A stretch of 38,419 bases of DNA, taken from positions 1 through 38,419 of the forward strand of contig JAGBNF010000010.1 of assembly GCA_017634555.1 (NCBI GenBank), in the 5' to 3' direction. Source of the DNA: Eubacterium sp. (GTDB lineage: Bacteria; Bacillota; Clostridia; Lachnospirales; Lachnospiraceae). Below, piece by piece: positions 1 to 38,419 of this stretch (positions within the stretch are counted from its first letter, which is position 1; each line of letters begins with the position of its first letter). Below the pieces are notes generated by a model. It was not told where the DNA came from and made no database searches. It saw nothing but the letters and a program-made list of their open reading frames with translations. A program made the translations under genes and the position numbers.

Positions 1-19
1 ATTTTAGCGGATTATAACG

Positions 20-57
20 AAAAAGAGTTGATTCAGATTGTCTCTAAATCAACTCTT
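20..57 (-). terminator. Rho-independent terminator of tRNA-Gln
   Basis: An 11-bp perfect stem (23-33 with 47-57, arm AAGAGTTGATT) has a 13-nt loop and is followed on the minus strand by five T (complement of 20-24). It lies just downstream of the tRNA-Gln 3' end. Confidence 0.85.
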
Positions 58-63
58 CCAGTG

Positions 64-136
64 CTGGGGTACTAGGATTCGAACCTAGAAAATGACGGAG
101 TCAGAGTCCGTTGCCTTACCATTTGGCGATACCCCA
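64..136 (-). tRNA. tRNA-Gln (anticodon CUG)
   Basis: The minus strand folds as a full cloverleaf of 73 nt. The acceptor arm TGGGGTA pairs with TACCCCA, the T arm carries GGTTCGAATCC, and the anticodon loop CTCTGAC gives anticodon CTG, reading CAG. The discriminator base is G and the 3' CCA is not encoded, so it must be added by the cca product (23140-24477). A promoter lies upstream at 172-200 and a terminator directly follows. Confidence 0.96.
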
Positions 137-138
137 AT

Positions 139-173
139 ATTCAGTTTGCTGCTTTTCACAGCGCAAACTGAAT
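139..173. repeat. Inverted repeat at the tRNA-Gln start site
   Basis: An 11-bp perfect inverted repeat (139-149 ATTCAGTTTGC, 163-173 its complement) with a 13-nt loop lies between the tRNA-Gln -10 box and the mature 5' end. Its outer arm touches the -10 hexamer, so it may be only partly transcribed. There is no T tract, so it is not an obvious terminator for the gene at 226-945. Confidence 0.6.
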
Positions 174-200
174 TATATTATAATGTTTTTAAAAATGCAA
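172..200 (-). promoter_or_regulatory. Promoter of tRNA-Gln
   Basis: On the minus strand TTGCAT (195-200) and TATAAT (172-177) are separated by exactly 17 bp. This is a good sigma-A type promoter placed about 36 bp before the tRNA. Confidence 0.75.
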
Positions 201-225
201 GCACTTTTTTTAAAAATTTATATTT

Positions 226-945
226 TTACTGTGGCGGCCTGTTGTACTGGTCGTATCCCTGCTGTGGCTGCTGACCGTACTGACCATAGCCCTGCTGCTG
301 TGGCTGTTGGCCGTACTGACCATAGCCCTGCTGTGGTTGCTGGCCGTACTGGCCATATCCCTGCTGCTGTGGCTGCTGACCATACTGACCATATCCCTGC
401 TGCTGTGGCTGCTGACCGTATGCACCATATCCCTGCTGTGGCTGCTGGCCGTATGCACCGTATCCCTGCTGTGGCTGCTGACCATATGGATTGAAGGCCT
501 GCTGCGGTACATTATACGGAGCTGTCTTCTTATCCATAACAAGCTTCATTACAGCTCCACCGATCAGTACCAGTAATCCGATAATAAGCAGAACCGGTCC
601 GATTCCTCTTGTTACATAAGTTGAATAAGCACCAAGCTCCGAAGACATATTTGATTCGGTATAAGCATAAAGCAAAAGACTTAAAACTCCCATAACTATA
701 ACTACTATCGACTTCTGAAGAAAAATAAATACCAGCGCAATTACCATGAATACTAAGATAAATACTCCATCAGCAAGTGACGACTGTCCCAAAGCTTCGT
801 TATAAATGTAGTTCATAGTTAATTCATAAGAAAATGCATTAATCTTATAAAATGGCAAAAACAACGAAATAACTGTCAGAATCAATCCGCCCAGCATAAC
901 AAGGTTAGCCGGCTCGGAAATATTAAATGGTTTCTTCTGCTTCAT
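226..945 (-). CDS. Small membrane protein with Gln/Gly/Tyr-rich repeat tail
   Basis: A 239-residue protein of unknown function. Residues 14-138 hold about four hydrophobic membrane segments (roughly 14-33, 58-76, 78-95 and 110-137). From about residue 151 to the end there is a low-complexity cytoplasmic or exposed tail built of repeats of the type [11 protein letters not shown], with very few charges. The start is supported by GGGGAGG, 9 nt before ATG. Such Gln/Tyr/Gly tails are often flexible and may self-associate, but that is inference from composition. It appears monocistronic, lying between the symporter terminator and the tRNA-Gln promoter. No family beyond a generic multi-pass membrane protein is recognised. 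Confidence 0.85.
262..486 (-). repeat. In-frame tandem repeat (30-33 bp units) encoding the YGQQPQQ tail
   Basis: Tandem units of 30 or 33 bp (with or without one extra CAG-type codon) encode [11 protein letters not shown] or [12 protein letters not shown] variants. Open frames on both strands over this stretch are by-products of the repeat. The unit number is likely to vary between strains by slippage or recombination. Confidence 0.85.
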
Positions 946-982
946 TCCAATACCTCCCCAAACATTTACAAATACCTAAAAC

Positions 983-1014
983 AAAAAAACTGCAGGTGCA
1001 TGGCAGCACCTGCA
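983..1014 (-). terminator. Terminator of the sodium:solute symporter gene
   Basis: A 9-bp perfect stem (991-999 TGCAGGTGC, 1006-1014) with a 6-nt loop is followed on the minus strand by seven T (complement of 983-989). It begins 22 bp after the stop codon. Confidence 0.9.
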
Positions 1015-1035
1015 ATCATTATACTTAATTATATA

Positions 1036-2589
1036 CTACTCTTCAAGACTCTGTGTCTTATGAACTACAACAGTTTCATCGTAGCATGTAAAGATATCAT
1101 CAATCTTTTCCTTATTAGGCTTTGGAGTAATTACACTCACGATAGGAACAACGATAAGTCCGGCAATCATTGTAGCCGCACCGGCGTTGATAGGGGACTT
1201 GATGATCGGTACGAACATATTTGTTACAGTGAATACAACACCTACAAAGTAACTTGCCCATACAGCAGCCTTTGAAATCTTCTTGCTGTAAAGACCATAC
1301 ATGAATGGAGCAAGGAAAGAACCTGCAAGAGCTCCCCATGAATAACCCATGAGCTGAGCGATAAATGTAGGTGGGTTAAATGCTATAACAACTGAGATTG
1401 CTATGAAGCACATAACGAATACCTGCATAAGTCTGAGCTGTGTCTTCTCCTTCATATCCTTCTTCATAAGAGGCTTAAGTACATCAAGTGTAAGTGTTGA
1501 GCTTGATGTAAGAACCAGTGATGAAAGTGTTGACATTGAAGCTGAGAATACAAGTACTACTACGATTCCTATAAGAAGATCAGGAAGTGTAGCAAGCATT
1601 GAAGGAACAATATTATCGTAAGCGATCTTCTGTGTTCCATCCTCTAATACTGTAACTACTCCAGGAGCATCAGCGAACAGACGTCCGAATCCTCCAAGGA
1701 AATAACATCCACCTGCGATTACAATTGCGAAAAATGTGGAAACAACTGTTCCTGTCTTAACAGCCTTCTCATCCTTGATAGCATAGAACTTCTGAACCAT
1801 CTGAGGAAGTCCCCATGTACCGAGTGATGTAAGAACAACTACACCAAGGAGGCTGAGCGGATCAGGTCCGAAGAAGCTTGCGAAAAGTCCCTGGCTGTCT
1901 GAAAGTGCAGGAGTTGTCACTGTAGGATCTGTAGGGATTACTGAAAGCGACTTAATTGCATTAAGGAATCCACCCTGTCCTGAAAGAACTGCACCTATAA
2001 CTGCGCAGATACCGATCAGCATGATGATTCCCTGAATGAAATCGTTAAGTGCTGTTGCCATATATCCACCGATAACTACGTATGCACCTGTAAGAAGTGC
2101 CATTACTATAACACATATACGATAGTCAATATTGAATGCCATACCGAAAAGACGTGACAGACCGTTATATACACCTGCTGTATAAGGTACAAGGAAGATA
2201 AACGCGATTATAGAACCTACAACACGAAGTGCCTTAGAATCATATCTCTTTCCGAAATACTCAGGCATTGTCTTTGCATCGAGCTTCTGTGTCATGACTC
2301 TCGTTCTTCTACCGAGAATAAGCCATGCAAGAAGGCTTCCGATAAATGCATTTCCAAGACCTATCCATGTTGATGCAAGTCCGAACTTCCAACCGAACTG
2401 ACCGGCATATCCGATGAATACAACCGATGAAAAGTATGATGTTCCGAATGCAAATGCAGAAATCCACGGACCAACCGTTCTTCCACCAAGTACATAATCG
2501 TTGACATTCTTTGCCTTGTTTCTGGAGTATACTCCGACTCCAAGCATAACCGCAAAGAATACAACAAGCATAATAACCTTGCTGACCAT
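1036..2589 (-). CDS. Sodium:solute symporter (SSS family)
   Basis: A 517-residue polytopic membrane protein with about 13 hydrophobic segments, the usual size and pattern of the SSS/PutP family that couples sodium entry to solute uptake. Family-like segments include an N-terminal region with SRNKAKNVNDYVLGGR, the FAFGTSYFSSVVFIGYAG segment (around residues 47-64), and FSASMSTLSSLVLTSSS around 350, which resembles the Na+-site region of the family. The substrate (proline, pantothenate, sugar or other) cannot be read from the sequence. AAAGGAG lies 9 nt before ATG. The gene is a single transcription unit with its own promoter (2645-2673) and terminator (983-1014). Confidence 0.9.
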   Translation of the reverse strand: MVSKVIMLVVFFAVMLGVGVYSRNKAKNVNDYVLGGRTVGPWISAFAFGTSYFSSVVFIGYAGQFGWKFGLASTWIGLGNAFIGSLLAWLILGRRTRVMTQKLDAKTMPEYFGKRYDSKALRVVGSIIAFIFLVPYTAGVYNGLSRLFGMAFNIDYRICVIVMALLTGAYVVIGGYMATALNDFIQGIIMLIGICAVIGAVLSGQGGFLNAIKSLSVIPTDPTVTTPALSDSQGLFASFFGPDPLSLLGVVVLTSLGTWGLPQMVQKFYAIKDEKAVKTGTVVSTFFAIVIAGGCYFLGGFGRLFADAPGVVTVLEDGTQKIAYDNIVPSMLATLPDLLIGIVVVLVFSASMSTLSSLVLTSSSTLTLDVLKPLMKKDMKEKTQLRLMQVFVMCFIAISVVIAFNPPTFIAQLMGYSWGALAGSFLAPFMYGLYSKKISKAAVWASYFVGVVFTVTNMFVPIIKSPINAGAATMIAGLIVVPIVSVITPKPNKEKIDDIFTCYDETVVVHKTQSLEE

Positions 2590-2644
2590 TGTGTTTTACT
2601 CCTTTAAAACATTAATACTTTAGTGCTTTATCGCACTGAATTGT

Positions 2645-2673
2645 ATTATGCCTTATTATGCACCTAATGTCAA
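2645..2673 (-). promoter_or_regulatory. Promoter of the symporter gene
   Basis: A perfect TTGACA (2668-2673) and CATAAT (2645-2650) are 17 bp apart on the minus strand. The short 5' leader contains a small hairpin (AGTGC 2622-2626, GCACT 2633-2637) before the ribosome binding site. Confidence 0.8.
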
Positions 2674-2687
2674 CCTAAAAAACAAGG

Positions 2688-2730
2688 AAAAACCGCCTTA
2701 TTCACGGGTTAAACCATGAACAAAGGCGGT
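2688..2730 (-). terminator. Terminator of yhaM
   Basis: The stem ACCGCCTT (2692-2699) / AAGGCGGT (2723-2730) is extended inside by TTCACGG/CCATGAA with one mismatch. Five T (complement of 2688-2692) follow on the minus strand. It sits about 42 bp after the yhaM stop and just upstream of the symporter promoter. Confidence 0.88.
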
Positions 2731-2771
2731 ACATTTTTATGCTGTATTTTTATGCCTGAATTTCAGGAGAA

Positions 2772-3722
2772 TTATGACAGAGTCTTACGGATATTTGCCT
2801 CAAACTGTCTGTTGAATCCAAGCCATTCACTGCTGTTTCCTGTATCGTTAAGTATCTCTGTGAAGCTCTCGATCTTTGCATCCATGTTGTCTGCCATGCT
2901 GAGGACTACTGCCTCGATCAGAGCCGGCTTCTTAGGTGATCCGTATTCAAGCTCACCGTGATGAGCAAGTATACAGTGGATCAGCTCTCCCTCGAGCACA
3001 TCCGAAAAGTCAATCCCTGCCTCTCTCAGCTCGCGGATCTTATCTCTGATCATCATTGCCCCGATCACTATATGTCCCATCAGATTTCCGGCATCCGTAT
3101 AATCATTTACAGGGAAATCTGCAATCTCCTCAACCTTACCGATATCATGGCATATTGCCGATGTAATAAGTAGGTCCTTGTTGATTATAGGATATGAGGA
3201 TGCGATAAATCGACATATCTTAGTAACCGCAAGTGTATGCTGCAGAAGTCCGCCCACAAAACCGTGATGTATCGACTTTGCCGCACTGTGATTTACAAAT
3301 GCATTAAGGAATGCCTTATCTCCGAAGAAGCTGTTCAGAAGCGCCTTAAGAGACTCATTGGTGATTCCTTCAATGATCTTATTAAGCTCATGCATCATCT
3401 CATCTGTACTGAATTCCGAGCATGGCATATAATCCGACAGAACGTACTCATTTACCTCAGCACGTCTGATGCGGGATACATTTAACTGAAGCTGATTATT
3501 GAAGGATGTAACTCTCGCTTCAACTCTGATGAAATCATGCACCTCGAAATGCTCTATCGCATTGCTCAGCTCCCATACCTTGGCATCCACGCTTCCGGTC
3601 TTATCCTGAAGAATGAGACTGTAATATGACTTACCTGCTTTTGTGGTAGCCTGAGTCTTCTGCTTGCAGTAGTAAATGTCCGATATCTGTTCGCCTTCAA
3701 GAAAGGTATTAATGTATTTCAT
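2772..3722 (-). CDS. yhaM: 3'-5' exoribonuclease YhaM family (OB fold + HD domain)
   Basis: A 316-residue protein that probably trims single-stranded RNA 3' ends in the cytoplasm. Residues 1-90 form the OB-type nucleic acid binding part (SYYSLILQDKTGSVDAKVW). The rest is an HD phosphohydrolase domain with the metal ligands visible as HHGFVGGLLQHTL, SAICHDIGK, GHI and LAHHGELEYGSPKKP, then VLSMADNMDAK. The start at 3722 (MKYINTF) is preferred over the longer reading frame because GAGGAAAAG lies directly before it. Length and motif order match YhaM. It is divergent from mutS2 and has its own terminator. Confidence 0.9.
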   Translation of the reverse strand: MKYINTFLEGEQISDIYYCKQKTQATTKAGKSYYSLILQDKTGSVDAKVWELSNAIEHFEVHDFIRVEARVTSFNNQLQLNVSRIRRAEVNEYVLSDYMPCSEFSTDEMMHELNKIIEGITNESLKALLNSFFGDKAFLNAFVNHSAAKSIHHGFVGGLLQHTLAVTKICRFIASSYPIINKDLLITSAICHDIGKVEEIADFPVNDYTDAGNLMGHIVIGAMMIRDKIRELREAGIDFSDVLEGELIHCILAHHGELEYGSPKKPALIEAVVLSMADNMDAKIESFTEILNDTGNSSEWLGFNRQFEANIRKTLS

Positions 3723-3806
3723 TTCTTTTCCTCTATTCTGTCTAAAATCGCTGTCAAGATTTATCACGACAGCCAATGGTTATTATAGCATACTAATACT
3801 GTTTTA

Positions 3807-3815
3807 TGTTATAAT
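3807..3815 (+). promoter_or_regulatory. Extended -10 promoter for mutS2
   Basis: TGTTATAAT, an extended -10 (TGnTATAAT), lies about 80 bp before the mutS2 start in the gap from divergent yhaM. No clear -35 is seen, which fits extended -10 promoters. The same nonamer precedes cca (24546-24554). Confidence 0.55.
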
Positions 3816-3894
3816 TATTGGGATTATGGTCAAACAAGTTACTATAAATGAAAATGAGATTTAATGGATATAGTAACTTCGGAAGGAGTTAACC

Positions 3895-6273
3895 TTGAAC
3901 AAAAGAACCCTGCGCGTACTTGAATACAATAAAATACTTGAAATGCTGGCTTCCTACGCCGTTTCCTTCGGCGCTAAAAGGCTCTGTCTCAAGATGAAGC
4001 CTCTGACTGACCGCGTTCAGATTGAAGCACTGCAGCAGAACACCCGCGATGCGTTCCTCAGACTTGAACAGCACGGTTCCTGCAGTTTTTCGGGCATAAG
4101 AGATATACGTGCCTCTGTAAAAATGCTCGAGATAAAATCAGCTATATCCCAGGAGGAGCTTCTTGATATTGCATCCCTCCTTGAAACAGCAGATACAGTA
4201 AAGGGCTACGGCTCTTCGGATTCTGAGGACAGCACCTCGAGAGATTCCCTTTCGAAGCTTTTCGATTTTCTGGTTCCTCTCAGAGATATATCGAGTGAAA
4301 TAAGGAGATGCCTCCTGTCTTCTACAGACATTGCTGATGATGCATCCCCTGCACTCCGCTCTATCCGTCGTAAGAAGAATGAGTTAAATGTGCGGCTCCA
4401 CAACCTTCTCGACAAGATCGTAAAGTCAGAGAATAACCGCGGAATGCTCATGGATTCCATAGTTACGATGCGTAACGGAAGATACTGCATCCCTGTTAAG
4501 GTTGAGCACAGAAATGCTTTTCCGGGTATGATACATGACCGCTCCTCATCAGGTTCAACCTTCTTCATCGAACCGATGGAAGCAGTAAATATGAATAATG
4601 AGATTCAGGAGCTCGAAAGTGACGAGCGCCATGAGATAGAGAAGATACTCGCCGACCTGTCACTTATGGCAGGCAGCGCAGTAGATGAAATTTCCGAAGA
4701 TTACAGGATACTGACAGAACTGGACTTCATCTTTGCCAAGGCACGATTTGCCAAGGCTATCCGAGGCAGCGAGCCGGTCTATAACGATAACGGCATCATC
4801 AATCTCAAGCAGGCTGTACATCCTCTTCTGGACAGAAAGACAGCCGTTCCGGTTGATATAAGACTCGGTGATGAATATAAACTCCTTATCATAACCGGAC
4901 CGAATACCGGCGGTAAGACCGTATCTCTCAAGACTCTTGGTCTTCTGTCACTTATGGGACAGTCCGGACTTCATATCCCTGCCGCAGAAGGCAGCAGTAT
5001 GATAATCTTCAACGATATCTTTGCAGACATAGGCGACGAGCAGAGCATCGAACAGAATCTCTCGACCTTCTCGTCCCACATGAGCAATATAACCTATATA
5101 GTAGATCATGCCGATGACAGAAGCCTCTGTCTCTTTGATGAGCCGGGCGGCGGAACGGATCCTTCAGAGGGTGCGGCACTTGCAATATCCATCCTCTCCT
5201 TCCTGAAGAACATGGGATCCTATGTAATGGCAACTACACATTATACAGAGCTGAAAACCTATGCCATCACCGAGGAAGGTGTTGAAAACGCTTCCTGCGA
5301 ATTCGATATGAAGACTCTTCAGCCTACCTACAAGCTTATGATCGGTATTCCGGGAAGCTCGAACGCTTTTGCTATAGCTAAAAGACTCGGACTGAACGAA
5401 TCCATAATAAACAATGCAAGAGACGGAATAGATAACAAAGCCCTGCAGATGGAGCAGATAATACAGACTCTCGAGGAAAGTCGCAAGAAGATCGATTCCG
5501 ACAAGGAAAAGATCGAGGCCTACACTGCAGAGATCGAACGTCTCAAGAATTCTCTCTCATCCAAGGAAGACAACCTCAACCGCAAGAGAGATGAAATACT
5601 TGAAAAGGCGCGTGAGGATGCCCGTGAGATTCTTGATGAAGCAAAGTCCACTGCCGATGCCGCTATCCGCGATATCAACAAATGGAAGCAGAATCCGGCT
5701 GCAGCCGATACGAGAGCTATGGAAAAGCATCGTACTGAGCTCAGAGAAAAGCGAGATTCACTTAACAAGAAGAACAGCAGCAAGAAGCGTTCTTCAAACC
5801 ATAAACCGGAAGATTTTACTCCCGGAGATTCTGTTTATGTAATAAGCTTTGACAGCGAGGGTACAGTCCTTTCCAAGGCTGACTCAAAGGGACGTATCAA
5901 TGTCCAGATAGGCATAATACAGTCCAGGCTTCCCGCTTCAGATCTTGTATGGCAGGAAAAGCCGAAAAACGCTGAAAAGTCAAACGAGCGTACCGTACTC
6001 AGTACATCAAACGGAATATCCAGAGCATCGAAATTTAAGCCTGAGATAAATGTACTCGGACTCACTGTTGATGAGGCAGTTTCAAGGATAGATAAATTCC
6101 TTGATGACGCACTGATGTCTCATGCTTCCAGCGTGACCATCATTCACGGTAAGGGAACAGGTGCACTCAGACGTGGAATACACGAATATCTGAAGAAGCA
6201 TCCTTCTGTTTCATCCTTCAGAGCCGGAGAATTCGGTGAAGGAGATGCAGGAGTTACAATAGTTGAATTTTAA
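3895..6273 (+). CDS. mutS2: MutS2 family ATPase/endonuclease
   Basis: A 792-residue MutS2 homologue. In the family it acts on branched DNA to limit homologous recombination; B. subtilis MutS2 also rescues collided ribosomes. The order is an N-terminal helical/lever region, ATPase with Walker A GPNTGGKT (335-342), STFSSHM (390-396), Walker B LCLFDE (411-416), a coiled coil (about 510-640), and a C-terminal Smr domain (about 720-792) with HGKGTGALRRG. It reads DEPGGGTDP where the common form is DELGAGTDP, and the usual LDLRG of Smr is NVLGL. The start is TTG at 3895 with GGAAGGAG six nt upstream. The response regulator follows after 17 bp. Confidence 0.95.
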   Translation: MNKRTLRVLEYNKILEMLASYAVSFGAKRLCLKMKPLTDRVQIEALQQNTRDAFLRLEQHGSCSFSGIRDIRASVKMLEIKSAISQEELLDIASLLETADTVKGYGSSDSEDSTSRDSLSKLFDFLVPLRDISSEIRRCLLSSTDIADDASPALRSIRRKKNELNVRLHNLLDKIVKSENNRGMLMDSIVTMRNGRYCIPVKVEHRNAFPGMIHDRSSSGSTFFIEPMEAVNMNNEIQELESDERHEIEKILADLSLMAGSAVDEISEDYRILTELDFIFAKARFAKAIRGSEPVYNDNGIINLKQAVHPLLDRKTAVPVDIRLGDEYKLLIITGPNTGGKTVSLKTLGLLSLMGQSGLHIPAAEGSSMIIFNDIFADIGDEQSIEQNLSTFSSHMSNITYIVDHADDRSLCLFDEPGGGTDPSEGAALAISILSFLKNMGSYVMATTHYTELKTYAITEEGVENASCEFDMKTLQPTYKLMIGIPGSSNAFAIAKRLGLNESIINNARDGIDNKALQMEQIIQTLEESRKKIDSDKEKIEAYTAEIERLKNSLSSKEDNLNRKRDEILEKAREDAREILDEAKSTADAAIRDINKWKQNPAAADTRAMEKHRTELREKRDSLNKKNSSKKRSSNHKPEDFTPGDSVYVISFDSEGTVLSKADSKGRINVQIGIIQSRLPASDLVWQEKPKNAEKSNERTVLSTSNGISRASKFKPEINVLGLTVDEAVSRIDKFLDDALMSHASSVTIIHGKGTGALRRGIHEYLKKHPSVSSFRAGEFGEGDAGVTIVEF

Positions 6274-6290
6274 AAAGGGGGAATACACAA

Positions 6291-7016
6291 GTGGCAAGTC
6301 CAAAAATACTGATTGTTGACGATGACGAAAACATTTCCGAGCTTATATCCTTATATCTCGAGAAAGAATGTTTCAATACAGAGACCGCTCCTAACGGTGA
6401 AGCGGCACTCCAGCTGGTTGATGTTTATAACCCGGATCTTATCCTTCTGGATCTCATGCTTCCGGGCATTGACGGATATGAGGTATGCCAGCAGATAAGA
6501 AAGACCAGAGATACACCGATCATCATCCTTTCTGCAAAGGGTGAAGTATTTGATAAGGTTCTCGGACTCAAGATGGGTGCAGATGACTACATCATCAAGC
6601 CTTTCGATTCCAACGAGCTTGTTGCGAGAGTTCATGCCGTTCTCCGTCGTTCAGGTTCTTCTAAGTCGGAAGCTCCTATGGCCGACGAAAACGAATCAAT
6701 GGATTTCGAGCATACCGGCGATTACATCGAATATCCTCATCTTATTGTTAATATCTCAAACTATACGGTTACACTCGACGGAAGGAATATCGAAATGCCT
6801 CCTAAGGAACTCGAGCTTCTCTACTTCCTTGCATCCAGACCAAATCAGGTTTTCACACGTGATCAGCTCCTCAATCAGCTTTGGGGATATGACTTCATGG
6901 GTGATACCCGTACAGTCGATGTTCATGTAAAGAGACTCAGAGAAAAGCTCAGCGGCGATTATAACTGGAGCATTTCAACAGTATGGCGTATAGGTTATAA
7001 ATTCGAAGTAAAATGA
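6291..7016 (+). CDS. OmpR/PhoB-type response regulator
   Basis: A 241-residue two-component regulator. The receiver domain (about 5-120) has the acidic pocket DDD at 10-12, phospho-acceptor D54 in LLDLMLPG, the Ser of LSAKG and K103 in IIKPF. A short linker leads to a winged-helix DNA-binding domain (about 147-241) with ELELLYFLASRPNQVFTR and TVDVHVKRLREKL. The start is GTG, with AAAGGGGG upstream, 17 bp after mutS2. The kinase gene begins 9 bp after its stop, so the two are almost certainly cognate. Target genes are unknown. Confidence 0.95.
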   Translation: MASPKILIVDDDENISELISLYLEKECFNTETAPNGEAALQLVDVYNPDLILLDLMLPGIDGYEVCQQIRKTRDTPIIILSAKGEVFDKVLGLKMGADDYIIKPFDSNELVARVHAVLRRSGSSKSEAPMADENESMDFEHTGDYIEYPHLIVNISNYTVTLDGRNIEMPPKELELLYFLASRPNQVFTRDQLLNQLWGYDFMGDTRTVDVHVKRLREKLSGDYNWSISTVWRIGYKFEVK

Positions 7017-7025
7017 GGTAATTAA

Positions 7026-8597
7026 ATGCAGCATTCACTGTTTGACCGAATATATGTCTTATTCCTCGTGATAATGATCATATCCTTCGGTTTCCTTATC
7101 TTTTTCATATCATACTTTGCGCGGCGTTCGCTTATAGACGAGCGAATCAACACCTTGTCCAACGAGGCGCAGCTCATTGCCGATCTGTCGCTCAAAGGAT
7201 ATCTGGAAGGAAAGATTTCCAACGAAGATATCGAGTCACAGCTGAATTATTATTCTACTCTGCTGAAGTCCGATATCTGGTATGTGGATAACAACGGCGT
7301 TATCGTTGTTATGTCCAGCCGAAACAATGCTTATACCATCGCGCAGGAAGAAGCGATGCAGAAAGATCCGGATGTTGATAATTCAACCTCCACCAGCGAT
7401 TCCTTCGCTCCGATATCCTCAAATATTCCGCGCAGTATTTATCTGATTGACAGCTCTTATAAGATAGATGAAGGTTTCTCCACAATCGGAGATTTCTTCG
7501 GTATATTCTCAGCTGATGTTATCACAGTAAATGTACCGGTCAAGGCACTTTCCGCCGACAATCTGGATTCATCTCCTGCCGGAGCGCTTATCCTTCATTC
7601 ATCTACTGCACAGATAACAGATATGATGACAAACATTTACAGTATCACTCTCATACCTTGTCTCGTTATCATTGTTATCGCATTCTCATTCATCGCTATC
7701 GTATCAAGAAAGATCATCAAGCCTATCAAGCATCTTTCAAACGTGGCGAGAGATTATTCTGAAGGAAGCTTCGAAGTTAAAACGGGAATCACATCCAAGG
7801 ATGAGATTGGACAGCTCGCCGATTCCATGGAATATATGGCAGACGAGCTTTCAAAGCTGGATCAGTACAGACATGACTTTGTCTCAAACATTTCCCATGA
7901 TTTCAGATCACCTCTGACATCCATCAAGGGTTATGTTTCGGCAATGCTCGACGGAACCATTCCTCCTGAGAAGCAGGAAAGATATCTTAATATCGTGCTT
8001 GATGAGACACAGCGACTCACAAAGCTGACTCAGGGACTTCTGGATCTGAACCATCTGGAAATCTACGGCCCGTATCTTAAGATGAGTGATTTCGATTTCA
8101 TCGATGTAGTTAAGTCCACGCTTAATACCTTCGAGATAAAATGTATCGACAAGGGTCTTGCGATCTATCTTAACAATCATGCGACGAATACCATCGTTAC
8201 CGCCGATCAGACCAAGATACAGCAGGTTATCTATAACCTTATCGATAATGCTATTAAGTTCACACCTTCGGGTAAGAAGATCAACGTTTCGATACATGAA
8301 ACAAACGACAAGCTGTATATCACAGTTAAGGATGAGGGTATCGGAATGAGTGAGGATACCCAGAGAAAGATCTGGACAAGATTCTATAAAGGAGATTCAT
8401 CCAGAGGAAAAGATAAGCAGGGAACCGGTCTCGGCCTTGCTATCACAAAGGAGATCATCAAGGCTCACAACGAAACCATAGAGGTTTCATCTACAGAGGG
8501 TGAAGGATCCAAGTTCGTATTCACACTCACAAAGGCAAAGCAGGAGCCTTCACATACAGGTCAGACAGAAATCCTGATTGCAAACAATCTCCGATAA
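7026..8597 (+). CDS. Membrane sensor histidine kinase
   Basis: A 523-residue kinase: TM1 about 8-31, an extracytoplasmic sensor of about 170 residues, TM2 about 204-226, HAMP (about 228-280), a dimerisation/phosphotransfer domain with H291 in SNISHDFRSPLTS, and an ATPase domain with N box NLIDNAIKF, G1 KDEGIGMSE and G2 GTGLGLAI. It has FRSPL where many kinases have LRTPL. The sensor region contains WYVDNNGVIVV, which looks PAS/CACHE-like, but no ligand can be named. GAGGT overlapping the regulator stop codon supplies the ribosome site, so translation is probably coupled. Kinase and regulator form one unit, probably with mutS2. Confidence 0.95.
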   Translation: MQHSLFDRIYVLFLVIMIISFGFLIFFISYFARRSLIDERINTLSNEAQLIADLSLKGYLEGKISNEDIESQLNYYSTLLKSDIWYVDNNGVIVVMSSRNNAYTIAQEEAMQKDPDVDNSTSTSDSFAPISSNIPRSIYLIDSSYKIDEGFSTIGDFFGIFSADVITVNVPVKALSADNLDSSPAGALILHSSTAQITDMMTNIYSITLIPCLVIIVIAFSFIAIVSRKIIKPIKHLSNVARDYSEGSFEVKTGITSKDEIGQLADSMEYMADELSKLDQYRHDFVSNISHDFRSPLTSIKGYVSAMLDGTIPPEKQERYLNIVLDETQRLTKLTQGLLDLNHLEIYGPYLKMSDFDFIDVVKSTLNTFEIKCIDKGLAIYLNNHATNTIVTADQTKIQQVIYNLIDNAIKFTPSGKKINVSIHETNDKLYITVKDEGIGMSEDTQRKIWTRFYKGDSSRGKDKQGTGLGLAITKEIIKAHNETIEVSSTEGEGSKFVFTLTKAKQEPSHTGQTEILIANNLR

Positions 8598-8639
8598 AAA
8601 TACCGCCTCGAAATGGCTAAACCCAAAACAAGACGGTAT
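8598..8639 (-). terminator. Terminator of the trmL end of the minus-strand gene train
   Basis: ATACCGCCT (8600-8608) pairs with the strand around 8630-8639 with one mismatch. TATTTTTA follows on the minus strand. It lies between the convergent kinase and trmL stop codons. Confidence 0.75.
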
Positions 8640-8643
8640 CATA

Positions 8644-9153
8644 TCAACTCCAATGTAATCTATGAAGTTCTCCCCGGTCCTCAAGGCCGGGGAATTTTAA
8701 TTGTCTTAAAGCCTCATATACCACGATGGCTACGGAATTCGAAAGATTGAGAGACCTCTCTCCCGGAAGCATAGGGATCCTGATACATTCCTCAGGATGC
8801 TCTACCAGAATTTCCTCCGGTATGCCCGCACTCTCCTTACCGAACATGATGAAATCGCCGTCGCGATACTCCACATCGGCATAGGTCTGCCTTGCCTTCG
8901 TAGTCGCATAGAATATCCTCGGTGCATTACTTTCATTATGACCAATATTCTCATAGAAATGATTTATGTCATTATAATAATGCACATCCAGTCTCGGCCA
9001 GTAGTCAAGGCCTGCGCGCTCAAGCATTTTATCATTTATCCTGAATCCCAGCGGCTCGATAAGATGCAAAGACGAACCTGTTGCTACACAGGTCCGTCCA
9101 ATATTTCCGGTATTTGCCGGCATCTCCGGCTCATGTAATACAATATTTATCAT
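8644..9153 (-). CDS. trmL: tRNA (cytidine/uridine-34-2'-O)-methyltransferase
   Basis: A 169-residue SPOUT methyltransferase that uses SAM to methylate the wobble ribose of certain tRNA-Leu species. The sequence shows the TrmL pattern: NIVLHEPEMPANTGNIGRTC at the N-terminus, FGKESAGIPEEIL (motif 2) near residue 127, and LPGERSLNLSNSVAIVVYEA (motif 3), which together build the SAM-binding knot. Length is normal for the family. It is the last gene of the train, 21 bp after the aminotransferase. A hairpin in its 3' coding end probably serves as terminator for the convergent kinase. A tRNA-Leu(UAA) gene, a plausible substrate, is in the same window. Confidence 0.94.
   Translation of the reverse strand: MINIVLHEPEMPANTGNIGRTCVATGSSLHLIEPLGFRINDKMLERAGLDYWPRLDVHYYNDINHFYENIGHNESNAPRIFYATTKARQTYADVEYRDGDFIMFGKESAGIPEEILVEHPEECIRIPMLPGERSLNLSNSVAIVVYEALRQLKFPGLEDRGELHRLHWS
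8672..8698 (+). terminator. Likely terminator of the kinase transcript, inside trmL
   Basis: CCCCGG(T)CC (8672-8680) pairs with GGCCGGGG (8685-8692) around a TCAA loop, one bulge, followed on the plus strand by AATTTT. It lies within the last codons of convergent trmL, 75 bp after the kinase stop. The U tract is weak. Confidence 0.5.
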
Positions 9154-9174
9154 AACAGTTTATTGTTCCCGTTT

Positions 9175-10329
9175 TTAAAGATTGTCTATGAAATGTCTGA
9201 TCCTGCCCATAGCCTCTCTCAGCTGCTCGATGGAATAAGCATAGGATAATCTGAGGAAGCCCTCACCGCAGTCACCGAAAGCAGTTCCCGGAACTACAGC
9301 AAGCTTCTCCTTCATAAGGAGCTGTGTAGCAAACTCATCAGAGGTCATTCCGTACTTTGTAATGCATGGGAATATGTAGAATGCTCCCATCGGCTCAAAT
9401 GCAGGCATATCCATATCCGCAAGCTGCTTCATAAGGAACTTTCTTCTCTCGTCATAGGACTCACGCATTGTCTCTATATCCTTGTCACCATTTCTGACAG
9501 CCTCTATCGCAGCATACTGGCTTGTAGTAGGCGCACACATGATGGCGAATTGGTGTATCTTTGTCATAAGCTGTGCTATAGGAGCCGGTGCAAGTGCATA
9601 TCCGAGTCTCCATCCTGTCATGGCATAAGCCTTTGAAAAACCGTTTACGATTATCGTTCTCTCTGCCATTCCCGGAAGAGCACCGATAGAAGCATGCGGC
9701 TTTCCGCCGTAAGTAAGCTCAGAATAAATCTCATCGGATATAACATACAGATCCTTCTCAACGCAGACCTTAGCTATCGGGATCAGGTCCTCCTTAGTCA
9801 TGATCGCGCCTGTAGGATTGTTAGGATACGAAAGTATAAGAACCTTAGTCTTATCTGTAATGGCAGCTCTCAGCTCCTCCTCCTGAAGCTTGAAGTTATT
9901 CTCATTCTTCAGATCGATGGTAACAGGAACACCGCCTGCAAGGCTTACACAAGGAACATATGATACGTAGCAAGGCTCCGGAATGATAACCTCATCTCCC
10001 GGATTGAGCAGCGCACGAAGTGCCACATCAATTCCTTCACTACCACCGACCGTAATAAGGCATTCCTTCTTAGGGTCGAAATCAACCTCATATCTCTTGT
10101 ACCAGTTACAGATCTCAGCTCTGAGCTCTGCAAGTCCCGAATTCGATGTATAAAATGTTCTGCCCTTCTCAAGAGCGTATATACCTTCATCTCTTATATG
10201 CCATGGGGTATTAAAGTCCGGTTCACCAACACCGAGAGAGATAGCATCCGGCATCTCACTTACGATATCGAAGAATTTCCTTATACCTGAAGGCTTTATT
10301 TCTTCTGCGACTGTACTGAATGTTTTCAT
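9175..10329 (-). CDS. Class I PLP aminotransferase (aspartate/aromatic type)
   Basis: A 384-residue fold-type I aminotransferase. The PLP lysine is K233 in NGFSKAYAMTGWRLGYA. Further family marks are GGSEGIDVAL (about 95-104), SYPNNPTGA (Asn contacting PLP) and ISDEIYSEL. The amino donor specificity is not evident; the family includes aspartate, alanine and aromatic enzymes. Its ATG overlaps the stop of the upstream Lrp-family gene by 4 bp (ATGA), a sign of coupled translation and of control by amino acid supply. trmL follows 21 bp later. It is one of three aminotransferases in the window, not closely similar to the others. Confidence 0.93.
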   Translation of the reverse strand: MKTFSTVAEEIKPSGIRKFFDIVSEMPDAISLGVGEPDFNTPWHIRDEGIYALEKGRTFYTSNSGLAELRAEICNWYKRYEVDFDPKKECLITVGGSEGIDVALRALLNPGDEVIIPEPCYVSYVPCVSLAGGVPVTIDLKNENNFKLQEEELRAAITDKTKVLILSYPNNPTGAIMTKEDLIPIAKVCVEKDLYVISDEIYSELTYGGKPHASIGALPGMAERTIIVNGFSKAYAMTGWRLGYALAPAPIAQLMTKIHQFAIMCAPTTSQYAAIEAVRNGDKDIETMRESYDERRKFLMKQLADMDMPAFEPMGAFYIFPCITKYGMTSDEFATQLLMKEKLAVVPGTAFGDCGEGFLRLSYAYSIEQLREAMGRIRHFIDNL

Positions 10330-10814
10330 GGCATCACCTGTATTCTTTCATCCACGCCCTGCTCTTCTGTGAAGAGTATCTTGTGATCCTTATATTTCTT
10401 CATTACAAAGTATGTAGCTGTTGATACAACCGATTCCATCGGTGCAATCTTATCGTATACGAACTGTGATATCTCCTTCATGGAGTTACCCTCTATAGTA
10501 AGGAGAAGATCTGATGATGATCCTGATATAAGAACTACGGAATCAACCTCTTCAAATCTGCTGATTCTTTCAGCAATACGATCAAAGCCCTGTCCTCTGA
10601 TAGGAGATATCTTAACACCGATAATGGCAGTAACCTTATCCGCATCAAAGTTTTCCCAGTTAACGATTGCCTGGTAACCGTTGATGATCTTGCTGTCCTC
10701 GAGTTCCTTTATAATATCGGCTACTTCCTGCTCACTCGCTCCTGTCATCGCTGCAATATCCGCATTTGACAGTCTTGAATTCTTCTGAAGTATTCTTAAA
10801 ATCTTCTCTCTCAT
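10326..10814 (-). CDS. Lrp/AsnC family transcriptional regulator
   Basis: A 162-residue regulator. Residues 1-60 are a winged helix-turn-helix (ILQKNSRLSNADIAAMTGASEQEVADIIKEL, quoted in part: NADIAAMTGASEQEV). Residues about 63-140 form the RAM ligand-binding/oligomerisation domain with TAIIGVKISP and SVVLISGSSSDLLLTI. Such proteins sense amino acids and form octamers. Being fused by a 4-bp overlap to the aminotransferase, it most likely controls this pair. AGAGGTAAG precedes the ATG. The 48-bp gap before it has no convincing promoter. Confidence 0.92.
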   Translation of the reverse strand: MREKILRILQKNSRLSNADIAAMTGASEQEVADIIKELEDSKIINGYQAIVNWENFDADKVTAIIGVKISPIRGQGFDRIAERISRFEEVDSVVLISGSSSDLLLTIEGNSMKEISQFVYDKIAPMESVVSTATYFVMKKYKDHKILFTEEQGVDERIQVMP

Positions 10815-10862
10815 TTCACTTACCTCTTATCAATTTCTTTATATTTTATTCCATATTTCTCA

Positions 10863-11852
10863 TTAAATATTATAGACCTCGTCCTGCAGATACGGTGTCA
10901 GAAATCTATGCATCCTGTAAATCTCGGATGTGACAAGCTTTTCCTTTTTTTCTGTCAGTCTGCCGGCTATATGAAGCCTTCCGGTCTTATAAGCCTCACT
11001 CTCTTTAACCATATCGAGCTTATCCTCATGGAACAATCCAACCGCTTCTCCGACTCCGAAAAGCTGATAAGGATTGATATCAAGGAATTCACATATCTCG
11101 ATCGTATCCTGTCTTATCGGAAGTTCCTCATGACATATGCTTATTCCGAGTCCCGTCCATTCAGCAAGATCATACAGTGCTCTATATACACCGCCGTAGC
11201 TTACATCATGTACGAGGTACATTTCCTCCGGTCTTTCTATCCTATAGAAGGATTTATCCATAACCGCTTCCTCAAGCAAGCTTTTGGAAAACCTCTGTAT
11301 CAGTCTGTCGTAATTCTGACTTATAAGCTGACTTATTCCGAAATGTCCCGCTTCTCCGATCACAAATGCATAATCACCCGCGACTGCTTCCTTTCTCACA
11401 TCCTGTGACAGATATACCCTGTCACTGTCCGCTTCAGAAACGCCCAGAAGATTAACTGTTACCGAATAACTGCTTCCCTTACCGGAAAAGGCTGTATTGC
11501 CGCCTATAACAGCTATACCTCTTTCCTTTGCGAGTGCGGTCATTTCCGTCATCTCACGGCGAAGCTTTTCCTCAGGACAATCTTCACATGCCGTAATAAA
11601 TATATTCATATATCGTGGAGCAACCCCGGCTGCTGTAAGACTGTTTTCCGCGATTATTTCGGCAGTAAGTCCCGGTGTAATATCACATACAGTCTCATCA
11701 TCTGCGAAGCCCGTGGCAGAAAACATATTGTCACTGCCCCTAAACACCGCATAGTCACCGCCCGCTCCCGTCATAACACCCGCGTTCTTCTTCGCGATAT
11801 GGCGGACGATACTTCTATTCAAAATATTTGCGGAGATTGTTCCCTTAGACAT
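10863..11852 (-). CDS. AIR synthase-related protein (PurM/HypE/ThiL-like fold)
   Basis: A 329-residue protein of the AIRS superfamily, whose members bind ATP and activate small substrates (PurM, ThiL, HypE, SelD). Visible family features are AGGDYAVFRGSDNMFSATGF near the N-terminus, AENSLTAAGVAPRYMNI, then the C-terminal half with AGDYAFVIGEAGHFG and VHDVSYGGVYRAL. It is not close enough to PurM, ThiL or HypE by eye to claim their reactions, and no hydrogenase or purine genes are nearby. The gene starts 11 bp after the VanW gene, whose last codons contain AAGGAG. Function unknown beyond a probable ATP-dependent enzyme. Confidence 0.8.
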   Translation of the reverse strand: MSKGTISANILNRSIVRHIAKKNAGVMTGAGGDYAVFRGSDNMFSATGFADDETVCDITPGLTAEIIAENSLTAAGVAPRYMNIFITACEDCPEEKLRREMTEMTALAKERGIAVIGGNTAFSGKGSSYSVTVNLLGVSEADSDRVYLSQDVRKEAVAGDYAFVIGEAGHFGISQLISQNYDRLIQRFSKSLLEEAVMDKSFYRIERPEEMYLVHDVSYGGVYRALYDLAEWTGLGISICHEELPIRQDTIEICEFLDINPYQLFGVGEAVGLFHEDKLDMVKESEAYKTGRLHIAGRLTEKKEKLVTSEIYRMHRFLTPYLQDEVYNI

Positions 11853-11863
11853 AATCCCTGTTA

Positions 11864-13453
11864 CTATTCTCCTTCAGGTGGTGTTTCAGGTGTTGGTTCC
11901 GGTTCAGGCGTCGGCTCCGGCGTCGGTTCAGGCGTCGGTTCAGGTGTTGGCTCCGGCGTTGGCTCCGGCGTCGGTTCAGGTGTTGGTTCAGGCGTCGGTT
12001 CAGGTGTTGGCTCCGGTGTCGGTGTCGGCTCCGGTGCCGGTGTTTCTTCCTTCTTCTCTTCCTCTTTCTTTTCCTCTTCCTTAGGCTTTGAATTTCTTTC
12101 AACCTTTGCCTTTACAGGAAGATAACTGCTTGTATTTATACATACTGAATCAGTCTTAACTCCGTCAACATAGACTATTTTCCAAAGCTCTGCAGTAAGA
12201 CCGTCAGAACCGTTAGAAACTACTCTTTCCTCACCCGGTTCAAGATCCGGATTTTCAACATATTCCGGTTCTCCGGGACCCCATCCGTCAACTATGTAGG
12301 ATTCAAACTCAAGCTTTCTGTTGGCAGGTCTCGTTTCCTTACCCCAGATATTGAATGTAAGCTCACCATCGTAGAGTATTGATTCTACATAGATCGGATA
12401 ATCTGTAGAATTAGCGAATCTGAAATCTATGGATCCGCTGGCAATAGTTGCATCAAAGGCTGCAGGAACATATGAAACAAGAAGATTGTGGCAATCTCTC
12501 TCAACTATTTCAAGCTCTGCAAAAAGTGCTGCGTTGTACAGTGTAGTAGCAACCTGACATACACCGCCTCCGACACCGTCAACTATCTTGTTGCCTATAT
12601 AAACATGGGCCATATAGTAGCCGTTATCCTCTGTAATCGGAGATATGTGATCTGTAACCGAGAAAACCTCTCCCGGAAAAACTACATATCCGTCACACAG
12701 ATTCGCCGCTCGCTCCACATTTGCCATACGTCCCGAAGGTCCGTTATAGTCTGTGGTAAATGTACCGAGCAGATCCTTTATCTCGGCTATCTGCGCCTGC
12801 TTTTCTTCATTCTCACCACTGATAACGATGTCTGCAGATATAGCTCCACCGCCCCAGTTATTATTCAGCATTTCACCGATGGCTTCCGCTGTTGCCTTGG
12901 AATCGGCGTCCACATTTCCACCGCCCATTGTAACAGATACGGTTCCGTCATCATGCTTATTCAGACTATACTGTGCATCACGATGAAGAGACTCACCTAT
13001 CGCATCCTGTATAACTCTGTCAAGTCTTGTAGCATTAACGCTTCTTGTAACCTTAAGTTCGAGAGGCTTCTGCTCAAGCTCCTTCTGTTCCATATATCTG
13101 CGGAGTATATTTCCGGTATTACCTATCTCAACAGCATCCTCAACAACCTCGGCTGCGTCATTTGTATAACCGATATCTCCGAGTGTAGTCTTGGCGTCAC
13201 CGTACGCACTCGAAAGATTTACCGAAATCTTGGCTCGTTTCTCAGCATCACCACCCAGCTGAGACAGTGCCTCATCATATGTCATTCCGGAAACATCAAT
13301 TCCGTCGATGGTAATATTGCTGCAGATCTTCGGCTCATTGTCCTCGGCCTTTGACGCATCAGTTTTCGATGCCGCCGCATGGACAGGTACCGTATTTCCA
13401 AATGTCAGTGCCGCCGCAAGCAGCAGTGCCATCCCTGTTTTAAAATATCTCAT
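11864..13453 (-). CDS. Exported VanW-domain protein with Pro-Glu-Pro-Thr tail
   Basis: A 529-residue secreted or wall-associated protein. Residues 1-26 are a signal peptide (FKTGMALLLAAALTFG, cleavage near VHA/AA). Residues about 40-225 resemble the peptidoglycan-binding-like domain often placed before VanW. The VanW domain follows (about 235-390): FPGEVFSVTDHISP, VGGGVCQVATTLYNAAL and DFRFANSTDYPIYV are its hallmarks. The last 60 residues are a Lys/Glu linker and about ten PEPT repeats, typical of wall-spanning segments. No LPXTG or membrane anchor is visible. VanW function is not settled; the family occurs with cell-envelope genes. GAAGGAG precedes ATG. Confidence 0.9.
   Translation of the reverse strand: MRYFKTGMALLLAAALTFGNTVPVHAAASKTDASKAEDNEPKICSNITIDGIDVSGMTYDEALSQLGGDAEKRAKISVNLSSAYGDAKTTLGDIGYTNDAAEVVEDAVEIGNTGNILRRYMEQKELEQKPLELKVTRSVNATRLDRVIQDAIGESLHRDAQYSLNKHDDGTVSVTMGGGNVDADSKATAEAIGEMLNNNWGGGAISADIVISGENEEKQAQIAEIKDLLGTFTTDYNGPSGRMANVERAANLCDGYVVFPGEVFSVTDHISPITEDNGYYMAHVYIGNKIVDGVGGGVCQVATTLYNAALFAELEIVERDCHNLLVSYVPAAFDATIASGSIDFRFANSTDYPIYVESILYDGELTFNIWGKETRPANRKLEFESYIVDGWGPGEPEYVENPDLEPGEERVVSNGSDGLTAELWKIVYVDGVKTDSVCINTSSYLPVKAKVERNSKPKEEEKKEEEKKEETPAPEPTPTPEPTPEPTPEPTPEPTPEPTPEPTPEPTPEPTPEPTPEPEPTPETPPEGE
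11880..12040 (-). repeat. 12-bp tandem repeats encoding PEPT
   Basis: Tandem 12-bp units (plus-strand forms GGCGTCGGTTCA, GGTGTTGGCTCC) encode the PEPT tail of the VanW protein. The units differ only at third positions. They create long false open frames on both strands and are a probable length-variable site. Confidence 0.88.
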
Positions 13454-13518
13454 ATAACTCTCCTTCTATAGACAGGCATACCAAGCCCATCCGAAAATAA
13501 AACCCATCCCGGAGTTTT

Positions 13519-13629
13519 TTATAATGCGGCAAAAATAAGTCCGCCAACCATTCCGAATACGATCAGAAGGCAGATAATCGCTGCTGCTATCTTCTGCTTC
13601 TTTGTTTTCTTCTTGCTGAAATCTATCAT
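13519..13629 (-). CDS. 36-residue single-pass membrane peptide
   Basis: A small gene below usual ORF cutoffs. The product starts MIDFSKKKTKKQKIAA and continues into one hydrophobic segment of about 20 residues (IICLLIVFGMVGGLIF). It is a cationic N-terminus plus one transmembrane helix, resembling the tiny DUF4044-like proteins of Firmicutes, although that assignment is only by architecture. AAAGGAG at 13639-13645 is ideally spaced 9 nt before ATG and overlaps the nth stop codon, suggesting coupled translation. A longer frame here (13466-13654) lacks a ribosome site and reads as a poor protein, so this one is preferred. The VanW gene follows 65 bp downstream. Confidence 0.75.
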   Translation of the reverse strand: MIDFSKKKTKKQKIAAAIICLLIVFGMVGGLIFAAL

Positions 13630-13643
13630 AGTTTTCATCTCCT

Positions 13644-14279
13644 TTATTTTGCATTATTGCATAATGATCTTAATACACAGTTACTGCACTTCGGCCTTCC
13701 CGATATACATATCTTTCGTCCGTGTGCTATTACCTGAAAATTATATAATATCCATTGTTCCTTGGGAATCACCTTCATAAGGTCGTATTCAACCTTGACC
13801 GGATCATCCTCCTTTGTAAGTCCCAGCAGCTTCGACACTCTTTTTACATGTGTGTCAACAACTATGGAGCTTATATTATATACATTTCCACGGATCACAT
13901 TTGCCGTTTTCCTGCCGACTCCCGGAAGACTTGTAAGTTCATCGATATCCGATGGGACAGTCCCGTCATATCTTTCCAGAAGTGCCGCAGCACATGCAAT
14001 TATATTCTTCGCTTTATTTTTGTAAAAGCCCGTGGAATAAATGTCCTTCTCAAATTCAGTTACATCTGCATCCGCAATGCTTTTCAAAGTCTTATACTTT
14101 TTGAAAAGATCCTTCGTTACGATATTAACTCTCTCATCGGTACACTGTGCGGAAAGGATAGTTGCAACCAACAACTGCCACGGCTTACGCTTATCATATT
14201 CAAGATAGCATCTGAGATCAGTGCCGTACTCTTCATTTAAAATTTCACAGACAGCTAAAGCCTTTTCCTTTTTTGTCAT
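13644..14279 (-). CDS. nth: Endonuclease III (DNA glycosylase/AP lyase)
   Basis: A 211-residue base-excision repair enzyme that removes oxidised pyrimidines and cuts the abasic site. Complete family signature: helix-hairpin-helix LPGVGRKTAN with catalytic K124, catalytic D142 in VVDTHVKR, and a C-terminal [4Fe-4S] motif C191-X6-C198-X2-C201-X5-C207. ILSAQCTDERVN near residue 41-52 is also typical. Length is standard. GAGGT precedes the ATG. Upstream is the folded repeat element (14306-14486). The small membrane peptide gene begins within its 3' end. Confidence 0.96.
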   Translation of the reverse strand: MTKKEKALAVCEILNEEYGTDLRCYLEYDKRKPWQLLVATILSAQCTDERVNIVTKDLFKKYKTLKSIADADVTEFEKDIYSTGFYKNKAKNIIACAAALLERYDGTVPSDIDELTSLPGVGRKTANVIRGNVYNISSIVVDTHVKRVSKLLGLTKEDDPVKVEYDLMKVIPKEQWILYNFQVIAHGRKICISGRPKCSNCVLRSLCNNAK

Positions 14280-14305
14280 GTGTGTACCTCATTTATGCAG
14301 ATTTC

Positions 14306-14486
14306 TTGCTATTCACAGTAACTCAACCGATATTCGGTATGCCCGCAGCTTCGCTGCTCGCTGCCTCTTACAGAGGCGCATACCTCATGCCGTTTGAGTT
14401 CCTGCTTCGCAGTATTCATAATAAATCACCAAAGCATGCATATAAATATGCAGCTTTGCTTATTTATTATGAACTGTGAATAGCAA
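14306..14486. repeat. Folded palindromic element, MITE-like
   Basis: A 181-bp intergenic element bounded by a 14-bp perfect inverted repeat, TTGCTATTCACAGT (14306-14319) and its complement (14473-14486). Nearly all the interior folds: AACTCAA/TTGAGTT (14320-14326, 14394-14400), GGTATGC/GCATACC (14336-14342, 14378-14384), small hairpins at 14327-14337, 14345-14357, 14363-14377 and 14402-14412, a 12-bp repeat at 14415-14426/14462-14473, and inside it AAAGC-a-TGCATAT / ATATGCAGCTTT (14431-14457). There is no T tract or reading frame. The right end supplies the last codons and stop of the DUF815 ATPase. No target duplication is seen. Confidence 0.65.
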
Positions 14487-15786
14487 CTATATAATCGATA
14501 TACTGTTTCGCGACTCTTCCGGACATTCCGCCGTGGGAGATTTCCCACTTCGTTGCTTCTTTGATAAGCTCCTCTTCCGAAAGACCGATTTCCGGATATC
14601 TCTGTGCGATTCCCTTAACGATCTCATCGAAAAGCTTCTTGTCAGGTCTTATATAGCCGATTGTCATTCCGAATCTGCTTACGAGTGACAGCTTCTCCTG
14701 AACCGTATCGGAATGATGCTTATCCAGCTGAATATCATTTATATCATTCCAGGTTTCTCGGATCAGATTCCTTCTGTTGGAGGTTGCATATATCAGCACA
14801 TTATCCGGTCTGGTTTCGAGACCACCCTCGATAACTGCCTTAAGATACTTATATTCTGTTTCCTCCTCCTCGAAGGAAAGGTCATCCATATATATAATAA
14901 ACTTATAATTTCTGCTCTTTACACGGGATATTACAGCGGACAGATGCTTCATCTGATGCTTATAAAGCTCAATCATTCTGAGACCGTCCTTATAATATTC
15001 CGAGATCAGTGCTTTAACACTGGTGGACTTTCCGGTTCCCGCATCTCCGAAGAGAAGAACGTTGTTTGCCGGACATCCCGCAAGAAAAGCTTCCGTATTA
15101 TCCTTCAGCTTATTCTTCTGAATCTCATATCCTATAAGATCTGACAAATGTATGTCATCGCTGTTGCTGATAGGAATGAAATTCACATCATCATCTATTC
15201 TGAAGGCCTTGTTGAGGCCAATCATTCCCACACCGTAATCTCTGTAAAAATCCGTAACAAGCTTAAGCGTATTAGAAGCCGCCTCAGTTTCATCAGTCTT
15301 ATCTTCAAGATTACAACGTATTCTTTCACTGAGCTCTCTTACTCTCTCGCTGACACTTCTGTTATAGATCTGCAGACGCTTCTGTATCGATTTATAATCC
15401 GTGATTATACTGAAGCAGTCTATTTCCAGTTCCTTTTCAAGCTTCGAGAAGTCGTAATTGAAAAGACGATTGAATACCATCATATCGCGTACAGCAAAGC
15501 CGTTTACGCTTCCACAGTTTATTCCCTGTCTCTCACATGTAAGAGAGAATGGATTCTCATTGGTTACAATCACAAATGTGATGTAATCCTGCCACAGATT
15601 TCTGTCAAATCCGTAATCCGTAGCAATCTTAAGAAGTTCATGGATCTGCTCATATATTCTTCCGACAAGATCTGTCTTATCATAATTACCCGTATCAAAT
15701 TCTCTGATTATATCACTAAGTTTTATGATGACGCTGTCCTGTCCGATCTCACGAAACATTACAAGTTTCGGTAATTCCTTATACAT
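14467..15786 (-). CDS. DUF815 family AAA-type ATPase
   Basis: A 439-residue predicted ATPase of the DUF815/COG2607 family, whose cellular role is unknown. The N-terminal 200 residues are helical with no recognised domain. The ATPase core has Walker A GDAGTGKS (247-254), Walker B FIIYMDDL (296-303), a sensor-like LIYATSNRRNLI, and RFGMTIGYIRPDKKLF followed by an all-helical lid. GGAGGAGG precedes the ATG, 23 bp after murJ, so the two are co-transcribed. The final residues AIHSS and the stop codon lie inside the palindromic element, so the natural C-terminus may have been replaced on insertion. Confidence 0.88.
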   Translation of the reverse strand: MYKELPKLVMFREIGQDSVIIKLSDIIREFDTGNYDKTDLVGRIYEQIHELLKIATDYGFDRNLWQDYITFVIVTNENPFSLTCERQGINCGSVNGFAVRDMMVFNRLFNYDFSKLEKELEIDCFSIITDYKSIQKRLQIYNRSVSERVRELSERIRCNLEDKTDETEAASNTLKLVTDFYRDYGVGMIGLNKAFRIDDDVNFIPISNSDDIHLSDLIGYEIQKNKLKDNTEAFLAGCPANNVLLFGDAGTGKSTSVKALISEYYKDGLRMIELYKHQMKHLSAVISRVKSRNYKFIIYMDDLSFEEEETEYKYLKAVIEGGLETRPDNVLIYATSNRRNLIRETWNDINDIQLDKHHSDTVQEKLSLVSRFGMTIGYIRPDKKLFDEIVKGIAQRYPEIGLSEEELIKEATKWEISHGGMSGRVAKQYIDYIVAIHSS

Positions 15787-15809
15787 AAATCCTCCTCCTT
15801 CAATCGGAG

Positions 15810-17552
15810 TTATTTACCAAGCTTTCTCATAATAACCGCAAGCGCAGTCTTAAGCTCACGCATTTTAAGAACAAATGCTGATACGATAAATGCAACCACT
15901 CCCATGGATATAAGTATCACAAGCTCTGTAAGCTGTGCAATCTTTCTTTCCGTAGGGATATGAAGAGCTCCCTCAAGTAAAGCTCTCATGCCCAGTATCA
16001 CTAGATACATTATGACACAGGCGATAAAGCATTTAACAACCGAGGCAAAGATTTCTTTTCCTCTCAGCTTACCTACCTTGGTTCTCAGCATGAATGCCAG
16101 CATGCACATACTTGCAACACCTGCAAGTGAATATGCAAGTCCGAGTCCGTTTGCTCCCATCAGATTAACAAGAAGGAAGGAAAGAACTATGTTGAGAAGC
16201 AGTACGATTATATTGATCGTAACCGGTATGGTTGTAACCTGTATTGAATAGAAGCCCTGAAGCAGAGCCTGTCTTACACAGTATGCAGTAATTCCGAGAC
16301 TGTAAAAGATAAGGAGTGTCGAAAGAGTCTTAACATCCTTCTCGGTAAACTCACCCCAGAGGTACATTGCTCTGACAAGCGGTTCCCTGACTGCTATCAT
16401 TCCGAAGGTCGAAGGAAGTGTGATAAATACAATATTTCTTATTGCCATCGAAAGATCCTTCTTATACAGACGGAGCTTACCCTGAGTATAATGCTCAACC
16501 ATTGTCGGGAATACCGACATAGCTATTGAAAATCCAAACATATTTATCGGGAGCTGCTGAAGGCTGATGGCATTTGTCATAGCCGTAACGATACTTTCGC
16601 CCTGTCCCGAACCGAAATACTTATTTACTATTGTATTTATCTGGCTGACAGATATTCCGAGGAGCATCGGCCAGAACAGATGGAAGAACTTCGTAACACC
16701 CGCATTTTCAAAATCTACGATCCTGTGATATTTGAAATTCTTCTTTCTGATAGCAAAAACCTGAATTGCAAAATGTGCAACCGCACCCGAAACTACACCG
16801 ATTGAAAAACCTGTGATTCCGACTCCGCACTTAAGCAGTATAAGTCCCACTATGATTATCATCATGTTATAAACAACCGATCCGATGGATGGTGCAGTAA
16901 AGTCTTTATAGGACTGAAGAATTCCCATACATATTCCGACGAGACACATGAAAAAACTCTGGAAGAACATGATCCTGGTAAGTCTTACAGTCAGTGTAAA
17001 ATATAATTCTCCGTTTTCTCCCGAGAAGTCTCCTATAAACGGAACAAGCTGCGGTGCGAATATAAGTCCCAGCAGTGAAGCAAGTCCCGATACTATCGCA
17101 ACAAGGTTGAGAATGGTACTTGCCATTCTGTATCCCTCGTCCTCATTGTTATCGGCAAGATATGCACTGAAAACAGGAATAAATGCAGAACTGAGTCCTC
17201 CTCCTACGAGAACGTTATATATCATGTCCGGTATAGAGAATGCGAGATAAAATGAATCCGATTCTACACTCATACCGAAGGCGGAGGTAATAACTATCTG
17301 TCTTAAAAATCCAAGTATACTTGCAATGAAATTCGATATAATAAGTATACTTGCCGCCCTCATTACGCCTTCACTTGCCTTAGAATGGCTTGAAGACTTT
17401 TTCTTTGCGGGAGTTTTTTGATTCTCTGATTCCGATGTATCTGATGTATCAGGTATATCCTGTACATCCGATGCTTCGATATCCTCCGAAACAATACTCT
17501 CCTCGATTGGCAGCTCCATACTTTCTGTTGTCTTTTCGTTGCTCTCTGACAT
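15810..17552 (-). CDS. murJ: Lipid II flippase MurJ with acidic N-terminal extension
   Basis: A 580-residue polytopic protein of the MurJ/MviN group that moves lipid II across the membrane for peptidoglycan synthesis. Segments such as LGFLRQIVITSAFG, VGGGLSSAFIPVFSAYL and LPINMFGFSIAMSVFPTMVEHY are characteristic, with about 14 membrane helices. The first 60 or so residues are an added cytosolic stretch rich in Glu, Asp and Ser, ending in a Lys/Ser patch. The start is supported by AAAGGA 9 nt before ATG, so the extension is probably real; an internal Met at the start of the core (VMRAASILI) is an alternative. DUF815 follows. Confidence 0.92.
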   Translation of the reverse strand: MSESNEKTTESMELPIEESIVSEDIEASDVQDIPDTSDTSESENQKTPAKKKSSSHSKASEGVMRAASILIISNFIASILGFLRQIVITSAFGMSVESDSFYLAFSIPDMIYNVLVGGGLSSAFIPVFSAYLADNNEDEGYRMASTILNLVAIVSGLASLLGLIFAPQLVPFIGDFSGENGELYFTLTVRLTRIMFFQSFFMCLVGICMGILQSYKDFTAPSIGSVVYNMMIIIVGLILLKCGVGITGFSIGVVSGAVAHFAIQVFAIRKKNFKYHRIVDFENAGVTKFFHLFWPMLLGISVSQINTIVNKYFGSGQGESIVTAMTNAISLQQLPINMFGFSIAMSVFPTMVEHYTQGKLRLYKKDLSMAIRNIVFITLPSTFGMIAVREPLVRAMYLWGEFTEKDVKTLSTLLIFYSLGITAYCVRQALLQGFYSIQVTTIPVTINIIVLLLNIVLSFLLVNLMGANGLGLAYSLAGVASMCMLAFMLRTKVGKLRGKEIFASVVKCFIACVIMYLVILGMRALLEGALHIPTERKIAQLTELVILISMGVVAFIVSAFVLKMRELKTALAVIMRKLGK

Positions 17553-17603
17553 TCAAATGTGTCCTTTATTCTTTACTTTTTGTTCATGTTTGCATTAAAC
17601 TAC

Positions 17604-17612
17604 ATTATACCA
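17604..17612 (-). promoter_or_regulatory. Extended -10 promoter for murJ
   Basis: TGGTATAAT (extended -10) on the minus strand lies about 52 bp before the murJ start. No good -35 is found at 17 bp. Confidence 0.5.
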
Positions 17613-17650
17613 AGAAAATCAGCCTGTTAAAACTGTTTTTTCTATTAAGA

Positions 17651-17682
17651 TTAAAATGCCCCGCATTATATTCTGCGGGGCA
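17651..17682 (-). terminator. Terminator of nfnAB
   Basis: A 9-bp perfect GC-rich stem (17657-17665 TGCCCCGCA, 17674-17682) with an 8-nt loop is followed by TTTTAA on the minus strand, 37 bp after the nfnB stop. Confidence 0.88.
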
Positions 17683-17718
17683 ATAACATCCGGTATTCTG
17701 TATTTTATATGCTTAATC

Positions 17719-19101
17719 TTATAAGCTCTTGATGTACTTATCCATTGCAGCGGCAGCCTTCTTTCCTGCTCCCATTGCGAGGATAACTGTAGCAGCTCCA
17801 GTAACCGCATCTCCACCTGCAAATACTCCAGGTCTTGATGTAGCACCCTCTTCATCAGCTACGATACCACCGAACTTCTGTGTATCAAGTCCTTCTGTTG
17901 TATCCTTGATAAGTGGGTTAGGTGATGTTCCGATTGATACGATGAATGCATCAGCTTCAATCTCGCTGAACTCTCCTGTTGCAACAGGCTTACGACGTCC
18001 TGACTCATCAGGCTCTGAAAGCTCCATCTTCTCAACCTTAACACCCTTTACATATCCGTTCTCATCACCGAGAACTTCAACAGGATTATTAAGAAGAGCA
18101 AATACGATGCCCTCTTCCATAGCATGCTCAACCTCTTCCTTACGTGCAGGAAGTTCTTCCATAGAACGTCTGTAAACGATAGTTACATCAGCACCGAGAC
18201 GCTTAGCTGAACGAGCAGCATCCATTGCTACATTTCCACCGCCGACGATAACTGCCTTCTTAGGACGAGCGATAGGAGTCTTTGAATCCTCCTTATAAGC
18301 CTTCATAAGATTGATTCTTGTAAGGAACTCGTTAGCTGAATAAACTCCGTTCAGGTTCTCTCCAGGAATTCTCATGAATCTTGGAAGACCTGCTCCCGAT
18401 CCGATAAATACAGCCTCAAAGCCGTAATCATCAAAAAGCTCATCTATAGTAATAGTTCTACCGATAACTACGTTAGTCTCGATCTTAACACCCATATCCT
18501 TGAGACCGTTTACTTCCTTCTCAACGATTGACTTAGGAAGACGGAACTCAGGAATTCCGTATGCAAGCACGCCGCCTGCTGTATGAAGTGCTTCGAAGAT
18601 AGTTACATCATAACCAAGCTTAGCAAGGTCAGATGCACATGCAAGTCCTGAAGGACCTGATCCGATGATTGCACATTTATGTCCGTTAGGTGCTGCAGGA
18701 ACAGCCTTCTCTGTGCTGTGTGCATTATGATAGTCTGCTACGAATCTCTCAAGACGGCCGATAGCTACAGGCTCACCCTTGATACCGCGTACGCACTTTG
18801 ACTCACACTGTGATTCCTGAGGACATACACGTCCGCAGACTGCAGGAAGTGAAGATGACTCTGTAATAACCTTGTAAGCACCCTCGAAATCACCCTCTGC
18901 TACCTTAGCGATAAAATCAGGAATTGCAATTGATACAGGACATCCATGTGTACATGGACGTGTAGGGCAGTTAAGACAACGCTGAGCCTCATCTATAGCC
19001 TGCTCCTCTGTGTATCCGAGAGCAACTTCCTTGAAGTTCTTATTTCTTACATCCGGTTCCTGTGAAGGCATCGGATTCTTATCCATTCTCATATTAGGCA
19101 T
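17719..19101 (-). CDS. nfnB: NfnB / GltA-type NADPH oxidoreductase subunit
   Basis: A 460-residue flavoprotein of the GltD/NfnB class. N-terminal cysteines (C42, C45, C50, C54 in CLNCPTRPCTHGC, then CGRVCPQESQC with further Cys) bind two [4Fe-4S] clusters. An FAD site (IIGSGPSGLACASDLAKLG) and an NAD(P)H site (AVIVGGGNVAMDAARSAKRLG) follow, with SIGTSPNPL and FAGGDAVTGAATVILAMGAG. Next to nfnA it is best read as the large subunit of the electron-bifurcating NADH-dependent ferredoxin:NADP+ oxidoreductase; older annotation would call it glutamate synthase small chain (gltA). Start 19101 is chosen because AGGAGG sits 9 nt upstream. One base separates it from the nfnA stop. Confidence 0.88.
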   Translation of the reverse strand: MPNMRMDKNPMPSQEPDVRNKNFKEVALGYTEEQAIDEAQRCLNCPTRPCTHGCPVSIAIPDFIAKVAEGDFEGAYKVITESSSLPAVCGRVCPQESQCESKCVRGIKGEPVAIGRLERFVADYHNAHSTEKAVPAAPNGHKCAIIGSGPSGLACASDLAKLGYDVTIFEALHTAGGVLAYGIPEFRLPKSIVEKEVNGLKDMGVKIETNVVIGRTITIDELFDDYGFEAVFIGSGAGLPRFMRIPGENLNGVYSANEFLTRINLMKAYKEDSKTPIARPKKAVIVGGGNVAMDAARSAKRLGADVTIVYRRSMEELPARKEEVEHAMEEGIVFALLNNPVEVLGDENGYVKGVKVEKMELSEPDESGRRKPVATGEFSEIEADAFIVSIGTSPNPLIKDTTEGLDTQKFGGIVADEEGATSRPGVFAGGDAVTGAATVILAMGAGKKAAAAMDKYIKSL

Positions 19102-19102
19102 A

Positions 19103-19945
19103 TTACTGCACCTCCTTGTTAAGAAGGTTACAGGTCTCTTCTCTGGCCTTCTTCTCAAATTCCTTATATATTCCGCCACGGGCCATAGCTTCATCGAAGT
19201 CTACGAGGAAACCGTCGAAGTCAGGTCCATCAACGCATGCGAACTTTGTCTCGCCGCCAACTGTAAGTCTGCAGCATCCGCACATACCTGTTCCGTCAAC
19301 CATGATAGGGTTCATGCTGACAACAGTCTTTACATTATATTTCTTTGTAGTAAGAACTACAAACTTCATCATGATCAGTGGTCCGATAGCGATAACTTCA
19401 TCGAACTCTTCTCCGTCCTGAATGAGCTTCTCAAGCGGTGCTGTAACAACGCCCTTCTCACCTGCAGAACCGTCATCTGTCATAAGAATGTAGTTTGAGC
19501 TTGCTGCCTTAAACTCATCCTCTAAGATAACAAGATCCTTGTTACGGAATCCTACTATAGAAGTAACCTCACATCCGATATCATGAAGCTTCTTGGCAAT
19601 AGGATAAGCTATAGCACATCCTACACCACCACCTACTACAGCAACCTTCTTAAGACCTTCTGTCTCTGTTGCTCTTCCGAGCGGTCCTACAAAGTCGTGA
19701 ATATAGTCGCCTTCCTCAAATGAATTAAGCACCTGAGTTGCTCCACCAACAATCTGGAAAATAATAGTTACTGTTCCCTTCTCACGGTCATATCCCGCAA
19801 TTGTAAGAGGAACTCTTTCTCCATCCTCCGTAGCACGGAAGATAATAAACTGACCCGGTTCAGCTTTACGGGCAACGAGTGGCGCATCAATCTCCATCAG
19901 AGTAACTGTTGGATTGAGCGACTTCTTTGTCACTATCTTATACAT
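19103..19945 (-). CDS. nfnA: NfnA-type FAD/[2Fe-2S] NAD-binding subunit
   Basis: A 280-residue ferredoxin-NADP reductase-like protein. It shows FAD contacts (ERVPLTIAGYD), an NAD(H) loop (VVGGGVGCAIAYPIAK), and four C-terminal cysteines in MCGCCRLTVGG...FACVDGPDFDG that bind the [2Fe-2S] cluster as in NfnA and PyrK. The start at 19945 (MYKIVTKKSLNP) is set by AAGGAG 6 nt upstream, dropping seven residues of the longer frame. With nfnB it should couple NADH, NADPH and reduced ferredoxin pools in the cytoplasm. An alternative label is sulfide dehydrogenase beta subunit, the same protein family. Confidence 0.88.
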   Translation of the reverse strand: MYKIVTKKSLNPTVTLMEIDAPLVARKAEPGQFIIFRATEDGERVPLTIAGYDREKGTVTIIFQIVGGATQVLNSFEEGDYIHDFVGPLGRATETEGLKKVAVVGGGVGCAIAYPIAKKLHDIGCEVTSIVGFRNKDLVILEDEFKAASSNYILMTDDGSAGEKGVVTAPLEKLIQDGEEFDEVIAIGPLIMMKFVVLTTKKYNVKTVVSMNPIMVDGTGMCGCCRLTVGGETKFACVDGPDFDGFLVDFDEAMARGGIYKEFEKKAREETCNLLNKEVQ

Positions 19946-20010
19946 ATAAAACTCCTTCATCTTCATTCTGGAATCATCGGACCAACCCGATATTTTTTAA
20001 CTAAGCCCAT

Positions 20011-20039
20011 ATTTTAGCAAAATATTATCGGCATTTCAA
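20011..20039 (-). promoter_or_regulatory. Promoter of nfnAB
   Basis: TTGAAA (20034-20039) and TAAAAT (20011-20016) are 17 bp apart on the minus strand, 66 bp before the nfnA start and just downstream of the tRNA-Ser terminator. Confidence 0.75.
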
Positions 20040-20062
20040 GCGTTTACCGAAAAAAGTCCGAT

Positions 20063-20106
20063 AGAAATAAAAATCGGGTATGGAACTCTCTCCCTTACCC
20101 GATTTT
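20063..20106 (-). terminator. Terminator of tRNA-Ser
   Basis: An 11-bp perfect stem (20070-20080 AAAATCGGGTA, 20096-20106) with a 15-nt loop is followed on the minus strand by TTTTATTTC. It lies 29 bp after the tRNA-Ser 3' end. Confidence 0.8.
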
Positions 20107-20134
20107 CTCGGCTTTTTGCCGCTGTAAAATGTAG

Positions 20135-20222
20135 CGGAGTCGGAGGGATTCGAACCCTCGTGGCAGTTACCCGCCAAACTGATTTCGAGTCAGCCCCGTT
20201 ATGACCACTTCGATACGACTCC
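20135..20222 (-). tRNA. tRNA-Ser (anticodon CGA)
   Basis: An 88-nt class II tRNA on the minus strand. The acceptor GGAGTCG pairs with CGACTCC, the anticodon loop is CTCGAAA (anticodon CGA, reading UCG), there is a long variable arm (GGCGGGTAACTGCC) and the T arm carries GGTTCGAATCC. The discriminator is G and no CCA is encoded. Confidence 0.96.
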
Positions 20223-20254
20223 TTGGGTTTCGGCCTTTTCGGACCGCAAGTCCG

Positions 20255-20283
20255 ATTATAGCCTATATTCCTTTATCAATCAA
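20255..20283 (-). promoter_or_regulatory. Promoter of tRNA-Ser
   Basis: TTGATT (20278-20283) and TATAAT (20255-20260) with 17-bp spacing on the minus strand. A 6-bp palindrome, TCGGAC/GTCCGA (20239-20244, 20250-20255), follows the -10 directly. Confidence 0.78.
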
Positions 20284-20332
20284 GATATTTTATTTACAGA
20301 CATCGGATGCTGCATAGTATGCCGCACATTTA

Positions 20333-21097
20333 TCATTTCACGTTTAATAACACATGAACCGTCACTGCGACTATTATAATAAGAAGAATTGTCAGATATG
20401 GGATAAACGCCTGCTTAATGGCACTTTCCTTCTTAACACCGTGTGCATAATATTCTCTGAACACTGATGCCTTTCGAAGTCTGTCCACATCGCTCTGCAT
20501 CCTGTCATCCCATTCCTCATCATACTGTCCGGCGTGATCTGCTTCCACCTTCTTATGTGCATCCCTTACTGCCTGGATATCAAAAAGCTTGTTCTTTAAA
20601 AATCTTTCTTCCTGAACAAATGTGACTATTTCCTCATTCAATTTTTCATCAGCGAAGGTTTCGTTCATGACATGATAATTTCTGATATTCAGATAAAGCC
20701 TTCTCACATATGTCGGCATGATAAAAACAAGCAATGTCAGCGCCATAGCCGGCAGTCCGATTTTTATAAATCCGTAAATGACCAGAAGAACTCCGTCGAT
20801 CATCACATATTCGCAAAACTTAACAAATCCGATCAAACAGAACACTATAAAAATGCATATGATAACTGCCTTAATATCATATACTATCGCATCCTTCAGA
20901 TCCTGCTTTCTCTGTTTAAGGCCAGTAAGCTGATCCTTATACATTTTCTCAACCTGCTTGATCTGGTTAAGCAGACTCCTACAGACATCCCGATATCCCC
21001 CATCGGAATATTCTCTTCCATTATAATTAAGAAATGTAAGACCGGTCTCCTGAATTTCCTGATCGATCATGTCATCATCAGATTTCTTCAGTTCCAT
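20333..21097 (-). CDS. Membrane protein of unknown function with coiled-coil segments
   Basis: A 254-residue protein not recognised. Residues 1-70 are hydrophilic with a helical stretch (SLLNQIKQVEKMYKDQL). Two hydrophobic segments follow (about 76-100 and 103-127), then a charged helical region of about 100 residues (NETFADEKLNEEIVTFVQEE and onward), and a final hydrophobic helix at about 230-252. The layout suggests a cytoplasmic, possibly oligomeric, helical body tethered by three helices. GGGGGT lies near the ATG. It is flanked by tRNA-Leu upstream (divergent) and tRNA-Ser downstream, so it is probably monocistronic. No clear terminator is seen in the 50 bp after it. Confidence 0.75.
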   Translation of the reverse strand: MELKKSDDDMIDQEIQETGLTFLNYNGREYSDGGYRDVCRSLLNQIKQVEKMYKDQLTGLKQRKQDLKDAIVYDIKAVIICIFIVFCLIGFVKFCEYVMIDGVLLVIYGFIKIGLPAMALTLLVFIMPTYVRRLYLNIRNYHVMNETFADEKLNEEIVTFVQEERFLKNKLFDIQAVRDAHKKVEADHAGQYDEEWDDRMQSDVDRLRKASVFREYYAHGVKKESAIKQAFIPYLTILLIIIVAVTVHVLLNVK

Positions 21098-21174
21098 ATT
21101 AAGTTACCCCCAATTTTTCCAACACCCAATTATTATTCTATCACCACCGGATTTTGACTGCTACACTTTTTTAG

Positions 21175-21203
21175 TTGCAAAAATATGATTTTATGATTAT
21201 AAT
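21175..21203 (+). promoter_or_regulatory. Promoter of tRNA-Leu
   Basis: TTGCAA (21175-21180) and a perfect TATAAT (21198-21203) with 17-bp spacing, 23 bp before the tRNA. A 5-bp hairpin (AGTCT 21210-21214, AGACT 21220-21224) lies in the leader at the expected start site. Confidence 0.82.
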
Positions 21204-21226
21204 AAACAAAGTCTGATAAAGACTAC

Positions 21227-21312
21227 GCCGGCATGGCGGAATTGGCAGACGCCCGGGACTTAAAATCCCGTGGGTAGTGATACCCGTACCGGTTCGACCC
21301 CGGTTGCCGGCA
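21227..21312 (+). tRNA. tRNA-Leu (anticodon UAA)
   Basis: An 86-nt class II tRNA. The acceptor GCCGGCA pairs with TGCCGGC, the anticodon loop is CTTAAAA (anticodon TAA, reading UUA), the variable arm is TGGGTAGTGATACCCG and the T arm carries GGTTCGACCCC. The discriminator is A and no CCA is encoded. The wobble base of this isoacceptor is a known TrmL target. Confidence 0.97.
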
Positions 21313-21315
21313 AAC

Positions 21316-21350
21316 AAAAACGAGCAGTGGTTTTCCACCGCTCGTTTTTT
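21316..21350 (+). terminator. Bidirectional terminator shared by tRNA-Leu and the AAA gene
   Basis: An 11-bp stem with one mismatch (21320-21330, 21335-21345, arm ACGAGCAGTGG) and a TTTT loop has seven T on the plus strand (21344-21350) and five T on the minus strand (complement of 21316-21320). It can end tRNA-Leu and the convergent AAA ATPase gene that stops at 21362. Confidence 0.9.
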
Positions 21351-21361
21351 GTTTTATATTC

Positions 21362-23071
21362 TTACTCTTCGTTCCCGTTTTCTTCTGTCTTTTCAGACTC
21401 TTCGGCTGACTCCTCAGCAACTTCCTTTGAATCCGCTGCATCAGCTTCATCAAGTGCCTCTGCCTCTTCGGCTTCAGCCTCTCCTTCAGCTTCGGCATTC
21501 TTAGCTGCCTGGATAAGTGCTTCCACCATCTCAGGTGAAACTTCTTCATCATCCTTATCATCAGAACCGGACTTCATGATCTCATCTACCGGAAGTGTAT
21601 CCTCACGGACATCATCTATAGTAAATGTTCTTACAACCTTATCATCCGGCTTATCCAGTGCTACGATTCTTGTAGCCTGTCTTGAGATACAGCGCTCGAT
21701 ATAATTTCTAACCTCACGCGCATTTGCGAAGTTCTCTTCATGAGCCTTTGCACGTCTTATGAGATATCCCTGGATATACTCTGCAGCTTCCTCATCCGGT
21801 TCATATTCCTGCTTTGAACACATGGACTGGAATATCTTATAGAGTTCAGGACCTGTATAATCCTTGAAGAAAATGTACTTATTAAATCTGGACTTAAGTC
21901 CCGGATTTGAATTAACGAATTTCTCCATCTTCTCTGTGTATCCGGCAACGATAACGATAAAGCTGTCTCTGTCATCCTCCATTCTCTTGAGGAGTGTATC
22001 TACAGCCTCCTGTCCAAAGTCCTTCTCGTCACCTTCCTTGATGAGTGTATATGCCTCATCGATAAAGAGGATTCCACCCATGGCACTATCGATTACTTCC
22101 ATGGTCTTTGTCGCTGTCTGTCCTACATAACCCGCAACAAGATTCGAACGGTCAACCTCAACGAGCTGTCCTTCCGATACAACGCCAAGCTGCTTATATA
22201 TCTTGGCAAGAAGTCTTGCCACTGTTGTCTTACCTGTACCGGGATTTCCCGAGAAAACAAGATGCAGATTGATATCCGGCTGCTTCATGCCTCTCTCTTC
22301 ACGGATTTTCTTAACCTTTACAAGATTGATGAGATTGGTCAGATCCTGCTTAACCGAATCAAGACCTACGAGAGAATTAAGCTCTTCATAGAGCTCCTCA
22401 AGATTCTTCTCCTTCTCCTCTTTCTCTGCCTTTGTCTCAGCCTTCTTATTAGTAACTGCATTTCCCTGACCTGCGTTTGCTCTGGCTACGCTTCCGAGTC
22501 CACCTGTCTTTGCAGTACTCTTGTTCTTATTTGTATACATGCCCTTATTGACATTCGGCACATTTCCATCCTTATAATAAAGGCCGTACTCCTTGAGGAA
22601 GTTGTTGAGCATGATAGTATAGTTGGAAAGATTTGAAAGCTCTGTGGTTGTTGCTCCGTTTATAGAAACAAACTCAGCACCCAGATTGTTAAATGTATCC
22701 ACTATAAATTTTGCTATAGGCTTTCCGTCAAGTGTCTTTATATCACCGCTTGTAAGATCTGCCTTTGCAGCATACATAAGTGCCTTAGGCGGTGTATTGA
22801 TGAAATCCTTGCTTCTGCATCTGTCATATACGAAGCCTATGAACTTTACAACATCCATATTAAAACCGAGATAATCGTTAACGAACTTTACCTCTTCTAC
22901 TGCTGTGGTTCCATCTGATTCAAACAGGAATCCCAAAAACATGAGGTAATCGTATCTCAGCATATCTCGAAGATTTATTCTGTTTCTGGTCAGTCTTTCG
23001 TCACCCTCACCGATTCTTTCGGCAAATCTGAGGGATGCATCTACCTGACTTCTCAATTCGTAGTTTACCAT
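21362..23071 (-). CDS. SpoVK/CbbX-type AAA+ ATPase with added N- and C-terminal regions
   Basis: A 569-residue protein. Residues 1-170 form a helical domain with no name I can give (LRYDYLMFLGFLFESDGTT, VKFIGFVYDRCR). A Lys/Glu linker (about 205-225) leads to the AAA+ core of the CbbX/SpoVK family: LVGLDSVKQDL, Walker A GNPGTGKT (275-282), the AGYVGQTA pore-loop region, Walker B ILFIDEAYTL (335-344), DSFIVIVAGYTEKM and NPGLKSRF arginine-finger region. The last 65 residues are strongly acidic (Glu/Ala/Asp). CbbX remodels RuBisCO and SpoVK is a sporulation protein; the role here is unknown. AAGGAAGG precedes ATG. Confidence 0.88.
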   Translation of the reverse strand: MVNYELRSQVDASLRFAERIGEGDERLTRNRINLRDMLRYDYLMFLGFLFESDGTTAVEEVKFVNDYLGFNMDVVKFIGFVYDRCRSKDFINTPPKALMYAAKADLTSGDIKTLDGKPIAKFIVDTFNNLGAEFVSINGATTTELSNLSNYTIMLNNFLKEYGLYYKDGNVPNVNKGMYTNKNKSTAKTGGLGSVARANAGQGNAVTNKKAETKAEKEEKEKNLEELYEELNSLVGLDSVKQDLTNLINLVKVKKIREERGMKQPDINLHLVFSGNPGTGKTTVARLLAKIYKQLGVVSEGQLVEVDRSNLVAGYVGQTATKTMEVIDSAMGGILFIDEAYTLIKEGDEKDFGQEAVDTLLKRMEDDRDSFIVIVAGYTEKMEKFVNSNPGLKSRFNKYIFFKDYTGPELYKIFQSMCSKQEYEPDEEAAEYIQGYLIRRAKAHEENFANAREVRNYIERCISRQATRIVALDKPDDKVVRTFTIDDVREDTLPVDEIMKSGSDDKDDEEVSPEMVEALIQAAKNAEAEGEAEAEEAEALDEADAADSKEVAEESAEESEKTEENGNEE

Positions 23072-23107
23072 TTTAAATGACCCTTCCTTTTAACACATCT
23101 AGTTTAG

Positions 23108-23136
23108 AGTGTATCATTATTCTCTAATTCAAACAA
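23108..23136 (-). promoter_or_regulatory. Candidate promoter of the SpoVK-like gene
   Basis: TTGTTT (23131-23136) and TACACT (23108-23113), 17 bp apart on the minus strand, in the 68-bp gap after cca. The -10 is a weak match. Confidence 0.4.
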
Positions 23137-23139
23137 GTG

Positions 23140-24477
23140 CTACTTCTTAAGCTGTGACGCTCTTTTCATCAGGATTTCCTTCGTATTCATCGACGGTCTT
23201 CCCAACACTTCCCCCAAAAGCGTTTTCAGGATCTCACCCATTTCCGGTCCAGGTTTGATGCCGAGGTTTTTCAGGTCGCCTCCGTTTACGGCAAGCTCCT
23301 TGATACTCAGGCAGTCACCGTCAGCAACCACCTTATCTCTCATTGCGATAAGTGCTGCAAGATTATCCAGACTTTCCTGTCTTCCGTAATCGCTCTGACC
23401 TGCGATATCTGCTTTTTTTATCTCAACAAATCTGTCGAAATATTCGATGCCCATTTTGCTGAGGCCTTTTCTGAATGTAGTGATCTTCACATCACCCTTC
23501 ATTCCGTAATCATGCCAGTATACCAGCTTCTTTACATCGCGGATCGTATCATTATCCATCTTAAGTCTTCTGAGAACCTGCTCGGCTATCTGCTCACTTA
23601 CTGCACTGTGACCCTTGAAATGGTCTCTGCCCGATTCATCGGTTGTTCTGCAGTCGGGCTTTCCGCTGTCATGCAGAAGTGCAGTATAGCGAAGTACCTT
23701 TGTTTTCGGTATCGCTCTTATAACCTCTATAGTATGGCCTGCCACATCATAGCAGTGATACGGAGTATTCTGTGGTGTCTCGGCCATTCTGTCAAATTCC
23801 GGCAGTATCATCTTTGTGATGCCCATATGGTATGCATCCATCAGCTTTTCAGGATGGTCTGACATGATAAGCTTTGTCAGCTCTGTCTCGATACGCTCGG
23901 CACTAACCGCAGACAGCTCCGGTGCATGTGCCGCAGCTGCCTCTCTCGTTGCGTCATCTATCTCAAAGTCAAGCTCTGCAGCAAACCTTACTGCTCTCAT
24001 TATTCTGAGAGCATCCTCATCAAAACGTTCGTCAGGATTGCCGACACATCTTATCACGTGTCTTTCGATATCACCTATTCCATCGTAAAGATCGATAAGT
24101 CCGTCCTTCTCGTTATATGCCATGGCATTTATGGTAAAGTCTCTTCTTCTAAGATCCTCTGAAAGATTGCTCGTAAATTCAACGGTCTCCGGACGTCTGT
24201 GGTCACTGTACTCTCCGTCTATACGATAGGTCGTTACCTCATATCCCTCATCCTTCAGCATTACCGTTACTGTACCGTGCTTGATACCGGTATCAATCGT
24301 TCTTTTGAAAAGCTTCTTTACCTCAAGCGGTTCGGCAGAGGTTGTGATGTCCCAGTCCTTAGGCTTACGTCCCAGAACCGAATCTCTGACACAGCCACCC
24401 ACCGCATAGGCTTCATAACCTGCACTCGTCAGCTCATCGATTATATATTTTACATTTTCAGGTAATTCAATATGCAT
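23140..24477 (-). CDS. cca: CCA-adding tRNA nucleotidyltransferase
   Basis: A 445-residue class II nucleotidyltransferase that adds or repairs the CCA end of tRNAs. The catalytic head shows AVGGCVRDSVLGR (GG at 27-28) and DWD (metal-binding D41 and D43), then RRDFTINAMAYN and the template-type segment EDALRIMRAVRFAAEL. A fused HD domain follows (LLHDSGKPDC, near 266-275, with WHDYGMKG). Length agrees with Firmicute enzymes carrying an HD domain. It is essential here because none of the three tRNA genes in the window encodes CCA. An extended -10 promoter lies upstream. Confidence 0.95.
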   Translation of the reverse strand: MHIELPENVKYIIDELTSAGYEAYAVGGCVRDSVLGRKPKDWDITTSAEPLEVKKLFKRTIDTGIKHGTVTVMLKDEGYEVTTYRIDGEYSDHRRPETVEFTSNLSEDLRRRDFTINAMAYNEKDGLIDLYDGIGDIERHVIRCVGNPDERFDEDALRIMRAVRFAAELDFEIDDATREAAAAHAPELSAVSAERIETELTKLIMSDHPEKLMDAYHMGITKMILPEFDRMAETPQNTPYHCYDVAGHTIEVIRAIPKTKVLRYTALLHDSGKPDCRTTDESGRDHFKGHSAVSEQIAEQVLRRLKMDNDTIRDVKKLVYWHDYGMKGDVKITTFRKGLSKMGIEYFDRFVEIKKADIAGQSDYGRQESLDNLAALIAMRDKVVADGDCLSIKELAVNGGDLKNLGIKPGPEMGEILKTLLGEVLGRPSMNTKEILMKRASQLKK

Positions 24478-24545
24478 ATGTCACCTGCCATATAAGCTTC
24501 TAAATTTATGTCGGGATCCCCAACTTGTTTCACAAGTCGGGAACT

Positions 24546-24554
24546 ATTATAACA
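24546..24554 (-). promoter_or_regulatory. Extended -10 promoter for cca
   Basis: TGTTATAAT on the minus strand, 69 bp before the cca start, identical to the element before mutS2. A 9-bp imperfect hairpin near 24517-24540 would be at the 5' end of the transcript. Confidence 0.5.
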
Positions 24555-24557
24555 CAA

Positions 24558-24583
24558 TAATCCCCGAGTTGCCTCGGGGATTA
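24558..24583 (-). terminator. Terminator-like hairpin after proS
   Basis: An 11-bp perfect stem (24558-24568, 24573-24583, arm TAATCCCCGAG) with a TTGC loop, 21 bp after the proS stop. The tract that follows (TTGTGTTAT) is only moderately T-rich. Confidence 0.65.
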
Positions 24584-24603
24584 ATCATTTTAGTAAATAA
24601 GTT

Positions 24604-26034
24604 TTAATATGCTCTTCCGAAATATACCATCTTCTTAGCCGGCTTGCCGCAGCATACGCAGACATCACTGAGCTGCTCCTGCTCGAATGGCATACATCTT
24701 GTTGATGCGCCTGTCTCAGCCTTGATGTTTTCCTCACATTCGGTCTCTCCACACCACATAGCCTTAATAAATCCAGGTCTGTTGTTGATAGTATCAACGA
24801 ACTCATCCCAGTTCTTTGCTGTATATGTATGTGAATCTCTGTGAGCTCTTGCTGCTTCAAGCATATCCTTCTGGATAGTCTGAAGAAGCTCTGTAACCTT
24901 TGCCTCAAGCTCATCAAGACTTACTGTAATCTTCTCACCATTATCACGTCTTACGAGTACGCACTGGTTGTTCTCTATATCACGAGGTCCAATCTCTACT
25001 CTAAGCGGAATCCCTCTCATCTCACACTCTGCAAACTTAAATCCAGGAGACTTATCTGTTGCGTCAACCTTAACTCTTGCAACGTCTGCAAGTCTTGCTC
25101 TAAGCTCTTCAGCCTTCTCAAGAACGCCTTCCTTCTTCTGCTGGATAGGAACGATCATAACCTGTGTAGGAGCCACCATTGGAGGAAGCTTAAGTCCGTT
25201 ATCATCTCCGTGTACCATAATGATGGCACCGATGAGTCTTGTAGTTACGCCCCATGATGTCTGATGAACATACTTTAACTGATTGTCCTTATCTGTATAC
25301 TGAACACCGAAAGCCTTAGCGAAGCCGTCACCGAAGTTATGGCTTGTTCCTGACTGAAGTGCCTTTCCGTCATGCATAAGAGCCTCTATAGTATAAGTAG
25401 CAACAGCACCCGCAAACTTCTCCTTCTCTGTCTTCTGTCCCTTTACTACAGGAATAGCAAGAACATTCTCACAGAAGTCAGCATAAACATTCAGCATCTG
25501 GATTGTTCTTTCCTCTGCCTCTTCTGCTGTAGCATGAGCAGTATGTCCTTCCTGCCACAGAAATTCTCTTGAACGAAGGAACGGTCTTGTCTCCTTCTCC
25601 CAACGAACAACAGAGCACCACTGATTATATACCTTAGGCAGATCTCTGTATGAAGTTATATCCTTCTGATAGAAATCGCAGAACAGAGTCTCTGATGTAG
25701 GTCTTACACAAAGCTTCTCCTGAAGCTCATTAAGACCACCATGTGTAACCCATGCAACTTCTGGTGCAAAGCCCTCTACATGATCCTTCTCCTTCTGAAG
25801 AAGTCCCTCAGGAATAAGCATCGGAAGATATACATTCTCTACACCTGTCTCCTTGAATTTCGCATCAAGCTGCTTCTGGATAAGTTCCCAGATAGCATAG
25901 CCTGCGGGCTTAAGAACCATGAATCCCTTTACACTTGTGTAGCCTGTAAGGTCTGCCTTAACAACTACGTCCGTATACCACTGCGCAAAATCCTCTTCCA
26001 TAGAGGTGATTGCTTCCACCTTCTTGTCTGCCAT
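24604..26034 (-). CDS. proS: Prolyl-tRNA synthetase, type 3
   Basis: A 476-residue class II aminoacyl-tRNA synthetase of the short archaeal/eukaryotic-like form. It lacks the editing insertion of E. coli-type ProS. Visible parts are [48 protein letters not shown] (motif 2) and the anticodon-binding region from VMIVPIQ, then a C-terminal domain with cysteines ([18 protein letters not shown]) ending in tyrosine, all typical of type 3. The start has GAGAGGA upstream. The leader between promoter and ATG is about 75 nt, too short for a T-box. Confidence 0.96.
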
Positions 26035-26113
26035 GATTTTATCCTCTCAAATAATGATTTTGGTAACGCATCCGTCACCACACGATATCCGTAAGATATC
26101 ATAGATAACCGCT

Positions 26114-26142
26114 ATTTTATCAAACTGCAGATACCATTTCAA
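26114..26142 (-). promoter_or_regulatory. Promoter of proS
   Basis: TTGAAA (26137-26142) and TAAAAT (26114-26119), 17 bp apart on the minus strand. The leader contains a GATATC-TTACG-GATATC hairpin. Confidence 0.75.
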
Positions 26143-26169
26143 GTGAAAACCAACCGCTGTTTTACTGAT

Positions 26170-26218
26170 AAAAAAATCATCACCTGCCCGAAGCTATCCC
26201 GAACAAGTGACGATGATT
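26170..26218 (-). terminator. Terminator of the metN-to-aminotransferase operon
   Basis: AATCATC (26175-26181) pairs with GATGATT (26212-26218), extended inward by partly paired CACCTG/CAAGTG. Seven T follow on the minus strand. It overlaps the aminotransferase stop codon and marks the end of the nine-gene operon. Confidence 0.8.
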
Positions 26219-27392
26219 ACTGTGCTTTATAATTCTTAACCTTAGAATGAAACGTACTGAGTCTCTCCAGCGCCTCGTTAAGCGTCTCATCCTTCTTTGC
26301 AAAATGCAGTCTTATATAATTATTTATATCCTCCTTAAAGAAGCTCGAACCCGGAACTGCGGCTACTCCCACATTTTCTGCCAGCCACTCTGAGAAATGA
26401 AGATCGTCCTTCACTCCGTATTCACTGACATCGATCAGTACAAAGTATGCTCCCTGAGGTTCTGTATAATTAAATCCCAAGCTTTTTAATCCGCTTAAGA
26501 AATGATTCTTCATATGTGTATAATGTGCTTTCAGCTCATCATAATATGAATCCGGAAAATTAAGTCCCACAACCGCTGATTCCATAAGAGGAGCAGCTGC
26601 TCCGACTGTAAGAAAATCATGGACCTTCTTCGCACGCTCTGTAATCTCAGGCGGTGCAATAAGATATCCTAGTCTCCAGCCGGTAATCGAATAAGTCTTC
26701 GATAGCGAGCTGCAGGAGATCGTTCTTTCATACATTCCGGGAAGGGAATTGATATATACATGCTTATTCCCTTCATAGACTATATGTTCATAAACCTCAT
26801 CTGTAATAACAAATGTATCATACCTGATTGCCAGGTCACTTATTATCTTTAATTCATCATACGTAAAAACTTTCCCCGACGGATTGGATGGATTGCAGAG
26901 AACCAGTGCTTTAGGATGCTGTTTGAAAGCATCTTCCAGCACTTCCGGATCAAAGCTGAAATTCGGTGGGTTAAGCGGAACATATATAGGCTCCGCTCCC
27001 GACAGAATTGCGTCTGCACCATAGTTCTCATAAAAAGGGGAAAATACAATTACTTTTTCTCCGGGATTCACAACAGTAAGCATGGCCGTTATCATAGCTT
27101 CCGTGCTTCCGCATGTAACCAGTATTTCCGATTCCGGATTAATGGTTCTTCCCATGAACCGCTCCTGTTTCTTAGCCAGTGCATCTCTGAAATTCTTGGC
27201 CCCCCAGGTTATAGGATACTGATGCGGCCCTATAAGGGATATATCCTGCAGCCTTTTCACTATTTCATAGGGTGGATCAAAATCCGGAAACCCCTGTGAC
27301 AGGTTAATGGCTCCGAACTTGTTCGCCACTCTTGTCATTCGTCTTATGACGGAATCTGTAAACCCGTTTGTTCTTTCCGATAATTCCGGCAC
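26217..27392 (-). CDS. Class I PLP aminotransferase of the metNI-KFOR operon
   Basis: A 391-residue fold-type I aminotransferase. PLP lysine K232 lies in SSLSKTYSITGWRLGYL; NPSNPSGKV and VITDEVYEHI are further PLP contacts. INLSQGFPDFDPP at the N-terminus is typical of the methionine/kynurenine/aromatic aminotransferase branch, which would fit 2-oxoacids larger than pyruvate, but substrate is not proven. The start is GTG with AGGAGG 10 nt upstream. It is the last gene of the operon, 21 bp after the acyl-CoA ligase, and would interconvert an amino acid with the 2-oxoacid handled by the oxidoreductase. Confidence 0.9.
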   Translation of the reverse strand: MPELSERTNGFTDSVIRRMTRVANKFGAINLSQGFPDFDPPYEIVKRLQDISLIGPHQYPITWGAKNFRDALAKKQERFMGRTINPESEILVTCGSTEAMITAMLTVVNPGEKVIVFSPFYENYGADAILSGAEPIYVPLNPPNFSFDPEVLEDAFKQHPKALVLCNPSNPSGKVFTYDELKIISDLAIRYDTFVITDEVYEHIVYEGNKHVYINSLPGMYERTISCSSLSKTYSITGWRLGYLIAPPEITERAKKVHDFLTVGAAAPLMESAVVGLNFPDSYYDELKAHYTHMKNHFLSGLKSLGFNYTEPQGAYFVLIDVSEYGVKDDLHFSEWLAENVGVAAVPGSSFFKEDINNYIRLHFAKKDETLNEALERLSTFHSKVKNYKAQ

Positions 27393-27413
27393 TTTACTGT
27401 ATCCTCCTAAATC

Positions 27414-28748
27414 CTAGATCAGGATAGCCTGATCTATGGTATGTTCTCTCTCATCTATCAGTCTCTTTGCCTTATGTTCTGCACGCGGCAGCTCACCGTC
27501 GGCAAGAACCGATATATAATCCGGCTTAACACCGATGCGGCTCTTAAGTGCCGCAATTACTCTCTTCTTGATATCTTCTTCATCAGCACCCGGATCTGCC
27601 TTCTCAACCTCGACTCCGTACCTTGCGGTATATTCACGTTCAAATACATGAATCCTGTACTCTCCTGTGATTCCTTCGAAGTCTCTGAGAACCGTCTCAA
27701 CATCCGATGGGAAGATATTTACACCTGATACGATGAACATATCGTCTTTTCTTCCGACTATATGAATTCTCGCGGAGGTGCGTCCACATTTACATATACT
27801 CTTATCAACATAGCCGATATCGCCTGTCCTGAAACGGATCATAGGACGTGCATGCTTTCTGATACTTGTAAACACCAGCTCTCCGGTCTCACCATCCGGC
27901 AGAACCTCTCCTGTCTTCGGATCTACAGTCTCAACAAGAATATGATCTTCTGCAAGATGAAGGCCATCCTGCTCATCACACATTCCGGCACATGCACCGA
28001 ATATATCGGATAATCCGTAGAACTCAATAAGCTTGGCATCCCACAGCGCTTCTATCGCCTTTCTGGTTGCAGGAATCGATCCACCAGGTTCACCGGCTAC
28101 TATGATTCTCTTAACTGAAAGACTCTTCGGATCTATACCCTTTTTCTTGGCGGTTTCACCGAGATACAGTGCATATGAAGGTGTTGTCTGAATAAATGTA
28201 GGTTTAAACTGCTGAATGATATAGAGCAGTCGGTCCGACGGAAGGGTTCCTGACCAGATACCCATAGCTCCCAGTCTCTGAGCACCGAGAACACATGGGC
28301 CTCCTACGAAAAGGCTGAAGTTGATTCCATGCATATATCTGTCATGTTTTCTCATTCCTGCCTGAAACATAAGACGGCTCTCGATATTCATCCATTCATC
28401 GAAATCCTTCTGTGTGAACGGACTTATGGTCGGAACTCCTGTAGAACCGCTGGAAGCAGATATGAATACGATATCCTTCTCATCAACTGCACACAGCTCA
28501 CCTACCATCGAGCCTATTCCCTGTGTAGTTCTTTCCGTCTGTTTATCAATAAAAGGAAGCTTAGCTATATCTTTCAGACTCTCAATATCTTCAGGCTTTA
28601 CACCTGCTTCATCAAAGCTTTTCTTGTAATATACCGTATTATTATAGGCATAGTTAACTATTTCCTTCAAACTTATCAGCTGATGATGTTCTATTCCTTC
28701 TCTGGGAAGAGTCTCCCATTCCTCTTCCCAGTATTTTTTCTCACTCAT
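27414..28748 (-). CDS. paaK: PaaK-type phenylacetate/acyl-CoA ligase (AMP-forming)
   Basis: A 444-residue adenylate-forming enzyme of the phenylacetate-CoA ligase type. The phosphate-binding loop is SASSGSTGVPT (97-107). YGLSDIFG, TGELVFTS and RFRTGDIG are the other AMP-binding motifs, and a C-terminal domain of about 100 residues follows. It joins a carboxylic acid to CoA at the cost of ATP, or the reverse. PaaK homologues are often found beside indolepyruvate or other 2-oxoacid:ferredoxin oxidoreductases, as here. The acid could be aryl, branched or a methylthio acid. GGAGG is 9 nt before ATG; 68 bp separate it from metQ, the widest gap in the operon, with no clear terminator. Confidence 0.9.
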   Translation of the reverse strand: MSEKKYWEEEWETLPREGIEHHQLISLKEIVNYAYNNTVYYKKSFDEAGVKPEDIESLKDIAKLPFIDKQTERTTQGIGSMVGELCAVDEKDIVFISASSGSTGVPTISPFTQKDFDEWMNIESRLMFQAGMRKHDRYMHGINFSLFVGGPCVLGAQRLGAMGIWSGTLPSDRLLYIIQQFKPTFIQTTPSYALYLGETAKKKGIDPKSLSVKRIIVAGEPGGSIPATRKAIEALWDAKLIEFYGLSDIFGACAGMCDEQDGLHLAEDHILVETVDPKTGEVLPDGETGELVFTSIRKHARPMIRFRTGDIGYVDKSICKCGRTSARIHIVGRKDDMFIVSGVNIFPSDVETVLRDFEGITGEYRIHVFEREYTARYGVEVEKADPGADEEDIKKRVIAALKSRIGVKPDYISVLADGELPRAEHKAKRLIDEREHTIDQAILI

Positions 28749-28816
28749 TTCTATCTGCCTCCGATTATCTTATTTGATAACTTAATTGAAATGTACTGCC
28801 AACAAAGCCGCCTTAT

Positions 28817-29845
28817 TTAGTCTTCAAACTGACTCTTGTCATAATATCCGTCAGGCTTTGTAAATGACTTATACTGCTTTGACTCATCCTCGATTGCTTC
28901 TCTGAATGCATCTGAATGAACAATCTTATCAATATCCTTTGTAAGCTCTGAATCAACATCACTCTCTCTTACAGCGATTACATTGATATATCCTTCTGTA
29001 ACCTTCTCGTTGTAAAGATCTGTTGAAAGGTCAAGATCTGCTGCGATAGCGAAATATCCGTTGATGATTGCTGCGTCAACGCTGTCAAGGATGTTCGGAA
29101 GAACTTCCGGATTCATTTCCTCAAATACATAGTTGTTTGGATTGCTTGTAATGTTGTCTACTGTTACTGTAGCCTGCTCTACACTCTGATCAAGCTCGAT
29201 CTTACCTGTCTGAGCCAGAACTCTGAGGGCTCTTGCTGTATTTGTAACATCGTTAGGAATAGCAATTGTTGCTCCCTCAGGAAGCTCATCAAGTGAGTTA
29301 TACTTATCTGAGAAGATTCCCATTCCTGCTGTAGGTATCTCAGTTACATATGTAAGATGAGTTCCGTGTTCCTTATTGAAGTTGTTAAGATAGATTGAAT
29401 GCTGAAATACATTTATTGTGATCTCACCTTCATCTACTGCTGTGTTAGGTGTTACGATATCTGAAATCTCGATTATTTCAACATCATATCCAAGCTCGTT
29501 CAGTGATGGTGTGATTGCATCCTCAAACATATCTCCGTAAGGACCTGCACATACACCGACTGTAACCTTCTTTGATTCATCCGGCTTAGCATCAGCCTTA
29601 TCCTCTTCAGCTTTTTCTGCCTCAGTGGTCTCTGCTTCTGCAGCTTCTGTCTTTGTCTCTTCAGATACTACTTCTGTAGCCTCATCATTATTTTCCCCAG
29701 CAGCTGCATTAGCTGTATTCTGCGCTGCAGTTCCCTCTGATGACTCGCCATTTGTACCGCAGGCTGTGGAAAGTCCCAATGCTGCGATAATAAATCCTGT
29801 TGCAAGTGCTCTTACAATTCCTTTTTTGTTAATTCTCTTTCTCAT
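28817..29845 (-). CDS. metQ: MetQ/NlpA-type methionine-binding lipoprotein
   Basis: A 342-residue exported lipoprotein. The signal ends in a lipobox LSTAC with C29 as the lipidated residue. Residues about 32-90 are a low-complexity Ala/Glu/Thr linker, making it longer than the usual 270. The NlpA/MetQ fold then starts at VTVGVCAGPYGDMFEDA and includes VFQHSIYLNNFN, ATIAIPNDVTNTARAL and INGYFAIAADLDL. It should deliver methionine, or a related amino acid, to MetNI, which are encoded at the other end of the operon. GGGAGG lies 9 nt before the ATG, and only 14 bp separate it from the oxidoreductase beta gene. Confidence 0.92.
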   Translation of the reverse strand: MRKRINKKGIVRALATGFIIAALGLSTACGTNGESSEGTAAQNTANAAAGENNDEATEVVSEETKTEAAEAETTEAEKAEEDKADAKPDESKKVTVGVCAGPYGDMFEDAITPSLNELGYDVEIIEISDIVTPNTAVDEGEITINVFQHSIYLNNFNKEHGTHLTYVTEIPTAGMGIFSDKYNSLDELPEGATIAIPNDVTNTARALRVLAQTGKIELDQSVEQATVTVDNITSNPNNYVFEEMNPEVLPNILDSVDAAIINGYFAIAADLDLSTDLYNEKVTEGYINVIAVRESDVDSELTKDIDKIVHSDAFREAIEDESKQYKSFTKPDGYYDKSQFED

Positions 29846-29859
29846 AATTTTTGTCCTCC

Positions 29860-30717
29860 CTAAGATATACGTTCCCAGGTTACATCCCTGTCCCGTATTA
29901 TTGTTTCTATGTCCTCATCACTAAGATGTTTGAACCTGTTTTGTCTTTTAATATAATGTTTCACATCACCGAACTCCTTCGGCTTCCTGTTTATATGAAT
30001 CTCGCCGTCATAATATTCGGCCAGATACCAGAGACCGGTATCAACAACTTCTCTCGCAATCTCAACAGTCTCCGATGTATCAATTCCCCAACCTGTGGGA
30101 CAAGGCGCTATCACATGGATAAAGGATGTTCCCTTAACCTTTGAAGCCCTCTCAACCTTGGCTGCGAAATCTTCTATATAACCTATGCTGGCCGTAGCCG
30201 CATAAGGAATATCATGTGCCGCAACTATCTGAAAAAGATTTTTCTTTTTTCTGATGTTTCCCTTACCCGCAGTACCTGCAGGAGTTGTGGTGGTTGTTGC
30301 GCCATAAGGTGTAAGACCGCTCTTCTGAATTCCCGTATTCATATATGCTTCATTGTCGTAGCATATATAGATAACATCATCATTTCTGTCTATAAGTCCG
30401 GAGAGCGCCTGAATACCTATATCAGCAGTGCCTCCGTCACCGGCGATTCCGAGTATGTGATAGTCCTTGATGCCCATAGCCTCTGCGCCGGCTTTAAGAC
30501 CGCTCATAACCGCTGCAGTTCCTGCAAATGCAGATATGATCGCATTATTCGCAAAACTCATCTGCGGATAATTAAAACTTACTGCTGACATACAGCCTGC
30601 AGGCTCTACGAGAAATGTTCTCTCTCCCAGAACTTTGAGAGCTGTCCTTACTGCAAGTGCTCCTCCGCATCCGGCACAGGCTTTATGTCCGTAGAAAAAT
30701 TCATTATCTGATATCAT
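29860..30717 (-). CDS. porB: 2-oxoacid:ferredoxin oxidoreductase, beta (TPP) subunit
   Basis: A 285-residue thiamine-diphosphate subunit of a four-subunit (PorGDAB-type) enzyme. HKACAGCGGA supplies C14 and C17, AGC supplies C42, and a fourth Cys lies in APCPTGWG; together they should bind the proximal [4Fe-4S] cluster. The TPP/Mg site is GIAGDGGTADIG followed by YDNEAYMNTG. It converts a 2-oxoacid plus CoA to acyl-CoA, CO2 and reduced ferredoxin, or the reverse. Pyruvate, 2-oxoisovalerate or another oxoacid cannot be told apart by eye; the operon argues against plain pyruvate. Its start overlaps the alpha gene by 14 bp. Confidence 0.93.
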   Translation of the reverse strand: MISDNEFFYGHKACAGCGGALAVRTALKVLGERTFLVEPAGCMSAVSFNYPQMSFANNAIISAFAGTAAVMSGLKAGAEAMGIKDYHILGIAGDGGTADIGIQALSGLIDRNDDVIYICYDNEAYMNTGIQKSGLTPYGATTTTTPAGTAGKGNIRKKKNLFQIVAAHDIPYAATASIGYIEDFAAKVERASKVKGTSFIHVIAPCPTGWGIDTSETVEIAREVVDTGLWYLAEYYDGEIHINRKPKEFGDVKHYIKRQNRFKHLSDEDIETIIRDRDVTWERIS

Positions 30718-31885
30718 CTTCTACCTCCAATCCTATGAACCGAACCGGCTCACTTACATCTTTATTAATAAGCACCTCGAAGCATTCTCTGATATTATCG
30801 ATTGAAATATCTCTTCCTCCGATTCCTCCGATAAAGTCATAGGAATCGATGGAACGCTTTCCTTTAACCAGTGCCGAATTAACATTCGTATAAACCGTTC
30901 CTTCATATCCGAAGGAAATATCCTTTTCAATTACCCCGACCGTCTTTGCATTTTTTATAGCTTCCATCAGCTCTTCAGTCGGGAAAGGTCTTATCATTCT
31001 GATTTTTACCGCACCGGCTTTCACGCCTTCCTCTCTCAGAAGATCCACCGTATTTCTCACAAGACCGCTCAGACTTCCCAGCGTAATAATAATGTACTCT
31101 GCGTCCTCTGTTTTATAACCGCTTACCGCTCCGCCGTAGCCTCTTCCGGTTACCGTTTTATATTCGGCATCGACTTTCTTCAATTCCTCTATCGCATGAA
31201 GCGACGCCTTATGATGAAGGAGATTGAATTCTTCATTCAATTCAGGTCCTACCGTAAATGCCATGCTGACCGGATTATCCGGATCCAGCTTATCCCAGGT
31301 GACTCTCGGTTTTATAAAGTCTTTCAATTCCGATGGATCCGGTATCTCAACTGCCTCATAAGTATGAGTCAATATAAATCCATCCAGATTTATCATTACC
31401 GGAAGTCTTACATCTTCATTTTCTGCAAGTCTGTATGCCTGAATTGCCATATCCAGGCTCTCCTGAGCATCCTCCACGTATATCTGTATCCATCCCGAAT
31501 CCAGCTGGGAGAGCGAATCTCTGTGATCGCCGTATATACTCCATGGAAGTGCCGTAGCACGGTTGGCATTCATCATGACTATGGGGAACCTTCCTCCCGA
31601 CACATAGGTAAGACCCTCTGCCATATAGAGAAGTCCCTGCGATGAGGTTGCCGTAAATGCACGGGCTCCCATAGCGGATGCCCCCATGGCGGTCATCATT
31701 GCCGAATGTTCAGACTCCACATGGATAAACTGACTGTCCAGTGTGCCCTCTTCAACCATTTCGGCAAGTCTTTCAACAACTATGGTCTGAGGAGTTATTG
31801 GATAAGCGGAGATAACCTGAACACTGGCCAGACGAATTCCTTCTGCAAAGGCTTCATCACCTGATATAAACTTAGTCTCACTCAC
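30704..31885 (-). CDS. porA: 2-oxoacid:ferredoxin oxidoreductase, alpha subunit
   Basis: A 393-residue alpha subunit. It has the conserved SAYPITPQT that contacts the TPP pyrimidine ring, then VESEHSAMMTAMGASAMGAR with catalytic-site glutamate, TATSSQGLLYMAEGL, and a C-terminal transketolase-like domain with GSLSGLVRNTVDLLREEG and IRPFPTEEL. Length is normal. The ATG overlaps the delta stop by 4 bp (ATGA) and the 3' end overlaps the beta gene, so the subunits are co-translated. Confidence 0.94.
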   Translation of the reverse strand: MSETKFISGDEAFAEGIRLASVQVISAYPITPQTIVVERLAEMVEEGTLDSQFIHVESEHSAMMTAMGASAMGARAFTATSSQGLLYMAEGLTYVSGGRFPIVMMNANRATALPWSIYGDHRDSLSQLDSGWIQIYVEDAQESLDMAIQAYRLAENEDVRLPVMINLDGFILTHTYEAVEIPDPSELKDFIKPRVTWDKLDPDNPVSMAFTVGPELNEEFNLLHHKASLHAIEELKKVDAEYKTVTGRGYGGAVSGYKTEDAEYIIITLGSLSGLVRNTVDLLREEGVKAGAVKIRMIRPFPTEELMEAIKNAKTVGVIEKDISFGYEGTVYTNVNSALVKGKRSIDSYDFIGGIGGRDISIDNIRECFEVLINKDVSEPVRFIGLEVEDDIR

Positions 31886-32178
31886 TTCTGCTCCTCCATA
31901 GTTACTGCTCCGAGTCTGCAGATTTTACTGCAGATCCCGCATCCCTTACAAAAATCATAATCTATCTTTGGTCCCTCATCTGTCCTTCGTATTACTCCAT
32001 CCGGACAATAGAGGTAACATTGATAACAGCTCACACATTTTTCTGTATCAATAACAGGTGTCCTGTTTCTCCAGCCTGCATTTTTATCAACCAGAAATCC
32101 GGCCTTCGTACTTCCGCCCTGCGGTATATCCGACAATTTCTGAATTACCGGTCTTTTTTCAAGCGACGGTATGATCAT
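31882..32178 (-). CDS. porD: 2-oxoacid:ferredoxin oxidoreductase, delta (2x[4Fe-4S]) subunit
   Basis: A 98-residue ferredoxin-like subunit passing electrons from the beta subunit to external ferredoxin. Two full cluster motifs are present: C48-X2-C51-X2-C54-X3-C58 (CVSCYQCYLYC) and C77-X2-C80-X2-C83-X3-C87 (CKGCGICSKIC). The start at 32178 (MIIPSLEKRP) is preferred because GAGG lies 8 nt before it; a Met eight codons earlier lacks this. The gene overlaps the gamma gene by 20 bp and alpha by 4 bp. Confidence 0.94.
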   Translation of the reverse strand: MIIPSLEKRPVIQKLSDIPQGGSTKAGFLVDKNAGWRNRTPVIDTEKCVSCYQCYLYCPDGVIRRTDEGPKIDYDFCKGCGICSKICRLGAVTMEEQK

Positions 32179-32710
32179 TTTTCTTTCCTCTGCTAACTTC
32201 ATAAACTTTGTTTAGTAGCTTTATGTTTTTATCTACCAGTTTCTGAGGCATGTAACCTCTTATAGACTCAGCCACATCCTGAATCGCTATTGCTTCTTCA
32301 ACCTGCAGGAGCAGTCCGAGAATTCCTATATTTACTATCGGACGTCCCAGAAGCTCTTCCGCATCGGTTGAGATATCCTGTGTAAGTATTCGCGGATCGC
32401 TGAATTCAGATCTATCCTTCTTAGTATTTATCAGAAGATATCCTGTATCCTTCAGACTCTCTGTCAGTGAATCCACATAAAGCGAGTCATCCAGAACTAT
32501 TATGTAATCATTCTTCTTTATAATGCTTCTGTCTACAATCCTGTCCTCAGAGATCTTGGTAAATGCTCGAATGGGAGCACCCCTTCTCTCCGGCCCGAAT
32601 GAGGGAAAGGCAAGACTGTTATAACCTTTGATCATTGCAGCGGCTCCGAGTATACGAGATGCAGTGAAGGCTCCCTGGCCGCCGCGTCCGTACCATGTAA
32701 TTTCCTTCAT
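32159..32710 (-). CDS. porG: 2-oxoacid:ferredoxin oxidoreductase, gamma subunit
   Basis: A 183-residue gamma subunit: MKEITWYGRGGQGAFTASRI at the start (the GRGGQG CoA-binding loop), SFGPERRGAP, IVLDDSLYV and NIGILGLLL are all family features. The start 32710 is used because the protein family begins MKEI.. at this point and GAGG lies upstream; a longer frame adds 12 residues. One base separates its ATG from the metI stop, so a metabolic enzyme gene is directly coupled to the transporter permease gene. Confidence 0.94.
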   Translation of the reverse strand: MKEITWYGRGGQGAFTASRILGAAAMIKGYNSLAFPSFGPERRGAPIRAFTKISEDRIVDRSIIKKNDYIIVLDDSLYVDSLTESLKDTGYLLINTKKDRSEFSDPRILTQDISTDAEELLGRPIVNIGILGLLLQVEEAIAIQDVAESIRGYMPQKLVDKNIKLLNKVYEVSRGKKNDHTVA

Positions 32711-32711
32711 A

Positions 32712-33395
32712 TCAGCCTCGCCTTCTCTTGTTAAGAACTCTGACAACTATATCTCCTGCTGTCTGGATCAGCTGAACCATGATGATGAGAATAACAATAC
32801 AGATGATCATTACTTCCTTCTGATATCTCTGATATCCGTATCTGTATGCCAGATCTCCGATTCCGCCTCCGCCAACAAGTCCTGCCATGGCTGAAAATCC
32901 GAGTACGGTTATGGCTGTAACGGTTATATTCTTTATCAGTGATATCCTCGCTTCAGGAAGAACTATCTTCCATATTACATGACTCTTTTTTGCTCCCGAC
33001 GAAAGCACTGCTTCAAGCACTCCCTTATCTACTTCTGAGAAGGACACTTCCGCAAGCCTTCCGAAGAAGGCCGCTGCCGCTATCGTAAGCGGAACGATGA
33101 CTGCTTTGGAACCGATCTTGGTTCCAACGATTACTGCTGACAGCGGCAGAAAGAAGATCATGAGTATCAAAAATGGTATTGAACTTATCATATTAGATAT
33201 GAAGCCCACCGTTTGATAGACCGGTGTATTCTTTGAGAGCAGCGGCTCGTTCGTTATATAAAGGATGAGCCCCAGCCCGATTCCAAGTATTATGGCAAGT
33301 GCGAGAGATGTAAGTGTCATAAATGCTGTCTCGCTGAGTGCCTTTACCAATTTGTCCTGAATCTCAGTAAATGCTTTAATAAATGCTTCAAGCAT
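32712..33395 (-). CDS. metI: Methionine ABC transporter permease MetI
   Basis: A 227-residue permease with about five membrane helices. The cytoplasmic coupling (EAA) loop is EAVLSSGAKKSHVIWKIVLP (about 129-148), and the family signature GLVGGGGIGDLAYRYGYQRY lies near the C-terminus. The start at 33395 (MLEAFIKAF) is chosen because GGAGGTGG is 6-8 nt upstream; it overlaps the metN stop by 8 bp. It forms the membrane channel with MetN as ATPase. Confidence 0.94.
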   Translation of the reverse strand: MLEAFIKAFTEIQDKLVKALSETAFMTLTSLALAIILGIGLGLILYITNEPLLSKNTPVYQTVGFISNMISSIPFLILMIFFLPLSAVIVGTKIGSKAVIVPLTIAAAAFFGRLAEVSFSEVDKGVLEAVLSSGAKKSHVIWKIVLPEARISLIKNITVTAITVLGFSAMAGLVGGGGIGDLAYRYGYQRYQKEVMIICIVILIIMVQLIQTAGDIVVRVLNKRRRG

Positions 33396-34425
33396 ACTTA
33401 ACCACCTCCGTTTTGCCTGCATTTTCTTCTATATACTTCAGTGCCTTTTCAACTCTGTCATTACTTCCTTCTATACTGACATACAGAACACCGAGTGGTC
33501 TTTTCTTGATAAACTCTATCTTTCCGTGAAGTATATTTACCTTTACGTAGAATTTTTCGATAACCTCACCTATCAGAGCTTTCTCGGCATTCTCACTGTA
33601 ATAATCAATTCTTACTATCGTACCTTTGACGTTATCAATGATATTTTGCGGAATCTTGAATTTGTTTTCCTTTTTAAGAAGACCTGCTGTAAAATCACTC
33701 TCCGGTTTCGTGAATACATCATATACATCTCCCTCTTCAACCACCTTGCCCTTATCCATTACCACAACTCTGTCGCAGATTTCTTTGACCACGTCCAGCT
33801 CATGAGTGATGATAACGGTGGTTATATTCAGTTCCTTGCTGATTTTCTTTATAAGCTTCAGAACCGCCTCTGTTGTTTCGGAATCCAGTGCTGAAGTAGG
33901 TTCGTCACAAAGAAGAATTTTCGCATTGTTGGCGAGTGCCCTTGCTATGGCAACTCTCTGTTTCTGACCTCCTGAAAGCTGTTCCGGATAGGCATGCTTC
34001 TTATCTTCGATTCCTACATAACGGAGCAGTTCCTCTATTCTCTCAGCTGCTTCCTTTTTGGATTTACCATTCTCCGTAAGAACAAATTCTATATTTGAAT
34101 AAACATCTTTGCTGTTGATCAGATTGAAATGCTGAAATATCATTCCAATATTACTTCTCAGTTCTCTCAGCTCTCTTTCTTTCAGCTTCCCAACTTCTCT
34201 TCCGTCTACATCCACAATTCCGGATGAGATACTTTGAAGACCGTTAATGGTTCTGAGCAGTGTACTCTTTCCGGCTCCCGAGGAACCGATGATTCCGATG
34301 ATTTCTCCTTCCTTGATGTTGAAGCTCACATTTTTTACAGCTTCAACCTTTTTTCTTTTCTGTCTGAAACTCACGCTTACATTTTCAAAACTGATAATAT
34401 TATTTCTTTCTTCTTTATCAGACAT
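33388..34425 (-). CDS. metN: Methionine ABC transporter ATPase MetN with NIL domain
   Basis: A 345-residue ABC ATPase. Walker A GSSGAGKS (47-54), Q-loop FQHFNLI, signature LSGGQKQR, Walker B ILLCDEPTSALD and switch His in ITHELDVV are complete. Residues about 270-345 form a C-terminal NIL domain (VRIDYYSENAEKALIG, VNILHGKIE), which in E. coli MetN binds methionine and inhibits transport, so a methionine-type substrate is likely. Start 34425 (MSDKEER) has GGGAG 9 nt upstream; the earlier Met at 34434 overlaps that site. It is the first gene of the operon, after a folded leader. Confidence 0.94.
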   Translation of the reverse strand: MSDKEERNNIISFENVSVSFRQKRKKVEAVKNVSFNIKEGEIIGIIGSSGAGKSTLLRTINGLQSISSGIVDVDGREVGKLKERELRELRSNIGMIFQHFNLINSKDVYSNIEFVLTENGKSKKEAAERIEELLRYVGIEDKKHAYPEQLSGGQKQRVAIARALANNAKILLCDEPTSALDSETTEAVLKLIKKISKELNITTVIITHELDVVKEICDRVVVMDKGKVVEEGDVYDVFTKPESDFTAGLLKKENKFKIPQNIIDNVKGTIVRIDYYSENAEKALIGEVIEKFYVKVNILHGKIEFIKKRPLGVLYVSIEGSNDRVEKALKYIEENAGKTEVVKYA

Positions 34426-34442
34426 ATCTCTCATCTCCCGCT

Positions 34443-34539
34443 ATAGTTTTTTTTAATAGGTATAGCCTTTTCCTTGAATTTCGGTGACGGCTCTAATTGT
34501 ATTTAAAAGTACCCTCTTCGTCCAATCCCGAAAAACTAT
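34443..34539 (-). promoter_or_regulatory. Folded 5' leader of metN, possible riboswitch of unknown class
   Basis: A 9-bp perfect closing stem ATAGTTTTT (34531-34539 read on minus) / AAAAACTAT (34443-34451) encloses about 80 nt. Inside are AGCC/GGCT (around 34467-34496), a possible GACG/CGTC pairing (34519-34522 with 34486-34489) and GGTA/TACC. A candidate -10 (TTATAA, 34546-34551) would start the RNA right at the stem, and the 3' arm ends 8 nt before the GGGAG ribosome site. The conserved SAM-I (S-box) core is not visible. Classification is unproven. Confidence 0.4.
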
Positions 34540-34574
34540 TGTTTGTTATAAGTTTTTCATCTACCTATAGGCAT

Positions 34575-34603
34575 TTGCTATATCCGCTTATTTGGAATAC
34601 AAT
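34575..34603 (+). promoter_or_regulatory. Promoter of the pseudouridine synthase gene
   Basis: TTGCTA (34575-34580) and TACAAT (34598-34603) with a 17-bp spacer, about 31 bp before the ATG. It lies back to back with the metN leader. Confidence 0.65.
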
Positions 34604-34634
34604 GGTACAAAGACTACGAAATGAGGAATATAAA

Positions 34635-35405
34635 ATGACACAGAAATCCAAGCTCGATATAGTATTTGAAGATGAATACATGATTGCATGCGTTAAGCCA
34701 TACGGTGTATCTTCCCAGCCTGATAACGGCAGCGGTGAAGACCTTATGACCACCGTAAAAAATTATCTTTTTGATAAAAAAATTGATGAAGGGATATCCG
34801 AGGAACCGTATCTTGCCGTGATCAACCGCCTCGACAGACCGGTATCGGGGATCGTGCTCTACGCAAAAAGTCAGGACTGTGCAGCACGTCTTTCAGAAAT
34901 GCTGCAGACAGATGATATGTCAAAGTATTACCAGGCCGTTGTTAAGGGCTTTATGGATGAACCTGAAGGAACCCTTACCGACTGGATACTTTTCGATAAG
35001 AAGACAAATGTATCCAAAATCGTTTCTAAGGATACAAAGGGTGCAAAATACGCAGAGCTCAACTATGAGGTTTTGGATGAACTTGATACGGACGAAGGAT
35101 CTATCAGCTATCTTCTGATTGAGCTTCTGACCGGCCGCCATCATCAGATCAGATGCCAGCTTGCAAATGCGGGACACGCTATCTGGGGCGATACAAAGTA
35201 TGGCACAGCTTCTAAATCCGGAACTAAGGGTAACTCCCGTAAGAACAGCAAATCTCAGGGACCGGACAAAAAAAAGAAAAGCCCGGGAATCGGACTTTTC
35301 TCAACAATGCTTGAATTTACCCACCCTTACACCGGTGAGGAGATCACGCTCCACAGAGAACCGGAAGGCGAAGCCTTCGATATCATCGACCAGGTTGACT
35401 GGTAG
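34635..35405 (+). CDS. RluA-family RNA pseudouridine synthase
   Basis: A 256-residue enzyme that isomerises uridine in rRNA or tRNA. The catalytic Asp is D67 in INRLDRPVSGIVLYAKS, a variant of the HRLDxxTSG motif with Asn for His. TGRHHQIRCQLA and WGDTKYG are the other family motifs, and a Lys/Ser-rich insert (about 196-215) precedes TMLEFTHPYTGEE. No S4 domain is present. The start 34635 is fixed by GAGG 8 nt upstream and by the promoter; the longer frame from 34497 would begin upstream of that promoter. The RNA target is unknown. Confidence 0.9.
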   Translation: MTQKSKLDIVFEDEYMIACVKPYGVSSQPDNGSGEDLMTTVKNYLFDKKIDEGISEEPYLAVINRLDRPVSGIVLYAKSQDCAARLSEMLQTDDMSKYYQAVVKGFMDEPEGTLTDWILFDKKTNVSKIVSKDTKGAKYAELNYEVLDELDTDEGSISYLLIELLTGRHHQIRCQLANAGHAIWGDTKYGTASKSGTKGNSRKNSKSQGPDKKKKSPGIGLFSTMLEFTHPYTGEEITLHREPEGEAFDIIDQVDW

Positions 35406-35480
35406 AATAGTATTTTTTGCGTGTTTCAAGAATTACAAAAGTTTCGTAAGAAACAGAACAATACGTATGTCAATATAATT

Positions 35481-35566
35481 ACCAAAAAATACAAAAAGGC
35501 CACATACTATATCGACGTGACCATGTAGGTGCGAGCCGAGTCACGGAGATATAGTATGTGGCCTTT
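35481..35566 (-). terminator. Long-stem terminator of the aspartate-type aminotransferase
   Basis: A 19-bp perfect stem (35495-35513, 35548-35566) is followed by a GA/GA internal loop (35514-35515, 35546-35547), a 6-bp stem CGTGAC/GTCACG (35516-35521, 35540-35545) and an 18-nt loop. The minus strand continues with TTTTTGTATTTTTT. It ends the gene that stops at 35590 and may also stop the convergent pseudouridine synthase transcript, although the plus-strand T tract is poor. Confidence 0.82.
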
Positions 35567-35589
35567 ATATTATGTCTATTTTATAATTC

Positions 35590-36876
35590 TTAGTTCTCTG
35601 CAATAAGCTTCTCAAGGCTTACGATTCTTACACAAAGTGTGAAGAGCTCTGCAGCAACCTTCAGATCCTCAAGAGTCGGATATGTAGGAGCTACACGGAT
35701 ATTTGAATCCTGTGGATCCTTTCCATATGGCCATGTTGCGCCTGCACCTGTCATAGTAACTCCGGCCTTCTTAGCCTTCTTAACAATCGCCTTTGCACAT
35801 CCCGGAAGGCTGTCGAAACTGATGAAGTATCCTCCCTTCGGAGTTGTCCATTCACCAATACCAAGTCCCTTAAGGTTAGCATCGAAAATCTCAAGAACTG
35901 CCTCAAACTTAGGTCTGATGATATCTGAATGCTTACGCATATGCTCTGTCATTCCGTGGATATCCTTGAAGAATCTTACATGTCTGAGCTGATTAACCTT
36001 ATCATGTCCGATTGTCTGATTCTTCATCTGATTCATGATATCCTCAAGGTTGTTAGGTGATGTTGCAAGTGCAGCAATACCACTACCAGGGAATGTGATC
36101 TTTGATGTAGAAGCAAACTTATATACGAGATCTGGATTTCCTGCTCTCTTACACTCTGCAAGGATCTCAATAAGATAATCCTGGTCATGATCATAAAGAT
36201 GATGAATTCCGTAAGCATTATCCCAGAATATACGGAAATCCTTAGCTGCAGGCTTAAGTCTTGCAAAACGTCTTACTGTCTCATCTGAATATGAATATCC
36301 CTGAGGATTTGAATACTTCGGACAGCACCAGATTCCCTTGATTGACTCATCCTCTGATACAAGCTTCTCTACCATATCCATGTCAGGTCCTTCCGGCGAC
36401 ATAGGAACAGGTATCATCTCGATTCCGAAATACTCTGTGATTGCAAAATGTCTGTCATAACCCGGAACAGGACAAAGGAACTTAACCTTGTCAAGCTTAC
36501 ACCATGGTGTGTTTCCGAGTATACCGTGAGTCATTGCACGGCTTACTGTATCATACATAACGTTGAGTGATGAATTACCGTAGATAATAATATTATCAGG
36601 ATTATTCTCCATCATATCTCCGATAAGAACCTTAGCTTCATGGATTCCTGTCAGTACACCATAATTGCGGCAATCTGTACCATCTTCGCAGCTAAGATCA
36701 GCCTCTGAATTAAGTGTATCCATCATTCCCATAGAAAGATCAAGCTGCTCACGACATGGCTTTCCTCTGCTCATGTCCAGTGTAAGATCCATATCCTGAA
36801 ACTTCTTATATTCTGCCTTGAGACTGCTCAGCTCCTGCTGCATCTCTTCCTTACTCATCTCTGTGTAAGCCTTCAT
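35590..36876 (-). CDS. Aspartate aminotransferase-type PLP enzyme (AspAT class with long N-terminal motif)
   Basis: A 428-residue fold-type I aminotransferase of the separate group that includes actinobacterial and clostridial aspartate aminotransferases. PLP lysine K259 lies in YKFASTSKITFPGSG. Other features are LDMSRGKPCREQLDLS, RNYGVLTGIHEAK, YGNSSLNVMYD, CCPKYSNPQGYSY and FWDNAYGIHHL. It probably interconverts aspartate and oxaloacetate. ATG at 36876 is preferred to the GTG one codon earlier, since AAGGAG is 8 nt upstream of it. The promoter is at 36929-36957 and the terminator at 35481-35566. Monocistronic. Confidence 0.9.
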   Translation of the reverse strand: MKAYTEMSKEEMQQELSSLKAEYKKFQDMDLTLDMSRGKPCREQLDLSMGMMDTLNSEADLSCEDGTDCRNYGVLTGIHEAKVLIGDMMENNPDNIIIYGNSSLNVMYDTVSRAMTHGILGNTPWCKLDKVKFLCPVPGYDRHFAITEYFGIEMIPVPMSPEGPDMDMVEKLVSEDESIKGIWCCPKYSNPQGYSYSDETVRRFARLKPAAKDFRIFWDNAYGIHHLYDHDQDYLIEILAECKRAGNPDLVYKFASTSKITFPGSGIAALATSPNNLEDIMNQMKNQTIGHDKVNQLRHVRFFKDIHGMTEHMRKHSDIIRPKFEAVLEIFDANLKGLGIGEWTTPKGGYFISFDSLPGCAKAIVKKAKKAGVTMTGAGATWPYGKDPQDSNIRVAPTYPTLEDLKVAAELFTLCVRIVSLEKLIAEN

Positions 36877-36928
36877 CACTCATTCTCCTTCTTTATTCCA
36901 ACTGCATAGCATCAAAAATTCTTAAGCA

Positions 36929-36957
36929 ATAATACATGTAATAGTTAAAAAAGTCAA
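36929..36957 (-). promoter_or_regulatory. Promoter of the aspartate-type aminotransferase
   Basis: TTGACT (36952-36957) and TATTAT (36929-36934), 17 bp apart on the minus strand, with TG directly before the -10. It lies in the 129-bp gap after the Uma2 gene, which otherwise holds no gene and no clear terminator. Confidence 0.72.
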
Positions 36958-37005
36958 TGATAGGCGGCAAAAAATTTAATAATATTTTGTTTGATCCCTG
37001 ATTCA

Positions 37006-37824
37006 CTACGATTTTCTATAAGAAGACTTTATATAATCAGGCATTGCTTTAAAATCTATCTTAAGTCGGCCGGAATATATGCCTACAGGTATCTTCGCAT
37101 CAAAGGGATACAGAGATATATCCCCCTTCTCCAACTCATGGACAACAACCTTTTCTTTATACGGATCGACTATCCAATACTCTCTTACATCATATTCCGC
37201 ATACTTGGACAGCTTTGTCTGCATATCATATTTCTTGCTTGCCGATGAAACAATCTCTATTATCAGATCCGGTGCGCCGTAAACCCTTTCCGGTTTAAAC
37301 TCTCCGTCACACACTATGAAAACATCAGGCTTAAAGACATCCTTTCCCTCTTCATCGAGCTGAACATCCATAGGTGCAATATAAGGGATACATTTTCCCC
37401 CATGCTTTATAATGTAATTTCTTATCTGAAGATAAATCTCAGCCTCCAGAAGCTGATGAACGGTCGTTGGTGATTCCATCCTGATAAGCTTACCGTCACA
37501 TATCTCATATCTGACATCCTCTGGCATGCCCTCCAGATCTTCTATGGTAAACTGTCCCTGCTTTCTGGAACGGATGATCTTCTCCTCCTCGGCACGGCGT
37601 CTCTTACGATACAGATCCATGTTATCAATATCGGAGGATGGCTCCTCCCCGATCAGCTTGCTTATTCCACATGCCAGCTTCATAACGGTATCTCTTCGTG
37701 GGTTCTTATTATTCCCACTGAATACCTTAAGTACCGTACTCATGGGAACTCCCGACGCTTCTGATATTTCTCTGCAGGTAAGTCCATAGCTTTCTTTGGC
37801 CTTTTTAATTTCCTTAATATCCAT
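37006..37824 (-). CDS. HTH-Uma2 fusion: XRE-like DNA-binding domain plus PD-(D/E)XK nuclease fold
   Basis: A 272-residue protein. Residues about 5-60 are a helix-turn-helix of XRE type (GLTCREISEASGVPMSTVLK). A basic linker (LYRKRRRAEEEK) leads to a Uma2/DUF820 domain (about 90-265) of the restriction-endonuclease fold, with PDVFIVC (D167), PDLIIEIVS (D186, E190) and EYWIVDP. Uma2 proteins are common, often in many copies, and their biological role is unsettled. Start 37824 (MDIKEIKK) has GGGAGG 7 nt upstream. Its own promoter overlaps three evenly spaced 8-bp repeats, which the HTH may bind. Confidence 0.85.
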   Translation of the reverse strand: MDIKEIKKAKESYGLTCREISEASGVPMSTVLKVFSGNNKNPRRDTVMKLACGISKLIGEEPSSDIDNMDLYRKRRRAEEEKIIRSRKQGQFTIEDLEGMPEDVRYEICDGKLIRMESPTTVHQLLEAEIYLQIRNYIIKHGGKCIPYIAPMDVQLDEEGKDVFKPDVFIVCDGEFKPERVYGAPDLIIEIVSSASKKYDMQTKLSKYAEYDVREYWIVDPYKEKVVVHELEKGDISLYPFDAKIPVGIYSGRLKIDFKAMPDYIKSSYRKS

Positions 37825-37863
37825 ATGATATCCTCCCGGATAGATATGTTCTTCCATATATCT

Positions 37864-37911
37864 TATTCCATTATATCACGTGGTATTCCATTTACAATTT
37901 TCTTATTCCAT
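37864..37911. repeat. Three direct repeats at 20-bp period over the Uma2 promoter
   Basis: TATTCCAT occurs at 37864-37871, 37884-37891 and 37904-37911, exactly 20 bp apart. The outer two share 13 bp (TCTTATTCCATTA at 37861 and 37901). Copy 1 overlaps the -10, copy 2 fills the spacer next to the -35, and copy 3 lies just upstream. A partial copy TTCCAT is at 37852-37857, out of phase. This looks like an operator array. Confidence 0.7.
37870..37897 (-). promoter_or_regulatory. Promoter of the HTH-Uma2 gene
   Basis: TTGTAA (37892-37897), 16-bp spacer, TATAAT (37870-37875) preceded by TGA (extended -10) on the minus strand, 46 bp before the start. Confidence 0.72.
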
Positions 37912-37972
37912 TAACTGTCTGTTTCAAAACCATCCGCTTTAAATCACCTGGTTTTAAACATCTGCGACAAAA

Positions 37973-38009
37973 TAAAAAGTGGCGGGTTCCGTTAATACGG
38001 AACCGCCAC
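37973..38009 (-). terminator. Terminator of pckA
   Basis: A 13-bp GC-rich stem with one bulged base (37979-37992 with 37997-38009) is followed by TTTTTATTTTG on the minus strand, 35 bp after the pckA stop. Confidence 0.92.
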
Positions 38010-38044
38010 CGTTATTCATCTAAATACTATAAATGTATTTCGGA

Positions 38045-38419
38045 TTAAAGCTGAGGACCTGCAGCAACAAGTGCCTTACCAGCTTCATTTGTCTCATACT
38101 TCTTGAAGTTCTTGATGAATCTCTCAGCAAGATCCTTAGCCTTAGCATCCCACTCAGCAGCATCTGCATATGTGTCTCTAGGATCAAGAATCTCTGTTGA
38201 TACTCCCGGAAGCTCTGTTGGTACCTCGAAATCAAAGTAAGGAATCTTCTTTGTAGGAGCGTTCTTGATATCTCCGTTAAGGATAGCATCGATGATACCA
38301 CGTGTATCAGGGATTGAGATACGCTTTCCTGTTCCGTTCCATCCTGTATTTACGAGGTAAGCCTTAGCTCCGCTCTTCTCCATCTTCTTAACAAGCTCTT
38401 CAGCATACTTTGTTGGGTG
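38045..38419 (-). CDS. pckA: Phosphoenolpyruvate carboxykinase (ATP), C-terminal part, cut by window edge
   Basis: Only the last 124 codons are inside the window; the frame is open to the right edge, starting [33 protein letters not shown] and the segment AILNGDI match the C-terminal part of ATP-type PEP carboxykinase, which converts oxaloacetate and ATP to PEP and CO2, and in many fermenters runs in the carboxylating direction. The catalytic P-loop and lysine are outside the window. A strong terminator follows. The internal Met at 38383 is not the start. Confidence 0.9.

Follow-up and report, generated by a model that had tools for sequence, protein, structure and literature searches.

The window, by which we mean the whole 38,419-nt stretch of the Eubacterium sp. 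contig that was analysed, contains nine minus-strand genes in the order metN-metI-porG-porD-porA-porB-metQ-paaK-aminotransferase, all recovered as ORFs (Table 1). This arrangement, given in the original prediction, was confirmed by the ORFs, by the Pfam and NCBIfam families of their products and by a terminator-like hairpin at the end. The predicted spacing, with gaps or overlaps of at most 21 bp except for 68 bp before paaK, agrees with the gaps found (1 bp before porG, 14 bp before metQ, 68 bp before paaK and 21 bp before the aminotransferase gene) and with the overlaps porD/porA (4 bp) and porA/porB (14 bp), but the overlaps metN/metI (35 bp) and porG/porD (44 bp) are longer. A single terminator had been noted, and one strong terminator-like hairpin is present (26214-26176), the only second minus-strand candidate in 26050-34700 being a site of 5 pairs (27535-27521). 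Over both strands, terminator-like sites total 8 against 5.6 in shuffles and promoter-like sites 25 against 18.4, the latter leaving room for internal promoters. An in-frame ATG at 34425, the limit given in the original prediction, follows the first metN start at 34434, and GGGAG is better placed for it; for porG, the ATG at 32710 was preferred to a TTG at 32746.

Table 1. Features of the nine-gene operon and of its upstream region.
Feature	Position	Strand	Remarks
Palindromic operator-like site	34564..34584	.	minus-strand reading GATATAGCAAATGCCTATAGG; keeps the full TATAG-N7-CTATA core
metN-like ABC ATPase with NIL domain	33388..34434	-	PF00005, PF09383; start 34434 or, likelier, 34425
metI-like permease	32712..33422	-	BPD_transp_1; PRK10782
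porG, gamma subunit of 2-oxoacid:ferredoxin oxidoreductase	32159..32710	-	PF01558; TIGR02175 over cut-off
porD, ferredoxin-type delta subunit	31882..32202	-	TIGR02179 over cut-off
porA, alpha subunit	30704..31885	-	POR_N/PFOR_II; over no NCBIfam cut-off
porB, TPP-binding beta subunit	29860..30717	-	TPP_enzyme_C
metQ-like lipoprotein	28817..29845	-	Lipoprotein_9
paaK-like AMP-forming acyl-CoA ligase	27414..28748	-	AMP-binding (PF00501) and AMP-binding_C_2 (PF14535)
Class I aminotransferase, YbdL/kynurenine-aminotransferase kind	26217..27392	-	Pfam/NCBIfam profiles
Intrinsic terminator-like hairpin	26176..26214	-	17 pairs and T-run

All four subunits (alpha, beta, gamma and delta) of a 2-oxoacid:ferredoxin oxidoreductase (KFOR) are encoded, with PorC_KorC and PorD_KorD over their cut-offs. 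The alpha and beta subunits reach no equivalog cut-off among those of the pyruvate, ketoisovalerate, indolepyruvate, phenylglyoxylate and oxalate enzymes, and the best profile for PorA is the archaeal pyruvate synthase (440 bits, cut-off 550). PaaK has the AMP-binding fold and the PaaK C-terminal domain, with 4r1l as nearest solved structure, and stays far under the phenylacetate-ligase cut-offs (318 of 646.3 bits for TIGR02155, and 340 of 700). The aminotransferase scores 330 bits with PRK09082 (methionine aminotransferase, YbdL type), not reaching the cut-off of 420; its nearest solved relative is Rv0858c, followed by YbdL and kynurenine transaminases (kynurenine/glutamine). Ligase, KFOR and aminotransferase are encoded together, as they would be for a pathway that makes an amino acid by reductive carboxylation.

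The neighbourhood check found the nine-gene order in 7 other, named Lachnospiraceae loci, showing that it is not specific to this strain, and the ligase gene is found with por genes across six phyla, among them archaea. In a count over 84 loci, many of them short and with one contig entered twice (L071 is the L033 contig), paaK is present in 83, porB in 76, porA in 73, the aminotransferase gene in 71, porG in 70 and porD in 67. Forty of these loci have 6 kb or more of sequence on either side, a set from which L071 was removed, as it was from one survey of the ligase/por distribution; 38 of them lack at most one of the other 5 core genes. The predicted dedicated amino acid/2-oxoacid/acyl-CoA module is supported. 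A PorA search of 200 genomes of the family, the Eubacterium genome included, gave PorA-like matches in 190; besides the window, only three (G047, G103 and G189) have a match of at least 60%, and all three carry the module.

The importer has the MetNIQ family make-up in Pfam (NIL-domain MetN, MetI and NlpA-type lipoprotein), with scores under the cut-offs for MetN (324 bits, TIGR02314 cut-off 499.7), MetI (182 bits, PRK10782 cut-off 212) and MetQ (129 of 374 bits, NCBIfam). In Neisseria MetQ numbering, F98, H100, Y103, R156, N213 and N238 are kept in the window MetQ, which is 6 of the 7 methionine-pocket residues of the set that also includes Y81; the substitutions Y81I and N215Y are found in all 12 MetQ members of this type. 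Since the three residues that grip methionine by its amino and carboxyl groups are all retained, the importer here may carry methionine and be uninformative on the acid. In Succinivibrio (3 of 3 MetQ proteins), N213 and N238 are lost, with R156, F98, H100 and Y103 kept; as the two lost residues hold those groups, this is the pattern expected for methionine minus its amino group.

The transporter split predicted for this operon is seen in the lineage of the window, but elsewhere an unsplit MetNIQ or an SsuABC-like importer occurs. Importer genes are found in 28 of the 40 wide loci (13 MetNIQ-type and 15 SsuABC-like), and SsuA-like binding proteins in 27 of the 84 loci. In our tree, the label 'none' takes in L033, where ORF picking hid the genes of Ssu type, as well as cut contigs. 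The binding protein of the SsuABC-like importer is nearest to alkanesulfonate-type and THI5-type proteins, a kinship that could indicate a sulfonate substrate. Because the importer type is exchangeable between lineages, we consider it an accessory to the module.

Genes of sulfur metabolism recur around the module: cysK, cystathionine lyases, metE-metF, metK, PatB, corrinoid methyltransferases and nitrogenase-like genes. An importer (MetNIQ or SsuABC-like) or genes for CysK, cystathionine lyase, Rrf2, LysR, methyltransferase or Nif-like proteins are present in 38 of the 40 wide loci, the other two (L109 and L115) having none of these. In L051, metE-metF lies immediately upstream of the operon with its own palindromic site, and in L033 metK and cysK are near it. 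Corrinoid methyltransferase clusters, LarE, PatB and NifB/NifHDK-like genes adjoin the module in single loci, PatB-family C-S lyases being beside it in L153 and L079. In the window itself, neither cysK nor metE is found close to a paaK-por module; metE and metF are present in the genome. A generic KFOR reading of this context was rejected, as 17 other wide KFOR stretches (L034-L050) are without the module and nearly without sulfur neighbours (2 of the 17, by a somewhat different BLAST test that left Nif-like genes uncounted).

The palindrome GTTATAG-N7-CTATAAC is not confined to regions upstream of modules: in the Eubacterium genome it precedes metE-metF, metY and a second, canonical metNIQ, with an exact site between a LysR gene and metE-metF. 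The shorter form GTTATA-N9-TATAAC, a motif chosen from the very 83 module upstream regions in which it was counted, is exact in 7 of them (0 in 200 shuffles) and has at most one mismatch in 15 (0.16 in shuffles); L113, which has no separate paaK ORF, is out of these counts, and 8 of the 83 regions are under 200 bases. With at most one mismatch to the 14-base pattern, 12 sites were found in three genomes, 7 of them at Met/Cys genes. At two mismatches or fewer there is no clear excess over the reversed control in any of 8 genomes (15 against 26 in the Eubacterium genome), and the case for the pattern lies in the better sites and their positions, read in 3 of the 8. An operator model was built on training sites picked near Met/Cys genes, the pattern itself being derived from module upstream regions; three 2-mismatch sites at Met/Cys or module genes, the site before an AmpH-like gene and intragenic sites were left out of it. 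Over 82 upstream regions, it gave 20 high scores, which are not independent given the origin of the pattern and the choice of training sites, and 53 scores below 8 bits; a score of 16 bits is also attained by 8 of 262 regions that precede unshared genes of these loci.

The window site, which took no part in defining the pattern, lies 129 bp before the first metN ATG and 138 bp before the likelier one. It has 3 mismatches to the 14-base pattern, and 1.54 such matches per window are expected by chance. Under a model of non-module sites it is the top site of the 38 kb (16.6-17.9 bits by strand, runner-up 9.0), and when the upstream region was shuffled 2000 times, its score was reached in a fraction of 0.001. 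A second, overlapping half-site at this position is what a looser upstream test had counted.

Cys/Met-rich leader peptides occur in the loci of 7 relatives, one of them ending in CMCMCMCM; the window yielded none. Of the small Cys-rich ORFs discarded as leaders, those in L093, L097 and L099 are apparently out-of-frame pieces of cysK, and one in the window overlaps a gene on the opposite strand. Rfam at gathering scores gave 3 matches in the window, all tRNAs, and no T-box or SAM riboswitch before metN. The shared palindrome, the rank of the window site and the leaders of the relatives make it probable that the operon is part of a methionine/cysteine-shortage regulon. The palindrome, the leaders and the sulfur-gene neighbours are what is new here.

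Building on the directly computed features (gene content, conservation of the six-gene core, exchangeable importers, sulfur neighbours and the palindrome common to metE-metF, metY and the canonical metNIQ), we suggest with moderate confidence that the operon is a reductive methionine supply, most likely from 3-methylthiopropionate, induced by sulfur amino acid shortage; its direction and the identity of the acid are what we infer. MetNIQ, or elsewhere the SsuABC-like importer, would import an organosulfur compound, most likely 3-methylthiopropionate and in some lineages methionine itself. The PaaK-like ligase would form its CoA thioester, converting ATP to AMP, the four-subunit PorGDAB with reduced ferredoxin would add CO2 to give 4-methylthio-2-oxobutanoate, and the aminotransferase would convert this into methionine. 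The associated LysR regulator may bind the palindrome as its operator.

A reductive pathway of this kind, within this regulon, could instead serve another sulfur acid, which we regard as unlikely, if the least so among the alternatives. Methylthioacetate, for example, would yield S-methylcysteine, which PatB or cystathionine lyase would cleave; 3-mercaptopropionate would yield homocysteine, and a sulfonated acid would yield cysteate or homocysteate. The lyases of both kinds adjoining modules and the SsuA-like binding proteins speak for it, as does 2-(methylthio)acetaldehyde, an intermediate of anaerobic salvage (extracts of PMC6302742). Methionine, however, fits better with the apparently intact thioether pocket of MetQ and with the kinship of the aminotransferase to YbdL and to kynurenine/glutamine transaminases, and no sulfonate-cleaving enzyme was seen among the neighbours profiled, a set without clusters C17-C23, C25-C28 and singletons.

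Of the two directions originally proposed, reductive amino acid synthesis with a methionine-type substrate fits best, and methionine oxidation is disfavoured. In the latter, imported methionine would be transaminated and oxidised to 3-methylthiopropionyl-CoA, reducing ferredoxin, and the acid released. The steps are in principle reversible, the operon includes a methionine-type importer, and Pyrococcus furiosus has a KFOR-linked methionine fermentation (extracts of PMC3942289). We nevertheless judge it quite improbable, because a site in common with metE-metF, metY and metNIQ, like the Cys/Met leaders of relatives, implies expression at shortage, under which degradation would be paradoxical, and because an AMP-forming ligase favours acyl-CoA synthesis (extracts of PMC13285125); the partial set of profiled neighbours contains no kinase, phosphotransacylase or ADP-forming ligase.

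Aromatic or branched-chain acid metabolism, reductive or oxidative as in rumen bacteria and methanogens, had been the main alternative, and it now appears very unlikely. PaaK takes its name from phenylacetate, many module carriers are labelled as rumen organisms, and reductive carboxylation of 2-methylbutyrate is proposed in Methanobrevibacter ruminantium (extracts of PMC2812497), but the low phenylacetate-ligase scores, the sulfur-gene neighbours and the palindrome common to methionine genes stand against it, with no aromatic or branched-chain gene among the module neighbours profiled. A generic pyruvate/acetate oxidoreductase placed in a sulfur operon by chance is the least credible reading, since, although archaeal pyruvate synthase is the nearest profile for PorA, the genome has two single-chain PFORs elsewhere (1176 and 1179 aa as open frames) and the KFOR is frequently paired with PaaK and the aminotransferase across phyla.

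Reductive supply of methionine would, in its widest form, be an undescribed anaerobic route in which ferredoxin-driven CO2 fixation acts on 3-methylthiopropionate, a waste of methionine fermenters, in methanogenic archaea and in bacteria from gut, rumen and termite gut that span several phyla, controlled by sulfur amino acid shortage and closing a cross-feeding loop for methionine; we put this forward tentatively, at slightly less than an even chance. If true, it would show how strict anaerobes reuse an intact methylthio acid via CO2 fixation, would connect methionine fermenters with the recipients living in rumen and gut, and would explain what these genes do, for which phenylacetate ligase and pyruvate synthase are the nearest profiles. 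The methionine salvage routes described in extracts of PMC6302742 and PMC10418091 require oxygen or pass via methanethiol, and the fate of methylthiopropionate is called little studied there. Among the matches listed from open-licence literature, in titles and abstract beginnings, no paper concerns methionine synthesis from 3-methylthiopropionate by reductive carboxylation, which is weak evidence of absence.

Compared with the MetNIQ methionine importer, the window shares the three subunits and the NIL domain, with 6 of 7 pocket residues kept, but its genes are split around porGDAB, Y81I and N215Y are present, and the genome has another, canonical MetNIQ. The type I mlp clusters (corrinoid S/Se-methyltransferases) and the MarHDK methylthio-alkane reductase resemble the module context in their methionine transporters, methionine aminotransferases and Mar-like genes (PMC10418091), and mlp/Mar-type genes lie beside the module in L153, L154, L074 and L079; the main text of that paper gives no match for phenylacetate or oxidoreductase, so that the KFOR-PaaK module is seemingly undescribed there. 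The anaerobic oxidative branch, with KFOR and phosphotransacylase/kinase or ADP-forming ligase (HpdDEFGJK), likewise has a KFOR of four subunits alongside enzymes that connect the acid to its CoA ester, whereas the module has an AMP-forming ligase and a sulfur context (extracts of PMC13285125). The reductive carboxylation of branched-chain and aryl acids to amino acids in rumen bacteria and methanogens, proposed also for Bacteroides with an indolepyruvate oxidoreductase (IOR) and an AMP-forming arylacetate ligase, has the same elements of acid, CoA ligase, ferredoxin-dependent 2-oxoacid synthase and aminotransferase (extracts of PMC2812497, PMC7356843, PMC13285125). The operon described here differs from it in the sulfur neighbours, the sulfur-type importers and the site shared with methionine genes, and its predicted product is methionine.

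All nine minus-strand genes lie at the predicted positions, overlapping or near-contiguous, with the 68 bp before paaK as the sole larger gap, and each predicted gene family is backed by profile matches. The terminator expected at the operon end corresponds to a terminator-like hairpin of 17 pairs beyond the last gene. No NCBIfam equivalog cut-off was reached by the window ligase, alpha subunit, beta subunit or aminotransferase. The same genome (2.33 Mb, 47 contigs, 72% complete) contains four POR-gamma domains elsewhere, two of them within single PFOR-typical reading frames (1176 and 1179 aa); other enzymes thus seem to handle pyruvate already.

The original prediction left open whether this arrangement was peculiar to the strain. 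It is not, since the gene-neighbourhood check found the full nine-gene order in the window and 7 other loci (metN being cut by the contig start at L058), and porB-metQ-paaK is retained in 4 further loci, otherwise cut or altered. The 200 family genomes searched include the window's own; apart from it, only 3 have a close PorA (61-65%), and in all 3 porGDAB, paaK and the aminotransferase gene adjoin one another. In another family genome (G071, locus L034) PorA is 48% identical and belongs to a different cluster, the first gene(s) resemble by eye a TRAP-type transporter, and no paaK was found within the 20 kb examined.

A named-species scan of 84,980 species with the ligase alignment retained the best 80 of 301 relatives, and thus describes the nearest ones. 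With the window and the 3 family loci these make 84 loci, many on short contigs and two (L033 and L071) on one contig, where paaK was counted in 83, porB in 76, porA in 73, the aminotransferase in 71, porG in 70 and porD in 67. Carriers among those best 80, as titled in their records, belong to Bacillota, Fibrobacterota, Synergistota (a contig ending ahead of any por gene), Campylobacterota, Spirochaetota, Pseudomonadota (Succinivibrionaceae) and Thermoplasmatota (Candidatus Methanoplasma). Two spirochaetal contigs have paaK and porGDAB with the aminotransferase absent from the contig, and the ligase of one Bacteroidota MAG, which may be misbinned, groups with Ruminococcus. From 391 genomes drawn class-wide, 16 (window included) have the ligase at E up to 1e-150. 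The other 15 loci, four of them from species shared with the named set, include 13 with porA, porB, paaK and aminotransferase; L155 and L158 have ligase, aminotransferase and MetNIQ without por within the stretch. Their importers are MetNIQ in 9, SsuABC-like in 3 and neither in 3.

The importer is a split MetNIQ in the window's Lachnospiraceae group, and in other lineages an unsplit MetNIQ or an SsuA/SsuB/SsuC-like system (Ruminococcus-type, fibrobacterial and other carriers), whose SsuA-like protein scores 111 of 163.5 bits against the SsuA_fam profile. Where 6 kb or more of flanking sequence was available on each side (40 loci), 13 loci have Met-type genes and 15 have Ssu-type genes. Loci on the ligase tree were labelled by their neighbouring genes, some of those labelled "none" being cut contigs; counting well-supported branches, the MetNIQ label has to change 7 times or more. 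Since the enzyme core is constant while the importer swaps between two sulfur-compound types, the evidence points to a sulfur compound as substrate. A PCCRQ motif, perhaps part of the ligand site, is invariant in 20/20 aligned SsuA-like binding proteins (alignment A3).

Neisseria MetQ contacts the amino and carboxyl groups of methionine through R156, N213 and N238 and surrounds the thioether with Y81, F98, H100 and Y103 (PMC6739813). The window MetQ and 11 relatives retain the pocket residues except Y81 (Ile), and also have N215Y; the second MetQ of the same genome has Y81S with the remaining pocket retained. Three Succinivibrio MetQ have N213 replaced by Pro and N238 by Leu, with R156, F98, H100 and Y103 unchanged. 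Because amino-group contacts are lost and the thioether pocket is retained, these sequences fit a putative ligand with the methionine skeleton but no amino group, e.g. 3-methylthiopropionate.

A dyad search of the module upstream regions gave GTTATA-N9-TATAAC, exact in 7 of 83 (0 in 200 shuffles), with up to one mismatch in 15 (0.16 expected) and up to two in 24 (1.98 expected), odds that are optimistic because the motif was picked from these very regions. Outside them, the 14-base pattern GTTATAG-N7-CTATAAC was searched in 8 whole genomes, with contexts read for three. At up to one mismatch, 7 of 12 sites in these three (5 in the window's own genome) flank Met/Cys genes, 4 are intragenic and 1 is elsewhere; at two mismatches there is no clear excess over the reversed pattern in any of the 8 (own genome, 15 vs 26).

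Palindromic sites and a neighbouring gene in the genomes and loci compared
Genome or locus	Position	Feature	Context
Window	34564-34584	palindrome	before metN
Own genome		palindrome, exact	between LysR gene and metE-metF
Own genome		2 palindromes, <=1 mismatch	cystathionine lyase-cysK-metNIQ cluster
Own genome		palindrome, <=1 mismatch	before metY
Own genome		palindrome, <=1 mismatch	before AmpH-like gene
L051 genome		palindrome, <=1 mismatch	metE-metF
L051 genome		palindrome, <=1 mismatch	between metY-like gene and Rrf2
L051 genome		2 palindromes, <=1 mismatch	intragenic
L052 genome		palindrome, <=1 mismatch	between metY and Rrf2
L052 genome		2 palindromes, <=1 mismatch	intragenic
L031	7749-8603	PF04909 amidohydrolase (cluster C15), profiled here	beside module; also in 12 further loci

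An operator model built from 13 of the non-module sites gives the window site 16.6-17.9 bits, the top of the 38.4 kb (next 9.0), a score attained in 0.001 of 2000 upstream-region shuffles. At least 16 bits are reached by 20 of 82 module upstream regions (none expected; 53 fall below 8 bits), by 0 of 258 control regions in other KFOR stretches, and upstream of 8 of 262 unshared genes in module loci, L051 metE among them. The LysR proteins encoded beside metE and beside the canonical metNIQ in the own genome are 45-61% identical to three compared module-adjacent LysR, and we infer that LysR binds the palindrome. This second metNIQ lies on contig C13 (L179), in the order cystathionine lyase, cysK, 189-aa protein, metNIQ, Fe-alcohol dehydrogenase, LysR; the cluster has 4 operator-like sites at up to two mismatches. 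We consider it very likely that the module is under a methionine/cysteine regulon.

Short ORFs with many Cys and Met codons precede the operon in Succinivibrio (L073, L076, L101), Ruminiclostridium (L066), Tyzzerella (L068), Anaerotignum (L077) and the family genome G103 (L032), one ending in CMCMCMCM, another NMCTCMCMMRPKNCCTIRCCIMSRM; none was seen in the window. A GC-rich hairpin and T-run lie ahead of the next gene in L032, L068 and L077, the hairpins are weak in L076 and L101, and none was found by the rule applied in L066 and L073. Such an arrangement resembles attenuation in response to Cys/Met supply. Eight of the 83 upstream regions contain small ORFs carrying four or more Cys (0.45 in shuffles); in four of the eight these are CC-rich peptides of a different kind. 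These CC-pair-rich peptides, upstream of the SsuA-like gene, end in PDCCGG (L122), PDCCAGK (L075) or PDCCGE (L130, L117).

Recurrent neighbours in the 84 loci (best 80 of 301 relatives included), profiled without clusters C17-C23, C25-C28 and unshared genes, are cysteine synthase (25), cystathionine-lyase-type enzymes (18) and TIGR00027 methyltransferase (9), with LysR (34) and Rrf2 (15, weakly resembling IscR/CymR) as regulators. The same sulfur-neighbour genes are matched in 2 of 17 stretches around other KFORs, one weakly, by BLAST best hits at 1e-25 with the Nif-like set left out. Immediately upstream of the module L051 has metE-metF; metK and cysK are near it in L033, and LarE and a PatB-type C-S lyase beside it in L153. 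Corrinoid methyltransferase clusters adjoin it in L153 and L154 (the latter with a DUF1847 protein), and NifH/D/K-like or NifB-like genes are found in L074 and L079; in L079 NifH is above the cut-off and the NifB-like and NifD-like proteins are below. Nitrogenase-like clusters near the module were seen in L074, L079, L081, L086 and L113 (Methanoplasma, Ruminococcus).

PaaK-type ligases are AMP-forming. The pathway would convert acid to acyl-CoA, 2-oxoacid and finally an amino acid, methionine, the most economical reading given the shortage-type control, and sulfur might pass onward to cysteine via neighbouring metK, methyltransferase, cysK and cystathionine lyase. Between the oxidation of methionine and the reductive carboxylation originally offered, the pathway probably runs in the reductive direction, and we lean slightly towards 3-methylthiopropionate to methionine as the conversion. 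The chemistry is present in the enzyme class, given the P. furiosus KORs (PMC3942289), and in Bacteroides an AMP-forming ligase adjoining IOR was interpreted as biosynthetic (PMC13285125). Searches of open-licence papers listed no sulfur version having importers and a regulon of its own; branched-chain and aryl acids are known to be converted to amino acids by reductive carboxylation (PMC2812497, PMC7356843). The corrinoid and Nif-like sets beside the module resemble type I mlp clusters and MarHDK-like genes, which PMC10418091 links to the utilisation of methyl-sulfur and methyl-selenium.
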